Notes under the pieces: generated by a model | The model's database searches: none | The model's input: the letters and a program-made list of their open reading frames with translations, nothing else | Told to the model about the DNA's origin: nothing | DNA from: Eubacterium sp. | GTDB lineage: Bacteria > Bacillota > Clostridia > Peptostreptococcales > Anaerovoracaceae | Assembly (NCBI GenBank): GCA_017533915.1 | Contig: JAFWHX010000015.1 | Span: 175,151 to 239,150, forward strand | DNA: 64,000 nucleotides | Direction: 5' to 3' | Program-made: the position numbers and the translations under genes | Shown here: in pieces, positions 1 to 64,000 of the stretch | Position numbering within the stretch: position 1 is the first letter of the stretch | Layout: each line of letters opens with the position of its first letter

Positions 1-365
1 GTCGCCGGTACAGTCTCCTTTAATGCCAGCATGTGGCCGTACTTGCAAGGATCCTTAAAGAGTACTTCCATCTTTAATTCTTCCAGATATGCATCGATAT
101 CTACCGGGATAGTCTGAAAGCCTTTGCCGTCGACGTATACTGTCATATTAATAAAACCGCTGTCATATCCTTGTAAACTGATTATGTCATCAGCAAATGA
201 AACACTGCTGTCGCTGCCTGTGATCCCTTCTAAGGAAACAATATCGCAGAAATCGGAATCTATTACCACAGAAGCTTTGATGTCATCCGACGTCGAATCG
301 AAAGTGAAGCTGTCACTATCCTCAACAAGCAGTGCAATTGAAGCTGGAGAATCTTCATCTTCACT
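1..365 (-). CDS. Partial hypothetical protein, start codon not found
   Basis: An open minus-strand frame runs from 365 off the left edge and translates to about 121 residues rich in Asp, Ser and Glu, with a hydrophilic composition typical of real coding sequence. No ATG, GTG or TTG starts it close to the upstream stop (TAA at 366-368). A good ribosome site (GGGAGGG) does precede a GTG at 364, but that start is in another frame and stops after about 30 codons, so a frameshift or decay near the 5' end is possible. I do not recognise the family. The plus-strand 81-codon frame over the same bases is judged its shadow. Confidence 0.4.
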
Positions 366-406
366 TTAATTTTTCCCTCCCATTACCACAAACTTTATAA
401 AATAAA

Positions 407-454
407 AACCAGTTCAGTACTGCTAACAGAAAAATTCAGTAATACTGACTGGTT
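407..454 (-). terminator. Rho-independent terminator after the solute-binding protein gene
   Basis: AACCAGTTCAGTA (407-419) pairs almost completely with TACTGACTGGTT (443-454), and on the minus strand the stem is followed by a T-rich run (TTTTTATTTT). It fits as terminator of the operon ending at 520. A promoter-like pair on the same strand (TTGTAA, 484-489; TATAAT, 461-466; 17-base spacer) sits just upstream, so the hairpin could instead begin the leader of the partial gene to the left. Confidence 0.7.
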
Positions 455-519
455 GTTATAATTATAATAGCATTGAGAAATGTTTACAATAGTTTTTATC
501 TATATATCACCTGTTCTTA

Positions 520-1815
520 CTATTTGGAGAATTTGCCATAATCAGCAATAGCCTCATCTACGGTCATCGCACCGGTGCCGACCCCGTAAACAGCCTGTCT
601 CATCTGTATCATTGCATCATCCGTCAATCCAATTACTTCCGGAGACAGGATCCTGGATTCCGGAACATCACCGAATGCAGCATACATGTTATCAAAAGAC
701 AGATCTTTGGTCGGCGACATAAGCCCCTTGTTCTGCGCCATCTCGTTCAGCTCCTGTGATGTTATGAGGAAACGCATGAATTCGTTGACCATGTCCAGAT
801 TCTGGCTGTCTTTGTTGACAGAGAACTGCAGGTTCGGCATGTCGAGGAAGTAAGCTCCGTCATCTGATACTGGGATAGGAACAAATGTGTATTCAAATGG
901 GTCTGCGATGAATGCCTCGGAACGGCTCTCACGCTTCTTTGTACCGGAAACAGTATCTCCGGAGCATGTCATCATAGGTACGTCACCTTCAAAAAAGCGA
1001 AGTATCACGCCTTCATAGTTGTCCCCGATCTCTGCACAGGCATCAAGATCTACATGGCAGTCTTTCAGGAACTGCTCGGTCTTTTCAAGAGAAGACCGCA
1101 TATATTCGCCTGCCGAAGGATCAAGAGCATTGAGCTTTTTGACAGCTTCTGCATCATCTGCCACGGCTCCGCAGAAGAACGGATATATAGTTACCGTAAA
1201 GATCGAAGTCGTCTCCTCGTTGGAAAAGCCCATTATCGGGCTTTTATAGCCCTTCTCATAAAATGCATCACACACTTCCACCAGCTCCTGATAGGTAGTT
1301 GGAACAGTCAGACCTTCTTTTTCAAAAAGGTTTTTGTTCACGAGCATGCCGTAAGTATTCGAGAAGATCGGAACCATCGGAAGCGTATCGTCGTCCGTAT
1401 TCAGAATGATATTGCTGCGGATACAGTCAAAATCCAGCCCGAGTTCAGGATCGGACAGATCCTCTCCATGATCTATAGAAGACTTATACTGATCCCTGCC
1501 ATACATCCAGGAGTTATTCACATAGATATCAGGAGCATCATTCCCGTCAAGAACCGTGCCGATCATGTTGTTATAATCATCGACCTTCGTGAACACCAGT
1601 TCAACATCAGGATAATATTCATTAAAACGGTCAAATTCGGATTCCAGCGCCTCAAAATTGTCGTATCCGCCGACAACAGTGATCTTGCAGCTAGCAGATG
1701 TATCCAGCGAAGGCTTGAAGCCTTCCTCTGCTGCCGCTTCCTGCTTTTCTGAGCCACATGCCGCCAGACCAAGTACCATCAGCACCGCTAAAAGCATACA
1801 TATCGTTTTTCTCAT
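520..1815 (-). CDS. ABC transporter solute-binding lipoprotein, family 1 (sugar type)
   Basis: The 431-residue protein starts with a lipoprotein signal peptide whose lipobox is LAAC with the modified cysteine at residue 20, so the mature protein should be anchored outside the membrane. The rest has the layout of family 1 extracellular solute-binding proteins that deliver carbohydrates to ABC transporters: an early GGYDNFEALESEFDRF stretch and an aromatic- and Asn-rich ligand region (APDIYVNN). No permease or ATPase gene is adjacent. Its start overlaps the end of the upstream sensor kinase gene by four bases, so the two are translationally coupled. This suggests that the binding protein may feed the kinase as a periplasmic-type sensor subunit as well as, or instead of, a transporter. 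The ligand cannot be read from sequence. Confidence 0.85.
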   Translation of the reverse strand: MRKTICMLLAVLMVLGLAACGSEKQEAAAEEGFKPSLDTSASCKITVVGGYDNFEALESEFDRFNEYYPDVELVFTKVDDYNNMIGTVLDGNDAPDIYVNNSWMYGRDQYKSSIDHGEDLSDPELGLDFDCIRSNIILNTDDDTLPMVPIFSNTYGMLVNKNLFEKEGLTVPTTYQELVEVCDAFYEKGYKSPIMGFSNEETTSIFTVTIYPFFCGAVADDAEAVKKLNALDPSAGEYMRSSLEKTEQFLKDCHVDLDACAEIGDNYEGVILRFFEGDVPMMTCSGDTVSGTKKRESRSEAFIADPFEYTFVPIPVSDDGAYFLDMPNLQFSVNKDSQNLDMVNEFMRFLITSQELNEMAQNKGLMSPTKDLSFDNMYAAFGDVPESRILSPEVIGLTDDAMIQMRQAVYGVGTGAMTVDEAIADYGKFSK

Positions 1816-4352
1816 TTTTGTTCGCTCCTCTCCTTGATTCTTCTTATCTCTTTGATGACTAATTTAATATCTATCGGCTTAGGAATATGCCCGTCCATCC
1901 CTGCGTTCAGACACTCTGTGACATTTTCTGAGAATGCATCAGCTGTCATCGCAATGATCGGAATGGATGAAGCCCAGGAGCTCTCCAGCTTACGGATAGC
2001 TCTGGTCGCATCGAGACCATTCATCTCAGGCATCTGTACGTCCATAAAGATCAACTCATAGCTGCCCTCAGCTGCCTCTCTCATCATATCCACACAGACC
2101 TTTCCGTTTTCTGCGCGGTCAGTAGAGATCCCGTACATTGCAAGCATCGCTGAAATTATCTCCCAGTTGATCTCATTATCCTCTGCCACAAGGATGCGAA
2201 GGCCCTGCAGATCGGAATAATCTTCTTCCGGCTCCAGAGAACTGGACTGCTTCCCGATAAGATCGTTGATCTTATCATAGAGCGTGGAGCGGAAAAGAGG
2301 CTTGCTGACGAAGCCGTTTGCGCCTGCCTCTTTTGCTTCATCCTCAATGTCAGACCAGTCGTACGCAGAAATAAGCAGTATCGGGGTCTTGGTATCTATC
2401 TCCGAGCGGATCCGCCTTATAGTCCCGATGCCATCGATCTCAGGCATTTTCCAGTCCACGATGATAACACCGTAATCACGCCCGGCAAGGTGCCGGTGCT
2501 CTATCATGCCGAGCGCTTCCAGTCCGCTTCTTGCCTGCTCCGTTGAGGCGCCGAGAGATTCAAGAGAATCGACAGCTGTCTGCAGCATGACCTCGTCGTC
2601 ATCCACTATCAGAACATCGATCGGATCAAGCTTCATATCTTCACGCTGTCTGTCGGCTACAGGAATGTCCAGCACAATGGTAAATGTCGTCCCTTTGCCC
2701 TGCTCGCTCTGACAATCGATCGTTCCACCCATCAGGTCTACCATCTGCTTTGTGATCGCAAGACCCAGGCCTGTTCCCTGTATACTGTTGACACGACTGT
2801 CTGTCTGACGTGAGAAAGGCTGATACATCGTCGCCATGAATTCAGGACTCATACCGATACCAGAATCGGCTACAACATAGGTCAGCTTTACACATCCAGG
2901 CTCCGTGCTCTCTTCCTCGCGCAGATCCACATTGATCCGGCCGCCGGGTTCTGTATATTTGATGGCGTTGGAGAGAATATTGATATAGATCTGATTCAGA
3001 CGAAGCTGGTCCGCATACAGATACTCCTTCTCCATCTGATTTATATGGAAGCTGAATTCGATCTTCTTTTCCTTTATCATCGGCTGTGAGATATTCACAA
3101 GATTTTCGACCGTTTCCACAATGGAGAACGTCAGAGGACTCAATTTCAGTTTTCCGCTCTCCACCTTGGATATATCCAGAATGTCATTGATAAGCGTAAG
3201 CAGATGATTGCTGGCAAGACCGATCTTCCGAAGATTGTCCCCTGTTGATTCCACATCACCCAGATTCTTCTCGGCAATAGTCGTAAGACCTATTATAGCG
3301 TTCATAGGTGTACGGATATCATGGGACATGGTGGAGAGGAAATCAGTCTTTGCTCTGTTTGCAGCTTCCGCTTCTCTGACCGCGATCTGAAGCTGCCTGT
3401 TCAGATTCAGCATATATAACAGGTCCAAGATGAACAGGATCAGCAGACCGGCAGAGATGACTCCTGGCAGCAGCCAGTTTTCCGTACCTTCTTTGAGATC
3501 TTCAGCCGGCACAAATCCCAGTAATGTCCAGCCGGCAGTAGCAGTAACAGGAGTAAAGGCAAGTATGCACTCCTGCCCGTGCGAGTCGGTCATTGAAACG
3601 GAGCCTGTCGAAGAAGTGATCCTGTCGTACAGTTCCTTCGACGATGCAGGATCCGTAGGATTATATGATTTATAGAATTCAAAAAAGCTGGAGTTCTTAA
3701 AGCTGCGGCCTTTGAGAATATAATCGCCGTCTGCGTCGATCATAGAAAGCTCAGCGTTCCCGAACTCTTCCTGCGGAAAGACCCATTTCTTTTCGATCTC
3801 AGAGATAGGGATCACCCTGAGCAGGACCGCATCCTTTAATGTATCACTCTGTGGATCGCGAAGTTTGACTTTGTTGCAGAAAGCCAGCGACTGCTCACCG
3901 TTCATCGGGTTGGTGAAAGCGCGTGTAATGTTGATCGACTCACCGATATCATTTATCCAGCTCACATCATCCAGCAGATCCATCCGTTCATAAGAAACAG
4001 CATAGTCATCAGTCGTGCCCTGCTTTGGTTGAGTGGAGAGGCCTGTGAGTGTATCCGTGAAAACCAGATGCGTTGAATTATTCGCAAGTGCATCGGAGTC
4101 ACTGATATACTTTATCGCCTCATCTATTGTCATGGCTTCGTTGTTGATATACTTCGCCCAGACATCACAAATACGCTGCTCGCCTTCCAGATAATTCTCA
4201 GTCACCTGTTCCATAGTGACAGTCGTTTTTTCAAAATGTTCTACCTGTCTATTATAGGAATCCCTGTTTTCAAATCTGGAATATAATACAACGAAAATCA
4301 ATATGGCAGCCATAATGATTACATTGACGATTATAACAACAGTCTTTTTCAT
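1812..4352 (-). CDS. Hybrid sensor histidine kinase with two receiver domains
   Basis: A membrane-bound hybrid kinase of 846 residues. An N-terminal transmembrane helix (about residues 3-25) and a second one near residue 310 bracket an extracellular sensor region of the Cache type. A HisKA domain follows with the H-box SHDIRTPMN (phospho-acceptor His about 344), then a HATPase domain with GTGLGLAIT, and two receiver domains with phospho-acceptor Asp about 633 (VDWKMP) and 771 (MDVQMP). I place the start at the ATG at 4352, preceded by GGAG, not the upstream ATG at 4403, because a promoter-like TATAAT lies at 4412-4417 and would leave 4403 without a leader. No output DNA-binding domain is fused. 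It is cotranscribed with the downstream solute-binding lipoprotein, which is a plausible ligand-sensing partner. Confidence 0.9.
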   Translation of the reverse strand: MKKTVVIIVNVIIMAAILIFVVLYSRFENRDSYNRQVEHFEKTTVTMEQVTENYLEGEQRICDVWAKYINNEAMTIDEAIKYISDSDALANNSTHLVFTDTLTGLSTQPKQGTTDDYAVSYERMDLLDDVSWINDIGESINITRAFTNPMNGEQSLAFCNKVKLRDPQSDTLKDAVLLRVIPISEIEKKWVFPQEEFGNAELSMIDADGDYILKGRSFKNSSFFEFYKSYNPTDPASSKELYDRITSSTGSVSMTDSHGQECILAFTPVTATAGWTLLGFVPAEDLKEGTENWLLPGVISAGLLILFILDLLYMLNLNRQLQIAVREAEAANRAKTDFLSTMSHDIRTPMNAIIGLTTIAEKNLGDVESTGDNLRKIGLASNHLLTLINDILDISKVESGKLKLSPLTFSIVETVENLVNISQPMIKEKKIEFSFHINQMEKEYLYADQLRLNQIYINILSNAIKYTEPGGRINVDLREEESTEPGCVKLTYVVADSGIGMSPEFMATMYQPFSRQTDSRVNSIQGTGLGLAITKQMVDLMGGTIDCQSEQGKGTTFTIVLDIPVADRQREDMKLDPIDVLIVDDDEVMLQTAVDSLESLGASTEQARSGLEALGMIEHRHLAGRDYGVIIVDWKMPEIDGIGTIRRIRSEIDTKTPILLISAYDWSDIEDEAKEAGANGFVSKPLFRSTLYDKINDLIGKQSSSLEPEEDYSDLQGLRILVAEDNEINWEIISAMLAMYGISTDRAENGKVCVDMMREAAEGSYELIFMDVQMPEMNGLDATRAIRKLESSWASSIPIIAMTADAFSENVTECLNAGMDGHIPKPIDIKLVIKEIRRIKERSEQK

Positions 4353-4411
4353 GCTCTGGTCTCCACAAAAACAAGCGTTGCTTGCAGGTATCCAAACATA
4401 CAATATGTTAT

Positions 4412-4439
4412 ATTATACCATCTTTTCTTCCATATTGAA
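4412..4439 (-). promoter_or_regulatory. Putative promoter of the sensor kinase operon
   Basis: On the minus strand TTCAAT (4434-4439) and TATAAT (4412-4417) are separated by 16 bases and lie about 60 bases before the ATG at 4352. The -10 is perfect, the -35 is weak. This supports the shorter kinase start. Confidence 0.45.
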
Positions 4440-4635
4440 TATCTGATCACAGTTTTCAGCTTTTTTAGAGATGCTCTCCTTATATGGTGACATGTAAATC
4501 TTTATACTTTGATCCCAAATACTTCCCATAAGGCAGTATTAAATTCATCACAGGCATAGTAATGCAAAGGGACAAGATCCACGATCTCCACAGGCTGCGG
4601 GACAAAGCTTACCATGGACATCCGCTTAAGCGATT

Positions 4636-5592
4636 CTAATCTGAGATCCTTTCAGGCTCCTCTTCCGGATGGAAGCTGTCTCCGTATGATAAGCCGTACC
4701 CGCGTTCCAGGAAATTCTGATCGGTACCGATCTGGTCGATACTGCCGTACCACGGTGACGGTAGTTTTCCTTCGAAATCTGCGCATCCACACAATACATC
4801 AGAAATACCTTTCCCTTCTGAACCCGGCAGATAACACATAACAGCACTGTCCCACTCATCAAAGTCTTCAGGATCGATGATAACATTTCTGCCTGCAATA
4901 ATGCAGGTAACTGTAGGCTTTCCAAGTTTCTTTGCTTCTTCTATGGCCTTGCTGTTTCCAGAAAGGCCGAGTGCGCCGCAAAGCTCCAGATCCGCAGTAT
5001 CGCCTTCCCACTCTGCATAGGCCTGCTCGCCTACACAAAGCAGTATCACATCGGCATCCTGGGCTTTATTTTTGTCGGTGATGATCTCAATGCCATAATC
5101 ATCAACATAGCTTTCAAAAGCATCCCGAATGGTCGTTACGCCTTCGATTTCCTTCTCTGAATAGCCGCTCCATGCGATAGTCCAGCCGCCGCACTATGCT
5201 GATGCATCATCCGCAGCAGGACCCGTTATATAGACCTTCGTGCCGTCCTTCAGCGGAAGGATCTCTGAATCGTTCTTCAGAAGGACAAGGCTTTCTTCGA
5301 CCAGTTTTTCAGCGACTTTTCTATATTCCAGAGAGCCGGTATTCTTCTGCTTTGTCTCTGTCTTTTCGAGGAAAGGATCTTCAAACAATCCTGCCGCTTT
5401 CTGCTCAAGCGACAGACCTGCAACTATCTCTTCAGGACTCTTTGACGCATATTCAGTACATTTGTAATTGGCGTCCGTGATCGAATACTGTCTAGCTCCA
5501 CCCTCTCTCAGAAAATGCCCGATAAGAAAAAAGCCTGCTGTCGATACCATTATCGCCAGCAACACTTAAACTGATATTGATTTTCTATTCAT
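4636..5592 (-). pseudogene. Decayed GH3 glycoside hydrolase (beta-glucosidase family)
   Basis: One reading frame carries family 3 glycoside hydrolase landmarks in order but broken. The ATG at 5592 has an AGGAG site, encodes eight residues, meets a TAA, then continues in frame with a membrane anchor. It then has the N-terminal SLEQKA block and jumps directly to the C-terminal-domain block LVEESLVLLKND. The catalytic barrel between these, some 300 or more residues in intact enzymes, is missing. A TAG then falls exactly where the family normally has Gln in the Q-CGGWTI motif, after which the frame runs on through CGGWTIAWSG, ILLCVGE and GLSYG to a stop at 4636. Two in-frame stops plus loss of the nucleophile domain make it a pseudogene. 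A short unassigned frame (about 4511-4616) follows it. Confidence 0.85.
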
Positions 5593-5712
5593 GGTGCTAA
5601 GCTCCTTTTAGATATAGTTTATCAGACAATTTCAAACTCTCAATGATACCATCGTAAAGTCAGTCAATTCAGAACTGTCTGAGCTGCAGAACATTGAAAT
5701 CTCAGGGTTAGT

Positions 5713-6186
5713 TTATAGTTCGCACACCATTATGTATTCCTCATCATTCTCATCTATAACATGAAAGCCAACCTTCTCATACATTCGCACAGCATAATTT
5801 TCTTTCTGTACTGCCAGTGATGCTTTCTTGAAACCCTGCGTCTTAAGAAGCGAAAGCATCTCTTCCATAAGTCTTGTACCAATGCCCTGACCGCGATAAT
5901 TATTGTAAAGCGAAATGGCAAAGGATGGTGTATCATCATCCACATGGCCATAATCGTCCATGATTCTCGTCCAGACTGCACCGACAATTTGATCATCAAT
6001 TACTGCGACAAGGCAGTTATCTCCCCGTCGTGTTCCAAAATCATCTGTGTATACCCTCAGTTCAGGCTTTTCGACTATATCTTTCGGCGGAGGTGTTACA
6101 CCTTCCGGTATGAATATAGCCTCAAAAAGAAACACCTTCAGGAGAATGGCCTCATCGTTCCTGAGCGTTCTTATTTCCACTTTCAT
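5713..6186 (-). CDS. GNAT family N-acetyltransferase
   Basis: A 157-residue single-domain GNAT enzyme, expected to move an acetyl group from acetyl-CoA to an amine. The acetyl-CoA motif A is clear as RGQGIGTRLMEEML (about residues 98-111), preceded by a beta strand ending FAISLYNNY and followed by the usual AVRMYEKVGF block near the C terminus. The length is typical for the family. It is flanked by the GH3 remnant and the CPBP protease gene on the same strand; neither indicates the substrate. No leader peptide is present, so it is cytoplasmic. Confidence 0.85.
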   Translation of the reverse strand: MKVEIRTLRNDEAILLKVFLFEAIFIPEGVTPPPKDIVEKPELRVYTDDFGTRRGDNCLVAVIDDQIVGAVWTRIMDDYGHVDDDTPSFAISLYNNYRGQGIGTRLMEEMLSLLKTQGFKKASLAVQKENYAVRMYEKVGFHVIDENDEEYIMVCEL

Positions 6187-6261
6187 GTATTCTCCGATCT
6201 GCCATTTGATTCTTTATCTTCTCCGATGCAGGCAGCTCACCGTACAACTCTTCTGTTTTTT

Positions 6262-7296
6262 TCACTCATTCTCCCTGGCATCCTGCTCGCCGGCTGCGTT
6301 GTCCTCAGCCAGCGCCGCCTTCTTTTCATAGCTCATGGACAGTTCTCCCAGGCGTCCATCCCTTTTCGCAAGTATCAGACATACGACCCCAAGCAAAGCA
6401 TCTATAATTACTGACGGGATGCCACCTTCAACGCCGAATTCATAACTGTAGATCAGATTGCTCACACCATTCACTGCGTCGAGATGGAATATTGAGACCT
6501 CAGATACAAGTCCGCTGTTTGGCAGGCCGAATATGAAATTCTGTGTGAAGTTCCACATCGTATGTATCCCCATTACCATCCAGATGCTTCCCGTATACCA
6601 GCGTACAAGTGAAGCTGAGATACCGAATATAACTATTTCAGCTATGGCGAGAACTGTGACGCCATCGTTAGAAAGGTGGAGCATTCCAAAAAATATGCCA
6701 TTTACCAGCACCGCCACCCAAAGTGGATAATGGATCAGGATCCTCTCATACATGAAGCCTCTGCACCACATCTCTTCAGATGAACTCTGGATGAACACCA
6801 TAAGAAACGCGTATATGAACGTCGGTATCATAGCAGCGCTGAAATCCAGATAGAACTTAAGATCGCCATGGATGACCGCACATAAGATGCAGCCAGAATT
6901 CATTAGAAATCCCAGAAGCAGACCAATCAGCAGGTTCCTGACGGTATTGTTCTGTGACGCTTCATATGTGTCCTCCACGACCGTGACTTTATGATCTTTC
7001 CCAAGGCCCTTAGGTATGAAAGATCTGAGTATGAAATGATTCTTCCTGATAACCGCGCACACGACGACAAGTGTTACCACTGAGCCTAACGTATATGTAT
7101 ACCACTTGTTTATAAATGTCATTGCGGATGTAATGTCCAGGAATCTGTGCACTACTATGTACAATAATTCCGACACAAGACTTCCCAGTATGATATACAG
7201 AACGATCACCAGGAACAATATCCACAGCAGGTTGTTCTCTACGAACCTATGGAACTTTTCTTTTATCACTGCAACAGTCCCTTTACTTGATTCCAT
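6262..7296 (-). CDS. CPBP family intramembrane glutamic endopeptidase
   Basis: A polytopic membrane protein of 344 residues with about eight hydrophobic segments. It carries the three CPBP (CAAX protease/bacteriocin-processing) motifs: EEMWCRG (paired Glu plus downstream Arg, about residue 175), the FGMLHLS His block (about 205) and HTMWNF (about 250). These residues form the intramembrane active site in the family. Members process prenylated or lipidated substrates or give bacteriocin self-immunity; the substrate here is unknown. The C terminus is a charged cytoplasmic tail. It is monocistronic or loosely linked to the acetyltransferase downstream. Confidence 0.85.
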   Translation of the reverse strand: MESSKGTVAVIKEKFHRFVENNLLWILFLVIVLYIILGSLVSELLYIVVHRFLDITSAMTFINKWYTYTLGSVVTLVVVCAVIRKNHFILRSFIPKGLGKDHKVTVVEDTYEASQNNTVRNLLIGLLLGFLMNSGCILCAVIHGDLKFYLDFSAAMIPTFIYAFLMVFIQSSSEEMWCRGFMYERILIHYPLWVAVLVNGIFFGMLHLSNDGVTVLAIAEIVIFGISASLVRWYTGSIWMVMGIHTMWNFTQNFIFGLPNSGLVSEVSIFHLDAVNGVSNLIYSYEFGVEGGIPSVIIDALLGVVCLILAKRDGRLGELSMSYEKKAALAEDNAAGEQDARENE

Positions 7297-7356
7297 GACT
7301 TATCACCTCAATTCTTTTGACCAGCGACAACAATAATACTGTCCCAAAAGGAAATG

Positions 7357-7495
7357 TCAATCGATGATGGCGTAGGGCTCGCCCACCAGGCCGTATTCTG
7401 TATCCATAATCAGGCAGTCACGGGTCTCAATGGACTGCCAGCAAGAGTGCCAGCGCCAGTATCAGGAATAAAATCAGCTTGGATCTCTTGTTCAT
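7357..7495 (-). pseudogene. Short secreted-peptide gene interrupted by a frameshift
   Basis: An ATG at 7495 opens a textbook signal peptide (MNKRSKLILFLILALALLLA) and then stops. One base further the frame continues as ETRDCLIMDTEYGLVGEPY and ends at 7357. A single-base indel near 7430 would join the two parts into a secreted peptide of about 45 residues. I do not recognise the mature part. It may be decayed, a sequencing error, or a site of real frameshifting. Confidence 0.4.
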
Positions 7496-7502
7496 TTTCA
7501 TC

Positions 7503-7670
7503 TTATGTATTCATCTCATTACTGCAATTCAGACCTGTTTGGTTGATACAGATATTTCCTGAGTTTTCTTTCGGCTTCTCAACTTCCAGATCTATCTCGA
7601 CATATCTATCGATTTTATCCCACTTAATAAAACAACCGTCTCCACATGGCTCGATACGTCGATTTTGATG
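7503..7670 (-). pseudogene. 3' fragment of an unknown gene
   Basis: A 55-codon minus-strand frame without a start codon reads as a protein-like, charged sequence (for example GDGCFIKWDKIDRYVEIDLE) and ends just upstream of the signal-peptide gene at 7495. The 5' part is absent; a TGA closes the frame at 7671. It looks like the tail of a gene truncated at the edge of the gene-poor junction. The family is not recognised. Confidence 0.3.
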
Positions 7671-8166
7671 TCAGCGGCCCTCTGCGTTCACGGGAATTAA
7701 TCCACATAGTTCCGTAAGAACAAATCTACCGGATTATGCCTCTGCCTCCAGTCGTGTTCGTTATCGGGAACAAATCAACCGCTGCCCTTCTTCCTTATAA
7801 TAGCCAGCAGGAATGAGGAGCCATTGCCTCAACCCTATTCTTGTGGCGAGTGCATGGGATTTCCATCGTCTCAACCCTAATAGTTCTACAGCAGGCATCA
7901 GGATTCCTTCTCAATCGACTGCACAATCTATCTTATGGTCGTCTTTGATACGTCCCCTATATGTACGTATAGCCCAGAAACGGCCTGGAACGGCTTGTTT
8001 TCTGGGCTTTTTTGTTTTTACGGCGGTTTGCATCATACTGCTCTCTCCCGCAAAATCAGTCGAATGGTGGTCCACCTCAGTGCATCAGCCGCACCGGCGA
8101 CAGCGCGAGCTAAGGAATAATTAAATCGTTCAAGGATAATTAAAAGGTATGGAAACATTAAAAGGT
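7671..8166. other. Gene-poor junction between host genes and the BREX locus
   Basis: No convincing gene is seen on either strand. A 61-codon plus-strand frame at 7935-8120 is overlaid by a terminator hairpin and lacks a ribosome site. Two imperfect copies of CTCAACCCTA lie 42 bases apart (7828, 7870). The A+T-rich stretch at 8120-8165 repeats GGATAATTAAA-like and AAAAGGT words. This is a candidate left boundary of the inserted block, but no direct repeat matching the right end could be found by eye. Confidence 0.4.
7971..8015 (+). terminator. Rho-independent terminator
   Basis: AGCCCAGAAA (7971-7980) pairs with TTTCTGGGCT (about 7998-8008) and is followed by TTTTTTG TTTTT on the plus strand. 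No obvious plus-strand gene precedes it, so it may belong to a lost gene or protect the junction from read-through. Confidence 0.65.
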
Positions 8167-8535
8167 TTAACCCTGAGCGGCATTTTCCTGCGGTATCAGA
8201 TCAAGTCGAAAGCCAACCACGCCATACTGTGCCTGTTCCTCCGGAGAGTAGAACTCTTCCATATCCTTCGGTGAAGCCGCATCTACCTCTTCAGCGCTGT
8301 AACCAAGGTCCTCCAGAGGAAGCGCTCTGTAAAGGTCCTCAAAACTGGCAAACGTATAGATGTCGGTTACCCGTGTCAGCAGAGTATCGTTTGGGTCTTT
8401 CAGACTGATGAAGAGAATCGTATCCCCTGTCTTTATCCTTTTCCTTTTTTCATCATATAACCGCAGTTCGATTACTTTTAAACCATTTCGCAATTTCTCA
8501 AATGGCGTTGCAGTTAGCCGCATGGTATACTCCAT
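8167..8535 (-). CDS. ASCH-domain protein at the end of the BREX operon
   Basis: A 122-residue protein of the ASCH/PUA-like beta-barrel fold. The diagnostic block is near the N terminus: ATPFEKLRNGLKVIELRLYDEKR followed by a charged KTGDTILF segment, where the family binds RNA or modified nucleic acid. The start at 8535 has a strong GGAGGAAAAGG site. It is 27 bases behind brxA on the same strand and is probably the last gene of the BREX operon. It is not one of the core BREX type 3 genes, so it is either an accessory effector or regulator or an adjacent cargo gene. Its true ligand is unknown. A second ASCH gene lies at 22134. Confidence 0.75.
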   Translation of the reverse strand: MEYTMRLTATPFEKLRNGLKVIELRLYDEKRKRIKTGDTILFISLKDPNDTLLTRVTDIYTFASFEDLYRALPLEDLGYSAEEVDAASPKDMEEFYSPEEQAQYGVVGFRLDLIPQENAAQG

Positions 8536-8562
8536 TCCTTTTCCTCCGGCGAAGCCTACTCG

Positions 8563-9267
8563 CTATTTCAGGGCAACACACAAAGTCGCATCAAATGTGG
8601 AAAGCGTGAATCTCTCGTCCTGCATCAGCTGTTCCTTAGTCACGCGATACTTAAACGGGAACAGGAATGGAAACTCCGTGAGAGATGAGAATGCATAGTA
8701 GCTACTTCCATCTAAAGTCATGGCTACGCGGAGCATGAAGGAAACGACTTCTTCATTGTTGACCTGAATACTTGCTGCTTCCTGCCTTCCGGTCTTCTCT
8801 GATGTAATCCCTCCGATTTCTCGCATTGTGCCCACAATCTTCGCTACGACGGTTTGCAGCGTGCCAGTCTCTCCCCATTCATCAAACATCTTCTGCTTGA
8901 TCTGTGTAGTTGTGATCACGTCCTGAAATCCAAACATTTTTCCCATCAGTTTGGCGATATCCGCAAAAGCCGGGAACACTAATGCTGTCATACACCAGTT
9001 GATAGTGGTAAGCTGGTCCGGGTATTTCATAGCCAGCGCTCGGCCTTCTGCCTGTAGCTTTTCCACACCCTCTGTATCCCGGTACCACACTCTCATGAGT
9101 ATCTCTCTTGCTTTGCGCAGATTGATAGCACTGTCAATCTCGAAAGAAAGGTGCTCATTTAAAGCCGCCTTATACTGTTCCTCTGTAAGGTTTTCTTCCA
9201 ATAAAGCGACGGCTTTTTTAGTCCAGCCCTGTTTTACGACAACATTCATTCCTACCATCTTAGCCAT
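8563..9267 (-). CDS. brxA: BREX protein BrxA (DUF1819-like)
   Basis: A 234-residue soluble protein directly after pglZ, overlapping it by eight bases. In type 3 BREX loci this last position is held by BrxA, a small all-helical DNA-binding protein of the DUF1819 family. The sequence agrees in length, in helical content and in the C-terminal LDGSSYYAFSSLTEFP region. The identification rests mainly on gene order plus size; sequence motifs in this family are weak. It has no transmembrane segment. Another small helical protein of unknown function is the alternative. Confidence 0.7.
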   Translation of the reverse strand: MAKMVGMNVVVKQGWTKKAVALLEENLTEEQYKAALNEHLSFEIDSAINLRKAREILMRVWYRDTEGVEKLQAEGRALAMKYPDQLTTINWCMTALVFPAFADIAKLMGKMFGFQDVITTTQIKQKMFDEWGETGTLQTVVAKIVGTMREIGGITSEKTGRQEAASIQVNNEEVVSFMLRVAMTLDGSSYYAFSSLTEFPFLFPFKYRVTKEQLMQDERFTLSTFDATLCVALK

Positions 9268-10723
9268 TGTTCTCTACCGCCTTTATCTTTATGAACGGAA
9301 CGACACACTCATCGATTGAGATGCCGCCGTGACTCATTACATCTTCACCCTTCGCGTCAAAAGAATCGCCAACATCACAGATCAAGTAGTCGTATTCCTT
9401 TGGCAGGTACGTCTTCGGGAATTCCAGCAGACCATACTTTTCCCTCGTGCTGTCCTTGTCAGCAAAGCCCTTCAATACCAACATGCACCGACTTTTCGTT
9501 TCGGTCTCCACGCCGGATGACATGAGCTTGCCCATGCCGCGTCGGGTGGTGTTCCCGTGGTCAGCCGTGATATATACATCGAAACCTGCCGACAAGAACC
9601 TCCGCGTCATCTCCACGAGCTTCTTCTGTCTTGCCATGACGCCTACATCATTAAACATTCCAATGCGGCCTTGCTTCTGGCCGTGCACCATGTCATCGAT
9701 GTCATTGATGATCACCGCGCCGCAGCGAATCAGAGAGCCAAAGTCGGCATCGTATCCTCGCTGGTAGCTGATCTGGTTATCCGCGAATCCCATATTCTTC
9801 GCACAAGCGATGAATTCCTGCTTCTCCTTGCTCTGGCTCCACGGATTCTCCAGTTCTCGCGGATACTTATTTGAAAGCAGGCATTGCCGGGAAACCGAGG
9901 TCACGGTTGGAATCATTGCAAAAGCTGCAGTCTGTTGGTAGTGGACCCCATGAAAAGATTTCGATAGAATACTCCAATCAAACTCAGCCATACCGTCCAT
10001 GACAACGATGATGAACTTCTTGCTGTGCTCGTGCATGAATTCCATTGCTTTGCTCACCAGCACCGGACTTTCCCGATCCATGCTGGTGGAGAGCTTTCCG
10101 TACTGGCTCAGGATGTAATCCCGAAATCGTCTGTTGATTTCTGTGGTGTCCATTGCAAGATCATATTGGACAGCCATACAGTCGATGCGTGCCTTCTCCT
10201 CGGCAATGGCAAACCACTCTTTATAGTCTGTGCAGCTTTCGGATCGCCGCAAAAGCTCCTGATAGCTGCTCACCAAATTGTGCTTGATGTTTTCCTTGGA
10301 ATAAGCCTCTACCCGAAGGAACTGCTCCGTTGCAGCCGTGGATCGATATTGGTCATACGTCCGCTCGTATGCAGAGCTCACGAGGTCATAAGTTTCAGGG
10401 CCTCTCTCCCGGAGCACTGCAGTATTCAAGCGCGGGAACAGGTCGGCCAGCGACACCTTGTAAGCTGTCAGCCTCCGGCGCAGATCATACGGAACGTACT
10501 GCTCCGGTGTGACCACGACGGCGATGCGGCCTTCCTTGGATTTGATTTTTGCTTCATATTCGATTCGGAAGCTGAGGTCATCATGGTACATGACGATCTC
10601 AAAACCACGTGCCTTAAAGCCATCCGTGAATCGAGTATCCTCGGTCAGATGATCAGCATCAATGAGCAGGATTTTGTCCGCATATTTTGCAGCCGACTTC
10701 TCGTACACGTAGTCCGCAAACAT
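9260..10723 (-). CDS. pglZ: BREX phosphatase-like protein PglZ
   Basis: A 487-residue protein whose C-terminal half is a PglZ domain of the alkaline phosphatase superfamily. Visible landmarks are VVMDGMAEFDW (metal-binding Asp about 243), the PTVTSVSRQ nucleophile region (about 280), TADHGNTTRRG (Asp about 388, His about 389) and HGGISIDECVVPF near the C terminus. PglZ is the hallmark of every BREX type and is needed for defence and, in systems studied, for methylation. It is shorter than the PglZ of Pgl and type 1 loci because its N-terminal region is compact. Its start lies three bases behind the helicase stop, and its stop overlaps brxA. Confidence 0.9.
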   Translation of the reverse strand: MFADYVYEKSAAKYADKILLIDADHLTEDTRFTDGFKARGFEIVMYHDDLSFRIEYEAKIKSKEGRIAVVVTPEQYVPYDLRRRLTAYKVSLADLFPRLNTAVLRERGPETYDLVSSAYERTYDQYRSTAATEQFLRVEAYSKENIKHNLVSSYQELLRRSESCTDYKEWFAIAEEKARIDCMAVQYDLAMDTTEINRRFRDYILSQYGKLSTSMDRESPVLVSKAMEFMHEHSKKFIIVVMDGMAEFDWSILSKSFHGVHYQQTAAFAMIPTVTSVSRQCLLSNKYPRELENPWSQSKEKQEFIACAKNMGFADNQISYQRGYDADFGSLIRCGAVIINDIDDMVHGQKQGRIGMFNDVGVMARQKKLVEMTRRFLSAGFDVYITADHGNTTRRGMGKLMSSGVETETKSRCMLVLKGFADKDSTREKYGLLEFPKTYLPKEYDYLICDVGDSFDAKGEDVMSHGGISIDECVVPFIKIKAVENNG

Positions 10724-10726
10724 CCG

Positions 10727-13399
10727 TCACGCCTCCAATCTGATCAGAATTTCCAGTTTGAAATCTGGGTATATCTGGCTCCCGGCCTTGTGAGCCTCTT
10801 CGATATTGGCCTTTTCCTGTGCCAGCTTGCGCAGCCGAGATGCTCTGATATTCTCAATGCCGATGTGTTCAGCAGCTTCCGTCCGCAGCTGAAGCGCATA
10901 CATATATTTGTTGTAGCTTTCCTGATTCTTCTGAATCCGCTTGTCCTTCATCTCAATAAAGGTATCAAACGCGAACTCGACGGCCATCTTCTCCAGCCGA
11001 TCATAGGTCTCGCCGTCGATGTTCGGGACGGAACAGACGGTCAAGCGCGAGGTTGGATCGAGGAACACGTCCATCAGACGTTTCCCGGCCATCGGTCGTA
11101 GCACAAAGTTCTCATTAATGAAAATCGGTATGATCCGCTTGTCGTCAGGATCGTTGGAGATCGTGAGCTCCCACAGCATGAAGAATCCAGCCTCGTTGGG
11201 GAAGTTCTGGATGCCAACCGACATCAATGGAGACTTCCGGTCCTGCAGAACATCAGTCTGCAAATGCTGAATGATATCGGAATCAGTAATGGCGATGCGG
11301 TCAATCAGCTTCAGGTCGCGGCCTTGCCAGCTGTCATAATAGGCAAGCATCTGTCGCAGCGCCGTATCCACGTCAAAGTCGGAACCCTGCCCAACGAGCT
11401 GGGACAGGTCCTTCTCCTCCCGGATGACGTCTTTATACTTCTTGGAATTCTGGAGCTGCTGCTTCATTTCCGACTCGACCGGGTACATGTTCTCCTCGAC
11501 CTTGGACGGCCTGCCAATGGAGCGCATATACACCTCGGTGAAATCAAGCTCGGCCACTTCGCTATCGAGGACATCGGAATATTTATCGACACCCATCTCT
11601 TCGAGGATCACGGAGAGTTTTTCTTCCAGTACCTCGCGCACCCGGTTTTCCACGGTATCGCCGACGATGAAGTTGTAAATATGGACGTCCCGCGTCTGGC
11701 CAATACGGTCGGCGCGTCCGCAACGCTGCTCGATCTTCATCGGATTCCAAGGGAGATCGTAGTTGATGATGATGTTGGCGAACTGCAGGTTGAGACCTTC
11801 TCCACCGGCATCCGTGGAAATGAAGATATTGCTGTGCTCCCGGAACTCCCGCAGGGCAGCGTCACGATCTTCGACAGACATGCTGCCGTTGAGGATGGTC
11901 ACGGTGAATCCCTTGTTCACCAGCAGTTCCCGGAGGTAGAGCTGTGTGGCCACAAACTCGGTGAAAACGATGACCTTCTGGTCACGGTCTTCGCTCAGGA
12001 GCGCGTCCAGCGTATCGGTGAGCGTTTCCACCTTGACGTCCGGATGCTGGAACTCCGCCTGCTTTGCCACGGCGATGATCCGCTCCAACTCTGCGATTTC
12101 TTCCTCCATGTCGAGGGACATGGCCTCCAGCGCTTCCTCTACGCCGTCCTCGATATTCAGGTCTTCCAAATCTTCCTCGGTCAGCGTACCCAGCCGGGTG
12201 TTCTGCGTTTTCAGGACGTTGAGTCTCCGCTCCAAGCTCTGGCGCACCGCCGCCGTGCTGCTGGTGACCATGCGCTGCATAATGATCAGCAGGAAGATCA
12301 GACACATGTTTTTCTTCTTGTTTCGCAGTGCCTTATTGTATGTCTTTGCCACATAGGAACTCACCATCTGGTAGAGCTCCTTCTGCAAGGAGTGACGCTC
12401 GTCCCACTGCAGCGTGACCAGATGCGTAATCCTGTTCTTAAACAGCAGATTACCGTTGTTGTCGATGGCCTCGCGCTTTTCCGTCCGGATTAGGTATGGC
12501 GCGACCTGCTCTTTCACGATGGATTTGGCATTCGGGAAGGCCTCCGCATCCAGCAGACGTACCAGCCGCAGGAACGGCTCTGTCTTCCCGTTGTGCGGTG
12601 TCGCGGACAGAAGTAGTAAATACGGGCTTGCCTGCGAGAGCAAGTTGCCCAGCTTGTACCGCGCCACCTCTCCGGAGGAACCGGCGACCCGGTGTGCCTC
12701 GTCGATGATGACCAGATCCCAACCGCTGTTGATGATGGAGTAGATGCGCTCCTCGTTGTATTTTTCTACCTTCTCGTCCGTCCACCCGGCGCGTTTCTCC
12801 AGTGGCTTGATAGAGTCCATCGGAGAAATGACCTGATCGTACTGGCCGTAAACGTCATCGCTGTCCGTCAAACGCTTGATGGTGTCGTAGTCGGACGGCA
12901 GGATCACCTGAAACCGCTCGTGGAATTTCTCTTGCATCTCAGACGCCCACTGCGTCACCAGACCGGTCGGGCAGACCACCAAGACGCGCTGCACGAGGCC
13001 ACGGGCTTTCAGTTCCTTGATGATCATCCCGGCTTCGATGGTTTTTCCGAGTCCCACTTCATCGGCAAGGATGTATCGGATGTTATTTGTCTCCATCGCT
13101 CGATTAAGCACATGGAGCTGGTGCGGCAACGGAATGATGCCGCTGGAGAGGGAGGACAGCAGGCCGCCCGCTGTCTCGTTTTTGATCTTGGACAGCAAGG
13201 TGACATAGCGCAGATAGTTCTCATCGTAGAGGATTCCACTGCTCTCAATATTCAGTTGTTCCTCGCTGACCTTGTACACCTTCCCGGTTGCCGGATTGAA
13301 AACCTTGTAGGACACATAGCCCCACACGTCGATTTTCTCCAGCACCTGCACGTTTGTGCCGGTGGTGGTATCAAAGGCGAAATCACCGATGTTCAGCAT
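10727..13399 (-). CDS. brxHII: BREX helicase BrxHII (SNF2/RapA-like)
   Basis: An 890-residue superfamily 2 translocase. Motif I is LADEVGLGKT (about residues 111-120), motif II IIDEAHR (about 231-237) and motif III LLLSATPHNGKT. The C-terminal helicase lobe has IFISTDAGGEGLNLQFAN and QRCGRADRIGQ (motifs V and VI). The arrangement resembles RapA/SNF2 proteins, ATP-driven DNA translocases rather than unwinding helicases. In type 3 BREX this gene lies between pglXI and pglZ, exactly as here. All catalytic motifs look intact. It is cotranscribed, with 18 bases to the gene upstream and 3 bases to pglZ. Confidence 0.88.
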   Translation of the reverse strand: MLNIGDFAFDTTTGTNVQVLEKIDVWGYVSYKVFNPATGKVYKVSEEQLNIESSGILYDENYLRYVTLLSKIKNETAGGLLSSLSSGIIPLPHQLHVLNRAMETNNIRYILADEVGLGKTIEAGMIIKELKARGLVQRVLVVCPTGLVTQWASEMQEKFHERFQVILPSDYDTIKRLTDSDDVYGQYDQVISPMDSIKPLEKRAGWTDEKVEKYNEERIYSIINSGWDLVIIDEAHRVAGSSGEVARYKLGNLLSQASPYLLLLSATPHNGKTEPFLRLVRLLDAEAFPNAKSIVKEQVAPYLIRTEKREAIDNNGNLLFKNRITHLVTLQWDERHSLQKELYQMVSSYVAKTYNKALRNKKKNMCLIFLLIIMQRMVTSSTAAVRQSLERRLNVLKTQNTRLGTLTEEDLEDLNIEDGVEEALEAMSLDMEEEIAELERIIAVAKQAEFQHPDVKVETLTDTLDALLSEDRDQKVIVFTEFVATQLYLRELLVNKGFTVTILNGSMSVEDRDAALREFREHSNIFISTDAGGEGLNLQFANIIINYDLPWNPMKIEQRCGRADRIGQTRDVHIYNFIVGDTVENRVREVLEEKLSVILEEMGVDKYSDVLDSEVAELDFTEVYMRSIGRPSKVEENMYPVESEMKQQLQNSKKYKDVIREEKDLSQLVGQGSDFDVDTALRQMLAYYDSWQGRDLKLIDRIAITDSDIIQHLQTDVLQDRKSPLMSVGIQNFPNEAGFFMLWELTISNDPDDKRIIPIFINENFVLRPMAGKRLMDVFLDPTSRLTVCSVPNIDGETYDRLEKMAVEFAFDTFIEMKDKRIQKNQESYNKYMYALQLRTEAAEHIGIENIRASRLRKLAQEKANIEEAHKAGSQIYPDFKLEILIRLEA

Positions 13400-13417
13400 G
13401 CTAACCTCTCCATATCT

Positions 13418-15991
13418 TTACACGCGGCTCAGGCTGATATCGTAGTACATCAGGAGATTCGGATCTTCCTGAATGGTCTGCTCAGGCAGCCGGTTTGCAA
13501 TGTCCACGATGGCCTGATAGTTCTTATCCTTCCAGAGGCGAGAGAAACCGACGCGGATGGCCTCGGAGCGGAACAACTTGAGCTTACCCTTGCTATTCAT
13601 ATAGCCTTCAAATTCCTTCCAGAGCTTTTTCTCGCGGAGTTTGGCCACATCACCTTCCTTGGTGACATCTGGGATATACCAGCGACCTTTCTCATCCTGA
13701 AGGAAGTTCTCCTCCAGAAGAACAGCTAACTCAGGCATTGCCTCGTAACGGTCTACCGATTTTACTTCCTGCATGAACTTAGGCTGGATTTCTTGATAGG
13801 TTTGAGGCCCACCAAACTCATCGCTAAGCTGCTGATAGAGCCAAGAAATTGCAGTTTTTTCGTTTGTTACAAACATACTGAATTGAATCGGTTCGACCTC
13901 ATTAACAATACGCGCAGTATCGTATTCATTTACCTGATCAGGCAAGAAATACATATCATCTCTCTTCAAAAATTTATCTTCAAGACCACGATAAAAATCT
14001 GGAGCGTCCATGGGCACTGGGATACCTTGCATGATATGGTAGGCAACCATTCGATCAAACAACAGAAACGCCTGCCTCTCCGCAATGATCTCAATCCGAT
14101 TGTTCTTAATAACAACCACAGGTATATTTTCAAGGTGTTGACGAACAAAAGCCCATGCAGTGAGAGGAGAACCAGCATTCTCCATGAACTCTCTACGGAA
14201 GCTGTCGTGAGGCTTGTAAGCAGAAATGATGAGGTCCTGTTTAATCGCTTGGCTCGCTCCTTTGACCTGATTGAAACTACCCTGATTCTTGTCGAGTGTA
14301 CGGACATCAGCAATAATAAACCCTGCTTTACCAAGAGCAGCCTGAATAGCATTCCACACCGCATTCTTTGAATTATGAAACTCAACCGTCATCCATCTGT
14401 TAGGTTTCAAAACCCGCGCGAATTCCGAGAAGCACTCCGCCATTGTTTCTTGATAAAACGGCAGCTTCTTGTTCTGGGTTCTATTCATTATGGCTTCACT
14501 TGAGACATTTGTGTGGACTTTAAGCCACGACTCCCATACGAAGCTCAGTTCTGAATACATCAGATTATCTCCAAATGGCGGATCAACAAAAACATAGTCA
14601 ATTGAACTATCAGGTATATTTCGCAAATCCGTTGATGACTGGCAAGAAACGATGGCAGAATGATTTCTTCCTACTTTGGAAAAGGCATTAGTCACGCTTT
14701 TAATTCTCTCTGCAAGAAGCTCGACAATCGATGTCTCGACTGAAAGAGAAGGGAAATAAATGACACCAGTTAAATACCCCGCATTCCAGCCGCCTCCGCC
14801 AAACAAGAAATTGTGCATATGGACTTTGTTCATTTTTGTGGCGCGTAGGATGAAAGCGGTAATAACAAATTTCATCTGCTCGCTTGCTTCATTCCAAATA
14901 GTCGAAAGCGCATAGAGATTTCGTTTTTGGAAAAAATAATCTACTGAGGTTATTCCTTTATTAATAGCTTCTTGTGTTTTATCTCCCGCAGGAATTGGAT
15001 CTGTCGGATACCAATATGGGATTTCAAGTTCTTTTACTCTTTCTATCAAAGAAAGATCAGCCTCATCAGGCGTTTTTTCCCCTCTACGGCCGGATGTCGT
15101 TGTATATGTTATTAAGACCGGTACCTGCTTCGGAATAGAAACCGGTTCTCTTTTCCGCGGATCAAAAACAATCTCTTTTGCGATTATGCTTTCCCGCTTC
15201 GATAATGAGGCGTTACATCCCGGACAATTGTACTTTTCGTACATTTTTTTATTTGGCCGGTCCACTGCCACGTCCCAAAAAACAAACTCTTTTCCGCAAT
15301 GTGGGCACACCATGACATCAGACCAGACAGTATAGTTGATGGTAGCATCGTAACGATCATCATCTATCGAGAACTGTCCTGAGCGTGGAGCTTCACTTTT
15401 TGTTTTATACATCCACCCACATTCCTGCCTTAACTTTGCAAGTAGGGTTTCAGCCTCCGTTCTCAATGCCTCCAAATCAAAGCCTGCATTATATCGATTT
15501 GCTATGTGAGTAGCAACCGGAGCTAAATCAACGAGTATAGCTTTCCTTTCACCAAACTCTCCTCCCTCTATACGATTACGATACTCTATCTGTTCAAGTG
15601 AAGAAAAGGAGCCACAGGCTTTGGCAGCGACACCCGTCATTCCAGTTCCACAAAAGCCATCCAGAATAATATCGCCGGGTTTTGTGTAATGGAGGATATA
15701 ATTGATAATAGCCTTATACGGGACCTTCGTATGATATGTGTGTGCGGTATAAATAGGATCTGATTTTCCCTCACTTACATCAGCGGCAAAAGGCTCACAA
15801 TGATAATCATCTGTAGCCTCATCATAAGGGGTTCCATATTCCTGAATGAACTCCTCAATAAACGGATTTGGACACGCCGTATAAAACGGTGCATCTGAAA
15901 GCGCAATAATGTCCTCGTCGGTACCGATAGGGAACCCTTCGATGCCACGGACTTTATCGATATCCTCTTTGGTCAGTTTTCTACGTTCCAT
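13418..15991 (-). CDS. pglX: BREX adenine-specific DNA methyltransferase PglXI
   Basis: An 857-residue DNA methyltransferase. The AdoMet-binding motif DGFCGTGMTG (about residues 111-120) precedes the catalytic motif DPPF (about 470-473), and a zinc-ribbon CPHC...CPGC lies between them (about residues 215-250). This order and the DUF1156-like N terminus fit the PglXI form found in type 3 BREX, not the PglX of types 1 and 2. It should methylate adenine in a non-palindromic host motif to mark self DNA, the discrimination step of BREX. Codon use in 13.8-15.9 kb is more A+T-rich than in the flanking BREX genes, which may reflect exchange of the specificity gene. Confidence 0.88.
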   Translation of the reverse strand: MERRKLTKEDIDKVRGIEGFPIGTDEDIIALSDAPFYTACPNPFIEEFIQEYGTPYDEATDDYHCEPFAADVSEGKSDPIYTAHTYHTKVPYKAIINYILHYTKPGDIILDGFCGTGMTGVAAKACGSFSSLEQIEYRNRIEGGEFGERKAILVDLAPVATHIANRYNAGFDLEALRTEAETLLAKLRQECGWMYKTKSEAPRSGQFSIDDDRYDATINYTVWSDVMVCPHCGKEFVFWDVAVDRPNKKMYEKYNCPGCNASLSKRESIIAKEIVFDPRKREPVSIPKQVPVLITYTTTSGRRGEKTPDEADLSLIERVKELEIPYWYPTDPIPAGDKTQEAINKGITSVDYFFQKRNLYALSTIWNEASEQMKFVITAFILRATKMNKVHMHNFLFGGGGWNAGYLTGVIYFPSLSVETSIVELLAERIKSVTNAFSKVGRNHSAIVSCQSSTDLRNIPDSSIDYVFVDPPFGDNLMYSELSFVWESWLKVHTNVSSEAIMNRTQNKKLPFYQETMAECFSEFARVLKPNRWMTVEFHNSKNAVWNAIQAALGKAGFIIADVRTLDKNQGSFNQVKGASQAIKQDLIISAYKPHDSFRREFMENAGSPLTAWAFVRQHLENIPVVVIKNNRIEIIAERQAFLLFDRMVAYHIMQGIPVPMDAPDFYRGLEDKFLKRDDMYFLPDQVNEYDTARIVNEVEPIQFSMFVTNEKTAISWLYQQLSDEFGGPQTYQEIQPKFMQEVKSVDRYEAMPELAVLLEENFLQDEKGRWYIPDVTKEGDVAKLREKKLWKEFEGYMNSKGKLKLFRSEAIRVGFSRLWKDKNYQAIVDIANRLPEQTIQEDPNLLMYYDISLSRV

Positions 15992-16001
15992 TTACCGCAC
16001 C

Positions 16002-19000
16002 TCACTTCCGCTTTACTACAATGCGCAACTTGCTGGTATCCTTGCCCTTTGTATAGGCTCCGAGAATCTCCTTGATCCTTGCGGCAAACGCAGCCTCGTC
16101 CAGAGGCGGCAGTTCCTCCAACTTCTGCAGCAAATCCTCCGTATCGATGACGACCGGCTCGAAGCCCTGCAGCAGCGCCGTGATCGCCTTGACGAAGAAG
16201 TCATCCACACGCCTCGGAAGCTCGCCGGAGCTTTCAAAGTCATCAATGGCTTTCTTCTGATCCGCCGTCAGGTATTCCTTCTGGCTGGCCACGATGGGAT
16301 CGGAGATGGTATCCAACAGCGTCTTTGTCCACTCCGCCACAAGGTCGTCAATTCTGGTCTCAATGTTGTCCAGCTGACCGTAGACGTTCTTCGCATGGTC
16401 GCCAAGCTGGTAACGGCAGTGCGGACAAATGTGTGTGGATTTCAGCTCCTCCGGTGTCAGCTCGTAGCAGACCGTCAACCCGGAGATGTCTTGCTCAATG
16501 GCGGAGAGCTTTGCCGAGGACACGATCTCGATGCCGCGCAGCTTTTTCAGTTTGGCCAGCGCAGCACTCTCCTGAATCTGACCGCGCCGTTTGGCATCTG
16601 TGATGTCGAGGCGCTTTTTCTTATGCTCGTCAAAGTAAATGCCGATGTACTTGTCCTTCACCTTGGAGAGCGCAGCTTCTACCTGTTGGGCAGCAACGTC
16701 TGCCAGTGTGCCGTCCATGATGCTGTCACGGCTCTCGCGGAACGCGGTCTTTGCTTGATCGATCTCAGACTTGAAAGCAGCACCAAGGTCTATGTATTCG
16801 ATGTTGGAGATGTACCCCACGATGGATGCGCACTCCGCCTTGAAATCCGCATAGCGCATGATGATTTCGACCAGTGCAATCTGGTCGGCCAGAGCGTCCA
16901 CTGCCTCCATTGAAAGCGTGAAGTTGTTCAGCTTTGCCGGAGTGTTGAACTTTGCGCCATAGTTGCTGAATTCATCTCTGACAGATTCGCAGGCCTTCTT
17001 CATGCGATTCATGTCCATCGCGTTCACAAGAGGCTCTCCCCAGAGCTCGAATCCGTCTGTCAGCTTTCTGGCTGCAAGCACGGAGCCGTTGCTCAGTTCC
17101 TTAGCCTTCGTCAACAGGTCGGTCACGGCCTTCTCGCGCTCATTCGGATTGTCCAGCAGCACAGGATTCAGGCCGAGCACATCAAACAGGTGCTTCAGCT
17201 CCGCCATTGCGATCTGCGCCGGTCTGGACAAATACTTGAATTCATAGAGATCCATCACGCCGATCTTCGGCACCTGATCCAGATTGGACGCCGTGATCGT
17301 CGTGCCGTTCTTCAGCGTGATCACCGCGTAGCCAGCGTACACCATCGACAGGAAAATGATCGGAGTGTACATGTTGCTGATCTGGAACTTTTTGTCGAAG
17401 CTCTCATACAGATCGGTATCGAACAGATCGGAGAAATTAAGCACACCCTGTGGCGGAAGCTCCCTGATCTTATCGATATAGTACATGGCGTACTTGGAGC
17501 CTTCCGGCTTGATCTTCTCGCCGTCCAGCACGCCAAAGCTCTGCAGCATGGCTGCCGCCTGTTGATTCTTTCTCCCGGCAAAATAGTCGAATGCGGCGCG
17601 AGCGGCATCGGCTCTATTCTTCCGGGTGAGCTTGGTACGGAACACCGGGAACTCCGGATACTTCGTGCAGAAATACTGATCGAACACGATGGACGCCGCC
17701 AGATCGATGGTGTCCTTAAAGGTCATGTCGCGGTTGTACTTGCCTTTCAGCACTTCGATCATCTGACGCATGTGGTGGTCGTAAGTCACATTGAAGCAGG
17801 TGTTCTTATTCTCGCTGAGGAACTTCACCAGCTTCTTGCGGTGCGCTGCCGCCTTGTTAGAATAGGCCTCTCTATCCTTTCCCTCACTGATCTGGGCAAG
17901 GCTGGATGCAGCGGCATAAAGGCGGAGCATTTCTTTGAACTCATCATTGCCACGGAAGAAGAGATAAACCTCGTCCGGGAGATTCTGAATATTCGGTTCC
18001 CCAGCACCGTAAGGCGGCATGATGTGGATATAGAAATCCCGCTCCGGCTGGGCCGTGCTCCGTTCTCCCGGAAGTCCCATGAACAGGTAGCCTTCGCGGA
18101 AGATGTTATGAGATTCCCAATTCAGGTCGTATTCGTAGATTTCAAAGTTAGTTACATACTGCTTGGCATCCCATTCGAGGCAGGAATAGACCACCTTGTA
18201 GAAATAGGTATTCAGCTCGGACTCCGCCATAACAGTGGCTTTCTGCTTGATCTTCTCGTCGTAGTCCACGATCTTATCAACGTCGATGTAATACTGATTG
18301 TTGGCGTCATTGAAGATGATGAACTGGCCGGAAACCGTCGTCATGATGGACTTCAATGTGGCATTGACTGTACCCAGCAGGAAGTCGGCATCCTGCTCCG
18401 GCATTGGGAGATACAGGCACAGATCGTCCTTCAGGTTTTCTGCCGTCATACCAAACTGCACGTCAAGGCCGTTCGTGGTCAGGCGATGGACGCTCAAAGC
18501 ATAGATGATCTTGATGGCCAGCGGCTTATATGCCGGTTTCGGGAACGCACGGTTGATGATATCCTCCAGCTGCTGGCTGGCATTCACCACGCGACTAATG
18601 GTCACATCGCTCTTCAGGAGACCGTTGGACTTAATGGCAGGCCAATAATCATCAAAAGAGTAGATACCCGGTGCGTCTGTCGGGACCTCGGTATCAAAAA
18701 TCTTCCGGATGCAGGTCGAGATGTTTTTCAGGATGTGCCGGTTCTCGATCAGGTAGATCCGGTTGAACACATCTATATAGGAAGGATGGATCGGGAACAG
18801 GTCCACAAACTCCTCCAGCCGGGAGGACATGCCGGTGTAAAGGCTCGTGAATTTTTCCAGATGCTTGCGGATGAGTGCCTTTTGCTCAGGCGTCTTTTTC
18901 AGGATACGCTCAGAAACGACGTAGGCCGTTGCCTCCTTCGTGATGATGATCTGCGTGAAACGGTCACCGACCTTCTTCAGCGTCTCGCTGACAAAGCTGA

Positions 19001-19679
19001 AGCGCGGGTTATCAAAGACCTTCTCCTGAACACCGCAGATAACGCGAAGTCGGGACTTGGAGCACATCTCTGCCATCGACTGCAGGAAGGCAAGGTCGAG
19101 AACAATCTGTCTCTCATCGCGTGAGGTCAGATACGACAGAAGCTCGTCGATGACGATGAGATAACCCTTGTCCGGGTACTTCTCCTGAAACTTTGTCATT
19201 GCCTCTTTGATGATCCGAGAATTGTCGCGGACATTGTCGAGGTTAGGGACCTCGTAGTCAATGCCTCTGGCAGCAAAGTCATCCTCAATCTCGCCCATGA
19301 TGATCTCGCGCAACGGCATGGTCAAACCGTCCACCTTCATTCGGAGGACTTCGAACTTTCCGGCGATGATCTCCATGTTGTGAGCGAAGTTCTTATTCTG
19401 CAGATACTGCAGGTTCTCCTCGTCGGTGGCCACCGCAGCAATCACGGACATCAGGTGGGATTTACCGGTACCGAAGTTACCAACAACCATGATGGCCTTG
19501 TTGTCCACCACGTCCTCCATTTGGAGCTGGTCGATGACCGGAGCCTGCATGCCTTCAGCCATTGCATCGGACATGACATAGGTGCTGACGGCATCCCTTG
19601 CTGCTGACTTCTCAGCAGTCTCCAGCAGCTGAATCGTCGATTCGATTGGCTTAAAGCTGATCAGTTCTGAATACTTCAT
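16002..19679 (-). CDS. brxC: BREX ATPase BrxC/PglY (DUF6079-like)
   Basis: A very large AAA-type ATPase of 1225 residues. Walker A is GNFGTGKSH (about residues 67-75) and Walker B YLIVIDELLSYL (about 180). A C-terminal cysteine pair motif (HICPHCRYQLGD) and long helical arms follow. BrxC/PglY is present in nearly every BREX type and is thought to form the ATP-driven core of the complex. I choose the ATG at 19679, which has GGGAGG at correct spacing, over the ATG eight codons upstream, whose start lies inside the end of brxF. It is cotranscribed with brxF (13-base gap) and with the methyltransferase downstream (10 bases). Confidence 0.9.
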   Translation of the reverse strand: MKYSELISFKPIESTIQLLETAEKSAARDAVSTYVMSDAMAEGMQAPVIDQLQMEDVVDNKAIMVVGNFGTGKSHLMSVIAAVATDEENLQYLQNKNFAHNMEIIAGKFEVLRMKVDGLTMPLREIIMGEIEDDFAARGIDYEVPNLDNVRDNSRIIKEAMTKFQEKYPDKGYLIVIDELLSYLTSRDERQIVLDLAFLQSMAEMCSKSRLRVICGVQEKVFDNPRFSFVSETLKKVGDRFTQIIITKEATAYVVSERILKKTPEQKALIRKHLEKFTSLYTGMSSRLEEFVDLFPIHPSYIDVFNRIYLIENRHILKNISTCIRKIFDTEVPTDAPGIYSFDDYWPAIKSNGLLKSDVTISRVVNASQQLEDIINRAFPKPAYKPLAIKIIYALSVHRLTTNGLDVQFGMTAENLKDDLCLYLPMPEQDADFLLGTVNATLKSIMTTVSGQFIIFNDANNQYYIDVDKIVDYDEKIKQKATVMAESELNTYFYKVVYSCLEWDAKQYVTNFEIYEYDLNWESHNIFREGYLFMGLPGERSTAQPERDFYIHIMPPYGAGEPNIQNLPDEVYLFFRGNDEFKEMLRLYAAASSLAQISEGKDREAYSNKAAAHRKKLVKFLSENKNTCFNVTYDHHMRQMIEVLKGKYNRDMTFKDTIDLAASIVFDQYFCTKYPEFPVFRTKLTRKNRADAARAAFDYFAGRKNQQAAAMLQSFGVLDGEKIKPEGSKYAMYYIDKIRELPPQGVLNFSDLFDTDLYESFDKKFQISNMYTPIIFLSMVYAGYAVITLKNGTTITASNLDQVPKIGVMDLYEFKYLSRPAQIAMAELKHLFDVLGLNPVLLDNPNEREKAVTDLLTKAKELSNGSVLAARKLTDGFELWGEPLVNAMDMNRMKKACESVRDEFSNYGAKFNTPAKLNNFTLSMEAVDALADQIALVEIIMRYADFKAECASIVGYISNIEYIDLGAAFKSEIDQAKTAFRESRDSIMDGTLADVAAQQVEAALSKVKDKYIGIYFDEHKKKRLDITDAKRRGQIQESAALAKLKKLRGIEIVSSAKLSAIEQDISGLTVCYELTPEELKSTHICPHCRYQLGDHAKNVYGQLDNIETRIDDLVAEWTKTLLDTISDPIVASQKEYLTADQKKAIDDFESSGELPRRVDDFFVKAITALLQGFEPVVIDTEDLLQKLEELPPLDEAAFAARIKEILGAYTKGKDTSKLRIVVKRK

Positions 19680-19692
19680 CCTTGCTACCTCC

Positions 19693-20115
19693 CTAAACGA
19701 CAATAGTCACGTCGTATTTGCTTATTTCAAAAACCTTATAGTCGCGGAAGCCTTCCTCCGCATATATCAAACGGCCATCCTCGCATTTACCCGGCCACAG
19801 CACTCGGAAAGACTTGGTCCTTGCCGCAGAGCACATGATCCGCAAAACGTCCACTTCGTAGTCAGGATTGAACATGACATCAAAATCCTTGATAATAACG
19901 TAATCCGGCAGCGTGCCCAGCACCTGCTGAAAGCACTGCTCCATGCGCATCGTTCTACGATTGGGCTTTATGGCGGACAGCTTCTTTGCCATCTCGACAT
20001 TAATGGGAACAGCCTGCTCCTCCAGCGACTTGTCGGAATGGCAATACAAAACCGGTCGAGCTATACCACTCCGCTCAAGGGCAGGAAGATCCCGTGCCTT
20101 GATAATCACGCCCAT
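19693..20115 (-). CDS. brxF: BREX type 3 protein BrxF with a degenerate P-loop
   Basis: A 140-residue protein at the head of the BREX core genes. It matches what I recall of BrxF in its middle and C-terminal parts: PINVEMAKKL, the Walker B-like VIIKDFDVMFNP, a DVLRIM helix, VLWPG and GRLIYAEEGFRDYK. The expected N-terminal Walker A is not there: no GxxxxGK[ST] occurs, and the corresponding place reads CHSDKS with Lys at residue 29 and no glycines. It therefore probably does not bind ATP in the usual way. An upstream in-frame extension is not available, because the regulator gene ends 22 bases before. Assignment relies on position and the C-terminal motifs. Confidence 0.72.
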   Translation of the reverse strand: MGVIIKARDLPALERSGIARPVLYCHSDKSLEEQAVPINVEMAKKLSAIKPNRRTMRMEQCFQQVLGTLPDYVIIKDFDVMFNPDYEVDVLRIMCSAARTKSFRVLWPGKCEDGRLIYAEEGFRDYKVFEISKYDVTIVV

Positions 20116-20137
20116 TTGTACACCTCGTTTCGCCAGC

Positions 20138-20341
20138 TCAATCGTCTACCATTTCCATGATGTCACTGACATCGCATTGTAAGGCTGTACAGATTTTCTC
20201 TATAATTTCAGTATTAACATTTTCGTTTTTGCCCAGCTTAGTGATAGAAGCCGAACTGATCCCAGCGACTCGCTGTAAATCTTTCTTCTTCATATCCTTA
20301 TCAATTAGGAGCTTCCATAATTTTTTATAGCTGATCGCCAT
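20138..20341 (-). CDS. Small XRE-family regulator of the BREX operon
   Basis: A 67-residue protein that is almost entirely a Cro/C1-type helix-turn-helix: LQRVAGISSASITKLGKNENVNTEIIEKICTAL holds helices two to four. Such short single-domain XRE proteins usually repress their own promoter. It is the first gene after the promoter at 20395-20423 and precedes brxF by 22 bases. A 9-bp inverted repeat flanks that promoter, making autoregulation of BREX the obvious inference. The ribosome site is AGAGAGGT seven bases before the ATG. Confidence 0.85.
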   Translation of the reverse strand: MAISYKKLWKLLIDKDMKKKDLQRVAGISSASITKLGKNENVNTEIIEKICTALQCDVSDIMEMVDD

Positions 20342-20384
20342 GAATTCGACCTCTCTTTCCGGTGTCTGAGCTTCATTTTGAGAC

Positions 20385-20447
20385 CTGATGCTTCAGTATA
20401 ACACAGAAATAGCCAAAATACAAGATTTATTCCTGCGAAAGCATCAG
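20385..20447. repeat. 9-bp inverted repeat flanking the BREX promoter
   Basis: CTGATGCTT at 20385-20393 is the exact reverse complement of AAGCATCAG at 20439-20447. The arms lie on either side of the BREX promoter, one touching the -10 box. The arrangement fits an operator pair for the XRE protein encoded just downstream, possibly with looping. Confidence 0.55.
20395..20423 (-). promoter_or_regulatory. Promoter of the regulator-BREX operon
   Basis: On the minus strand TTGTAT (20418-20423) and TATACT (20395-20400) are separated by exactly 17 bases, about 54 bases before the regulator ATG. Both hexamers are one or two bases from the sigma-A consensus. Confidence 0.75.
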
Positions 20448-20463
20448 AAATCGGAGTTTTCTC

Positions 20464-20492
20464 TTGAATTTCACACTCTCGTCTGTTATAAT
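20464..20492 (+). promoter_or_regulatory. Promoter of the ATPase-GNAT-ASCH cassette
   Basis: TTGAAT (20464-20469) and a perfect TATAAT (20487-20492) are separated by 17 bases. It reads divergently from the BREX promoter and lies about 47 bases before the ATPase start. Confidence 0.8.
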
Positions 20493-20538
20493 ACGATGTT
20501 GTACATACACGACCGAGCTCGAAGGAGGTGTCTTGCCC

Positions 20539-21060
20539 ATGATCTTTATCAGCGGTGTTCACGGAGTAGGCAAATCCTATTTCTGCAATCTGGTCAAGGA
20601 GGCCATTGGCATCGAGTGTTTCTCTGCCAGTTCCCTGATCAAAGAGCGAAAAAAGCATGGCTTCCCGGCTGACAAACGGGTAGCCGATATCGATGAGAAC
20701 CAACTGTACCTGCTGGCCGCAGTCGACGAACTGAGAACCAACCTTGGAGAATTCCTTCTGGATGGGCATTTCTGTCTTTTGAATACCGAAGGCGTGATCA
20801 CACGGATTCCTATTGGTACATTCACCACCCTGAAACCGGAGGCCATCATTCTCCTGACGGAAGACCCGGATGTCATTGCAAAGCGACGTCAAGAACGTGA
20901 TGGCGTGGAACACAAGGCTTCCGACATCAAGGCCTTTCAGGACGAGGAAGTCAAATACGCCAAGGAAGTTGCAGAGCTTCTTCATGTGCCTCTGAAGATT
21001 TCCGAAGGCAGCAACGACATAGAAAACACCGTCGAGTTTATTTGTAGCAGGAGGACCTAA
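20539..21060 (+). CDS. Small P-loop ATPase/kinase-like protein
   Basis: A 173-residue protein beginning directly with a Walker A motif, SGVHGVGKS (residues 5-13), and a layout like adenylate and nucleoside kinases: an early ASSLIKERKK segment, DGHFCLL as a Walker B-like strand, IILLTEDPDVIAKRRQERD as the lid or Arg-rich helix. It could phosphorylate a small molecule or act as an NTP-driven switch. I start it at the ATG at 20539, after AGGAGGT at correct spacing; the longer frame from 20464 overlaps the promoter. It is the first gene of a three-gene cassette, four bases ahead of the GNAT fusion. It is divergent from BREX. The substrate cannot be read from sequence. Confidence 0.75.
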   Translation: MIFISGVHGVGKSYFCNLVKEAIGIECFSASSLIKERKKHGFPADKRVADIDENQLYLLAAVDELRTNLGEFLLDGHFCLLNTEGVITRIPIGTFTTLKPEAIILLTEDPDVIAKRRQERDGVEHKASDIKAFQDEEVKYAKEVAELLHVPLKISEGSNDIENTVEFICSRRT

Positions 21061-21064
21061 ACGA

Positions 21065-22159
21065 ATGGATGGAAAATTTGAACGTAAGAGCTTTGCGGAA
21101 ATCAACCTTGACGATCCCTTCTTTGATTCTCTGAAGCACGACTATGGCGGAGATTCTCCGCAGTCGTTCATCCCTTGGTTCCACAGAAAAGCTTCTGAAG
21201 GAAAAAAGGCACTGGTCTTTGAGGACGCCGATGGCATTGGAGCTCTCATCAATCTGAAGGCTGGGGAAGCTGAAGAAATACCGCTGGATAACGGAACAGT
21301 TCTTCCGTCTGTTCCGAGAATGAAGATTTCTACCATGAAAATAGATGACCGGTATCGTGGTCGTCGTATTGGTGAAGGTGCTCTCGGCCTCACGCTTTGG
21401 ACTTGGCGTGATAGCGGCAGCAATGAAATCTATGTAACTGTATATCCGAAACATGAAACGCTTATTTTCTTGCTGGAGAAATATGGCTTTATTCTGGCCG
21501 GAAAGAAGGAGAATGGTGAGTGCGTATACATAAAAGACCGCAGACACCTTGATTTCAGCGATCCCTGTAAAGCGTTTCCTTTCCTGAGCGACAATATTCA
21601 ACACGCTGGCTGCCTTGCCATCGACATGGAATACCATGATACTATGTTTGCTGCATCCGAACTTGCCAATACTTTACAGGAGCGTGTAGACATTAGTGTT
21701 GCAAATGGGCTAAAAAAGGTTTATATCGGTTCGCCATATAGCCTTAGTTTTAATGTCGGAGAGCCGGTTTTCATATTCAGGAGATATACTGGAAATCAAG
21801 GAAAACCCGGCTTCAAATCCTGTATTACAACCTACTGTATTGCAACACGAATTGAAACAGTAAAAAGCGGCGGACGCGCTCTTATGTCTTTTGATCAGTA
21901 TAGGCGAATCGTTGGCAACAAATCAGTTTATGATGATCAGCAACTCCGCACGAAGTATGACACACTCACAAACTTGACGCTTATCGAGCTGCTCTACTAC
22001 GGTTACTTTGGTGCCGGGAATAATGTTAACTGGTCATGGCTCCAGAACAATAATTGCTGGCCCGGTACTCATCCTATGACTTTGCGTTTCAGTAGAGAGC
22101 AATTCGATAAGATCATGAAAAGAGGCAACGTCGATGTCGAGAATGTTATTATCAATTAA
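21065..22159 (+). CDS. GNAT domain fused to an uncharacterised C-terminal domain
   Basis: A 364-residue two-domain protein. Residues about 10-160 are a GNAT acetyltransferase fold with motif A RYRGRRIGEGALGL and a closing LLEKYGFILAGKK strand. Residues about 180-360 are a second domain with KKVYIGSPYSLSF, VFIFRRYTG, IATRIETVKSGG and a C-terminal helix. The FRRY and CIATR strands resemble a PUA/EVE/ASCH-type barrel, but this is tentative. The end of the gene overlaps the ASCH gene by 26 bases, so the two products are made together. Linkage to an ATPase and an ASCH protein suggests a small effector or modification system, possibly acting on RNA or on modified nucleotides. No close named family is recognised. 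Confidence 0.65.
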   Translation: MDGKFERKSFAEINLDDPFFDSLKHDYGGDSPQSFIPWFHRKASEGKKALVFEDADGIGALINLKAGEAEEIPLDNGTVLPSVPRMKISTMKIDDRYRGRRIGEGALGLTLWTWRDSGSNEIYVTVYPKHETLIFLLEKYGFILAGKKENGECVYIKDRRHLDFSDPCKAFPFLSDNIQHAGCLAIDMEYHDTMFAASELANTLQERVDISVANGLKKVYIGSPYSLSFNVGEPVFIFRRYTGNQGKPGFKSCITTYCIATRIETVKSGGRALMSFDQYRRIVGNKSVYDDQQLRTKYDTLTNLTLIELLYYGYFGAGNNVNWSWLQNNNCWPGTHPMTLRFSREQFDKIMKRGNVDVENVIIN

Positions 22160-22502
22160 GCCGGAATACGTTACTAAAATCGTATCTGGTACTAAAAAAT
22201 ATGAATTCAGAAAGTTTCATTGCCGCGAGGACGTAGACACCATCGTCATCTACGCCACCGCTCCGGTAAAGCAGGTGATAGGTGAGGTATCAATCATCGC
22301 AGTAATTGAAGACGCCGTTGAAGAGGTCTGGAAACAGACGAGGCCGGACGGTGGTATTACGAAAAAGGCCTTCAAGGAGTATTACAAAAACAAGCAGGTA
22401 GCTATTGCCTATCAGCTCGGTGAAGTGAGAACTTACGACGAGCCGATGGCACTTTCCGATGTCGGCCTTTCCTACGTTCCGCAGTCCTTCGCGTACATTT
22501 AA
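22134..22502 (+). CDS. ASCH-domain protein
   Basis: A 122-residue ASCH/PUA-like protein. It opens with MLLSIKPEYVTKIVSGTKKYEFRK, the signature of the fold, in which the K-x-EFR(K/R) strand lines the ligand cleft. VIYATAPVKQVIGEVSI follows as the next strands. Some ASCH proteins bind RNA or hydrolyse modified nucleosides. The start lies inside the preceding gene with an AGAGG ribosome site. It is the third gene of the cassette. It shares the fold, but little sequence, with the ASCH protein at the far end of the BREX operon. Confidence 0.8.
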   Translation: MSRMLLSIKPEYVTKIVSGTKKYEFRKFHCREDVDTIVIYATAPVKQVIGEVSIIAVIEDAVEEVWKQTRPDGGITKKAFKEYYKNKQVAIAYQLGEVRTYDEPMALSDVGLSYVPQSFAYI

Positions 22503-22525
22503 TAATTCGAAGAGCGCAGCACACT

Positions 22526-22554
22526 TGACAGCTGCGCTTTTCTGTGATACACTA
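22526..22554 (+). promoter_or_regulatory. Promoter of the XRE-ImmA/IrrE pair
   Basis: A perfect TTGACA (22526-22531) is followed after 17 bases by TACACT (22549-22554). It lies about 50 bases before the XRE gene. Immediately downstream is the operator-like word GCGAATTAGCG. Confidence 0.8.
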
Positions 22555-22566
22555 CTTCGCAGATAA

Positions 22567-22577
22567 GCGAATTAGCG
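22567..22577. promoter_or_regulatory. Operator-like word GCGAATTAGCG, copy 1
   Basis: GCGAATTAGCG follows the promoter of the XRE gene, with a TTCGC arm (22557-22561) facing its GCGAA. The same 11 bases recur at 23756-23766. Likely target of the XRE regulator; inference from position and recurrence. Confidence 0.5.
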
Positions 22578-22604
22578 CATCCGCATATCAAAGGAGGAAG
22601 AATC

Positions 22605-22997
22605 ATGGCAGGCGAATTTGGAAGATTTATTGATACCACGCGGAAAGGACGCGGTCCCGGAGGAACAGACATCCTTCTGAAGGACATCGCTGCAGCGATG
22701 GGAGTAACGGCAACCTATCTCTCTGACATCGTCAAAGGACGCCGCAATCCACCGGAGATGGAGGCCCTGAAAAAGATCGCCATTATCTTGCAGCTTTCCG
22801 CTGAGGAAAAGGCAGAGATGTTTGACCTCGCTGGACGCGAGCGGAATGAGGCCGCACCTGATCTCCCGGAATATCTTATGTCCGAGAGCATTCCCCATGT
22901 AAGAGCTGCCCTCCGCAGGGCCAGCGACAAAAAGCTCGGTGACGATTTCTGGAAGAAAGTCTTCGAGCAGATTGAGCAGGAAGAAAGTAATGACTAA
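22605..22997 (+). CDS. XRE-family transcriptional regulator
   Basis: A 130-residue protein with an N-terminal Cro/C1 helix-turn-helix (LLKDIAAAMGVTATYLSDIVKGRR, about residues 23-47) and a helical C-terminal part. It overlaps the following ImmA/IrrE gene by eight bases. Such regulator-protease pairs control induction of phages and conjugative elements: the protease cleaves the repressor when activated. This pair is the only obvious lysogeny-type switch in the window, so it probably governs the prophage, the defence cassette, or both. It has its own strong promoter and a GGAGG site. Confidence 0.85.
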   Translation: MAGEFGRFIDTTRKGRGPGGTDILLKDIAAAMGVTATYLSDIVKGRRNPPEMEALKKIAIILQLSAEEKAEMFDLAGRERNEAAPDLPEYLMSESIPHVRAALRRASDKKLGDDFWKKVFEQIEQEESND

Positions 22998-23694
22998 TCT
23001 CAGCATGTACGTGCCCCATATCTGGAAATCAGAACTTGACGCGGAAGCTACCGCATTTCTCAGCAAGTACTATCCGGATGCAATCAAAAAGCCAATGTGT
23101 GTCCCTATCGAGCACATTGCCACGGAGGTCATGCACATTAAAGTGGTGGAACACCATCTCAGCGAAGATCTGAGCATCCTCGGCCAGATGTGCTTCACAG
23201 ACGGCATGGCGGAGATCTATGATCCTGTGAATGATGAATACCGCGAGATCTTCGTTAAAGCCGGGACCATGATCATTGATCCTGACACTTATGCGAAAAG
23301 GAATCTGGGTAGCAAAAGAAATACGATGGCCCATGAAAGCTACCACTGGTTTCGGCATCGCCGGTATCATCTGGCCGCTGCGCAATATGCCGCAGAGGAT
23401 AAGCCCGTCTATCGCTGCCCCACTGTCCCAAAGAGTGAAAACCTACAAACAGAATGGACCGACGAGGATTGGATGGAATGGCAGGCGAACAATGTCGCAC
23501 CCCGCATCCTCATGCCAATTGAGACCGTTGGTGCGGTCTACGAAAAAATGGCCGTCGAGAGTCTGAAGAATGCCTTCGTAGCAAAGGGTCTCCGGCCTCA
23601 GTCAGAATGGATCATCGAACAGACAGCAGGCTTCTACATGGTTTCAAAGCAGGCCGCAGAAATTAGGCTGAAGGAGCTGGGCTATCTCTCCTGA
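22990..23694 (+). CDS. ImmA/IrrE family metallopeptidase
   Basis: A 234-residue zinc peptidase of the ImmA/IrrE type. The metal motif HESYH lies at about residues 115-119 (MAHESYHWF), and WQANNVAPRILMP further on is the typical conserved block after the third ligand region. The C-terminal WIIEQTAGFYMVSKQAAEIRLKELGYL resembles the helix-turn-helix-like tail of the family. It is coupled to the XRE gene by an eight-base overlap and should cleave that regulator. I start it at the ATG at 22990; the upstream ATG at 22939 lies deep inside the regulator gene and has no ribosome site. Confidence 0.88.
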   Translation: MTNLSMYVPHIWKSELDAEATAFLSKYYPDAIKKPMCVPIEHIATEVMHIKVVEHHLSEDLSILGQMCFTDGMAEIYDPVNDEYREIFVKAGTMIIDPDTYAKRNLGSKRNTMAHESYHWFRHRRYHLAAAQYAAEDKPVYRCPTVPKSENLQTEWTDEDWMEWQANNVAPRILMPIETVGAVYEKMAVESLKNAFVAKGLRPQSEWIIEQTAGFYMVSKQAAEIRLKELGYLS

Positions 23695-23755
23695 ATGAGA
23701 TAGCCGCCTTCTTCTCCTATTTTTTTACGATATGACTTCGCTAAAAAGCGGAGCC

Positions 23756-23766
23756 GCGAATTAGCG
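23756..23766. promoter_or_regulatory. Operator-like word GCGAATTAGCG, copy 2
   Basis: The same 11 bases as at 22567-22577, here upstream of the small gene at 23813, with CGCTAA (23739-23744) as an inverted arm to its TTAGCG. Suggests that the XRE protein also controls the first phage genes. Confidence 0.5.
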
Positions 23767-23812
23767 GATTTTATAGGAAGGAGGTGGTGCCTATGAACTA
23801 TTACGAGAGGAG

Positions 23813-23974
23813 GTGGTCGGTATCGAAGAGGTCCGCAACAGCAATGGCAAACGGGTCTGTGACATCAGCGCAGACAAACGCGTCGTTGTGATTTCTCAAA
23901 AAGGCTGCGTCACACGAATCACAGCCAACCCTGACGGGACGCTCTGCATAGAGAATTTCCCGCAGGCAGCGTAA
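23813..23974 (+). CDS. Small conserved-looking phage protein, start uncertain
   Basis: A 53-residue product (GIEEVRNSNGKRVCDISADK and onward) with good coding character, missed by length cut-offs. A strong site AAGGAGGTGGTG precedes an ATG at 23793, but that ATG is in a different frame, which ends after 32 codons. The proposed frame has only GTG at 23813, overlapping AGGAGG. Either GTG is used, or translation begins at 23793 and shifts frame at the AGG-AGG arginine codons. Function unknown. Confidence 0.55.
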   Translation: MVGIEEVRNSNGKRVCDISADKRVVVISQKGCVTRITANPDGTLCIENFPQAA

Positions 23975-24005
23975 CAACAATTCAATAGAGATCCGCCAGA
24001 ACGCG

Positions 24006-24070
24006 AGACGGCAGTGCGGAATTCGGTTCTCCATGTGAGAGCAGGATTCTACCCTGCCGTCTTTCTGTTT
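24006..24070 (+). terminator. Rho-independent terminator with long loop
   Basis: AGACGGCAG (24006-24014) pairs perfectly with CTGCCGTCT (24053-24061), followed by TTCTGTTTTT. The 38-base loop contains a smaller GGTTCTCC/GAGAGC pairing. It separates the small gene at 23813 from the sigma-like gene. Confidence 0.6.
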
Positions 24071-24128
24071 TTGCGGATCGGTCGGCTCTGGCGGTTCTCG
24101 GACTAACGAAAACCAAAGGAGTCGAACA

Positions 24129-24662
24129 ATGAATAATCAAGAAAACAACAATAGCAACAAGCAGTTCTACTATCCCGTCCGAGATGCCAAGGACCCGTAC
24201 AAGGTCAGCCTTGAGCCGATCCCGGAACACGTCTACCACCAGATCATGCCGGACATCTGGAAGATCAGGAAGCGCATGCAGCGGTCCGGCCAGTGTACCT
24301 GTCCGCAGTCGAGGCTCTGGACCTGTGACGCCGACTGCCTGATCTGCCCTTACCACGCAGCAGGCCGGGAGGTCAGCCTTAGTACGCCACTTGACGACGC
24401 GGAAGACCTGACCCTTGAGGACACCATCTCCAACGATGATCCCACGCCGGAATCCATCGCTATGGACCGCGCCTTGCTGGATGCCCTGCATGCAGAGCTC
24501 GAAGCCCTCGATCCGGAGGGCAAGCGCATCTGTGAGCTGCTGAGCAAGCACAGCGAGCGTGAGGCAGCTGACCTGATGGGCCTTTCCCGGTCAGCCTTCA
24601 AACGCCGCTGGGCCAAGGTGAAGTCCGGCCTTGCGGACAAGTTCCAAGACTTCTACGAATAA
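24129..24662 (+). CDS. Sigma-70 region 4-like phage regulator
   Basis: A 177-residue protein with a Cys-rich middle (CTCPQ, CDADCLICPYH, about residues 57-76), likely a metal site. It ends in a helix-turn-helix of the sigma-70 region 4 type: ALDPEGKRICELL, then REAADLMGLSRSAFKRRW. Proteins of this kind precede the replication genes in many Firmicute prophages and probably drive phage transcription. There is no region 2, so it cannot be a complete sigma factor. The ribosome site is AAAGGAG before the ATG. Confidence 0.7.
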   Translation: MNNQENNNSNKQFYYPVRDAKDPYKVSLEPIPEHVYHQIMPDIWKIRKRMQRSGQCTCPQSRLWTCDADCLICPYHAAGREVSLSTPLDDAEDLTLEDTISNDDPTPESIAMDRALLDALHAELEALDPEGKRICELLSKHSEREAADLMGLSRSAFKRRWAKVKSGLADKFQDFYE

Positions 24663-24722
24663 TCGCCATCTGCCTTCCGGCCACCACGGCTGGATGGCTT
24701 TCAAATTTTCTTCAGAAAAAAG

Positions 24723-24800
24723 CGGACCACCCCGGCTGGTTTTGTCCAGTGGCTACTGAGGACAGCGAAACACACCTACCCGTCCTTAGAAAGGAGGAAC
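24723..24800 (+). ncRNA. Repeated leader element, copy A (CGGACCACC-N10-TTGTCCAGT)
   Basis: CGGACCACC (24723-24731), ten bases, TTGTCCAGT (24742-24750). GGAC and GTCC can close a hairpin. CTGAGGAC (about 24756-24763) then pairs over eight positions with GTCCTTAG (about 24782-24789), just before the AAGGAGG site of the gene at 24806. Two further copies are at 29259 and 59904. The DUF2800 gene follows two genes later; a published conserved RNA motif is named after DUF2800, and a relationship is possible but untested. Confidence 0.6.
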
Positions 24801-24805
24801 CGCCG

Positions 24806-25018
24806 ATGTATGAGTCCAGAGCTGATAACAGGCAGGCGACCGACGAGGAATTGATCGCCCTGCTCATGGCAATCAGCGTCACGTCAAAGCGTCTGGCAAG
24901 GAAGCTGGTACGGCTTTCCCAGACAGGTCAATCAAAGGAAGGAGGAATCGACAATGAGCAAACTGAGCGAAATGGATGCCACCATCAAAGAGCTGCGGGA
25001 TATCGCTGCTTCTATTAA
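24806..25018 (+). CDS. Small phage protein, unknown function
   Basis: A 70-residue basic protein. The ATG at 24806 follows AAGGAGG; the upstream ATG at 24749 lies inside the leader element and is rejected. The core ELIALLMAISVTSKRLARKLVRL is a predicted amphipathic helix. The gene overlaps the next one by 65 bases in another frame, as often seen for small phage genes at this position ahead of DUF2800. No function is assigned. Confidence 0.65.
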   Translation: MYESRADNRQATDEELIALLMAISVTSKRLARKLVRLSQTGQSKEGGIDNEQTERNGCHHQRAAGYRCFY

Positions 25019-25283
25019 CGACATCGCCAACTGGCTGACCGGTGCCTTCAGCGCCGACACGGAGCCGGAGGCCGATGCAGCACCCGCACCCGCCGCCAAG
25101 GAGCCTGAGCCGGTTCTCGCCTTTGAAGACGTCCGCGCCATTCTGGCCGACAAGTCCCGCGAGGGCTTCACCACCCAGATCCGGGAGCTGCTCCAGAAGT
25201 ACGGTGCCAGCAAGCTCTCCGAGGTGGACGCCAAGCACTACAAGGCGCTGATCGCGGATGTGGAGGGCCTGAGCAATGGGTAA
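24954..25283 (+). CDS. Phage early protein with helical C-terminal domain
   Basis: A 109-residue acidic protein: an N-terminal helix (MSKLSEMDATIKELRDIAAS), an Ala-Pro-Glu linker (about residues 42-58) and a C-terminal compact domain, AFEDVRAILADKSREGFTTQIRELL, then KYGASKLSEVD. This C-terminal block is common in small phage proteins near recombination genes and resembles helix-hairpin-helix-like or SAP-like folds. It is followed by DUF2800 with an eight-base overlap. A role with single-strand DNA or recombination is inferred from neighbours only. Confidence 0.65.
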   Translation: MSKLSEMDATIKELRDIAASINDIANWLTGAFSADTEPEADAAPAPAAKEPEPVLAFEDVRAILADKSREGFTTQIRELLQKYGASKLSEVDAKHYKALIADVEGLSNG

Positions 25284-26403
25284 TCACGCACTTCTCTCCG
25301 CATCCTCATCTCACCGGTGGCTGAACTGCCCACCCTCGGCACGGCTCTGTGAGGGCTACGACGACAAGGGCAGCAACTTCGCCGCCGAGGGCAGTGATGC
25401 CCACAGCCTCTGTGAGTTTAAGCTCCGGAAGGCGCTGGGCATGGAGGCCAAGGACCCGACCGAGGACCTCACTTGGTATGACGCCGAGATGGAGGAATCC
25501 GCTTCCGGGTATGCCGCCTTCGTGATGGAACTGGTAGCTGAGGCCAAGAAGACCTGCACCGATCCGGTGGTTCTGATCGAGCAGCGCCTTGACTACTCCA
25601 AGTACGTACAGGCCGGTTTCGGCACCGGTGACTGTGTCCTGATCGCTGACGGCACGCTCCACATCGTGGATTTCAAATACGGTCGCGGTGTGCTGGTGGA
25701 GGCCGAGGACAACCCGCAGATGAAGCTCTACGCGCTCGGCGCTCTGGAGATCTTCGACTGCCTGTACGACATCGAGACCGTCAGCATGACGATCTACCAG
25801 CCGCGCCGTGCCAACGTCAGCACCTTCACCCTCTCCCGGCAGGAGCTGCTGGATTGGGCCGAGACGGTACTGGTCCCGACAGCAGAGCTCGCCTTCGCCG
25901 GTGACGGTGAATACCACTGCGGTGAATGGTGCCAGTTCTGCAAGGCCAAGGCCGACTGCCGGGAACGCGCCAGAGTCAACATGGAACTCGCCCAATATGA
26001 ATTCCGGCAGCCGCCGCTCCTGACCGACGAGGAGGTCGAGGTGATTCTGGGCAAGCTGGACAGCCTGATGGATTGGGCTTCCGACATCAAGGACTATGCG
26101 CTGCAGGCCGCCATCAGCGGCAAGCACTGGTCCGGCTACAAGCTGGTCGAGGGACGCGCCAACCGCAGGTACACCGATGAGAATGCCGTGGTCGCCGCCG
26201 TCAAGGCAGCCGGATATGACCCGTATGACGAGCCCAAGCTCCTCGGAGTCACGGCCATGACCACCCTTCTCGGAAGGAAGCAGTTCAACGACATCCTTGG
26301 CGGCCTGATCACCAAGCCGCAAGGCAAACCGACGCTCGTGCCGGAGAGCGATAAACGTCCGGCAATGACAACCATTCTTGACGATTTTAAGGAGGAAAAC
26401 TGA
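25276..26403 (+). CDS. DUF2800 family, PD-(D/E)XK nuclease-like phage protein
   Basis: A 375-residue protein of the DUF2800 family, related in fold to Cas4/RecB-type nucleases. It opens with HALLSASSSHRWLNCPPSARLCEG (the usual HRW-x-CP block). The nuclease-like core includes GTGDCVLIADGTLHIVDFKYGRGV (Asp...D-x-K at about residues 130-137) and a cysteine cluster CGEWCQFCKAKADCRERA (about 215-232), the likely iron-sulfur site. It is probably a recombination exonuclease working with the DUF2815 protein directly downstream. Its start overlaps the preceding gene. Confidence 0.85.
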   Translation: MGNHALLSASSSHRWLNCPPSARLCEGYDDKGSNFAAEGSDAHSLCEFKLRKALGMEAKDPTEDLTWYDAEMEESASGYAAFVMELVAEAKKTCTDPVVLIEQRLDYSKYVQAGFGTGDCVLIADGTLHIVDFKYGRGVLVEAEDNPQMKLYALGALEIFDCLYDIETVSMTIYQPRRANVSTFTLSRQELLDWAETVLVPTAELAFAGDGEYHCGEWCQFCKAKADCRERARVNMELAQYEFRQPPLLTDEEVEVILGKLDSLMDWASDIKDYALQAAISGKHWSGYKLVEGRANRRYTDENAVVAAVKAAGYDPYDEPKLLGVTAMTTLLGRKQFNDILGGLITKPQGKPTLVPESDKRPAMTTILDDFKEEN

Positions 26404-26404
26404 T

Positions 26405-26977
26405 ATGTCAAACAATGCTAAACTCGCAAACCCCATGAAGGTTATCACCGGCAAGGACACCCGCTGGTCCTACGCCAACGTCTGGGAGGCCAAGTCCATC
26501 AACGGCGGCACTCCGAAGTTCTCGGTCAGCCTGATTGTGCCGAAGTCCGACACCGTCACGGTTGAGAAAATCAAGGCTGCCATTCAGGCCGCCTACGAGG
26601 AGGGTCAGGCCAAGCTCAAGGGCAACGGTCGCTCCGTCCCGCCTCTGACCGCGATCAAGACGCCGCTCAGGGATGGCGACACCGAGAGGCCGGATGATCC
26701 CGCCTACGCCAACGCCTACTTCATCAACGCCAACTCCGCCACCGCGCCGGGTATCGTGGATGCCGACTGCAACCCGATCCTGTCCCGCTCCGAGGTCTAC
26801 TCCGGTGTCTATGGCCGCGCTTCGATCTCGTTCTACGCCTTCAACAGCAACGGCAACAAGGGCATCGCCTGCGGCCTGAACAACCTGCAGAAGATCCGTG
26901 ACGGCGAGCCTCTCGGCGGCAAGGCCAGCGCTGCTTCCGACTTCGCCACCGACGACGCGGACGACTTCTTGGACTAA
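26405..26977 (+). CDS. DUF2815 single-stranded DNA-binding-like phage protein
   Basis: A 190-residue DUF2815 protein, an OB-fold family regarded as phage ssDNA-binding proteins. Family landmarks are GKDTRWSYANVWEAKSINGG (about residues 15-34), VSLIVPKSD and GVYGRASISFYAFNSNGNKGIACGLNNLQKI near the C terminus. An acidic tail (DDADDFLD) resembles the protein-interaction tail of SSB proteins. The ATG at 26405 has AAGGAGG; the longer frame from 26378 runs inside DUF2800. It works with the DUF2800 nuclease and the polymerase in phage replication or recombination. Confidence 0.85.
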   Translation: MSNNAKLANPMKVITGKDTRWSYANVWEAKSINGGTPKFSVSLIVPKSDTVTVEKIKAAIQAAYEEGQAKLKGNGRSVPPLTAIKTPLRDGDTERPDDPAYANAYFINANSATAPGIVDADCNPILSRSEVYSGVYGRASISFYAFNSNGNKGIACGLNNLQKIRDGEPLGGKASAASDFATDDADDFLD

Positions 26978-26990
26978 GGAGGTACCGACG

Positions 26991-27209
26991 ATGAACGCAA
27001 CCACCATTCTCTGCATCCTTCTTCTTTCCCTCTACCTGCTTCTGGCGGTGTTCTGGATCGTCCGGTCCATCATCGACGTCATTGATGACCGCAAGCGGGA
27101 CAAGCGTAACGCCGAGTGGGAGGCCGAGCGCCAGCAGCTTGAGAAAGAGCGTGCCCAGCGCGACAAGGAATACCACGAGAAGCGCATGAAGCAGCTCGAA
27201 GAGGAATAA
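26991..27209 (+). CDS. Small membrane protein with charged coiled-coil tail
   Basis: A 72-residue protein with one transmembrane helix (about residues 4-28, TTILCILLLSLYLLLAVFWIV) and a highly charged helical tail of Glu, Arg and Lys repeats suited to a coiled coil. The ATG at 26991 follows AAGGAGGT and lies 13 bases after the DUF2815 stop. Function unknown; it might tether replication proteins to the membrane, which is only a guess from its place in the replication operon. Confidence 0.65.
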   Translation: MNATTILCILLLSLYLLLAVFWIVRSIIDVIDDRKRDKRNAEWEAERQQLEKERAQRDKEYHEKRMKQLEEE

Positions 27210-27267
27210 CCATCACACCCGGAGTGGCGGCACCAACCCTGCTGCCACTCCATTTGAGGTAAAGCCA

Positions 27268-29250
27268 ATGAAAACATTATCAATCGACATAGAGACCTTC
27301 AGCAGCAATGACCTGTCCAAGTGCGGTGTCTATAAGTACACCGAGGCTCCAGACTTCGACATTCTGCTGTTTGGCTACTCCGTGGACGGTGGACCGGTAC
27401 AGGTGGTGGACCTTGCCTCCGGCGAGAAGCTGCCTGTGGAGATCGTGGCCGCCCTGACGGATGACGCCGTGGTCAAGTGGGCCTTCAATGCGCAGTTTGA
27501 GCGCATCTGCCTTTCACGCTGGCTCCGGGACAACGGCGGCTTTGACAACACCGGCTACAGCATCCCGCAGGATACCGTGGGCAACTATCTGGACCCGTCA
27601 GCATGGCGCTGCACCATGATCTGGTCTGCCTTCATGGGCCTGCCGCTTTCCTTGGAAGGCGTCGGTGCCGTGCTGGGACTGGACAAGCAGAAGCTCTCCG
27701 AGGGCAAGGACCTCATCAAATACTTCTGCCAGCCCTGTGCGCCGACGAAGGCCAACGGCGGTCGGACCCGAAACTTGCCCAAGCACGCGCCGGACAAGTG
27801 GGCCGCCTTCAAACGGTATAACTGCCGGGACGTGGAGGTCGAACAGTCCATTCAAAACCGGCTGGCCAAGTTCCCGGTCCCGGATGAGATCTGGGATCAG
27901 TATCACCTCGATCAGGAGGTCAACGACAGAGGCGTGGCGCTGGACATGAATCTGGTGCAGCAGGCCATCGACATGGATTCCCGCTCCCGGAAGGAGCTCA
28001 CGCAGGCCATGAAGGCTCTGACCGCACTGGAGAACCCCAACAGCGTGATCCAGATGAAGCAGTGGCTGGCGGACCACGGTTTGGAGATGGAGTCCCTTGG
28101 CAAAAAGGAAGTGGCCGAGGTCTTGAAGACCGCGCCGCCCAAGCTGCAAAAGGCGCTCCTGCTCCGGCAGCAGCTCGCCAAGTCCTCCGTCCGAAAGTAT
28201 CAGGCCATGCAGAAGGCCGTGTGCGCCGATGGTCGTGCCCGTGGGATGTTTCAGTTCTTCGGAGCCAACCGGACCGGACGCTGGGCTGGCCGCATCATCC
28301 AGATGCAAAATCTCCCACAAAACCACCTCCCGGATCTGGGTCAGGCCAGAGGTCTTGTCCGCGCCGGTGACTTCGATGCCGTGGAGATGCTCTACGAGGA
28401 TGTGCCGGACACGCTCTCTCAGCTGATCCGGACGGCTTTCGTACCGAAGGAAGGCTGCAAGTTCATCGTGGCGGACTTCTCGGCCATCGAGGCCAGAGTG
28501 CTGGCATGGTTTGCCGGTGAAAAATGGCGTCAAGAGGTCTTTGCAAGCGGCGGTGACATCTACTGTGCCAGCGCATCGCAGATGTTCAAGGTCCCGGTGG
28601 AGAAGCATGGCATCAATGGCCACCTGCGGCAAAAAGGCAAAATTGCGGAATTGGCGCTCGGCTATGGCGGGTCGGTTGGTGCCCTGAAAGCAATGGGAGC
28701 CATTGAGATGGGCCTTGCCGAGGACGAGCTTCAGCCGTTGGTCAGCATGTGGCGCTCCTCCAATCCCAACATCACGAAGTTCTGGTGGGACGTGGATCGC
28801 GCCGCCATGAACGCCGTCCAGAAGCATATCGACGGCGAGGTGGCCGGTGTTCAGTTTGCCTACCGGAGCGGGATGCTGTTTATCACGCTACCCTCCGGGA
28901 GACGGTTGGCCTACGTGAAGCCCAAGATCGGCACAAACCAATTCGGAGGCGACTGTATCACCTATGAGGGCACCGGCAGCACGAAGAAGTGGGAGCGGCT
29001 GGAAAGCTACGGTCCGAAGTTCGTGGAGAACATCGTGCAGGCCACTTCCCGCGACATCCTCTGTTACGCAATGCAGACCCTCCGGTGTTGCTTCATCACC
29101 ATGCACATCCACGACGAGCTGGTGATCGAGGCGGACCCGCGCATGTCACTTGAGGCCGTCTGTGAGCAGATGGGCCGGACGCCGCCGTGGGCCGCAGGGC
29201 TCCAGCTCCGTGCTGATGGCTACGAGACCAATTTTTACAGAAAAGATTAA
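27268..29250 (+). CDS. Phage DNA polymerase, family A
   Basis: A 660-residue family A DNA polymerase. The N-terminal exonuclease region begins at once with TLSIDIETFS, the Exo I Asp-x-Glu motif (about residues 5-7). In the polymerase domain, motif A is VADFSAIEARVLAW (about 400), motif B RQKGKIAELALGYGG (about 455) and motif C HIHDELVIEA (about 612). Both activities look intact. It is shorter than bacterial Pol I because it has no 5'-3' exonuclease domain, as is usual for phage enzymes. It replicates the phage genome with the primase/helicase downstream. Confidence 0.93.
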   Translation: MKTLSIDIETFSSNDLSKCGVYKYTEAPDFDILLFGYSVDGGPVQVVDLASGEKLPVEIVAALTDDAVVKWAFNAQFERICLSRWLRDNGGFDNTGYSIPQDTVGNYLDPSAWRCTMIWSAFMGLPLSLEGVGAVLGLDKQKLSEGKDLIKYFCQPCAPTKANGGRTRNLPKHAPDKWAAFKRYNCRDVEVEQSIQNRLAKFPVPDEIWDQYHLDQEVNDRGVALDMNLVQQAIDMDSRSRKELTQAMKALTALENPNSVIQMKQWLADHGLEMESLGKKEVAEVLKTAPPKLQKALLLRQQLAKSSVRKYQAMQKAVCADGRARGMFQFFGANRTGRWAGRIIQMQNLPQNHLPDLGQARGLVRAGDFDAVEMLYEDVPDTLSQLIRTAFVPKEGCKFIVADFSAIEARVLAWFAGEKWRQEVFASGGDIYCASASQMFKVPVEKHGINGHLRQKGKIAELALGYGGSVGALKAMGAIEMGLAEDELQPLVSMWRSSNPNITKFWWDVDRAAMNAVQKHIDGEVAGVQFAYRSGMLFITLPSGRRLAYVKPKIGTNQFGGDCITYEGTGSTKKWERLESYGPKFVENIVQATSRDILCYAMQTLRCCFITMHIHDELVIEADPRMSLEAVCEQMGRTPPWAAGLQLRADGYETNFYRKD

Positions 29251-29258
29251 ATCTTATG

Positions 29259-29320
29259 CGGACCACCTTGGGAGCATTTGTCCAGTGGATACCAGATGGC
29301 GGTGCTCCCATCGGATTGGA
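29259..29320 (+). ncRNA. Repeated leader element, copy B
   Basis: CGGACCACC (29259-29267), ten bases, TTGTCCAGT (29278-29286), then a hairpin built on GATGG/CCATC, and the GGAGG site of the gene at 29331. It begins nine bases after the polymerase stop. The ten-base spacer and the second hairpin differ in sequence from copies A and C, whereas the two nonamers are identical. Confidence 0.6.
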
Positions 29321-29330
29321 GGTTTCAGAT

Positions 29331-29765
29331 ATGTATACAGACAGGAAAAACGCTGAGGGCTATCAGGACCCGACAGCATACGAGGCGCTCACCCTTGTGG
29401 AAAACGAACACCGTGCGCTTCGAGCATTCAGGCCCATCGTCTACATCTGTTCTCCCTTTGCCGGAGACATAGAGAAAAACGTGGAGGCCGCAAAACGGTA
29501 CAGCCGGTATGCCGTGGACGCTGGGTACATCCCTATCGCGCCGCACCTGCTGTTTCCGCAGTTCCTGAACGATGACGATCCGGAGGAACGCAGGCTCGGA
29601 TTGTTTTTCGGTAACGCGATCATGAGCAAGTGCTCTGAGGTATGGGTCTTCGGTGACCGGATCAGCTCCGGCATGGCTGCCGAGATTCGCAGGGCACGTT
29701 GGAAGAACTATCGCCTGCGATACTTCACCGACGATTTCAAGGAGGTACAGGATGTACGAGATTAA
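29331..29765 (+). CDS. DUF4406/DUF7768-like nucleoside deoxyribosyltransferase-fold protein
   Basis: A 144-residue protein with the core of the nucleoside 2-deoxyribosyltransferase-like fold: VYICSPFAGDIEKNVEAAKRYSRYAV (about residues 37-62), PIAPHLLFPQFL, and EVWVFGDRISSGMAAEI (about 107-123). Related phage proteins are thought to act on nucleotides or nucleosides, but few have been tested. I start it at the ATG at 29331 after GGAGG; the ATG at 29256 lies inside the repeated leader element. The C terminus overlaps the next gene by 14 bases. Confidence 0.75.
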   Translation: MYTDRKNAEGYQDPTAYEALTLVENEHRALRAFRPIVYICSPFAGDIEKNVEAAKRYSRYAVDAGYIPIAPHLLFPQFLNDDDPEERRLGLFFGNAIMSKCSEVWVFGDRISSGMAAEIRRARWKNYRLRYFTDDFKEVQDVRD

Positions 29766-30075
29766 AGAGAACACCCGCAAGATTGACGGGATGGATGTAA
29801 CCACGTATACGCGGGAGATTTACAGCGCAAACGTGTTGAGTGTCGAGGCCGGGACCAACGGTTTTCAGGGAGGCGACTCCGGTCATGGCAGCCGCACCTA
29901 CTTCCGTATCACCGACTGCGGCAGCACGGACATCCGTGTGAAGGCACACGGCTTTGACGGCGACGAGGGCCTTGAGGTCACCCTTGGCGGTGACTGTGAG
30001 CTGGAAACCATCATCCGCGCACTGAAGTTCATCACGAAGGTGCTGGAGGATCAGGCGAAGGAGGTATACGACTGA
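29752..30075 (+). CDS. Small phage protein, unknown function
   Basis: A 107-residue protein of mainly beta character with TYFRITDCGSTDIRVK in its centre and a helical C terminus (ETIIRALKFITKVLEDQAKEVYD). It begins inside the preceding gene (AAGGAGG site) and its stop touches the primase start at 30075, so three genes are translationally coupled. Similar proteins accompany phage primases, but I cannot name a function. Confidence 0.65.
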   Translation: MYEIKENTRKIDGMDVTTYTREIYSANVLSVEAGTNGFQGGDSGHGSRTYFRITDCGSTDIRVKAHGFDGDEGLEVTLGGDCELETIIRALKFITKVLEDQAKEVYD

Positions 30076-32333
30076 TGTTTACCATCTATCATGCGGACTG
30101 CATCGGACAGGCGGGAAACTGCCTGTATCCGCATGCGGTCGATATTACGGACAAGGCCTCCCTCGCGCAGGCGGTCAGCAAGGATTATGTCTGTGCCGAG
30201 TACAAGGGCAGCTACCGGAACAACGACAACTTCATCGGCAGCAACTGCCTGCCGGTGGACTGCGACAACGATCACAGCGAGGACCCGGAGGATTGGAAGT
30301 ACCCGTCCGACATTGCTGACACCTTTCCCGGTGTCGCCTTTGCGGTCCACTACAGCCGCAACCACATGAAGGTGAAAAACGGCAAACCGGCGAGACCGAA
30401 GTTCCATGTATTCTTCGCCATCGACCCGGTGACCGACGCTGAGCAGTATGCCAGCCTGAAAAAGCTGGTCAATACCATCTTCCCGTACTTTGACACCAAG
30501 GCGCTGGATGCCGCCAGATTCTTCTTCGGTACGAAGAACCCGCAGGTGGAGATCTTCAATGGTCCTATGACCCTGACCACCTTCCTCGCGGACGACGACT
30601 TTGATGCCGACATGGACAGTGGCCGGTACGGCGACCTCGTTATTGAGGAAGGCAGCCGGAATGCCACAATGTCCCACTTTGCCGGGAAGATTCTGAAGCG
30701 CTACGGCAACACCGAGGAAGCCAGACAGCATTTCTCCGAGCTGGCCGACAAGTGCGTGCCGCCGCTGGAGCAGACGGAGCTCGACGCCATCTGGCGCAGT
30801 GCCCTCCGTTTCTATGGCAAGGTGGCCGATCAGGAGGATTACATCCCGCCTGAGAAATACAATCTGGACCTGCAGCTGAAGCCCAGCGACTATTCCGACG
30901 TCGGTCAGGCCGTGGTCCTGTCGCGGGAATACGAAGAGAAGCTCCGCTACAGCCCGTCCACGGACTACATCGTCTACAACGGCAGCTTCTGGGAGGAGTC
31001 CAAACCCAAGTCGCAGGCTGTGGCGCAGGAGCTCACCGACAGACAGCTTGAGGAGGCCGAGACCGAGATCAAGAAGGCCACCGATGAGATGGTCGCCAAC
31101 GGCGCATGGGAGCTTCTTGCCTCGATGGGACCCAAGCGTGCTGCCGCTGCCTTCAACTCCCAGCAGGCGCGGTCCTTCCAGAAATACGAGATCGCAACCA
31201 CCTACCGGAACTATGCCATCAAGCGCCGGGACTCGAAATATATCACCTCAGCCCTGAAGGAGGCCCGTCCCAAGCTGGAGATCGACCAGAAGCAGCTGGA
31301 CGCGGATGAGTTCCTGCTGAACACGCCGTCCGGGACCTATGACCTGCGCGTGGGCATCACCGACGCACATGAGCACTGCGCTGGAGACTTCATTACGAAG
31401 ATGACATCCGTGGACCCGTCCGATACCGGCAAGGATATCTGGGATGCCGCGCTGGACACCTTCTTCCTCGGTGACACGGAGCTCATGGGCTATGTGCAGG
31501 AGATCGTGGGCCTCGCCGCCATCGGCAAGGTCTATATCGAAGCGCTGATCATCGCCTACGGTGAAGGCCGCAACGGCAAGTCCACCTTCTGGAATACCGT
31601 CTCCCGTGTTCTGGGTACCTACAGCGGCAACATGTCCGCCGATACCCTGACGGTCGGCTGCAAGCGGAACGTCAAGCCGGAGCTGGCCGAGGCCAAGGGC
31701 AAGCGTCTCATTATCGCCGCCGAGCTGGAGGAAGGCATGCGGCTGAACACCTCCAATGTGAAGCAGCTCTGCTCCACCGACGAGATCTACGCCGAGAAAA
31801 AGTACAAGGACCCGTTTTCCTATGTGCCCAGCCATACCCTCGTGCTCTATACCAACCATCTGCCCAAGGTCGGTGCGATTGATGCCGGGACATGGCGTCG
31901 TCTGATCGTCATCCCCTTCAACGCGAAGATTGAGGGCAACTCGGACATCAAGAACTACGCCGACTACCTGTACGACAAGGCCGGTGGCGCGATCCTGACG
32001 TGGATCATCGAGGGAGCCAAGCGCGTCATCGCCAAGGACTACCATATTACGCAGCCGCAGGTGGTTCAGGACGCCATTGCCAAGTACCGCGAGAACAACG
32101 ACTGGCTTAGCCACTTCCTTGAGGAATGCTGTGAGGTGGACAAGTCCTATTCTGAAAAGTCCGGCGAGCTGTACAACGCATACCGCAGCTATTGCATGCA
32201 GGCGGGTGAGTATATTCGCAGCACGACAGACTTTTACGTGGCACTGGAGTCTGCCGGTGGCTTTGATCGCCGCCGTACCAGTAAGGCCAACATGATCATT
32301 GGCCTGCGTTTGAAGTCTGATTTTATGAAGTAA
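30075..32333 (+). CDS. Phage primase/helicase, P4-D5 type
   Basis: A 752-residue replication protein. The N-terminal part (about residues 1-180) is primase-like, with NCLPVDCDNDHSEDP and RPKFHVFFAID as probable catalytic strands of a prim-pol fold. A D5-type linker follows, then a superfamily 3 helicase: Walker A GEGRNGKST (about 496-504), Walker B-like LIIAAELEE, and the LVLYTNHLPKVGAID block. It should prime and unwind phage DNA for the polymerase two genes upstream. The start overlaps the preceding stop by one base. Confidence 0.9.
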   Translation: MFTIYHADCIGQAGNCLYPHAVDITDKASLAQAVSKDYVCAEYKGSYRNNDNFIGSNCLPVDCDNDHSEDPEDWKYPSDIADTFPGVAFAVHYSRNHMKVKNGKPARPKFHVFFAIDPVTDAEQYASLKKLVNTIFPYFDTKALDAARFFFGTKNPQVEIFNGPMTLTTFLADDDFDADMDSGRYGDLVIEEGSRNATMSHFAGKILKRYGNTEEARQHFSELADKCVPPLEQTELDAIWRSALRFYGKVADQEDYIPPEKYNLDLQLKPSDYSDVGQAVVLSREYEEKLRYSPSTDYIVYNGSFWEESKPKSQAVAQELTDRQLEEAETEIKKATDEMVANGAWELLASMGPKRAAAAFNSQQARSFQKYEIATTYRNYAIKRRDSKYITSALKEARPKLEIDQKQLDADEFLLNTPSGTYDLRVGITDAHEHCAGDFITKMTSVDPSDTGKDIWDAALDTFFLGDTELMGYVQEIVGLAAIGKVYIEALIIAYGEGRNGKSTFWNTVSRVLGTYSGNMSADTLTVGCKRNVKPELAEAKGKRLIIAAELEEGMRLNTSNVKQLCSTDEIYAEKKYKDPFSYVPSHTLVLYTNHLPKVGAIDAGTWRRLIVIPFNAKIEGNSDIKNYADYLYDKAGGAILTWIIEGAKRVIAKDYHITQPQVVQDAIAKYRENNDWLSHFLEECCEVDKSYSEKSGELYNAYRSYCMQAGEYIRSTTDFYVALESAGGFDRRRTSKANMIIGLRLKSDFMK

Positions 32334-32343
32334 ACCCTACGGT

Positions 32344-32437
32344 GTGGAGGTCATGTACCTCTTTTCATAAAGTCCTCTTAGGGCCTTAAAAAATAGCCTA
32401 TAAGAAGAGTTCTGGAAATGAGAGTCATGACCTCCAC
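32344..32437 (+). ncRNA. Long hairpin between primase/helicase and VRR-NUC genes
   Basis: GTGGAGGTCATG (32344-32355) is perfectly complementary to CATGACCTCCAC (32426-32437), a 12-bp outer stem. Inside it, CTCTTA pairs with TAAGAAGAG (one bulge) and GGGC with GCCT, giving a rod of about 94 bases. There is no T-run, so it is not an ordinary terminator. It may be a processing or stability element. Confidence 0.5.
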
Positions 32438-32466
32438 CACCCACATTTCTGATGGAGATAACCCTT

Positions 32467-32748
32467 ATGAGAGAAAAAACAATAGAGCACCAGCTCGTCA
32501 TGGCGGCTAAGACCATCGGAGGGATCGCACCGAAACTTGTAAGTCCCGGCTTTGATGGTATGCCGGACCGGCTGGTCCTGCTGCCGGGTGGCCGGATCGG
32601 CTTCGTGGAGGTCAAGGCACCCGGCAAGGTGCCAAGGCCTCTGCAGGTAGCCAGACACCGATTATTGAAGCGGCTGGGCTTCAAGGTCTTCACACTTGAT
32701 GCGCCGGAGCAGATTGGAGGAATCCTCGATGAGATACGAGCCACATGA
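32467..32748 (+). CDS. VRR-NUC domain nuclease
   Basis: A 93-residue single-domain VRR-NUC protein, a compact PD-(D/E)XK nuclease. The core is KLVSPGFDGMPDRLVLLPGGRIGFVEVKAPGK, in which D (PDR), E and K (EVK) form the active site at about residues 36-52. Such phage proteins probably resolve or trim branched DNA during replication. It overlaps the helicase gene by 20 bases. The ATG at 32467 is at normal distance from GGAG; the earlier ATG at 32452 overlaps that site. Confidence 0.85.
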   Translation: MREKTIEHQLVMAAKTIGGIAPKLVSPGFDGMPDRLVLLPGGRIGFVEVKAPGKVPRPLQVARHRLLKRLGFKVFTLDAPEQIGGILDEIRAT

Positions 32749-34093
32749 TTATCAGAAATACGCCATCGACTACATCGAGGGTCACCCGTTTGCCGCCGTG
32801 CTGTTGGACATGGGCCTCGGGAAAACGAGCATCACCCTGACGGCTATCGCGGACCTGCTGTTCGACAGCTTCATGGTCCACAAGGTGCTGGTGATCGCAC
32901 CGCTCCGGGTGGCGCGGGATACGTGGCCTGCGGAGATCGGGAAATGGGACCACCTGTCGCACCTGACCTTCTCCGTGGCCGTGGGCACCGAGACCGAGCG
33001 GAAGGCTGCCCTTGAGGCGAAGGCTGACATCTACGTCATCAACCGGGAAAACGTCCAGTGGCTGATCTACGACAGCGGCTTCACCTTCGACTTCGATATG
33101 GTGGTGATCGACGAGCTGTCCTCCTTCAAGAATCACCAGTCAAAGCGTTTCAAAGCTCTGATGCAGGTGCGGCCTCTGATCAACCGCGTGGTCGGCCTGA
33201 CCGGCACTCCCGCCAGCAACGGCTTGATGGACCTCTGGGCCGAGTTCAAGGTCATCGATCTTGGCAAGCGCCTCGGTCGCTTCATCACCCACTACCGGCA
33301 GCGGTATTTCATGCCGGACAAGGGAAACGGCCAGATCGTCTACAGCTACAAGCCGCTACCCGGCGCAGAGGAAGCCATCTACCGGCAGATTGCGGATATC
33401 ACGATTTCCATGAAGTCCACCGACCACCTGAAGATGCCGGAGCTCATCTCCACCGCTTACAAGGTCTATCTGGACCCGCATGAGCAGGAGGCCTACGACG
33501 AGATGAAAAAGCAGTTTGTTCTGGAGCTGCCGGAAAAGGAAATCACCGCCGCAAATGCGGCTGCCCTCTCCGGAAAGCTCTGCCAGCTGGCCAACGGCGC
33601 GATTTATGACGATGCCGGTGAGATCAACGAGATCCATGCCAAGAAGCTGGATGCGCTGGAGGATCTGATCGAAGCTGCCAACGGAAAACCGCTGCTGGTG
33701 GCCTACTGGTTCCAGCACGACCTACAGCGGATCATGCAACGGCTCCATGCACGGCATATCCCGTTTGCCAAGCTGGACTCTTCCGAGAGTATCCGCAGAT
33801 GGAATGCAGGTGAGCTGCCTGTGGCGCTGATCCACCCGGCCTCTGCCGGACACGGACTCAACCTGCAGGCAGGCGGCAACAGCCTCGTGTGGTTTGGACT
33901 GACATGGAGCTTGGAGCTTTACCAGCAGACCATCGCAAGGCTGTGGCGGCAGGGCCAGACCTCCGAGACGGTCATCGTCCAGCACCTGACGGTAGCCGAC
34001 TCCATTGATGAACAGATCCTCCGTGCCCTGCAGGCCAAGGACAGAACGCAGGCCGCGCTGATCGCTGCGGTCAAAGCGGACCTGAAAATCTGA
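32729..34093 (+). CDS. SNF2-family phage DNA helicase
   Basis: A 454-residue superfamily 2 protein. Motif I is LDMGLGKTS (about residues 26-34), motif II VVIDELSSF (about 124-132, DELS in place of DEAH), motif III GLTGTPASNG, and the C-terminal lobe ends in QTIARLWRQGQTSETVIV (motif VI). It belongs to the phage SNF2 helicases that follow VRR-NUC genes in Firmicute prophages and helps recombination or replication. The ATG at 32729 has GGAGG. Confidence 0.9.
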   Translation: MRYEPHDYQKYAIDYIEGHPFAAVLLDMGLGKTSITLTAIADLLFDSFMVHKVLVIAPLRVARDTWPAEIGKWDHLSHLTFSVAVGTETERKAALEAKADIYVINRENVQWLIYDSGFTFDFDMVVIDELSSFKNHQSKRFKALMQVRPLINRVVGLTGTPASNGLMDLWAEFKVIDLGKRLGRFITHYRQRYFMPDKGNGQIVYSYKPLPGAEEAIYRQIADITISMKSTDHLKMPELISTAYKVYLDPHEQEAYDEMKKQFVLELPEKEITAANAAALSGKLCQLANGAIYDDAGEINEIHAKKLDALEDLIEAANGKPLLVAYWFQHDLQRIMQRLHARHIPFAKLDSSESIRRWNAGELPVALIHPASAGHGLNLQAGGNSLVWFGLTWSLELYQQTIARLWRQGQTSETVIVQHLTVADSIDEQILRALQAKDRTQAALIAAVKADLKI

Positions 34094-34150
34094 GACAATC
34101 TTCGACAATCCGTGCCAATCCGAGTGGACCACAATTTCGGAGGTACGAAT

Positions 34151-34345
34151 ATGGACCCTTATCAGGAGCTCGCCAACGCCATCGTCCTTCAGGCGGTGAA
34201 GGACTACCGGATGACCGATGATGAGCGGGAACTGAAAGAAATCGAGCGCTTCTTCCGCTCCGCATGGTTTGGTGTGCTGACAAGCGTCGACCCGGACCTC
34301 CTGATCTCTAAGCTGCGGAAGGAGAAAAAGCAATATGACTACTAA
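34151..34345 (+). CDS. Small phage protein, unknown function
   Basis: A 64-residue helical protein (LANAIVLQAVKDYRMTDDERELKEIERFF) with conserved-looking FFRSAWFGVLTSVDPD, ending in a basic tail. It overlaps the DUF1492 gene by 11 bases. Proteins like this are common next to late-gene regulators in Firmicute prophages; role unknown. Confidence 0.7.
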   Translation: MDPYQELANAIVLQAVKDYRMTDDERELKEIERFFRSAWFGVLTSVDPDLLISKLRKEKKQYDY

Positions 34346-34757
34346 AACCTATCTGGGTCAGGCACGGTTTCTGGACATGCGGATCAAGTCCAAGATCCAG
34401 CAGATCGACTCCCTGCGGGAGCTGGCCACCAGCTGCACGGCGGTGTTCTCCGACATGCCGAGGAATCCCAACCACGGCTCTTCCAAGGTGGAACGCTGCG
34501 TGCTGAAGATCATCGAAGTGCAGGAAGGACTGAAGGACGACATCAACGAGCTGGTAGAGCTGAAGAAGGAAATCATGTCCACCATCAAAGCCGTGGATGA
34601 CGTGGAGCTTCAGACCCTGCTGGAGAAGCGGTATCTCTGTTTCCTGTCTTGGGAGAAGATCGCCGTGGAGATGCACTACAGCATCCAGCATATCTACCGG
34701 ATGCACGACTCGGCGCTGGCTGCCGTAACGGAAATTCTCGATGCGCGATCAGCATGA
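34335..34757 (+). CDS. DUF1492 phage regulator
   Basis: A 140-residue DUF1492 protein, helical throughout, ending in a sigma-like helix-turn-helix: LEKRYLCFLSWEKIAVEMHYSIQHIYRMHDSAL (about residues 96-128). Proteins of this group, related to ArpU-type regulators, lie just before the packaging genes and are thought to switch on late transcription. Here it precedes HNH and terminase. It begins within the previous gene and is therefore coupled to the replication operon. Confidence 0.8.
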   Translation: MTTKTYLGQARFLDMRIKSKIQQIDSLRELATSCTAVFSDMPRNPNHGSSKVERCVLKIIEVQEGLKDDINELVELKKEIMSTIKAVDDVELQTLLEKRYLCFLSWEKIAVEMHYSIQHIYRMHDSALAAVTEILDARSA

Positions 34758-34867
34758 GAGGAAATGAGAGAGATTGAGAGTAGCGTCTTATGATAGGATT
34801 AAGATGCGAAAAATCCAAGGTCAGGACCGGGAAACCGGCTCTGGCCTTTTCTATTGGAGAGGCGGTG

Positions 34868-35233
34868 ATGGTGATGCCTTACTTCCCGGACCATCCCTGC
34901 AGGCATCCCGGCTGCCCCAAGCTGGTGCCGAAGGGTCAGAAATACTGTGACGAACACGTGTGTCAGCACCCGGAAGAGGTCCGGTCCGCTGCGGCTCGTG
35001 GCTACGGCTCCCGCTGGCGCAGGGTGTCGAGAGCTTTCCTTCGTGCCCACCCGCTGTGCGCAGCATGTCAGCGCGAAGGCAGGTACGTCAAGGCCACGGT
35101 GGTGGACCACATCAAGCCGCACCGAGGAGACCCTGTCCTCTTCTGGGATCAGGACAACTGGCAGCCCTTGTGCAAGCATCACCATGATGTCAAGACAAGG
35201 ACCGAAGATCAGTCTCCTGAGTACCACTACTGA
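34868..35233 (+). CDS. HNH endonuclease linked to the terminase
   Basis: A 121-residue HNH nuclease. Zinc-binding cysteines are seen at CRHPGC, CAAC and C (KYCDEHV), and the HNH core is VVDHIKPHRGD, then DNWQPLCKHHHDVKT (catalytic His about residues 80 and 105). HNH proteins beside a terminase take part in cos-type packaging in HK97-like phages. The small terminase subunit gene follows. The ATG at 34868 has GGAG; the longer frame from 34790 starts in a spacer with a GGTCAGGACCGG hairpin. Confidence 0.88.
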   Translation: MVMPYFPDHPCRHPGCPKLVPKGQKYCDEHVCQHPEEVRSAAARGYGSRWRRVSRAFLRAHPLCAACQREGRYVKATVVDHIKPHRGDPVLFWDQDNWQPLCKHHHDVKTRTEDQSPEYHY

Positions 35234-35368
35234 TGAGTCAGACGATGGGTGGGGCCGGTCAGATCTCTACGAGGCAATGCCCCACAGACCGCCGCCCCCT
35301 CTCGCGTGCAAAAATCCCGGTTCAAACAGGGTATTGACCCCCGACCCACGAGAAAGGCGGTGAGAAAC
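35234..35368 (+). other. Candidate cos (packaging) region
   Basis: This 135-base spacer between the HNH and small terminase genes is where cos sites lie in many Firmicute HK97-type phages. It holds the G+C-rich run GACCGCCGCCCCCTC (about 35287-35301) followed by an A-rich, then a CCGGTT stretch. Cut points cannot be read from sequence. Confidence 0.4.
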
Positions 35369-35941
35369 GTGGCGAAAGACGGAACCAACAGAGGCGGCAG
35401 GCGCGTCCGCGCAGGCGATAAGCCGGATGCCCTTGCCGATAAAATAGCACGAGGTAAAGCCGCGCAGGTCATGGACCTTCCCATTGCCGAGCTTGATGGC
35501 ACGGACGACTACGGTCCGGTTCCTGACCTACCCGGCGCGGATATGCCTCATCCCAGCAGCTACCTGTCCGCCAAGCAGCGCGACGGTGAGCCGCTCGGTG
35601 CGGACATCATTTTTACAGAGACCATCCGCTGGCTGAAGGAGCGCGGCTGCGACCGGCTGGTAAACCCACGGCTGGTGGAGAGCTACTCCGAGGCCTTTGC
35701 GAGATACATCCAATGCTCGGAGGCTGTCAGTAAATTCGGCATGCTGGGCAAGCACCCGACCACGCAGGCACCAATTGCCAGTCCCTTCGTGCAGATGGCG
35801 CTCAGCTTTCAGAAGCAGGCCAACCTGCTCTGGTACGAGATATTCGACATCGTGAAGCAGAACTGCACCACGGCCTACGAGGGCTCGCCGCAGGATGACG
35901 CGATGGAAAAACTACTACGCGCAAGGAGTAAAACCAGATGA
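35369..35941 (+). CDS. Terminase small subunit, P27 family
   Basis: A 190-residue P27-family small terminase. It begins MAKDGTNRGGRRVRAGDKP if GTG at 35369 is the start, the usual opening of the family, and the GTG follows AAAGGCGG. The central DNA-binding helices include FTETIRWLKERGCDRLVNPRLVESYSEAFARYIQ. It recognises the packaging site and recruits the large subunit, which lies 5.6 kb downstream, unusually far away: a block of methylation and accessory genes is inserted between them. The longer frame from 35249 would translate the cos region. Confidence 0.88.
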   Translation: MAKDGTNRGGRRVRAGDKPDALADKIARGKAAQVMDLPIAELDGTDDYGPVPDLPGADMPHPSSYLSAKQRDGEPLGADIIFTETIRWLKERGCDRLVNPRLVESYSEAFARYIQCSEAVSKFGMLGKHPTTQAPIASPFVQMALSFQKQANLLWYEIFDIVKQNCTTAYEGSPQDDAMEKLLRARSKTR

Positions 35942-36720
35942 TTGAAAAAGTGAATCCGAGCCACCCGGACAAGGTGGCAGACCGCATCGCCGGTGCCATT
36001 GTGGATCTGGCGTATGCGACGGAAGAAAACCCGAAGATCGCTGTGGAGGTGCTCATCGGCCACGGTGCCTGCCATGTGATCATTGAAACGACTGCCCTCC
36101 TCCGGGAGGATGAGATCGCTGCCGCGATTGACCGCATTGCCGGGAATGTGAAACCCGACATCGTAATCGTCCCGCAGGATAAGCACCTCTCTGCCAATCA
36201 GGCGGACGGTGTCCGCTGTGGTGACAACGGCATCTTCCGTGGCTGTCCGCTAACGCCGGAGCAGGTCCTGCTCTCGAACATTGCCCACCAGATTTATGAG
36301 AAATACACATCTGACGGGAAGTACATTCTGGACGGCAGCCGCCTGATTATCTGCCAGAGCAACGCTCCCTCGGATGAGCTGGAGCTGGAATACGGCGGAG
36401 CAACAATCAACCCGCTCGGTGACTGGACCGGTGGCACGGATGTAGATACCGGCGCTACCAACCGGAAGCTCGGCAGCGACATGGCGGACTCGGTGACCGG
36501 AGGCGGCCTGCACGGCAAGGACCTCTCCAAAGCAGATGTGTCCATCAACATCCACGCTTTCCTGAAGGCTCAGCGTACCGGCGAGCCGGTGGAGCTCTCC
36601 TGCGCCATCGGTGATGATACCATGGATGGCCTGCCCTACAGCGAGATCGTGGAGGAAGCCAGAGAATACATCCGGAGCGTCGGCGGCTTCGAGGCTTTTG
36701 CGGAATGGGGGCTGTACTGA
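35938..36720 (+). CDS. metK: Phage S-adenosylmethionine synthetase-like protein
   Basis: A 260-residue relative of methionine adenosyltransferase, which makes AdoMet from methionine and ATP. Recognisable motifs are SHPDKVADRIAGAIVDLA (catalytic His and Asp, residues 8-25), GDNGIFRG (about 100) and the glycine-rich GGGLHGKDLSKADVS (about 186-200). It is far shorter than the 380-400 residues of cellular enzymes, so the three-domain fold must be trimmed. The SGHPDK serine and the GGGAFSGKD loop are altered, so activity should be tested. It is followed at once by a DNA methyltransferase with a one-base stop/start overlap: the pair probably supplies and uses AdoMet together. Confidence 0.85.
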   Translation: MIEKVNPSHPDKVADRIAGAIVDLAYATEENPKIAVEVLIGHGACHVIIETTALLREDEIAAAIDRIAGNVKPDIVIVPQDKHLSANQADGVRCGDNGIFRGCPLTPEQVLLSNIAHQIYEKYTSDGKYILDGSRLIICQSNAPSDELELEYGGATINPLGDWTGGTDVDTGATNRKLGSDMADSVTGGGLHGKDLSKADVSINIHAFLKAQRTGEPVELSCAIGDDTMDGLPYSEIVEEAREYIRSVGGFEAFAEWGLY

Positions 36721-37985
36721 TGAGTGAAATAAAGGTATTTGCCAAGGACTACCCGATGGCACCAATCGACAAATTCATACCTTACGCCAACAACGCGAGG
36801 ACCCACAGCAAGGAGCAGATCAACAAGCTCCGCTCCATCTATCGCGGCATCGGCTACGGTGACCCGGTGGAGGTCGATGAGAACTTCACCATCCTTTCTG
36901 GCCACGGACGCGTCGAGGCAGCCAAGGCCGAGGGCATGACGGAGCTTCCTTATGTGATGCTGACCGGCATGACCGAATCTGAGAAGAAAGCCTACATCCT
37001 CGCCGTCAACCGCTCCGCTCTGGACGCTGGCTGGGACGAGGACCTGCTGGCCGTGGAGATCGAAGCCCTGCAGGAGCAGGCCTTTGACCTGTCGCTCACC
37101 GGCTTTTCCGATGAGGAGCTTCAGGCCCTGTACGGCAGTGACGAGGAGGAATCGCACGATGATGATTTCGATCTCTCCGCTGCGCTGGAGAAGGCAGCCT
37201 TTGTGGAACCCGGCGACCTCTGGACCGTGGGCAGACACCGGCTCCTGTGCGGTGATGCCACCAAGGCCGAGGATGTCGAAAAGCTCATGGACGGCAAACG
37301 CGCCAACCTGATCGTGACGGACCCGCCGTATGGAGTATCCTTCAAGAGCTCCAGCGGTCTTGCCATCCAGAACGATTCCATGAAGGGCGACGAGTTCTAT
37401 CAGTTCCTGCTGGCGGCCTTTCAGGCGATGGCCGGTGTACTGGAAAAAGGCGGTGCGGCTTATGTGTTCCACGCCGACACCGAAGGGCTCAATTTCCGTA
37501 AGGCCTTCATCGACGCCGGATTCCATCTCGCCGGTGTGTGCATCTGGGTGAAGAACAGCCTCGTGCTGGGCCGCTCGGATTACCAGTGGCAGCATGAGCC
37601 GGTGCTCTACGGATTCCTGCAGAACGGTAAGCATCCGTGGTACGCCGATAGGAAGCAGACCACCATCTGGAACTACGACAAGCCCAAGCGAAATGAGAAC
37701 CATCCGACCAGCAAGCCTCTGGACCTGCTGGCGTACCCGATCACCAATTCCTCTCAGGAGAACAGCATCGTGATTGACACCTTCGGAGGCTCCGGCTCCA
37801 CCATGATGGCCTGCGAGCAGACCGGACGCACCTGCTGCATGATGGAGCTCGATCCCAAGTACGCCTCCGTCATCCTTCGCCGGTATGTGGAGGACTTCGG
37901 AAACGAGGATCAGGTGTATGTGGAGCGGGACGGCAAGAAGCTCATGTACGCCGATCTGGTCAAGGAAGTCGAGTCCAAATCGTAA
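36720..37985 (+). CDS. ParB-like domain fused to a DNA methyltransferase
   Basis: A 421-residue fusion. Residues about 10-105 are a ParB/sulfiredoxin-like domain (NNARTHSKEQINKLRSIYRG, then the GHGRVEAAK block). Residues about 165-415 are a beta-class DNA methyltransferase with catalytic DPPY at 201-204 before the AdoMet motif IDTFGGSGSTMMACEQ (about 352). The DPPY-first order suggests N6-adenine or N4-cytosine methylation. It probably protects phage DNA from restriction. There is no partner nuclease, so it is an orphan enzyme. It is coupled to the AdoMet synthetase gene upstream by a TGATG overlap. Confidence 0.9.
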   Translation: MSEIKVFAKDYPMAPIDKFIPYANNARTHSKEQINKLRSIYRGIGYGDPVEVDENFTILSGHGRVEAAKAEGMTELPYVMLTGMTESEKKAYILAVNRSALDAGWDEDLLAVEIEALQEQAFDLSLTGFSDEELQALYGSDEEESHDDDFDLSAALEKAAFVEPGDLWTVGRHRLLCGDATKAEDVEKLMDGKRANLIVTDPPYGVSFKSSSGLAIQNDSMKGDEFYQFLLAAFQAMAGVLEKGGAAYVFHADTEGLNFRKAFIDAGFHLAGVCIWVKNSLVLGRSDYQWQHEPVLYGFLQNGKHPWYADRKQTTIWNYDKPKRNENHPTSKPLDLLAYPITNSSQENSIVIDTFGGSGSTMMACEQTGRTCCMMELDPKYASVILRRYVEDFGNEDQVYVERDGKKLMYADLVKEVESKS

Positions 37986-37987
37986 AC

Positions 37988-38131
37988 TGCACAACACCTC
38001 CGGCGCTTCTTTGTGTAATAGGTAGAATGTCCCGGAAAGGCCTGAAATAAGCCGTTTTTCGAGAAATACAACTTGCTATTACAGGCCTTTAGAGTGATTA
38101 ATACACTACCCGAAGGGAACGGACCCACGGG
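37988..38131 (+). ncRNA. Structured leader element type 2, copy 1
   Basis: The element sits between the methyltransferase stop and the ATG at 38158. It starts with a TGCACAA...TTTGTGTA inverted pair. AAAGGCCTG (38036-38044) then pairs perfectly with CAGGCCTTT (38082-38090), enclosing AACTTGCTAT (38070-38079). AGAGTGATTAATACACTACC (38091-38110) follows, then a CCCG...GGG/CCC...CGGG hairpin, then CGGAGGT. Copies 2 and 3 keep the pairing with other bases. Confidence 0.65.
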
Positions 38132-38157
38132 ACATTCAAAAACGGAGGTACATTACC

Positions 38158-38937
38158 ATGACAAACATCAAGCTCGCAACCGACAACCGCAAGGCCGCAG
38201 CCCAGAGGCTGGCCGAGATCATCGGCGGGACCTCCCGCTACACCAAGGTTCCCAGATGCGCCTATGAGGTCGGACCCTACTTCATCGAGAAGGACGGAAC
38301 GATCACGGTTCCCGAAGACGCCGACCTGCAGCCACTCATGGCGCTGGCCGAGGAAGGCCTGCTGGAGCCCTTCGAAGCTCCCGCGCAGGAGGCCGACACG
38401 GCGGCCACGGAGCCGCAGGAAGCCGCTATCGAGGAAGAGACCGGCGACGACGCTGAAGGCCTGACGGTCAGCCTGCCGCTGGACGGCTTCAACCCGGACA
38501 GCCTTGACCGCCTGCAGAAGCTGGTGGACAGCAAGGCTCGCCTGATCAAGAAGGCCACCGACGCCGCCTGCCTGACGATCCGCAGGACCGAGGACCGGGT
38601 CGAGTTCCCTTGGTGGGACCGCATGCCGGAGCCGGAAGAAACGCAGGCTTACATGAGCCTGATCGCAGCCCTCTGCAAGATGGCCAAGGAGGCCACGCGG
38701 GTCACCGCCACCGAGACCGAGGTAGAAAGCGAAAAGTACGCCTTCCGGTGCTTCCTCCTCCGGCTGGGCTTCATCGGCAGCGACAGCAAGGCCCACCGGA
38801 AGATCCTGATGAAGCGCCTCTCCGGAACCGCAGCCTTCCCGAACAAGGAAAAGGCCGACGCTTTCTCCGCAGCCCAGAAGGCCAAGCGCGATGCCGCCAA
38901 GGCCAGCGCCGAGGCAACCGAGGAGGTGTCAGCATGA
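38158..38937 (+). CDS. Phage accessory protein, unknown function
   Basis: A 259-residue protein. The N-terminal part (residues 1-70) is a small mixed domain (AAAQRLAEIIGGTSRYTKVPRCAYEVG), a long acidic Ala-Glu linker spans about 75-105, and the C-terminal part is helical and basic, ending in a Lys/Ala-rich helix (KADAFSAAQKAKRDAAKASAE). Related proteins are sometimes labelled virulence-related in Firmicute prophages, with no known activity. It is the first gene behind leader copy 1 and overlaps the DUF4314 gene by four bases. Confidence 0.7.
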   Translation: MTNIKLATDNRKAAAQRLAEIIGGTSRYTKVPRCAYEVGPYFIEKDGTITVPEDADLQPLMALAEEGLLEPFEAPAQEADTAATEPQEAAIEEETGDDAEGLTVSLPLDGFNPDSLDRLQKLVDSKARLIKKATDAACLTIRRTEDRVEFPWWDRMPEPEETQAYMSLIAALCKMAKEATRVTATETEVESEKYAFRCFLLRLGFIGSDSKAHRKILMKRLSGTAAFPNKEKADAFSAAQKAKRDAAKASAEATEEVSA

Positions 38938-39167
38938 AGATGATCCGGCCTGAACAGCTCGCGCACCTGCGCAGCACCTACCCTCGCGGTACCCGCGTGG
39001 AGCTGGTCCAGATGGACGACGCGCAGGCACCGCCGATGGGCACCCACGGCACGGTCACCGGAGTCGACGACACCGGGAGCCTGCTGGTGGATTGGGACAA
39101 TGGCTCCGGCCTGAACGTGATCTGGGGAGTCGATGTGGTCCGGAAGGTGGTGACCGGCGATGACTGA
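38934..39167 (+). CDS. DUF4314 family protein
   Basis: A 77-residue protein of the DUF4314 group: LRSTYPRGTRVELVQMDD, then GTHGTVTGVDDTGSLLVDWDNG, an SH3-like small barrel. The ATG at 38934 follows AGGAGG inside the end of the previous gene; the long upstream frame is a shadow. Function unknown, common in phage and plasmid accessory regions of Firmicutes. Confidence 0.8.
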   Translation: MKMIRPEQLAHLRSTYPRGTRVELVQMDDAQAPPMGTHGTVTGVDDTGSLLVDWDNGSGLNVIWGVDVVRKVVTGDD

Positions 39168-39336
39168 AACCATCCGGGAGCAGATCCTCGCCATCCGGGA
39201 CACCGGCCTCACGAACATGTTTGACCTGCCGGTGGTCCAGCGGCTGGCCTACGAACGGGACTTCTTCGAGCTGGTCACCTTCCTTGAGGACCACCGCAGC
39301 GAATACGTCCACTTCATACTGACCGGCGAGGCCTGA
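39160..39336 (+). CDS. DUF5049-like small protein
   Basis: A 58-residue protein, too short for many gene finders: METIREQILAIRD-like start (MTETIREQILAIRDTGLTNM), then VQRLAYERDFFELVTFLEDHRSEYVHFILTG. This is the usual DUF5049 pattern and it often follows DUF4314, as here with an eight-base overlap. Function unknown. It closes the first small accessory operon. Confidence 0.75.
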   Translation: MTETIREQILAIRDTGLTNMFDLPVVQRLAYERDFFELVTFLEDHRSEYVHFILTGEA

Positions 39337-39350
39337 TCCTCGCAGCCAGA

Positions 39351-39371
39351 AGAGCCGCAGGAGGCTCTTTT
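39351..39371 (+). terminator. Rho-independent terminator of accessory operon 1
   Basis: AGAGCC (39351-39356) pairs with GGCTCT (39363-39368), followed by TTTT. A similar GAGCC/GGCTC hairpin (40532-40545) ends the next accessory operon, so each accessory unit is bounded by a leader element and a hairpin. Confidence 0.6.
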
Positions 39372-39384
39372 GGTCGTAGTAAAC

Positions 39385-39501
39385 TACACAATTTCAGGCC
39401 GCGATCCTTGTGCAAAATATGTTCAGGAATCCGGCACAAATAACTTGCTATATCTCCGGTTTAGAGTGATTAATACACTACCGCAAGGGAACACCCTACG
39501 G
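39385..39501 (+). ncRNA. Structured leader element type 2, copy 2
   Basis: TACACAA (39385) pairs with a downstream TTGTGCA. AACTTGCTAT lies at 39442-39451, enclosed by CCGG (39431-39434) and CCGG (39456-39459). The conserved 20-mer AGAGTGATTAATACACTACC is at 39463-39482, then CCG...GGG/CCC...CGG, then ACGGAGGT and the ATG at 39527. TTGTGC can also pair with GCACAA downstream, so two alternative folds exist. Confidence 0.65.
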
Positions 39502-39526
39502 AATTCACACACGGAGGTACACCACC

Positions 39527-39802
39527 ATGACGATCAACGAGGCAATGAGAACCTACAGGCTGCCGAACCCCACCACTCCGGAGGACCTCGAATGCCGCTG
39601 GAGCAAGGTCCTGAACTTCGGAGACAAGGTCCTGCTCGCCGGGTACTACTACAACGGCAAGAACAAGCCCTGCTACTTCGGAGCCACCTACGAATTCCTG
39701 AGCGACGACCGTTCCTGCGAGGGCACGATTGGCCTGAGCGCCGCCAGCGCGGTCGAATTCGAGGACGACGGACACGCCATCGCATGGGCGATGCAGCACT
39801 AA
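39527..39802 (+). CDS. Small acidic phage accessory protein
   Basis: A 91-residue acidic protein rich in beta strands and Tyr (KVLLAGYYYNGKNKPCYFGATYEFL). It is the first gene behind leader copy 2 and has a CGGAGGT site. Size, acidity and position in a repeated accessory operon are compatible with an anti-defence protein, but no family is recognised and this is only context. Confidence 0.65.
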   Translation: MTINEAMRTYRLPNPTTPEDLECRWSKVLNFGDKVLLAGYYYNGKNKPCYFGATYEFLSDDRSCEGTIGLSAASAVEFEDDGHAIAWAMQH

Positions 39803-39815
39803 GGAGGGAGACGCC

Positions 39816-40292
39816 ATGATGAGCAAGAACAACACCTACTTCGAGAACCTCAAGCGGATCGGCCACGATTGGGAGGCCGCCAGAGTCGAGCGTCAGGCTC
39901 GCAAGCAGCAGATCATCGACACCCTCGGCTGGGACAGCGACGAGCTCAAGGCTTGGTACGAGGAGGACGCCGCAGCCAAGTTCCCCTTCGAGTCGGGAGT
40001 CAGCAAGGCCTACCGCGCATGGGCACAGAGCCTTTCCCGCAAGGAGGACGAGCTGGAGATGGACGACTTCCTTTGGGACAAGGAGGTCGCGGACTTCATC
40101 GAGGCCCTTCGCAGCGCCGGGATCGAGACCTTCGTCTACACCAACCAGAGCACGGCGGTGATGGAAAACCTCCACGCCTTTGCCGCGCAGGGCTGCACGA
40201 TGACCGGCCTTTGCACCATCACCCGACAGGAAACCCGCTGGGGCGACGAGGAGCCCACCGAGGTCATGGGCATCCGCTTCAGCCTGAACTGA
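39816..40292 (+). CDS. Phage accessory protein (DUF7698-like)
   Basis: A 158-residue acidic protein. The N-terminal half is a charged helix (NLKRIGHDWEAARVERQARKQQIIDTLG). The C-terminal half (FIEALRSAGIETFVYTNQSTAVMENLHAFAAQGCTMTGLCTI) is an alternating alpha/beta domain seen in many small Firmicute prophage proteins. Activity unknown. It follows the previous gene by 13 bases with AAGGAGGG. Confidence 0.7.
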   Translation: MMSKNNTYFENLKRIGHDWEAARVERQARKQQIIDTLGWDSDELKAWYEEDAAAKFPFESGVSKAYRAWAQSLSRKEDELEMDDFLWDKEVADFIEALRSAGIETFVYTNQSTAVMENLHAFAAQGCTMTGLCTITRQETRWGDEEPTEVMGIRFSLN

Positions 40293-40305
40293 AGGAGGTG
40301 CCGGG

Positions 40306-40509
40306 ATGAACTATGCAGACAAGATGGAACGCGAGTCCCGTCTGATGGGACAGCTCGCAGACTGGATGGAGGCGCACGGCACGGTCCTTTCCGACCGGCA
40401 GCGCAGCAACGCCTACACCGGAGTCCGCATCCGGGAAATTGAATGGCGAGGCCGGACCTACCGCATCGTGGATGTGGACGGGATGACCTGCCAGATCGAG
40501 CGGCTGTAA
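40306..40509 (+). CDS. Small phage protein, unknown function
   Basis: A 67-residue protein: an N-terminal helix (RLMGQLADWMEAHG) and a C-terminal beta hairpin (VRIREIEWRGRTYRIVDVDG). The ribosome site is AAGGAGGTG. It is the last gene of accessory operon 2, before a GAGCC/GGCTC hairpin. Unknown role. Confidence 0.65.
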   Translation: MNYADKMERESRLMGQLADWMEAHGTVLSDRQRSNAYTGVRIREIEWRGRTYRIVDVDGMTCQIERL

Positions 40510-40531
40510 GCAAAAACGCCGCCACACCACG

Positions 40532-40550
40532 GAGCCTACGGGCTCTGTTG
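40532..40550 (+). terminator. Weak terminator-like hairpin of accessory operon 2
   Basis: GAGCC (40532-40536) pairs with GGCTC (40541-40545); only TGTTGG follows, so termination is uncertain. Its place matches the terminator at 39351. Confidence 0.35.
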
Positions 40551-40563
40551 GTCGTACATAATG

Positions 40564-40680
40564 TACACAAATGCCGTCGCAGATATTTGTGTAGATTATG
40601 GCCGATCAACGGCCAGATATAACTTGCTATATTCTCCGTTTAGAGTGATTAATACACTACCGAAAGGGAACACCCTACGG
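40564..40680 (+). ncRNA. Structured leader element type 2, copy 3
   Basis: TACACAAAT (40564-40572) pairs perfectly with ATTTGTGTA (40585-40593). AACGG (40608-40612) pairs with CCGTT (40636-40640) around AACTTGCTAT (40621-40630). AGAGTGATTAATACACTACC is at 40642-40661, then CCG...GGG/CCC...CGG, ACGGAGGT and the ATG at 40706. GGCCG/CGGCC (40600-40615) offers a competing hairpin. Confidence 0.65.
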
Positions 40681-40705
40681 AAAACACGAACGGAGGTAAA
40701 CCACC

Positions 40706-41029
40706 ATGACGAACGCTTACACACTGAGGAACCACTTCACGCTGGGCAACTACAACACCACGATCACCCGCGCCGAGTTTGAGGCCAGCTTCACCAAGAC
40801 CCGCGAGACGGTCACCTTCACCTTTGGCGGCTGGGACGGCAAGAGCTACGACGGCGAGAGCCGCAGGGCCAAGGTCCTCCGGACCAGCATTCCCGGCTAC
40901 GAGGGCATCCGCTTCATCAAGGTCGGCAAGCATCTGCACTATATCATGGAGGACGAGATGCGGATCGAGAAGGCCACCGGCGAGGCCCACCCGGAAGCCA
41001 GCTGGCTGGTGGACGTCGAGAGAGCGTAA
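40706..41029 (+). CDS. Small phage accessory protein
   Basis: A 107-residue protein with ITRAEFEASFTKTRETVTFTFGGWDGKSYDG in the centre and a mixed C-terminal part ending ASWLVDVERA. It is the first gene behind leader copy 3 and has a CGGAGGT site. No family is recognised; as in the two other units, the product is small, soluble and has no signal peptide. Confidence 0.65.
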   Translation: MTNAYTLRNHFTLGNYNTTITRAEFEASFTKTRETVTFTFGGWDGKSYDGESRRAKVLRTSIPGYEGIRFIKVGKHLHYIMEDEMRIEKATGEAHPEASWLVDVERA

Positions 41030-41045
41030 GTAGGAGGTGCCGAGC

Positions 41046-41384
41046 ATGAAGTACGCAAGACCTGATACCCACATCCTGACCGGCCTTTATCCCACCGATA
41101 GAAACGACCCGACCAGCGAGAACACCGCAATCGAGTACGCGCTCCCGGACGGCTTTTCCGAAAAGGCCAAGGCCTGCTGGGACTACTTCGAGGGAGCCGC
41201 TTTCCTCTTCAGCTACAAGGGCCAGCTGGTCATGACCGACGAGAGCCTTTACCTGACCGAGCACGGCGACGGCAGCCACGAGGCACCCTTCGGAGCCCCA
41301 CGCGGGACCTTCGATACTTGGGATGAGGTCGAGGCCTTTCTGGAGGAGGTCTACGACGAGCTGAAGGAAGACGATATGCTGTAA
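41046..41384 (+). CDS. Small acidic phage accessory protein
   Basis: A 112-residue strongly acidic protein (C terminus EVEAFLEEVYDELKEDDML). The central ALPDGFSEKAKACWDYFEGAAFLFSYKG holds a helix. ATG at 41046 follows AGGAGGTG; an ATG three codons earlier is too close to that site. DNA mimicry would suit the charge, but there is no direct evidence. Confidence 0.6.
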   Translation: MKYARPDTHILTGLYPTDRNDPTSENTAIEYALPDGFSEKAKACWDYFEGAAFLFSYKGQLVMTDESLYLTEHGDGSHEAPFGAPRGTFDTWDEVEAFLEEVYDELKEDDML

Positions 41385-41499
41385 GCAACACACTCCGATT
41401 TGAATAACCGGCGAGGCAGCCCATCCGGGCTGTATCTCGTTACTGACGAAGGTCGCGCCAATGACGGCAGCGGCTGTTTTTTATGCCTTGGAGGCCGAT

Positions 41500-41643
41500 A
41501 TGAAATTCAAAATCGACAGGAAGGACCTGCCCTATGACGCTTTCGTACCGGACCCGTCATGGCTGATCCCATATGAGGAAGAAGGTGATGAAACGGATGA
41601 TGAGGAAACTGAAGAAGTACAAGCCGACAGCGTTCAAGGCTAA
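41500..41643 (+). CDS. Small acidic protein overlapping the large terminase gene
   Basis: A 47-residue product: KFKIDRKDLPYDAFVPDPSW, then an all-acidic tail. ATG at 41500 has TTGGAGG. It overlaps the terminase start by about 55 bases in another frame. A CAGCCC/GGGCTG hairpin lies upstream at about 41414-41431. Unknown role. Confidence 0.5.
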   Translation: MKFKIDRKDLPYDAFVPDPSWLIPYEEEGDETDDEETEEVQADSVQG

Positions 41644-43201
41644 AGACTCCTACTACGATCAGGATGCTGCGGACTTCGCGGTCGCCTTCATCGAAAACCT
41701 CTGCCACACCAAGGGCACGTGGGCTGGAAAGCCCTTCGAGCTCATCGACTGGCAGGAGCAGATCATCCGGGACCTCTTCGGAATCCTGAAGCCCAACGGC
41801 TACCGGCAGTTCAATACGGCCTACGTGGAGATCCCGAAGAAGATGGGCAAGAGCGAGCTGGCCGCTGCGGTGGCCCTGCTGCTTTGCTGCGGTGACGGTG
41901 AGGAACGCGCCGAGGTCTACGGCTGTGCGGCTGACCGCCAGCAGGCCTCCATCGTGTTCGAGGTCGCTGCGGATATGGTCCGGATGTGTCCTGCGCTCTC
42001 AAAGCGAGTGAAGATACTGGCCTCTCAGAAGCGGATCATCTTTACGCCGACGAACAGTTTCTATCAGGTGCTGTCGGCGGAGGCCTATTCCAAGCACGGC
42101 TTCAACATTCACGGTGTCGTGTTCGATGAGCTGCACACCCAGCCCAACCGGAAGCTCTTTGATGTTATGACCAAGGGCTCCGGCGACGCTCGTATGCAGC
42201 CGCTGTACTTCCTGATAACGACAGCAGGCACGGACACCCACTCCATCTGCTATGAAACGCACCAGAAAGCCAAGGACATCCTCGAAGGCCGGAAGATCGA
42301 CCCGACCTTCTACCCGGTGATCTACGGCGCGGATGAATCAGAAGATTGGACGGACCCGAAGGTCTGGAAGAAAGCCAATCCCTCCCTTGGCATCACAGTC
42401 GGCATCGACAAGGTGAAGGCCGCCTGCGACTCTGCCAGACAGAATCCCGGCGAGGAGAACAGCTTCCGGCAGCTCCGGCTTAACCAGTGGGTCAAGCAGG
42501 CCGTGCGCTGGATGCCGATGGAGAAATGGGATGCCTGCGCCTTCCCGGTCAGCGAGGACGATCTGGAAGGCCGCGTCTGCTACGGCGGTTTGGACCTCTC
42601 CTCGACAACGGACATCACAGCCTTCGTGCTGGTGTTTCCGCCGCTGGACGAGGATGACAAGTATGTCCTGCTGCCGTACTTCTGGGTCCCGGAAGATACG
42701 CTGGATCTGCGGGTCCGGCGCGACCATGTGCCCTACGAGGTCTGGGAGCGGCAAGGCTTCCTGATGACCACGGAGGGCAACGTCGTTCACTACGGCTACA
42801 TCGAGAAATTCATCGAGCAGCTGGGTGAACGCTTCAATATCCGGGAGATCGCTTTCGACCGCTGGGGAGCGATCCAAATGGTTCAGAATCTGGAGGGCAT
42901 GGGCTTTACCGTGGTGCCCTTCGGTCAGGGCTTCAAGGATATGAGCCCTCCGACGAAGGAGCTCATGAAGCTGGTGCTCGAAAAGAAAATCGCGCACGGC
43001 GGCCACCCGGTCCTGCGCTGGATGATGGACAACATCTATATCCGCACGGACCCGGCAGGCAACATCAAAGCTGACAAAGAGAAATCTACAGAGAAGATCG
43101 ACGGTGCCATCGCTACGATCATGGGTCTGGACCGCGCCATCCGCTGCGGCAACGACACCAAGGAAAGCGTCTATGACACTCGCGGTCTTCTTTTCGTTTG
43201 A
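41588..43201 (+). CDS. terL: Terminase large subunit
   Basis: A 537-residue packaging motor. The ATPase part has a Walker A-like motif EIPKKMGKSE (about residues 82-91) and Walker B GVVFDELH (about 173-180). The nuclease part has GLDLSSTTD (metal Asp about 332), a central AFDRWG (about 420) and DGAIATIMGLDRA near the C terminus. It moves phage DNA into the prohead and cuts it. Start uncertain: ATGs at 41573, 41588 and 41597 are possible; I prefer 41588 for its AGGAAGAAGG spacing. The portal gene follows. Confidence 0.93.
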   Translation: MKRMMRKLKKYKPTAFKAKDSYYDQDAADFAVAFIENLCHTKGTWAGKPFELIDWQEQIIRDLFGILKPNGYRQFNTAYVEIPKKMGKSELAAAVALLLCCGDGEERAEVYGCAADRQQASIVFEVAADMVRMCPALSKRVKILASQKRIIFTPTNSFYQVLSAEAYSKHGFNIHGVVFDELHTQPNRKLFDVMTKGSGDARMQPLYFLITTAGTDTHSICYETHQKAKDILEGRKIDPTFYPVIYGADESEDWTDPKVWKKANPSLGITVGIDKVKAACDSARQNPGEENSFRQLRLNQWVKQAVRWMPMEKWDACAFPVSEDDLEGRVCYGGLDLSSTTDITAFVLVFPPLDEDDKYVLLPYFWVPEDTLDLRVRRDHVPYEVWERQGFLMTTEGNVVHYGYIEKFIEQLGERFNIREIAFDRWGAIQMVQNLEGMGFTVVPFGQGFKDMSPPTKELMKLVLEKKIAHGGHPVLRWMMDNIYIRTDPAGNIKADKEKSTEKIDGAIATIMGLDRAIRCGNDTKESVYDTRGLLFV

Positions 43202-43221
43202 CGGAAAGGACGGTGATCAAT

Positions 43222-44547
43222 ATGGGTATCTTTTCAGGACTGTTTCGCTCCCGCGACAAGCCCACCGACAGGACAGCTGGCAGCAGCTACGCCTTCTACC
43301 TCGGCGGCTCCACCTCCGGGAAGGTCGTGACGGAGCGCTCCGCCATGCAGATGACGGCGGTCTATGCCTGCGTCCGGATTCTCTCGGAGGCCATCGCGGG
43401 ACTTCCGCTGCAACTCTACCGGTACAAGGAGGACGGCGGCAAGGAAAAGGCCATCAACCATCCGCTGTACCTGCTGCTCCATGATGAGCCCAATCCGGAG
43501 ATGAGCTCCTTCGTCTTCCGAGAAACGCTCATGACGCACCTGCTCCTCTGGGGGAACGCCTACGCGCAGGTGATCCGGAACGGCAAGGACGAGGTGGTGG
43601 CGCTCTACCCGCTGATGCCAAACAAGATGACGGTGGACCGGGACGACAAGGGCCAGCTCTATTACAGCTATACCCGCTCTACGGATGAAGCGCCAACGAT
43701 GAAGGGAAACACCGTGATCCTGCGACCATCGGATGTGCTGCATATTCCGGGCCTCGGCTTTGATGGCCTTGTGGGATACAGCCCCATTGCAATGGCGAAA
43801 AACGCCATCGGGCTTGCTATCGCCACAGAGGAATACGGTGCTAAGTTCTTCGCCAACGGCGCGGCTCCCTCCGGTGTGCTGGAGCATCCCGGCACCATCA
43901 AGGACCCGACGAAGGTCCGGGAGGCATGGCAGAGCCAGTTTGGAGGCAGCGCCAATTCCGGCAAGATTGCGGTTTTGGAGGAAGGTATGAAATACACGCC
44001 GATCTCCATCTCTCCGGAGCAGGCGCAGTTCCTCGAAACCAGAAAATTTCAGATCAACGAGATAGCTCGAATTTTCCGGGTCCCGCCGCATATGGTGGGC
44101 GATCTGGAGAAGTCGAGCTTTTCCAATATTGAGCAGCAGAGCTTGGAGTTTGTGAAGTACACGCTGGACCCGTGGGTCGTCCGCTGGGAACAGTCCATAC
44201 GGCGCACGCTCCTGACTCCCGCAGAGAAAAAGCGCTACGACGTGAAATTCAATGTAGAGGGCCTGCTGCGCGGCGATTACCAGAGCCGCATGAACGGATA
44301 CGCCACCGCAAGGCAGAACGGCTGGATGTCTGCCAATGACATCCGCGAGCTCGAAAACCTCGACCGCATCCCTGCGGAGGACGGCGGTGACCTGTATCTC
44401 ATCAACGGCAATATGCTCCCGCTGGGCAATGCAGGAGCTTTTGCAGATAACGGTGACGGAAAGGAGGAAAACACCAATGAAGGACAAGAAGTTCTGGGTG
44501 TGGAAGAACACGGCAGAAACGGAGCCGGACGCAGAACGGGTCCTTGA
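43222..44547 (+). CDS. Phage portal protein, HK97 family
   Basis: A 441-residue portal protein forming the dodecameric gate for DNA entry. Family blocks are VYACVRILSEAIAGLPLQLY (about 48-67), LMTHLLLWGNAYAQVIRNG, the GYSPIAMAKNAIGLAIA segment and MVGDLEKSSFSNIEQQSLEFV (about 290-310). The length is typical. ATG at 43222 follows GGACGGTGATC. Its 3' end overlaps the protease gene by 71 bases. Confidence 0.93.
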   Translation: MGIFSGLFRSRDKPTDRTAGSSYAFYLGGSTSGKVVTERSAMQMTAVYACVRILSEAIAGLPLQLYRYKEDGGKEKAINHPLYLLLHDEPNPEMSSFVFRETLMTHLLLWGNAYAQVIRNGKDEVVALYPLMPNKMTVDRDDKGQLYYSYTRSTDEAPTMKGNTVILRPSDVLHIPGLGFDGLVGYSPIAMAKNAIGLAIATEEYGAKFFANGAAPSGVLEHPGTIKDPTKVREAWQSQFGGSANSGKIAVLEEGMKYTPISISPEQAQFLETRKFQINEIARIFRVPPHMVGDLEKSSFSNIEQQSLEFVKYTLDPWVVRWEQSIRRTLLTPAEKKRYDVKFNVEGLLRGDYQSRMNGYATARQNGWMSANDIRELENLDRIPAEDGGDLYLINGNMLPLGNAGAFADNGDGKEENTNEGQEVLGVEEHGRNGAGRRTGP

Positions 44548-45217
44548 GCTCAACGGCACCATTGCCGAGGAGAGCTGGTTTGATGACGACATCACTCCGG
44601 CAATGTTCAAGGACGAGCTGTTCTCCGGCAGCGGACCGATCACCATCTGGATCAACTCTCCGGGTGGCGACTGCATCGCAGCCAGCCAGATTTATTCCAT
44701 GCTCATGGATTACAAAGGCGACGTTACCGTCAAGATCGATGGCATTGCGGCTTCCGCTGCATCCGTCATCGCGATGGCCGGTACCAAGGTGCTCATGGCT
44801 CCCACGGCGCTAATGATGATCCACAATCCCGCAACGGTGGCATTCGGAGACCACGAGGATATGCAGAAGGCCATTGAAATGCTGAACGAGGTCAAGGAAA
44901 GCATCATCAATGCCTACGAGATCAAGACCAGCCTCTCCCGCGCCAAGCTCTCCCGCCTGATGGACGAGGAAACTTGGATGAACGCAAAGAAGGCGCTGGA
45001 GCTCGGTTTCACGGACGGCCTGCTGGAGGATGCCAAGAGAGCTCCTGCAGCGGTCGAAGCCTACGCATATTCCGGCAAGGCTGTCGCCAATGCCCTGTTC
45101 AATAAGCTCGCGGAGAAGGCAAAACCGAAAAAGGCAGAGCCGGAACCCGCCAAACCCGAAGGCCGCTCCGTTGACGATCTCAAGGCGCGGCTTGCCGACA
45201 TCAAAAAATTCATGTAA
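44477..45217 (+). CDS. ClpP-like head maturation protease
   Basis: A 246-residue prohead protease of the ClpP/S14 fold. The catalytic Ser lies in the GIAASAASVIAMAG block (about residues 88-100) and the His in MMIHNPATVAFG (about 115). ITIWINSPGGDC is the oxyanion region. The C terminus is a Pro-, Glu- and Lys-rich tail with DDLKARLADIKKFM, possibly a scaffold segment. The ATG at 44477 follows AAGGAGG inside the portal gene. It cleaves the capsid delta domain of the next gene product. Confidence 0.92.
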   Translation: MKDKKFWVWKNTAETEPDAERVLELNGTIAEESWFDDDITPAMFKDELFSGSGPITIWINSPGGDCIAASQIYSMLMDYKGDVTVKIDGIAASAASVIAMAGTKVLMAPTALMMIHNPATVAFGDHEDMQKAIEMLNEVKESIINAYEIKTSLSRAKLSRLMDEETWMNAKKALELGFTDGLLEDAKRAPAAVEAYAYSGKAVANALFNKLAEKAKPKKAEPEPAKPEGRSVDDLKARLADIKKFM

Positions 45218-45232
45218 TGGAGGATTTTAATT

Positions 45233-46414
45233 ATGACTATCACTGATCTTCGCACCAAGCGTGCAAACCTCTGGAACACGATGGAGAGCTTTCTCGACAC
45301 CCGGAGGAACGACAAAGGCGTCCTGTCCGCTGAGGACGATGCCACCTACGCCAACATGGAGAAGGACCTCGACGACCTGACCAATGAGATCCGCCGTATG
45401 GAGCGCAAGGAAGCAATCGAAGCCGAGCTGAACAAGCCGGTCAATGCTCCTATCACCGAGGCTCCGGACCGTGGGGCCAAGCCTGAAAAGGCCGGTCGTG
45501 CCTCCAGTGCCTATGCCGAGGACTTCGGCAGGCACCTGCGCGGCAGGATGCCTCTGCACAACGTGCTCTCCGAGGGCACCGATGCGGACGGCGGCTATCT
45601 GGTCCCGGAGGAATTCGAGCGCCAGATTGTCACCACCCTTGATGAGGCGAACGTGATCCGCTCCCTCGCCAAGGTCATCACCACCGGCAGCGAACGCAAG
45701 ATTCCCGTGGCCGCTACCCACTCCGTGGCACAGTGGACCGCTGAGAACGGCGCTTATCAGGAGAGCAACCCGACCTTCGGCCAGAAGCAGATCGACGCCT
45801 ACAAGCTCACCGACCTCATCCGCGTGAGTCAGGAGCTCCTGCAGGATTCCGCTTTCGATCTGGAGAGCTACATCGCAGGCGAATTCGCTCGTGCCTTCGG
45901 CATCGCTGAGGAGCAGGCCTTCTGCGTCGGCACCGGCACCGGCCAGCCCACCGGTATCTTCACCGAGAACGGCGGCACTGTCGGTGTGACCGCAGCGGCC
46001 ACCAACGCCATCACCGTGGACGAGCTCATCTCCCTCGTGTATGCGCTGAAGTCTCCCTACCGCAGGAATGCCAAGTTCCTCATGAACGACGCCACCATCT
46101 CCCTGATCCGTAAGCTGAAGGACAACAACGGCGCGTATCTGTGGCAGCCCTCCGTGCAGGCCGGTGAGCCTGACCGTCTGCTGGGCTACGAGATCTACAC
46201 CTCTCCGTATGTCCCGACTGTCGCTGCGGACGCATTCACCGTTGCCTTCGGTGACTTCAAGAACTACTGGATCGCGGACCGTGCTGGCCGCACCGTCCAG
46301 AGGCTGAACGAGCTCTACGCCACCAACGGCCAGATCGGCTATGTGGCCACCGAGCGTGTCGACGGCAAGGTCATCCTTGCGGAAGGCATCCAGCTTCTGA
46401 AGATGAAGGCGTAA
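45233..46414 (+). CDS. Major capsid protein, HK97 family
   Basis: A 393-residue HK97-fold capsid protein. The N-terminal 100 residues are a charged coiled coil (delta domain, for example DDLTNEIRRMERKEAIEAEL) removed by the maturation protease. The shell begins at about EGTDADGGYLVPEEFE. Family blocks GSERKIPVAATHS, YIAGEFARAFGIAEEQAFCVGTGTGQP and LGYEIYTSPYVPT are present. It directly follows the protease, 15 bases apart, with GGAGG. Confidence 0.95.
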   Translation: MTITDLRTKRANLWNTMESFLDTRRNDKGVLSAEDDATYANMEKDLDDLTNEIRRMERKEAIEAELNKPVNAPITEAPDRGAKPEKAGRASSAYAEDFGRHLRGRMPLHNVLSEGTDADGGYLVPEEFERQIVTTLDEANVIRSLAKVITTGSERKIPVAATHSVAQWTAENGAYQESNPTFGQKQIDAYKLTDLIRVSQELLQDSAFDLESYIAGEFARAFGIAEEQAFCVGTGTGQPTGIFTENGGTVGVTAAATNAITVDELISLVYALKSPYRRNAKFLMNDATISLIRKLKDNNGAYLWQPSVQAGEPDRLLGYEIYTSPYVPTVAADAFTVAFGDFKNYWIADRAGRTVQRLNELYATNGQIGYVATERVDGKVILAEGIQLLKMKA

Positions 46415-46436
46415 GCCAGAGCGGAAAGGAGGTCCC

Positions 46437-46751
46437 ATGACACTCATCACACTTGCTGAAGCCAAAGCGTACCTCCGTGTGGATACAGCGGATGAGGATG
46501 GCGTGATCATTGGCCTCCTCTCCGCTGCCGCAAGGCTGTGCGCTGACGTGGCAAGGCTTACGAATGAACAGTGGACGGCCATCGACTCCGATCAGGAGGA
46601 TGAAGCGCTCACGCCGGTCCGGGAAACCATCCGGGTGGCGATCCTCTACGCGCTGGGCTATCTGTATGAGCACCGGGAGGACGCGGATCACCATGACCTG
46701 ACGATGACGCTCCGCTCCCTTCTCTTTGCAATACGGGAAGGAGTGGTCTGA
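46437..46751 (+). CDS. Head-tail connector, gp6-like
   Basis: A 104-residue helical protein: ITLAEAKAYLRVDTADEDGVIIGLLSAAARL is the standard start of HK97 gp6-type connectors (DNA-packaging protein family). It forms the ring under the portal. AAAGGAGG precedes the ATG, and the stop overlaps the next start by one base. Confidence 0.9.
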   Translation: MTLITLAEAKAYLRVDTADEDGVIIGLLSAAARLCADVARLTNEQWTAIDSDQEDEALTPVRETIRVAILYALGYLYEHREDADHHDLTMTLRSLLFAIREGVV

Positions 46752-47089
46752 TGAATATCGCAGGACTAAGGGTCCGGATCACCATTCAGAAGAATGTGAC
46801 GGCGGTGGACCGGATCGGCAATCATACCTCCGTATGGACGGATTACTTCTCCTGCTGGGCTACAGCAGTTGCCAGCGGCAAAAGCGCTGAGGAAACCGAG
46901 CACGCCGCGACCACGCAGGAGGCCGACCGTCTGGATATCACCGTGCGCTGGTCTTCCGAGACCGCTGCAGTGGATTCCAAGCAGTACCGCGTCCTCCTGA
47001 ATGACCGCATCTACGACATCCTGAATATCGACGATATGGGCTTTAAGCGTAACAGCCGGAAGTTCCATACCCAGCTTGTGGAGAGGTGA
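46751..47089 (+). CDS. Head closure / head-tail adaptor protein
   Basis: A 112-residue beta-rich protein: MNIAGLRVRITIQKN, then YFSCWATAVASGKSAEETEHAATTQEADRL and RVLLNDRIYDILNIDD. This is the phage head-tail adaptor (SPP1 gp16-like) pattern, which seals the portal after packaging. The position between gp6-like and gp10-like genes is canonical. Confidence 0.9.
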   Translation: MNIAGLRVRITIQKNVTAVDRIGNHTSVWTDYFSCWATAVASGKSAEETEHAATTQEADRLDITVRWSSETAAVDSKQYRVLLNDRIYDILNIDDMGFKRNSRKFHTQLVER

Positions 47090-47478
47090 TGCCTATGGGC
47101 TATCAGAGAGTAAGCGTCGACCAGATGGCGGACGTCATCATGGAGGAACTGAACAAGTTCTCGGAAACCGGCATCGAAGAGGTAAAGAAGGCCGTGAAGA
47201 AAGGCGGCAAGATCGTCAAGGACGACATCAACGCCTCCGCGCCGGTCCGCACAGGCAAGTACGCCAAGTCGTGGACCTACAAGGTCACATCGGAGGACTC
47301 CTCCAGTATCGAGGTGACGGTGTATTCGCCATCCCGGTACATGCTGGCGCACCTGCTGGAAAACGGCCATGCCAAGCGAGGCGGTGGCCGGGTCCGCGCC
47401 ATCCCGCATATCGCTCCCGCGCAGGATCATGCCGAGCAGGAAATCGAGCGGGAGCTGGAACGGACGCTGAGAGGATAA
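47089..47478 (+). CDS. HK97 gp10-like tail-completion protein
   Basis: A 129-residue protein of the HK97 gp10 family: VKKGGKIVKDDINASAPVRTGKYAKSWTYKV (about residues 38-68) and SRYMLAHLLENGHAKRGGGRV are the family core. It joins head to tail. ATG at 47089 (GGAGAGG, five-base spacing) is chosen; ATG at 47095 is also possible. The final stop is five bases before the next gene. Confidence 0.9.
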   Translation: MPMGYQRVSVDQMADVIMEELNKFSETGIEEVKKAVKKGGKIVKDDINASAPVRTGKYAKSWTYKVTSEDSSSIEVTVYSPSRYMLAHLLENGHAKRGGGRVRAIPHIAPAQDHAEQEIERELERTLRG

Positions 47479-47482
47479 GGCT

Positions 47483-47812
47483 ATGACACATAATGAAATC
47501 GTGGCGATGCTGGAGGAAGCCGGTCTTCCGCTGGCATACGACCACTTTGCTGAAGGCGAGTCTCCGGACCCGCCTTTTCTCGTATTCCTGTTCCCGTCCT
47601 CGGACAACTTCTCCGCTGACGGGAGGGTCTACCAAAAAATCGACACGCTTCATATCGAGCTGTACACGGACTTAAAGCAGCCGGAGCTGGAGGCGTCGAT
47701 TGAAGCTGTGCTCGACGGGCACGACATTTTCTACAACAAAACCGAGGTCTGGATCGAAACGGAGCATCTGTACGAGGTGCTGTATTCGACCGAGGTCCTC
47801 AGAACAGATTGA
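47483..47812 (+). CDS. Tail-terminator-like protein
   Basis: A 109-residue protein with FLVFLFPSSDNFSADGRVYQKIDTLHIELYTD and VWIETEHLYEVLYSTEV, the pattern of the small tail completion/terminator proteins that sit between gp10 and the tail tube gene. It probably caps the tail. Position and size are the main evidence. Confidence 0.8.
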   Translation: MTHNEIVAMLEEAGLPLAYDHFAEGESPDPPFLVFLFPSSDNFSADGRVYQKIDTLHIELYTDLKQPELEASIEAVLDGHDIFYNKTEVWIETEHLYEVLYSTEVLRTD

Positions 47813-47828
47813 TTGGAGGTAAATTGCG

Positions 47829-48419
47829 ATGCCTAACAACAAGGTAAAGTTCAATCTCAAAAACGTGCATTACGCACTGCTCACCTACGGTGAGAACGAC
47901 ACACCGGTGTATGCCACGCCTGTAGCGGTTCCCGGCGCTGTCTCCCTTTCTCTGGATGCCAACGGCGAGCCGGAAAACTTCTATGCCGATGGCATGGTCT
48001 ATTACGTCATCAACAACAATATGGGCTATGACGGCGATCTGGAGCTTGCCATGATCCCGGAGTCTTTCCGCACCGATGTGCTGAACGAGGCGCTGGACGA
48101 CAATGGCGTGCTGGTGGAGAGCTCCGAGTCCCAGCTGGCGGCCTTCGCGCTGCTCTTCGAGTTTGACGGCGACCAGAAGCATATCCGCCACGTGCTGTAC
48201 AACTGCGCTGCCTCCCGTCCCGGCATCGAGGGCAAGACCAATGAGGAGAGCAAGGAGGTCCAGACCGAAACGCTCACCATCAAGGCCTCGCCGCTCCCGG
48301 ACGGTACTGTGAAGGCCAAGACCGGCAACACCACGGATGCCGCCACCTACAACGGTTGGTACGGCGCTGTGTATCTGCCCACCGCCAATTCCGGTGAGAA
48401 CACCAATGGGGAGGGCTAA
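47829..48419 (+). CDS. Major tail tube protein
   Basis: A 196-residue tail tube protein of the phi13-type family: KVKFNLKNVHYALLTYGE at the start, then TPVAVPGAVSLSLDANGEPENFYADG (about residues 37-62) and MGYDGDLELAMIPESFRTDVL (about 73-93). Subunits stack as hexamers to form the tube of a long non-contractile tail. No sheath gene is present, so the virion is siphovirus-like. Confidence 0.9.
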   Translation: MPNNKVKFNLKNVHYALLTYGENDTPVYATPVAVPGAVSLSLDANGEPENFYADGMVYYVINNNMGYDGDLELAMIPESFRTDVLNEALDDNGVLVESSESQLAAFALLFEFDGDQKHIRHVLYNCAASRPGIEGKTNEESKEVQTETLTIKASPLPDGTVKAKTGNTTDAATYNGWYGAVYLPTANSGENTNGEG

Positions 48420-48422
48420 GCG

Positions 48423-48800
48423 ATGGCACTGACAAAAACGATCAACATTGACGGCAAGGAGGTCACCTTCAGGGCCTCTGCCGCCATCCCTCGCCTGTAC
48501 CGGGTGAAGTTCCACAGGGACATCTACAAGGACCTCGACGCGCTGCAAAAAACGATGGGAGGCAGCGACGAGAAAGCGTCCACGCTGGACACCTTCTCCC
48601 TTGAGCTGTTCGAGAACATCAGCTATGTGATGGCACGTCATGCTGACCCGTCCATCCCGGATACACCGGAGGAATGGCTGGAGCAGTTCAACACCTTCTC
48701 GATCTATCAGGTGCTGCCTGAGATCATCGAGCTCTGGGGCCTGAACGTCCAGACGGATGTGACCACTAAAAAAAACTTCGCGCAACTGAGCGCCCAATGA
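48423..48800 (+). CDS. Tail assembly chaperone G
   Basis: A 125-residue chaperone that coats the tape measure before tail assembly. It begins MALTKTINIDGKEVTFRASAA and is mainly helical. Near its 3' end, a run of eight A followed by C (48768-48776) contains the heptamer A-AAA-AAC (48770-48776) in the zero frame T-K-K-N, a classic -1 slippery site. Stop at 48798-48800. Confidence 0.88.
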   Translation: MALTKTINIDGKEVTFRASAAIPRLYRVKFHRDIYKDLDALQKTMGGSDEKASTLDTFSLELFENISYVMARHADPSIPDTPEEWLEQFNTFSIYQVLPEIIELWGLNVQTDVTTKKNFAQLSAQ

Positions 48801-48967
48801 CGACAGCATTGTTTCTGCTCCGCTGCATACAGATCGGTCTCTCCATCCGTGATCTGGACCTTCTGACCATCGGAATGGTCAACGATCTGTATGCGGAAAG
48901 CAGGAACGATGAATGTCAGGACTCCTACCGGCAGCTCGCCAGTCAGGAGGACTTCGATGCATTTTAA
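48423..48967 (+). CDS. Tail assembly chaperone GT, -1 frameshift product
   Basis: Slippage by -1 at A-AAA-AAC (48770-48776) joins the G part to a second frame that reads LRATERPMTTALFLLRC and runs to TAA at 48965-48967, giving a G-GT fusion of about 182 residues. The second frame also has an ATG at 48797 overlapping the G stop, with no good ribosome site. This layout, just before the tape measure gene, is that of lambda G/GT and of most long-tailed phages. Confidence 0.82.
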
Positions 48968-48988
48968 CGAGGAAGGAGGTGCTGCACT

Positions 48989-51913
48989 ATGGCAGGAGGC
49001 AGAATCAAAGGCCTGACCGTCACCATTGACGGCGATACCACTGGCCTGTCGAAAGCCCTGCAAAATGTCAATAAGGAAATCAAAGACACGCAGGCTCAGC
49101 TGAAGGACGTGGATAAGCTCCTGAAGCTCGATCCCGGCAATACGGAGCTCCTTTCCCAGAAGCAGCGCCTGCTGGGCGACGCCATCGGTGAAACAAAGAC
49201 CAAGCTGGAAACCCTGAAGACCGCCTCGGAGCAGGCGAACATCGCACTCGCCAACGGTGAGATTTCGCAGGAGCAGTTTGATGCCCTCCAGCGGGAGATC
49301 ATCGAAACCACGGAGGAGCTGAAGCGTCTGGAGGAACAGGCCAAGCAGTCCTCCACCGCTGTTCAGGAGATCGCTGCCAAGGGTGAAAAGCTCAAGACGG
49401 TCGGTGACAACATCTCCAGTGTCGGTGAAAAGTTCCTGCCTGCAACCGCCGTGGTAGCCGGTCTTGGCACCGCAGCTGTTAAGACCGCTGCCGATTTTGA
49501 TACAGGCATGAGCAAGGTCGCCGCCATCTCCGGAGCCACCGGCGACGAGCTGGATGCCCTGCGGGACAAGGCCCGTGAAATGGGCAGCAAGACCAAGTTC
49601 TCCGCATCCGAAGCCGCCTCCGCTATGGAGTACATGGCGATGGCAGGCTGGAAGACAGAGGACATGCTCGGCGGCATCGAGGGTATTATGAACCTCGCCG
49701 CTGCCTCCGGCGAAAACCTCGCCACTACATCAGATATCGTCACAGATGCCCTGACTGCCTTCGGCCTCACCGCCAAGGACTCAGGGCATTTTGCTGACGT
49801 TCTGGCTGCGGCCAGCTCCAACGCCAACACGAATGTGTCCATGATGGGTGAAACCTTCAAGTACGCCGCGCCAATCGCCGGTGCCTTGGGCTTCTCCGTA
49901 GAGGATACCGCTGAGGCAATCGGCCTCATGGCAAACGCCGGTATCAAGGGCAGCCAAGCCGGTACATCCCTCCGCACCATCATGAATAACCTCGCCGGTG
50001 AAGTGAAGATCTGCGGAGCCAACCTCGGTGAAGTCACGATCCAGACCACCAACGCGGACGGCTCCATGAGGGAGCTTTCGGATATCCTTGCTGACTGCCG
50101 TGGTGCCTTCTCCCAGCTCTCCGAGTCGGAGCAGGCCGCCGCTGCCGAGGCGCTGGTGGGCAAAAACGCCATGTCCGGATTCCTCGCTCTGATGAATGCC
50201 GGTGAAGGCGACATCAACAAGCTCTCCTCCGCCATTGAGAACTGCGACGGACAGTCCCAGAAGATGGCCGAGACCATGCAGGACAACCTTGAGGGCCAGC
50301 TCACCATCCTGAAATCCCAGCTGCAGGAGCTCGCCATTTCCTTTGGTGAAATCCTAATGCCTGCGATCCGTGGTATCGTCAGCGCCCTGCAGAAGGTGGC
50401 AGACTGGCTCAACAGCCTCTCTGAAGGCACGAAGAAAACCATCGTCACCATCGCGCTGATTGTGGCGGCCATCGGTCCTGTGCTGATTGTGGTCGGCAAG
50501 GTCATATCTGCCATCGGCACGATCATGACTTGGGTCCCGAAGATCGCCACCGCTATCAAGACGGTGAAAACTGCGCTGACGGCACTACATGCCGTGATGC
50601 TGGCTAACCCGATTGTCCTGATCATCGCTGCCATTGCCGCGCTGGTCGCCGCCTTCATCTACCTGTGGAACAACTGCGAGGGCTTCCGAAATTTCTGGAT
50701 CAACCTCTGGGAAAACATCAAAACCGGTGTGACTACAGCGGTGGAGGCTATCGGCAATTTCCTGAGCAGCGCTTGGGAGGCCATCAAGACGACAGCGGAA
50801 ACCGTATGGAACGCCATCTCCGGATTCTTCACCGGAATCTGGACGGCGATCAGCACGACAGCGTCTACCATCTGGACCGCTGTGCGGGATGCCATTGTAG
50901 GCGTCATGACCTCCATCTGGGAAACAATCACCTCTGTGTGGAATGCAATCTATGAGTTTTTCGCACCGCTGCTGGAGGCCATTCGGTATCTCTTCGAGAC
51001 GATCTGGCAGGCCATTCAGATTCTGATCGGCATGGCGCTGGATTGGATCAATGAGAAGATCACCACGATTTGGAACGGCATCGTCCAGTTCCTGACGCCT
51101 ATTCTGGAGGGCATCCGGAACTTCTTCCAGACCATCTGGGATGCGATCTCCAATGCCATCTCTACAGCACTGGAGGCAATCCGCAGCACGGTGGAGCGGG
51201 TCTGGAATACGATCAGCGGATTCATTTCCGGCATTTTGAATACGATCTCCGGTGCGATCTCCTCGGCATGGAACACCATCAAGAGCACGGTCACATCCAT
51301 TATGAATTCGATCCACTCCTCGGTGGTTTCCGTATGGAACAACATGCGCAGCGCCATCTCCGGTGTGATCAATCAGATCGTCAGCACAATCCGCAATGGT
51401 CTGAATCAAGCCGTCAGCTTTGTGAAAGGCCTGATCGGTCAGGCATTCAGCTGGGGCCGCGATCTCATCATGGGTATCGTGAACGGCATCCGGAATGCTA
51501 TCGGCGCAGTCGCCAATGCGTGCCGGAGTGTTGCGGACACCATCCGCTCCTACCTGCACTTCTCCGTCCCGGACATCGGACCGCTGACGGATTACGAGAG
51601 CTGGATGCCGGACTTCATGAAGGGCCTCGCCAAGGGTATCGAAAAGAGCAAGGGCCTTGTATCCGATGCGATGGAAGGCGTGACTGCAGGAATGAACCTC
51701 TCGCCGGTACTGGCGGCAAGTGCTCCGGCTATGGCAGAGTCCGTCACCCGTGGCGGTGACGCCGGTCTGCTTCAGCGGCTTTCGGATGCCGTATCGCAGC
51801 TTTCCGGCCAGAACGGAGATATCACTATCCCGGTGTACATCGGTCAGGACCGCATAGATGAAATCGTGGTAACCGCTGCCCAGAGAGCGACTTACCGGTC
51901 AGGAGGCAGATAA
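48989..51913 (+). CDS. Tape measure protein
   Basis: A 974-residue tape measure protein that sets tail length. The N terminus (about residues 1-140) is a coiled coil (KEIKDTQAQLKDVDKLLKLDPGNTELL). A TP901-type core domain follows (GMSKVAAISGATGDELDALRDKAREMGSKTKFSASEAA, about 168-205). Hydrophobic membrane-active helices lie at about 480-550. Then come about fifteen imperfect repeats with Trp every 11-22 residues (for example W-N-A-I, W-E-A-I, W-D-A-I), about residues 560-790. The C terminus carries GRDLIMGIVNGIRNAIG. AAGGAGGTG precedes the ATG. Confidence 0.93.
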   Translation: MAGGRIKGLTVTIDGDTTGLSKALQNVNKEIKDTQAQLKDVDKLLKLDPGNTELLSQKQRLLGDAIGETKTKLETLKTASEQANIALANGEISQEQFDALQREIIETTEELKRLEEQAKQSSTAVQEIAAKGEKLKTVGDNISSVGEKFLPATAVVAGLGTAAVKTAADFDTGMSKVAAISGATGDELDALRDKAREMGSKTKFSASEAASAMEYMAMAGWKTEDMLGGIEGIMNLAAASGENLATTSDIVTDALTAFGLTAKDSGHFADVLAAASSNANTNVSMMGETFKYAAPIAGALGFSVEDTAEAIGLMANAGIKGSQAGTSLRTIMNNLAGEVKICGANLGEVTIQTTNADGSMRELSDILADCRGAFSQLSESEQAAAAEALVGKNAMSGFLALMNAGEGDINKLSSAIENCDGQSQKMAETMQDNLEGQLTILKSQLQELAISFGEILMPAIRGIVSALQKVADWLNSLSEGTKKTIVTIALIVAAIGPVLIVVGKVISAIGTIMTWVPKIATAIKTVKTALTALHAVMLANPIVLIIAAIAALVAAFIYLWNNCEGFRNFWINLWENIKTGVTTAVEAIGNFLSSAWEAIKTTAETVWNAISGFFTGIWTAISTTASTIWTAVRDAIVGVMTSIWETITSVWNAIYEFFAPLLEAIRYLFETIWQAIQILIGMALDWINEKITTIWNGIVQFLTPILEGIRNFFQTIWDAISNAISTALEAIRSTVERVWNTISGFISGILNTISGAISSAWNTIKSTVTSIMNSIHSSVVSVWNNMRSAISGVINQIVSTIRNGLNQAVSFVKGLIGQAFSWGRDLIMGIVNGIRNAIGAVANACRSVADTIRSYLHFSVPDIGPLTDYESWMPDFMKGLAKGIEKSKGLVSDAMEGVTAGMNLSPVLAASAPAMAESVTRGGDAGLLQRLSDAVSQLSGQNGDITIPVYIGQDRIDEIVVTAAQRATYRSGGR

Positions 51914-52278
51914 TGTTTCAGGAACTGAAGATCAATGGAACCACTCTTCCGAGGCCGGATGGCGATCTGGAATTTTCGAGTGTAAAGGTAAAAACAGAAT
52001 ATGAGACGGAGGCCGGTACGACGCAGGTCTCCGTCCGTAGGGAATCAAAGCTCACCATATCCGGCGCATGGACCCTGACCGGAAATTGGATGGAGCTTTT
52101 TCGCACTTGGGCCAGTATGGACTCTGTGACGGTATCCGCCTTTTATCCCTCCAAGGATGAGATGACGGATCACGAGTGCCAGTTCTCCATCGACAGCGAG
52201 AAGCATGTGCGGAATGCCCGTGCGCAGCTCCACACCGGTGGCCTCTACCAGCTCAGTGTGAAGATGGAGGAATTGTAA
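51913..52278 (+). CDS. Tail protein, DUF6711-like
   Basis: A 121-residue beta-rich protein (LKINGTTLPRPDGDLEFSSVKVKTEYETEAG). Proteins of this size and pattern follow the tape measure gene in many Firmicute siphophages and resemble the N-terminal part of distal tail proteins. It overlaps both neighbours by one base (TAATG), so it is translated with them. Confidence 0.75.
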   Translation: MFQELKINGTTLPRPDGDLEFSSVKVKTEYETEAGTTQVSVRRESKLTISGAWTLTGNWMELFRTWASMDSVTVSAFYPSKDEMTDHECQFSIDSEKHVRNARAQLHTGGLYQLSVKMEEL

Positions 52279-55049
52279 TGTATTCGGTATCGCAGAAATA
52301 CGTGGAGGCGATGAAAAGACCGGTCCAGCGACACCGGATTAAAGGAACGGTCAACGGAGTCGCCTTCACTGAAGATAATATTCTCTCCGGGTCCTTCACG
52401 ATTACCGGCCAGTGCTCGGATACCTCCAATGTGCAGATCGGGCAGGTCTATACCAGCGAGCTGAAGATCACGCTGTTGAAGGGCCTGCCCATTTCCCGAT
52501 ACACGCTGATGGGCTCGGAGATCATTCCGCACTTTGGACTCCGGCTGGACACCGGAGCCTATGAGTATATCCCGCTGGGTGTGTTCACGGTTTCCTCCGC
52601 GAGCTGGGCAGCCAGCGGTGTGGAGATCACAGCTTACGACAACATGTCCAAGCTGGACCGCTCCTTTTCCAGCAGCAGCCTGACAGGGACGCCGTATGAG
52701 CTGCTGACACTGGCCTGCACCTCTTGCGGCCTTGAGCTCGCCATGAGATCGAGGGACTTTAATAGCCTCGCCAACGGCAGACGGATTCTCACCCTCTTTG
52801 CCGATAACGACATCGACACTTGGCGCGACTGCGTTTCGTGGATTGCGCAGGCTTGCTGCTGTAATGTGTTTGCAGATCGCTACGGGAAGATCATCCTGAA
52901 GGCGTACAACCAGAATGTCTCGGACAGGATTGATACAGAGCACCGGCTTACAGGCAGCACCTTCGGAGACTATGAGACGCATTATACCGGCCTGTCTGTA
53001 GTGGACATCGAAAACCAGATGACCGTGTATTACAGCGAGCCGGAGGATAACGGCCTGACCTACAACCTCGGCTCGAATCCGTTTTTGCAGACCGATTCCG
53101 ATGAGCTGCGGGAAGAGATGTGCCGGGAAATCCTCTCCGCAATGGACCAGATCCATTACGTGCCCTTCACGGTGGATATGATCGGCAATCCCGCTTATGA
53201 CCTGATGGACATCCTCTGTTTTGAGGGAGGCTTTGCCGACAGCAGCAAGATTTCCTGTATCACGAAGTACACCTTCCACTACAACGCGAAATACTCCGTG
53301 ACGGGTGTCGGTACAAACCCGGCGCTGGCCTCTGCCAAGAGCAAAAGCGACAAGAACCTCTCCGGCCTGATGGCGCAGGTCTCCTCGATCACCAGCTCCA
53401 TCAACCGGCTTATTTACGACTACAACACCGGCCCTCTGATCGTCGGGCAGGACGAGCAGACGCTGGGAATGGTGACCTACTACATCTCTCAGAAAGCCGA
53501 TGTGGAAGGTCATTTTTTGATGAACTATACGGCCAGCGAATCCACCCACCTGACGCTCCGATTTTACGATCAGGGTGTGGAGGAACTGTACTCGCCGCTG
53601 GAGATGGACATCCTTGAGGGTGAAGGCAGCATCGGCATTCCGCACGCCTACCTCAATCGCGGTGTAGGAATCCACGGTGTGTATGTGACCGCCACTGTGC
53701 TTTCCGGCCATCTGGACATCGATACCAGAGGCGTCTTCTTCACGATTGACGCAGGCAACTTTGCCGAGGCCGTGGATGATATTTCGATGGACGTCCGCGA
53801 CATCACCATGCGTCAGCTCTTGGAATCCAACGGTCCGGATCAGATCTGGATAGTCGGTATCGAGGAAGGAAAGATGCTGGTAAGCCGAAGGGACTACCGG
53901 GAAAGTTATACCTCCAATCCCGTGTGGACGGGTGTGTACACAGCCGGTGATGCCATTGATGCCGCCATCGAATTTGACGGCACTTGGGTCCTCCGGGACA
54001 GCGCGGACAACTTCACCATCGAGACGGAGGACCAGCCTTGGTACTTCTGGGTCACGCCGGAGGGAGAGCTGCTTGCCCAGCACGGCGAGGATGAAACCAG
54101 CCGCACGACGCTGGATACCGATGTGACCGCTGTCAGCGCCTGCCGTGGATACAGCTCCAACCTCTATCCGGAGCAGGATCAGGGATTGGTGGCTGCCTAC
54201 ATCAAAAACGGCAGACCATATTACCGGCAGTACGTTTTCGACGTCGGCCTCGGCACAAAGCACTGGCTGGATACGGAGCTTCTGATTGATGAACCGGTGG
54301 ACTCCTTCCGCGTACACAGGCTGAATGACTATCGGCTGGGCTTTGAACTGTCCAACGAGAATAGAAACCTGTGGCTTTACACCTCACGGACCTATGTGGC
54401 GCAGTCGGTGCCAAGGGAGATTGAGAATTTCTTCATGCAGGAGAATCTGGCCTTCCTGTACTGCCCAGCGGATACAGACCTCAGCGTCCACTATGAGCTA
54501 CTGGTCAGCGAGGACCTGATGAATATCCAGATCGGAGTGGACCGGGAGCTGGTCTGCTTCGACACCAGCATGCGGGATGTCATCACCTTTAACGAGGACA
54601 GCGTGGAGTATTCGGATGTCGAGAAGATTTCCTTTGAAAACTACGAAGGCTCCGCGATCGTTACGATCCTGCTGAAAAAGCCTCCGGCAAAGCTGATCAC
54701 GCATATTTATATCAACGCTGCCAGAAGTAATGACCTGCAATGCCGGATCGGACAATGGGGAACCATCGTCAGCCCGTCCGGGACCCTGACAATAGACACG
54801 ACGATCTACCGGCGCATGCAGATGGAGGAGAACATCGGTATCCGGAGCACCAGCATCGGCCTTCACTATTCGCCTATCCGGGAGCGCAGGCAGGCAATGA
54901 AAGAAACGGTGACGTTCACTTCTCTTTCTTCTGGTCTGCACTATGCCCATGTGCGTGAGCATCCGTATGAGCCGGAGACCGAGATTGTGATGATCGGCAG
55001 CCTGACCAGCGGAATTGAGTACAAACAAACCGGCGAATCGCCTGTCTGA
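52278..55049 (+). CDS. Tail-tip / tail-associated structural protein
   Basis: A 923-residue protein after the distal-tail position. The N-terminal 370 residues (SVSQKYVEAMKRPVQRHRIKGTVNGV, ITAYDNMSKLDRSF, DTWRDCVSWIAQACCCNVFADRYGKI) have the layout of tail-associated hub proteins such as those of the TP901/Tal group. The rest is a chain of beta domains with no visible enzymatic motif and probably reaches the receptor. The true start is the ATG at 52278, not the shadow start at 52176. The protein is unusually long without a peptidase domain. Confidence 0.78.
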   Translation: MYSVSQKYVEAMKRPVQRHRIKGTVNGVAFTEDNILSGSFTITGQCSDTSNVQIGQVYTSELKITLLKGLPISRYTLMGSEIIPHFGLRLDTGAYEYIPLGVFTVSSASWAASGVEITAYDNMSKLDRSFSSSSLTGTPYELLTLACTSCGLELAMRSRDFNSLANGRRILTLFADNDIDTWRDCVSWIAQACCCNVFADRYGKIILKAYNQNVSDRIDTEHRLTGSTFGDYETHYTGLSVVDIENQMTVYYSEPEDNGLTYNLGSNPFLQTDSDELREEMCREILSAMDQIHYVPFTVDMIGNPAYDLMDILCFEGGFADSSKISCITKYTFHYNAKYSVTGVGTNPALASAKSKSDKNLSGLMAQVSSITSSINRLIYDYNTGPLIVGQDEQTLGMVTYYISQKADVEGHFLMNYTASESTHLTLRFYDQGVEELYSPLEMDILEGEGSIGIPHAYLNRGVGIHGVYVTATVLSGHLDIDTRGVFFTIDAGNFAEAVDDISMDVRDITMRQLLESNGPDQIWIVGIEEGKMLVSRRDYRESYTSNPVWTGVYTAGDAIDAAIEFDGTWVLRDSADNFTIETEDQPWYFWVTPEGELLAQHGEDETSRTTLDTDVTAVSACRGYSSNLYPEQDQGLVAAYIKNGRPYYRQYVFDVGLGTKHWLDTELLIDEPVDSFRVHRLNDYRLGFELSNENRNLWLYTSRTYVAQSVPREIENFFMQENLAFLYCPADTDLSVHYELLVSEDLMNIQIGVDRELVCFDTSMRDVITFNEDSVEYSDVEKISFENYEGSAIVTILLKKPPAKLITHIYINAARSNDLQCRIGQWGTIVSPSGTLTIDTTIYRRMQMEENIGIRSTSIGLHYSPIRERRQAMKETVTFTSLSSGLHYAHVREHPYEPETEIVMIGSLTSGIEYKQTGESPV

Positions 55050-55060
55050 TTGGAGGAGCT

Positions 55061-56707
55061 ATGAAAACACAGAAATTTGGTATGAAGAATACCTACACCA
55101 TTTATAAGTTCGTGGATGGGAAAAAGCAGGTGCTGGCTCACTTCCACAATCTCGTCACAGCACGGATGAAGCAGCAGATGACTGCGGACTCCGGTGTCAG
55201 AATCCATTCCATCTGGTTTGGTGATGGCAGCGCGGAACCGTCCGAATCGGATACCGCATTGACGCATCCACTTTGGACCTTCAGCTGGAACTACGGAAAT
55301 ATCATCTCCACGGAGAGGCCGGAGCTGTCGCAGGACGGCACTTGGAACATCCTGTGTACGGCAAAGATCGATGCGTCCGACGCCTATGTTGGCACGGTCT
55401 CTGAAATCGGTCTGTATATCACGGTGAGCAGCTCCGGCTTGGCGATGGGCACGCATGCGCTCATCAAGGACGCTGAGGGCAATCCCATGACCATCACGAA
55501 GACCGACACTGAGGTGCTGTATGTGGATATCCACCTCCAGTACCAGCTTTCCAGCAGCTCGGAATTCGAGTGGTCACCGTGGTACTACTACCTTCTGGGA
55601 AGTAAATCCGCCTCACAGTCGTGGCCGCAGATCCCGGTCCTCAGCAGCATGCAGATCGTCATGCTCAGGGCCTATCCGGACCTCATGAGCAACGGAAATA
55701 TCATCGGCAATCGCGTGCTGCTCACCAATTCCTATGATGCTTCGAGGCATGTGCTGACCTGCAGCAATGGCAGATTCGGAACGGAGAATCAGCCCACACA
55801 GGACTATGTGAATGCGGTCGGAATCATTCCCGGCTTCTGGGGCAGACCAAGCTACGACTACTATCGTCCCAGCGTGCCGATGGGCTTTTGGAAATTTCCG
55901 AATCCGGACATCTTCCCGAACACCACACTTTCCGATATGCGCGTCGGGACCGGCGATGGCGTGAAGGTAGACTTTACGCCTCCGCTCAACCTGTGGATGA
56001 AGGATACAGAGCGCGTTTTCGTGGATGGTGTGCTGCAGGTCCGGGACGTGGATTATACCTGCGATCACCGGAACAACCTGAGCGAGCTGTATTCCCTGAA
56101 TCCCAGCATCTTCTGCAACCTCAAAAACGAGCTGGTGCGTCAGGACAGCACGGCCACCTCCGGCATGGGCTTCCACCCGCTGAAAGGCGGCTGCAACGAT
56201 GTCGCCTCCGGCTCCAACAATGAACGCCGCATTTATATTGTCTGGGACAAGGACCACCCGCTGGAATGGGAACTGGAGCCGGACCCGCAGATCGGAATCG
56301 AGGCAGACTACTTCCAGATGAACGCCATCCAGAACACCGGAGGCAACTACTGGCGCTATGCGATCTTCACCCTCAGCTATTCTGAGGACGGCGAGACTTG
56401 GACCGACGTGGAGTCCTTCACGGTCACGAGCAGCAGCAACGCCGCTGTGTCCTATCGGTTTGTGTTCCCGGAGACGATCACGGCAGCTCACTGGCGGCTC
56501 AGCACGGATGTTTCCGGCTGCTCGGATGCGGTCCGGAATGGACGCTTCTTCTCGGAAGGCACAAGCTATCTCCACAGGAACGGTGCTCCGATTCACTTCA
56601 CCCATGCTCCGGCAGACGGAGCCATCATCACGATGACAGCGGACATTGACCGTCCGATGAAAAATGAGAACTTTGTTCTGGACGTGAATCCGAGCTTCTC
56701 GCTGTGA
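55061..56707 (+). CDS. Phage tail/baseplate protein, unknown fold
   Basis: A 548-residue protein with many aromatic residues and beta strands. Residues about 1-170 resemble phage baseplate wedge/fibre N termini (SGVRIHSIWFGDGSAEPSESDTALTHPLWTF). Residues 370-520 look like a discoidin or carbohydrate-binding domain (IEADYFQMNAIQNTGGNYWRYAIFTLSYSEDGETW), which would suit receptor or polysaccharide binding. It follows the tail hub gene, 11 bases apart, with GGAGGAG. The receptor is unknown. Confidence 0.65.
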   Translation: MKTQKFGMKNTYTIYKFVDGKKQVLAHFHNLVTARMKQQMTADSGVRIHSIWFGDGSAEPSESDTALTHPLWTFSWNYGNIISTERPELSQDGTWNILCTAKIDASDAYVGTVSEIGLYITVSSSGLAMGTHALIKDAEGNPMTITKTDTEVLYVDIHLQYQLSSSSEFEWSPWYYYLLGSKSASQSWPQIPVLSSMQIVMLRAYPDLMSNGNIIGNRVLLTNSYDASRHVLTCSNGRFGTENQPTQDYVNAVGIIPGFWGRPSYDYYRPSVPMGFWKFPNPDIFPNTTLSDMRVGTGDGVKVDFTPPLNLWMKDTERVFVDGVLQVRDVDYTCDHRNNLSELYSLNPSIFCNLKNELVRQDSTATSGMGFHPLKGGCNDVASGSNNERRIYIVWDKDHPLEWELEPDPQIGIEADYFQMNAIQNTGGNYWRYAIFTLSYSEDGETWTDVESFTVTSSSNAAVSYRFVFPETITAAHWRLSTDVSGCSDAVRNGRFFSEGTSYLHRNGAPIHFTHAPADGAIITMTADIDRPMKNENFVLDVNPSFSL

Positions 56708-56721
56708 CGGGAGGTGCGCCT

Positions 56722-57537
56722 ATGGCTTTGATCATCGAAAACACAATAGACCTGACGGCCTATGCGGACAATCTCGCTCCGAAGGTCGTATCCCAGCTCT
56801 CCATCATTCACGAGTCGAGTGATGGGGAGCTGGTTCAGTATTACATCAAGCCGGGAAACCAGACGCAGGGTGACAAGAACACCTATGCCATCGGTGTGTT
56901 TGACAAGGACAGCCGCACCTACTCCTACCACGACTATCCCGAAGTGATCTGGGGCGAGCCGGGACAGCGCATCTGCGGCAACCGCATCGAGCGGCTTGGC
57001 GTGAAGGCATTCCCGGCCATCGGCGCGATTGCCTTTTACAAGCTGATGCACCGGAAGATCACCCGCATCGTGGCACCGGTCAACCGGAAAAGCAAAAAGC
57101 AGGAGGCTCCGACGCTGGATGCACAGGTGAATCTGGATGATACCGTCACCTTTACGATCACGCCTCCGGATAAGCCACAATATGCCTGCTACCGGATCGT
57201 CATGCAATACGACATCTACATCGAGGAGTACGTCACTTACGATCTGGAACTGACGGTTCCGGCTCCGCATATCACCGGCGAGTACCGCTGCTACGCCGTG
57301 GGCTATGGTGACGAAGGCCAGCTTCTCTCCAAGGACAGCAACGTGATCACCCTGTCGCTTATTGGGAAGTCGGCAACCTTCCAGCGGCCTTACTACATGA
57401 AATCGGAGCTCACCGCAGCAGAGCGTGATGCCGATCAGCGGTATCAGGAACTGGAGAATTATACCGAGACCTTGGAGCAGCGCATCCGTGCTTTGGAAGA
57501 GCGCATACCACCGGAAGGAGGCAACGACAATGGTTAA
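56722..57537 (+). CDS. Phage tail/baseplate protein, unknown function
   Basis: A 271-residue protein. After a beta-rich body with GVFDKDSRTYSYHDYPEVIWGEPGQRICGNRIERL (about residues 60-94), an Ig-like stretch (APTLDAQVNLDDTVTFTITPPDKPQY) follows and the C terminus is a coiled coil (RYQELENYTETLEQRIRALEERI, about 240-262), typical for trimeric or dimeric tail fibres. ATG at 56722 follows GGGAGG. It overlaps the next gene by eight bases. Confidence 0.65.
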   Translation: MALIIENTIDLTAYADNLAPKVVSQLSIIHESSDGELVQYYIKPGNQTQGDKNTYAIGVFDKDSRTYSYHDYPEVIWGEPGQRICGNRIERLGVKAFPAIGAIAFYKLMHRKITRIVAPVNRKSKKQEAPTLDAQVNLDDTVTFTITPPDKPQYACYRIVMQYDIYIEEYVTYDLELTVPAPHITGEYRCYAVGYGDEGQLLSKDSNVITLSLIGKSATFQRPYYMKSELTAAERDADQRYQELENYTETLEQRIRALEERIPPEGGNDNG

Positions 57538-57865
57538 TATCAACGGAACGACCATCACGATCACCAGAGGCGACACGCTGGAGGCGCTCTTGGAAATCCT
57601 CTGCGCGGACGGTCAGCCATATGAAGTACGTCCCGGTGATGTGATCCGCTTTGCCCTGAAACAGAAATACGCAGACCGGGAGCCGCTCCTCCTGAAGGAG
57701 ATCCCGCATGACACCCTGCTCCTGCGATTAGAGGCTGAGGAGACGAAGCTGCTGACCGCAGGCTGGGCACCGTATGTTTATGATATTCAGCTCACGATGG
57801 AGGACGGCACGGTAGACACCTTCATCGACCGCGCTGAGTTCATCGTGACGGAGGAGGTGGACTGA
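57530..57865 (+). CDS. Small tail protein with BppU-like pattern
   Basis: A 111-residue beta-sandwich-like protein: INGTTITITRGDTLEALLEILCADGQPYEVRPGDVIRFALKQKY. The ITRGDT...Y...GD.IRF pattern occurs in small baseplate and upper-fibre proteins of Firmicute phages. It probably attaches fibres to the baseplate. One-base overlap with the next gene. Confidence 0.65.
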   Translation: MVNINGTTITITRGDTLEALLEILCADGQPYEVRPGDVIRFALKQKYADREPLLLKEIPHDTLLLRLEAEETKLLTAGWAPYVYDIQLTMEDGTVDTFIDRAEFIVTEEVD

Positions 57866-58419
57866 TGGATGGAAAACTCACTGGCCGCCTGTCTCCACGG
57901 CGGCAGCTCACCGGCAGGCTCTCTTTCTCTGTCCGGGATGCTCCCGGCATCGTCCTGATCCCAAAGTCTGTCAGCGAAAACGGGATATACCGTGCGAAGG
58001 CTGATGGCGCGGATGGGTATTCGGTTTTCACCGTGGACGTGCCTCCAACTGTCGAGCCGCTTGCCCCATATGTTTTTGACCTGACTGGTGGTTATGTGGC
58101 AAGCGGCATCTGGACCCTCGGCGGTGATACCGTCAACTATTCTGATGTCTATGAGGTACAGGCGGGTACGCCATATCTTCTGATGCTCGGCGGCATTGTT
58201 GGTAGCCGCTTCCGCAGCATGTTTTCTGAAGAGGACACCTCTGTGACAAAGAAGAACATCACCGGAAAAGCCATCTCCAATGTGAGCAATCCGGCAGCAT
58301 ATTCCTATGCCGTCTACAAGCCCACTGCGGATGGCTTCATCACGGTCACAAAAGACAATGCCGGGACGGCTGGACTGAAAACCTACCTGTTCAGGATACC
58401 GGACCTTCCCGACGAATAA
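57865..58419 (+). CDS. Hypothetical tail-region protein
   Basis: A 184-residue protein with GKLTGRLSPRRQLTGRLSF, an internal direct repeat at its N terminus. A linker VSENGIYRAKADGADGYSVFTVDVPP, common in tail fibre tips, follows, and then a lectin-like beta region (residues 65-180). It is the last gene of the tail operon, before a terminator. A role in adsorption is inferred from position. Confidence 0.6.
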   Translation: MDGKLTGRLSPRRQLTGRLSFSVRDAPGIVLIPKSVSENGIYRAKADGADGYSVFTVDVPPTVEPLAPYVFDLTGGYVASGIWTLGGDTVNYSDVYEVQAGTPYLLMLGGIVGSRFRSMFSEEDTSVTKKNITGKAISNVSNPAAYSYAVYKPTADGFITVTKDNAGTAGLKTYLFRIPDLPDE

Positions 58420-58430
58420 CGTAACCCCAT

Positions 58431-58456
58431 GAGTCGCTGCGGCGGCTCTTTATTCT
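58431..58456 (+). terminator. Rho-independent terminator of the tail operon
   Basis: GAGTCGC (58431-58437) pairs with GCGGCTC (58442-58448) across a TGCG loop, followed by TTTATTCTT. Confidence 0.7.
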
Positions 58457-58478
58457 TGCACAAGGAGGAAAACCATCT

Positions 58479-58892
58479 ATGAAAGAATTCTGGACCACGA
58501 TCCAACTTATCTTCACGGCGGTTGGCGGCTGGCTGGGCTGGTTCCTCGGCGGCTGCGATGGCCTTCTCTATGCACTTCTGGCCTTCGTGACCATCGACTA
58601 TATCACCGGTGTGATGTGCGCCTTTGCCGATAAGAAGCTGTCCAGCGAGGTCGGCTTCAAGGGTATCTGCCGCAAGGTCCTGATCTTCCTGCTGGTAGGC
58701 ATCGGCCACATTCTGGACACGCATGTGATCGGCACCGGCAGTGTACTTAGGACGGCAGTGATCTTTTTCTACATCTCCAATGAAGGCGTCAGTCTCGTGG
58801 AGAACGCCGCACACCTCGGCCTGCCCATCCCGGAAAAACTGAAGGCCGTGCTGGAGCAGCTTCATGACCGCGCAGAAAAGGAGGACGAGTAA
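58479..58892 (+). CDS. Phage holin, toxin secretion/lysis family
   Basis: A 137-residue membrane protein of the phage_holin_4 type. Hydrophobic segments at about residues 10-28, 30-48 and 62-85 are followed by a charged C terminus. The family block VTIDYITGVMCAFADKKLSSEVGFKGICRKVLIFLLVGIG is clear. It makes the membrane hole through which the amidase of the next gene escapes. AAGGAGG precedes the ATG, and the stop overlaps the amidase ATG by one base. Confidence 0.92.
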   Translation: MKEFWTTIQLIFTAVGGWLGWFLGGCDGLLYALLAFVTIDYITGVMCAFADKKLSSEVGFKGICRKVLIFLLVGIGHILDTHVIGTGSVLRTAVIFFYISNEGVSLVENAAHLGLPIPEKLKAVLEQLHDRAEKEDE

Positions 58893-59848
58893 TGGGATAC
58901 ACGAACAGCCCTCTGACGGCTTATACCAAACTGAGTCCGAATCACTCCGGCCAGCGCACGCACTCTATCGACCGGATCACGCCTCACTGCGTGGTCGGCC
59001 AGTGTACGGCAGAAAGCCTCGGTGACTGGTTTGCGAAATCCAGCACACAGGCTTCCTCCAACTATGGCATCGACAAAGATGGCCGCGTAGGTCTGTACGT
59101 GGAGGAGAAGAACCGCTCATGGTGCTCCTCCTCCAGCGCAAATGACCAGCGTGCCATTACCATCGAATGTGCCTCGGATGCCTCGGAGCCCTACGCCTTC
59201 CGGGACGTTGTTTACCAGACGCTCATCAAGCTCTGCGTGGACATCTGCCAGCGCAACGGAAAGAAGAAGCTCCTTTGGCTGGGCGACAAGGACAAGACGC
59301 TGGCTTACACCCCTGCTCCGGACGAGATGATCCTGACGGTCCACCGCTGGTTTGCCAACAAGAGCTGTCCGGGAAACTGGATGTATTCTCGCATGGGCGA
59401 TCTGGCCAGCAAGGTCACAGCGACACTTGGCGGCAGCTCCGCTCAGCCTGATGCTACTGCCGAGAAACCGGCCAGCGGATATTATCGTGTCCGGAAGGAC
59501 TGGTCCGACAGCAAATCGCAGAAAGGCGCTTACAAGAATCTGGCCAATGCCAAGAAGTGCGCTGATGCGAATCCGGGATACAGCGTTTTTGATGCAGACG
59601 GCAATGTCGTCTACGCTCCCGCTCCGGAGCCGGAAACGCCTGCCGTGCCCTTCCTCGTGAAGGTCGGCATCGGTGATCTGAATATCCGTACCGGTCCCGG
59701 CAGCAACTACAGCAAGACCGGCTTCTTCACTGGTCGAGGATGCTTTACGATCCTTCAGGTGGAGAAAGGTCCCGGCTCCGATTCCGGCTGGGGCCGCCTG
59801 AAATCCGGTGCAGGCTGGATCAGCCTCGACCATTGCACAAAGCTATAA
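58892..59848 (+). CDS. Endolysin, N-acetylmuramoyl-L-alanine amidase with SH3 domain
   Basis: A 318-residue lysin. The amidase_2 domain (residues 1-175) has the zinc ligands His in ITPHCVVGQC (about residue 31) and His and Cys in LTVHRWFANKSCPGNW (about 150-159). A middle YYRVRKDWSDSKSQKGAYKNLANAKKCAD segment resembles a small SPOR-like wall-binding repeat. An SH3b domain (about 250-318, IGDLNIRTGPGSNYSKTGF) follows. It cleaves the bond between muramic acid and L-Ala in peptidoglycan. No signal peptide: it needs the holin. Confidence 0.92.
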   Translation: MGYTNSPLTAYTKLSPNHSGQRTHSIDRITPHCVVGQCTAESLGDWFAKSSTQASSNYGIDKDGRVGLYVEEKNRSWCSSSSANDQRAITIECASDASEPYAFRDVVYQTLIKLCVDICQRNGKKKLLWLGDKDKTLAYTPAPDEMILTVHRWFANKSCPGNWMYSRMGDLASKVTATLGGSSAQPDATAEKPASGYYRVRKDWSDSKSQKGAYKNLANAKKCADANPGYSVFDADGNVVYAPAPEPETPAVPFLVKVGIGDLNIRTGPGSNYSKTGFFTGRGCFTILQVEKGPGSDSGWGRLKSGAGWISLDHCTKL

Positions 59849-59856
59849 TCACCATC

Positions 59857-59892
59857 AGGGTCTGTGGGATTTTCCGCAGGCCCTCTTTTTTT
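59857..59892 (+). terminator. Rho-independent terminator after the lysis genes
   Basis: AGGGTCTGTGGG pairs with CCGCAGGCCCT (59857-59884, ATTTT loop), followed by TTTTTTTA. Clear end of the phage late transcript. Confidence 0.8.
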
Positions 59893-59903
59893 ATGCTCAA
59901 AAG

Positions 59904-59965
59904 CGGACCACCCCAGCGGGATTTGTCCAGTAGGGACTGAGAGGAAAACCTCTCAGACTGGAGGC
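59904..59965 (+). ncRNA. Repeated leader element, copy C
   Basis: CGGACCACC (59904-59912), ten bases, TTGTCCAGT (59923-59931), then CTGAGAGG/CCTCTCAG as a perfect second hairpin (about 59937-59956), then GGAGG and the ATG at 59973. Here the element sits behind the lysis terminator and should lie at the 5' end of the recombinase operon transcript. Confidence 0.6.
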
Positions 59966-59972
59966 AATTCCT

Positions 59973-60233
59973 ATGACACAGACCACTTTACCTGATACCC
60001 AGCTTGCCGCTGCCCTTGATGGAGTAACCACGGAGTACTTCTTTACCCCAGAGCAGTTCCAGCAGGATGTCGATTTTTATCGAGCCCAGCAGATCTCAAA
60101 AGCAATGCTGGATGCTGGCCTAATTTCCTTATCTCAATTCGACAAATTGTCCAATATGAACCGGGAAACTTTCTCTCCCTTCCTCGCAGATATATTCCCG
60201 AATACCGTTGATAACTCTTTAAAACAGAGGTAA
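59973..60233 (+). CDS. SHOCT-like small protein upstream of recombinases
   Basis: An 86-residue protein: EYFFTPEQFQQDVDFYRAQQISKAMLDAGLISLSQFDKLSNMNRETFSP. The MLDAGLIS...FDKL block matches the SHOCT-type oligomerisation motif found in small proteins directly ahead of phage serine recombinases. It may assist or regulate the recombinases. It starts behind leader copy C with GGAGG. Confidence 0.75.
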   Translation: MTQTTLPDTQLAAALDGVTTEYFFTPEQFQQDVDFYRAQQISKAMLDAGLISLSQFDKLSNMNRETFSPFLADIFPNTVDNSLKQR

Positions 60234-60263
60234 TATGCGACACTACCGAAGGGAGGTGAAGTC

Positions 60264-61823
60264 TTGAAAAAGGTTACAAAACTCAGTGCTGGCAAGGCAT
60301 CGAAGGCAAAAAAGAAGCTGCTCCGCGTAGCTGCCTACTGCCGAGTTTCCACCGACAGCGACGCTCAGCTCGAAAGCCTCGAAGCACAGAAGCAGCACTA
60401 TGAAAACTATATCTCCGGACGGGATGACTGGGAATTTGCCGGTCTGTACTTTGATGAAGGAATCTCTGGTACCAAGAAAGATCGCAGGCCGGAACTGCTC
60501 CGCATGATTTCCGATTGCGAGGCCGGGAAGATCGACTTCGTAATCACCAAGTCCATCAGCCGCTTTGCAAGGAACACCACGGACTGTCTGGAGATGGTCC
60601 GGAAGCTCCTCGAACTGGACATACCGATCTACTTCGAGAAGGAAAACCTGAATACCAGCTCGATGGAAAGTGAGCTCTTTCTCTCCATTCTAAGCAGTAT
60701 GGCTGAGGGAGAGTCTACATCCATTTCTGAAAACAGCAAGTGGTCGATTCAAAAGCGGTTCCAGAATGGCACTTTCAAAATCAGCTATCCGCCATACGGT
60801 TATGAATGGAATGGTGAGCACATGGTGATCAATCCGGAACAGGCCGAGGTCGTCCGTTGGATATTTGCACAGGTCCTTTCCGGTAAGGGAACACAGGCTG
60901 TCGCTGACGCTCTGAATGAGAAAGGCGTCCCCAGCAAAAAGGGTGGGCGATGGACTGCCACTACCGTGCGCGGCATGCTGGCCAACGAGAAGTACACAGG
61001 CGATGTGATCTTTCAGAAAACCTATACGGATTCACAATTTAACCGTCACGTCAATCGCGGAGAAAAAGATAGATTTGCCCTTGCAGATCATCACGAGGCC
61101 ATCATCAGCAGAGAGGACTTTGATGCCGTCCGCGCCTTGATTCATCAGCGAGGCAGAGAAAAAGGCATTGTCAAGGGCAGCGGTAAATACCAAAGACGGT
61201 ACTGCTTCTCCGGCAGGATCATCTGCGGCGAGTGCGGTAACACATTTAAGCGCCGGATACACTCATGCTCTGAGAACAAGTATGCCGCATGGTGCTGCAA
61301 TACGCACATCAACGACAAAGCTCAATGCTCCATGAAATATGTGGAGGACGATGCCCTAAAGGCTGCCTTCATCACTATGATGAACAAGCTGATCTACGCT
61401 CACCACATGATTCTGAAGCCTTACGTTGAAGCCCTCCGCTCAGAGAACAAGGACGGCTCCCTAAGAAGGATTCAGCAGATTCAGACACTGCTTCTTCAGA
61501 ATTCCGACCAGCGCGAGACCCTGACGAAGCTCATGGGACAAGGCTACATTGATCCGATTATCTATAACGAAGAAAACAATGCCCTGCTCCAACAGGCTGA
61601 CGATTACCGTGCTGAGATCAACATGCTGAACAAGAACATCAGCGGCGATGCCAGTCACCTGCGAGCTGCGACAGCCCTTCTTCACTTTGCAGGCAAAAAC
61701 ACTATGCTCGACTCATTTGACGAAGAGCTATTTGAACAGACCGTTGACCGCATCATTATCCAGTCCCGAAACGAGTTTGTTTTCGAACTGAAATGCGGTT
61801 TGAAATTGAAGGAAAGGATGTGA
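60264..61823 (+). CDS. Large serine recombinase 1
   Basis: A 519-residue large serine recombinase. The resolvase domain starts [16 protein letters not shown], with the catalytic Ser about residue 30, and has [14 protein letters not shown] (Arg of the active site). The recombinase domain (about 160-290) ends GRWTATTVRGMLANEKYTGDV. The zinc ribbon is CGECGNTFKRRIHSC...CCNTH (about 325-355), followed by a coiled coil. Start is TTG at 60264 after GGGAGGTG. It catalyses site-specific integration or excision, probably with the two genes downstream. Confidence 0.92.
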   Translation: MKKVTKLSAGKASKAKKKLLRVAAYCRVSTDSDAQLESLEAQKQHYENYISGRDDWEFAGLYFDEGISGTKKDRRPELLRMISDCEAGKIDFVITKSISRFARNTTDCLEMVRKLLELDIPIYFEKENLNTSSMESELFLSILSSMAEGESTSISENSKWSIQKRFQNGTFKISYPPYGYEWNGEHMVINPEQAEVVRWIFAQVLSGKGTQAVADALNEKGVPSKKGGRWTATTVRGMLANEKYTGDVIFQKTYTDSQFNRHVNRGEKDRFALADHHEAIISREDFDAVRALIHQRGREKGIVKGSGKYQRRYCFSGRIICGECGNTFKRRIHSCSENKYAAWCCNTHINDKAQCSMKYVEDDALKAAFITMMNKLIYAHHMILKPYVEALRSENKDGSLRRIQQIQTLLLQNSDQRETLTKLMGQGYIDPIIYNEENNALLQQADDYRAEINMLNKNISGDASHLRAATALLHFAGKNTMLDSFDEELFEQTVDRIIIQSRNEFVFELKCGLKLKERM

Positions 61824-61827
61824 TCAG

Positions 61828-62244
61828 ATGGGACATACACCTTTCGGATACCGCATTGAAAACGGTGTCGCCGTGATTGACGAAGACGCAGCTGGAAAGC
61901 TCCGAATGCTCTATGACAACTATCTTGGCGGGATGAGCCTGCAGAACGCTGCCAATGAAGCCGGAATCGAAACCTACCACGCTTCCGCAAAGCGGCTGTT
62001 GATGACGGAGCACTACTTCGGTGATGATTTCTACCCGGCGATCATAGACAAAGGAACCTTCGACCGGGTGCAGGCAGAACGGATTAAACGCGCTGCTGCC
62101 CTCGGTCGCTTAGACCGGAAGTCAACAAAAAAACGTCCCAAGATCCCAACGCAATTTAGCATCGGAGCCATCATGGAACATTACGACAATCCGGTAAAGC
62201 AGGCCGAATACATCTACAGCCTGCTGAAAAGCGAGGTGGTTTGA
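61828..62244 (+). CDS. Stand-alone recombinase-domain protein
   Basis: A 138-residue protein with only the DNA-binding recombinase domain: [44 protein letters not shown], then [29 protein letters not shown]. There is no resolvase domain and no catalytic serine. Short proteins of this kind sit between two full serine recombinases in Firmicute prophages and transposons. It may help site choice or act as a directionality factor. It overlaps the next gene by four bases (TGATG). Confidence 0.85.
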
Positions 62245-63806
62245 TGGGAAATGTTATGGTTATCCCGGCCAGAAGACAGGTCGGAAACAACATCAAGAAA
62301 GCTGAAAAGCCAAAGCTTCGAGTCGCAGCGTACTGCCGCGTTAGTACCGACAGCGATGAGCAGGCAACCAGCTACGAGGCTCAGATCGAACACTACACGG
62401 AGTTCATTTCCAAGAATCCAGATTGGGTGCTGGCAGGCATATTTGCAGACGACGGCATTTCCGGCACCAACACAAAAAAGCGCGACGAGTTTAACCGCAT
62501 GATCGACGAGTGCCATGCCGGAAATATCGACATGATCATTACCAAGTCAATCAGCCGGTTTGCCCGGAACACGCTGGACTGCCTGAAATATATCCGGGAG
62601 CTGAAGGAGATCAACATTCCCGTTTTCTTCGAGAAGGAGTCCATCAACACGATGGATGCCAAGGGTGAGGTGTTGCTGACCATCATGGCCTCCCTCGCCC
62701 AGCAGGAAAGTCAGAGTCTTTCGCAGAACGTAAAGCTCGGTCTGCAGTACCGCTACCAGCAGGGACAGGTGCAGGTCAACCACAACCGCTTCCTCGGATA
62801 CACCAAGGACGCTGACGGCCACCTGATCGTCGATCCAGAGCAGGCAGAAATCGTCAAGCGGATTTACCGGGAATACCTCGAAGGCAAAAGCATGGACAAG
62901 ATTGCCGCTGGTCTTGAAGCGGACGGCATCCTCACCGGTGCAGGCAAGACGAAGTGGCACACCAGCACCATCAATAAGATTCTCCGAAACGAGAAATACA
63001 TCGGTGATGCCCTTCTCCAGAAGACCTATACCACAGACTTCCTTACAAAAAAGCGCATCAAGAACAACGGCACTGTCCCGCAGTATTACGTGGAGGGCGA
63101 CCACGAAGCGATCATTCCGAAGGACATCTTCCTTCTGGTGCAGGAGGAACTTGCACGACGAAGGCTGGTCCATACCACTGAGAATGGTAAACGGCGCTGT
63201 TACTCCTGCAATCACTGTTTTGCCCAGATGGTTTTCTGCGGCGACTGCGGCGAATTCTTCCGGCGCGTTCACTGGAACAACCGTGGCTGCAAATCCATCG
63301 TCTGGCGATGCTGCAGCCGGTTGGAGTCCACCGGTCACGTCTGCCATGCCCGGACGGTCAATGAAGAGCACCTGAAGGAAGTGGTTGTTGAGGCTATCAA
63401 TCAGGTGCTCTGTAAGAAGGACGATTTCCTGAAAACCCTGCAAGCCAATATCGCCACAGTGATCAAGCAGGGAGATACCCTGTCGCCGGAAGTCATCGAT
63501 GAACGCCTACGGGAGCTGCAAAAGGAGCTCGTGAAGATGGCGAATCAGAAGGATGATTACGACGCCATCGCGGATGAAATCCTCCGGCTCCGGGATATGC
63601 GAAAACAGGCCGAGGTCGACAGCGTGGTCAAAGATGAACAGATGCGTCTGATCCAAGACCTGCAGGACTTCATTCATCAGCAGCCCACCACCGTTACGGA
63701 GTTTGACGAGACGCTGGTCAAGCGCCTGATCACGAAGATTACGGTCTTGGAAGATCACTTCACCATCGACTTCAAGTCCGGAGTAACAATCGAGATAAAC
63801 GCATAA
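62241..63806 (+). CDS. Large serine recombinase 2
   Basis: A 521-residue serine recombinase. The catalytic Ser is in [11 protein letters not shown] (about residue 35). [34 protein letters not shown] is the second half of the active site. The recombinase domain ends [23 protein letters not shown] and the zinc ribbon is [13 protein letters not shown]...CC (about 332-355). A coiled coil with two LREL-type helices follows. It is about 40-45 per cent similar by eye to recombinase 1, clearly a paralogue. It ends the phage operon; a strong terminator follows. Confidence 0.92.
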
Positions 63807-63851
63807 ACCAAGGCTCCCCGCCGCCGATGATGGCAGTGTGGGAGCCTTGGT
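63807..63851. terminator. Bidirectional terminator at the right end of the prophage
   Basis: ACCAAGGCTCCC (63807-63818) is a perfect 12-bp inverted match to GGGAGCCTTGGT (63840-63851). GTGTCTTTTAC follows on plus. Phage and flanking genes converge here, and the attachment site is likely near by. Confidence 0.75.
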
Positions 63852-63872
63852 GTGTCTTTTACAAACTTGAAT

Positions 63873-64000
63873 TTATTTTAAGCTATCACGTTTTACCTTC
63901 TTAAGCCTTACTATCATTACCATAGGAATTTCTTTGTTGGTTTTAAAACATTCTTCATAAAATCCATCAATGACAAATCCAGCTCTAAAACAAAGGTTAA
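63873..64000 (-). CDS. 3' end of a flanking gene, methyltransferase or GNAT C terminus
   Basis: A minus-strand frame enters from the right edge and stops at 63873, giving 41 residues: FRAGFVIDGFYEECFKTNKE, IPMVMIVRLKKVKRD. The AGF.IDGFYEE...P..MIVR pattern is like the last strands of class I methyltransferases or of GNAT enzymes. A+T content is high and unlike the phage genes, so it is probably host sequence. Confidence 0.6.
   Translation of the reverse strand, partial: NLCFRAGFVIDGFYEECFKTNKEIPMVMIVRLKKVKRDSLK

Follow-up and report, generated by a model that had tools for sequence, protein, structure and literature searches.

The window, a stretch of 64,000 nucleotides from Eubacterium sp., carries one short element three times, each copy just ahead of a gene in a phage region, which raised the question of whether the element works as folded RNA, as the initial annotation had proposed, or as DNA. 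The three copies were real. The motif AACTTGCTAT-N8-TTTAGAGTG was present at 38070, 39442 and 40621, and the gap between AACTTGCTAT and TTTAGAGTGATTAATACACTA, here called N8 or the spacer, was exactly 8 bases in each copy. The blocks had been described as invariant, and were conserved far beyond chance: TTTAGAGTGATTAATACACTA had three mismatch-free occurrences in the window and none in 100 dinucleotide shuffles, even with three mismatches allowed, and the blocks recurred in other phages. All copies lay on the forward strand. Copy 1 consisted of a first block AACTTGCTAT with a −35-like TTGCTA (38070..38079), the spacer TACAGGCC (38080..38087) and a −10-like second block TTTAGAGTGATTAATACA (38088..38105), followed by the Shine-Dalgarno sequence CGGAGGT (38143..38149) and an ATG at 38158. 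In copy 2, the same first block (39442..39451) was followed by the spacer ATCTCCGG (39452..39459), the second block (39460..39477), CGGAGGT (39512..39518) and an ATG at 39527; in copy 3, the corresponding positions were 40621..40630, 40631..40638 (spacer ATTCTCCG), 40639..40656, 40691..40697 and 40706. The CCG..GGG/CCC..CGG stretch reported ahead of CGGAGGT was found as well. An inverted pair lay upstream of each copy, with variants: TGCACAA/TTGTGTA for copy 1 (37988..38017), TACACAA/TTGTGCA for copy 2 (39385..39414) and TACACAA/TTGTGTA for copy 3 (40564..40593). A terminator scan placed a terminator-like hairpin with TTTT just 5' of copy 2 (39352..39373, forward strand).

The genes behind the copies were compared with profile libraries. 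The first gene after copy 1 (38158..38937, forward strand) matched phrog_2443, an amidoligase enzyme, and that after copy 2 (39527..39802, forward strand) matched Nmad4 (PF18756), while the one after copy 3 (40706..41029, forward strand) had no family match in four libraries. PADLOC, a library of defence rather than anti-defence systems, matched none of the seven proteins searched. Beyond the window, no fewer than 120 viral stretches, and 65 genome stretches, contained the element; they belong to Bacillota phages and mobile elements, and the blocks recurred ahead of small phage genes. The spacing was exactly 8 in 77 of 80 viral rows among the matches listed, with 2–20 permitted. Dereplication at 75% identity reduced at least 455 motif rows to 241 elements, rows too close to the locus end being excluded; 239 of these had a called start, 234 a start within 110 bases, and 179 formed a strict set. 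In the elements inspected, the conserved blocks were always on the sense strand just 5' of the gene. With its 241 dereplicated copies, the element is a putative control site that hardly varies and stands ahead of integrase and accessory genes in phages of Bacillota, many of them from gut samples. Our literature searches, for which subscription journals were mostly outside reach, gave no paper on this motif among the matches listed.

The initial annotation had read the element as a selected RNA structure in which an upstream partner changes together with the eight variable bases. This was not confirmed in an alignment of 32 sequences (29 of 34 selected relatives plus the three window copies), in which the upstream stem stayed at shuffle level: 55.3% of its cells were paired, close to the 54.8% of shuffles, and its covariation (score 0.095) was below the shuffled mean of 0.122. 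Among 234 elements, the pairing of N8 with the 60 bases upstream gave a permutation z of 0.2. A small upstream excess remained when N8 was letter-shuffled (z 2.8 for the 234 elements, 4.0 for the strict 179), with 13 upstream helices of at least 7 bp in the strict set versus 7.2 in letter shuffles. In the elements inspected, the GGCCTG/CAGGCC upstream match occurred in copy 1 and its close relatives only. A consensus fold of the 32 sequences contained two predicted pairs, neither covarying, at −0.82 kcal/mol. In the recommended comparison with Rfam, no family reached the gathering score; relaxing the threshold to E up to 10 brought up just two chance matches, both unrelated. With no conserved fold, no upstream-stem covariation and no Rfam family, the claim of a selected structure mostly did not hold. 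The element could still be a cis-regulatory RNA leader in which a ligand or protein binds the transcribed blocks and a stem between N8 and the Shine-Dalgarno sequence serves as expression platform. The constant sense orientation would suit such a leader, as would the excess complementarity between N8 and the Shine-Dalgarno sequence described below and the fold of copy 3, which none of 200 shuffles equalled (z −3.5). Copies 1 and 2, in contrast, folded at z −1.5 and −0.9 only, and upstream A/T tracts phased with the DNA helix are hard to explain in RNA; together with the results for the 32 sequences and Rfam, this makes an RNA leader quite unlikely.

Our best reading is that the three copies look like a widespread type of gene start, a phage promoter, and not like folded RNA. 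In the consensus of 241 elements, a −35-like CTTG[C/A]TA and a −10-like YAGAGTGATATATG stood at a fixed spacing. Upstream, A/T tracts extended to about −60 in register with the motif. The computed oscillation of these tracts had a best period of 11.7 bp and a power of 0.50, whereas none of 1000 sets with random shifts exceeded 0.017, and GC-rich and AT-rich thirds of the elements were phased alike. The −35 hexamer was near TTGACA, being TTGCTA or TTGATA in the consensus of the 241 elements, for which the search pattern itself demanded TTG[AC]TA; TTGACT occurred in three motif hits with two mismatches. A sigma-A −10 box (TATAAT-like, with A2 and T6, at 16–18 bp) was not found, the conserved GATATATG standing in its place, and a sigma-A promoter scan of the region returned none, versus 1.0 in shuffles. 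According to the initial annotation, its proposal would be contradicted if transcription began downstream of AACTTGCTAT. The evidence leans toward such a promoter, for which we infer starts at about 38108–38110, 39480–39482 and 40659–40661. A gene start follows closely, in some cases that of an integrase, which also suits a promoter, and in some elements the Shine-Dalgarno sequence begins as early as position 40, which leaves little leader.

A repressor rather than RNA polymerase might bind the blocks, with the promoter elsewhere. The inverted CACAA/TTGTG pair upstream of window-type elements would fit such an operator, but the two core blocks are not palindromic, their orientation to the gene was always the same in the elements inspected, and the scan of the region showed no other promoter; we regard an operator as very improbable.

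The eight variable bases do pair, as had been claimed, but their stronger partner is the downstream Shine-Dalgarno region and not the upstream stem. A simple permutation was inflated by shared GC content (an in-gene control reached z 5.5), and letter-shuffle, reversal and GC-stratified controls were therefore applied; the excess complementarity survived all three. In the 179 strict elements, N8 formed 63 helices of at least 6 bp with the Shine-Dalgarno region versus 31.2 expected from GC-stratified permutation, and 43 of the 63 overlapped the Shine-Dalgarno sequence itself (19.1 expected). Downstream helices of at least 7 bp numbered 47 in 234 elements versus 9.4 for letter shuffles. A control 8-mer at −25 was also above letter shuffles (z 6.3), equally so when reversed. 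In predicted folds, the spacer paired with the element's own Shine-Dalgarno sequence in copies 2 and 3 (through CTCCG plus TTT in the latter) but not in copy 1. For copy 1, a pairing of CCGTTTTT with AAAAACGG was seen in the fold and was rejected as a lock, its bases being changed in two relatives (L010 and L034).

Pairing of this kind might hide the ribosome site, and the predicted accessibility of the start region was indeed lower with the native N8 (0.454) than with GC-matched N8 of other elements (0.490), in 112 of the 179 elements. The N8-swapped long RNA was also less accessible than the short RNA in 156 of the 179, so that most of the difference between long and short RNA is independent of which N8 is present. 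A helix of 6 bp was absent from 116 of the 179 elements, leaving a clear lock in a minority only. Fixed-register covariation of N8 with the Shine-Dalgarno sequence, the start codon or the element was weak (best z 2.6–3.2); in the window-type alignment, the register of N8 with the Shine-Dalgarno sequence scored 0.078 versus 0.067 in shuffles, a value reached by 9 of 500, and sliding the register by −2 gave a higher score (0.125). A promoter with a functionless spacer, complementary to the Shine-Dalgarno region merely as a result of composition, would be in keeping with the many elements that lack a clear helix, the weak fixed-register covariation, the small effect on predicted accessibility and the lockless copy 1. 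It does not account for an excess that persists through all three controls, nor for the concentration of helices on the Shine-Dalgarno sequence, and we consider it unlikely. On balance, it is probable that the element is a phage promoter and not a structured RNA leader, with a spacer that in part of the elements is complementary to the Shine-Dalgarno sequence.

Were this promoter to act as we propose, RNA polymerase together with a factor (an alternative sigma factor or a phage activator) would read the A/T-phased DNA, the −35-like CTTG[C/A]TA[T/A] and the −10-like [T/C]AGAGTGATATATG. Transcription would start about 38–40 bases past the first A of AACTTGCTAT, and the promoter's own mRNA would begin just 5' of the Shine-Dalgarno sequence. 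In some of the elements, copies 2 and 3 among them, the spacer doubles as a complement of the Shine-Dalgarno region. Read-through RNA from promoters farther upstream would be the only RNA to contain this spacer; there it could fold back and hide the ribosome site, whereas the promoter's own mRNA would lack it and be translated. We tentatively suggest, at somewhat below even odds, that a dedicated promoter class across Bacillota phages and mobile elements jointly switches integrases and pre-terminase accessory genes, and that many spacers are anti-Shine-Dalgarno sequences tailored to their own gene, so that the same DNA would initiate one RNA and lock the translation of every other. Such a promoter class would provide a handle on the timing and the factor of switching on these genes. 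If the lock holds, phage operons with little space between genes would have a compact means of keeping neighbours silent, with one 8-base stretch bound both to the spacing of the promoter and to the ribosome site of its own gene. Terminator-like sites, whose enrichment ahead of the elements favours a promoter, preceded 23 of the 179 elements on the same strand versus 2.4 in shuffles, with 9 on the opposite strand and 4/157 and 2/176 in control stretches. That only 23 of the 179 have such a site fits a promoter with a lock less well, as do the departure of the second block from a sigma-A −10 and the missing lock in copy 1.

A comparable arrangement is described for phage T4 (PMC3014915, PMC2988022): genes e, soc and 49 and I-TevI have a hairpin at the ribosome site whose 5' arm contains a late promoter. 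As there, the long RNAs are predicted to hide the Shine-Dalgarno sequence and the promoter-started RNA would lack the 5' strand. With the 5' strand taken upstream of the inferred start and the 3' strand on the Shine-Dalgarno sequence, as in T4, the pairing excess was found, and copies 2 and 3 but not copy 1 were predicted to pair this way. In contrast to T4, whose late promoter sequence is TATAAATA, the predicted 5' strand here lies in a fixed 8-base gap between invariant blocks, in many unrelated gene contexts. If true, the mechanism of a few T4 genes would extend to a general design.

In staphylococcal phages, a conserved stretch directly 5' of integrase genes is a sigma-H int promoter without sigma-A boxes (PMC2869324). 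The present element likewise forms a conserved, promoter-like stretch without full sigma-A boxes before phage integrase genes: of 12 phage records in which the motif occurred with no more than two mismatches, 7 had a copy directly before a serine recombinase, integrase or invertase gene. Unlike the int promoter, which is reported from staphylococci only, it has another sequence and occurs before several gene types in many Bacillota lineages; CTTG[AC]TA..AGAGTGAT was not seen in the published int promoter sequence (comparison by eye).

The Ltr (RinA/ArpU/LtrC-type) late promoters of Gram-positive phages are described as using upstream direct repeats and a regulator gene adjoining the promoter (PMC13123087). 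The elements would resemble them as phage-controlled promoters near packaging genes, and this phage encodes a DUF1492/phrog_36 protein, a transcriptional regulator and candidate activator (34335..34757, forward strand). They differ in that the candidate gene ends 3.3 kb before copy 1 and that no phage-specific direct repeats were found upstream; repeats within elements clearly exceeded the cross-element level at just three lags (9, 12 and 24), all divisible by three, and were spread diffusely along the sequence, as expected from upstream coding sequence. That this protein, a relative of late regulators, switches the promoter on is compatible with a phage promoter, yet rather unlikely. Of 7 phages lacking the element, 6 also had such a gene, and the phrog_36 model matched 12 of 14 well-known control genomes, so that phrog_36 is nearly universal, its co-occurrence does not discriminate, and naming the factor in this way failed. 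A search for PDB relatives of the protein gave a best E of 0.13 and none convincing, and its ArpU match was weak and below the cut-off. It matched phrog_36 itself at 1.4e-27, and a phrog_36 match was present in all 20 element-bearing records searched, the window's own genome among them.

The three copies of the element in the window consist of AACTTGCTAT, eight variable bases (N8) and TTTAGAGTGATTAATACACTACC, with cores starting at 38070, 39442 and 40621, which confirmed where the initial annotation had placed them. The 21-base second block had three exact matches in the window and none in 100 shuffles. Each copy was followed downstream by CGGAGGT and then ATG. The gene behind copy 1 matched the amidoligase family phrog_2443 and that behind copy 2 was an Nmad4 gene (PF18756); family searches with the 107-aa protein behind copy 3 gave no match. 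The region was flanked by genes for a DNA methyltransferase on one side and the large terminase on the other. In the window type, i.e., the window copies and their relatives, an inverted CACAA/TTGTG pair lay upstream, its arms approximately 55 and 24 bases from the core (37988–38017, 39385–39414 and 40564–40593), possibly a regulator site. Enriched 5-mers upstream of the core were CACAA at −55 and ATTTG at −25. In the host genome, a relaxed pattern revealed one further copy, the fourth (locus L413, G000:C9:1583–1613); it is not directly followed by a clear gene start and may be the remnant of a prophage.

The element is real and widespread. With spacers of 2 to 20 bases permitted, the motif occurred in at least 120 stretches of the viral collection, and the spacer was exactly eight bases in 77 of the 80 viral matches listed (exceptions: loci L022, L066 and L071). 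The genome collection contained 65 stretches with the motif, nearly all from Bacillota or relatives as judged from titles, except for one Desulfobulbaceae and one Kiritimatiellae MAG. The relaxed pattern matched 22 of 291 genomes from the window's class, including the window's own, and the reversed pattern matched none of the 291. Reading the variation in each block by anchoring on the other gave the cores CTTG[C/A]TA[T/A] and [T/C]AGAGTGAT. A description of the motif was not found in the literature searched, a scope with few subscription journals. Gardnerella phage vB_Gva_AB1 (MW387018.1) carried four motif copies and a terminase 86% identical to that of the window; since this phage is named for an actinobacterial host, its host assignment should be verified.

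The initial annotation had interpreted the copies as structured RNA leaders with a covarying upstream stem, and had proposed a comparison with Rfam; this search yielded no relevant family. In an alignment of the three window copies with 29 of 34 selected window-type relatives, the proposed stem was not confirmed: 55.3% of cells were paired versus 54.8% after shuffling, and the covariation score was below the shuffled mean. The upstream GGCCTG match was present in copy 1 and its close relatives and missing from the corresponding element of locus L025. RNAalifold predicted two pairs for this alignment (−0.82 kcal/mol), neither of them covarying. The element is probably DNA first and RNA second.

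Among 241 dereplicated elements, the upstream A/T content oscillated in phase with the motif and peaked near −2, −13, −24, −38, −49 and −61. The best period was 11.7 bp (power 0.50, compared with a maximum of 0.017 in 1000 randomly shifted sets), and the oscillation was seen in both the GC-rich and the AT-rich third of elements. Phased A/T tracts are a feature of DNA, reflecting bends, UP elements or a DNA-wrapping protein. Judged by its sequence, TTGCTA/TTGATA is a fair candidate for a −35 sequence, and TTGACT occurred in three hits with two mismatches. The second block does not qualify as a sigma-A −10 sequence, and a simple scan of the region found no sigma-A promoter. Terminator-like hairpins preceded 23 elements of the strict set of 179, versus 2.4 in shuffles (maximum 8); the opposite strand gave 9, and control stretches 4 of 157 and 2 of 176. 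One such hairpin lies before copy 2 (39352–39373). The earliest Shine-Dalgarno sequence began at position 40, counted from the first base of the first block, so an inferred transcription start at approximately 38–40 fits, with little leader remaining. The promoter part of the model is likely.

N8 showed greater complementarity to its own downstream leader than to those of others (64 elements: z 7.6, upstream 1.8; 234 elements with a gene start within 110 bases: z 11.0, reached by none of 5000 permutations, upstream 0.2). Shared GC content inflates the permutation result for the 234 elements, as shown by z 5.5 for the in-gene control. Shuffling the letters of N8 in the 234 elements gave a downstream z of 11.8, with 47 helices of at least 7 bp versus 9.4 for shuffled and 8 for reversed N8 (in-gene z 2.0, upstream z 2.8). 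In the strict set, the same shuffle gave 32 helices downstream (7.5 expected) and 13 upstream (7.2 expected, z 4.0); the in-gene z was 2.5. An 8-mer taken at −25 as a control likewise scored above its shuffles (z 6.3), but, unlike N8, equally so when reversed; one at −14 reached z 2.0 to 2.4. Under equal-GC permutation, the strict set had 63 helices of at least 6 bp versus 31.2 (maximum 42), of which 43 versus 19.1 overlapped the Shine-Dalgarno sequence. No helix of at least 6 bp was present in 116 of the 179 elements. Examples of N8 helices are TTCCTCCA/TGGAGGAA and TACCTGTG/CACAGGTA. The register varied among elements, and fixed-register covariation was weak (best z 2.6 to 3.2). In the window-type alignment, 72.3% of cells were paired in the N8/Shine-Dalgarno register versus 71.5% when shuffled, with two two-sided changes versus 0.4 (9 of 500 shuffles), and a slide of −2 outscored this register in covariation.

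In predicted read-through RNAs, N8 sat on the Shine-Dalgarno sequence in copies 2 and 3; this helix was absent from the fold of copy 1. The long RNAs of copies 1, 2 and 3 had z-scores of −1.5, −0.9 and −3.5 against shuffles. RNA starting near position 40 lacks N8. Across the strict set, the mean unpaired probability of the start region was 0.454 with native N8, 0.490 with a GC-matched foreign N8 and 0.643 in the short RNA. The native value was below the swapped one in 112 of 179 elements (p 1e-5), a significant but small effect. Since the swapped RNA was also less accessible than the short RNA (156 of 179), most of the long/short gap is independent of N8. Occlusion of the ribosome site by N8 is supported in part of the elements.

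In the proposed model, the element is a promoter, and its spacer also serves as an anti-Shine-Dalgarno sequence. The same logic appears in reviews of phage T4, where long RNAs of e, soc, 49 and I-TevI hide the ribosome site, and the late promoter of e and I-TevI is positioned such that the late RNA loses the 5′ part (PMC3014915, PMC2988022). Similarly, a conserved stretch 5′ of staphylococcal int genes turned out to be a sigma-H promoter (PMC2869324). A DUF1492/phrog_36 protein is a candidate for the recognizing factor: relatives occurred in 20 of 20 element-bearing records, but also in 6 of 7 records without the element, and the phrog_36 model matched 12 of 14 control genomes. The Ltr promoters described in PMC13123087 carry direct repeats, whereas a search for such repeats at the present elements found none.

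By a crude pattern classification, the first proteins of the 179 elements included 22 amidoligase-like proteins and five serine recombinases. The relaxed motif (at most two mismatches) was present in 12 of 19 phage records, seven of which had a copy directly 5′ of a gene of the serine recombinase/integrase/DNA invertase type according to its annotation (MK448667.1:51088, MF172979.1:65755, PV036449.1:54837, MW387018.1:35298, PV036460.1:47701, MK448883.1:32608 and, with two mismatches, MK448674.1:34872). Accessory genes and integrases therefore seem to share one control site. Strong pairing of N8 with the Shine-Dalgarno sequence was mostly absent in the integrase copies inspected. A near-identical multi-copy version, CTTGCTATATCAGCGGTTCAGAGTGATGAAT, ending in TTCAGAGTGATGAAT, had seven matches in three genomes (loci L414 and L416; also contigs C32, C40, C41 and C47 of genome G128). 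Both loci inspected, L414 and L416, had a 100-aa reading frame behind it, the start of which appears antitoxin-like. In locus L423 (PV036454.1, 23679–27020), the amidoligase module, including a copy of the element with one mismatch, was inverted relative to the terminase genes, as would be expected of a self-contained cassette.
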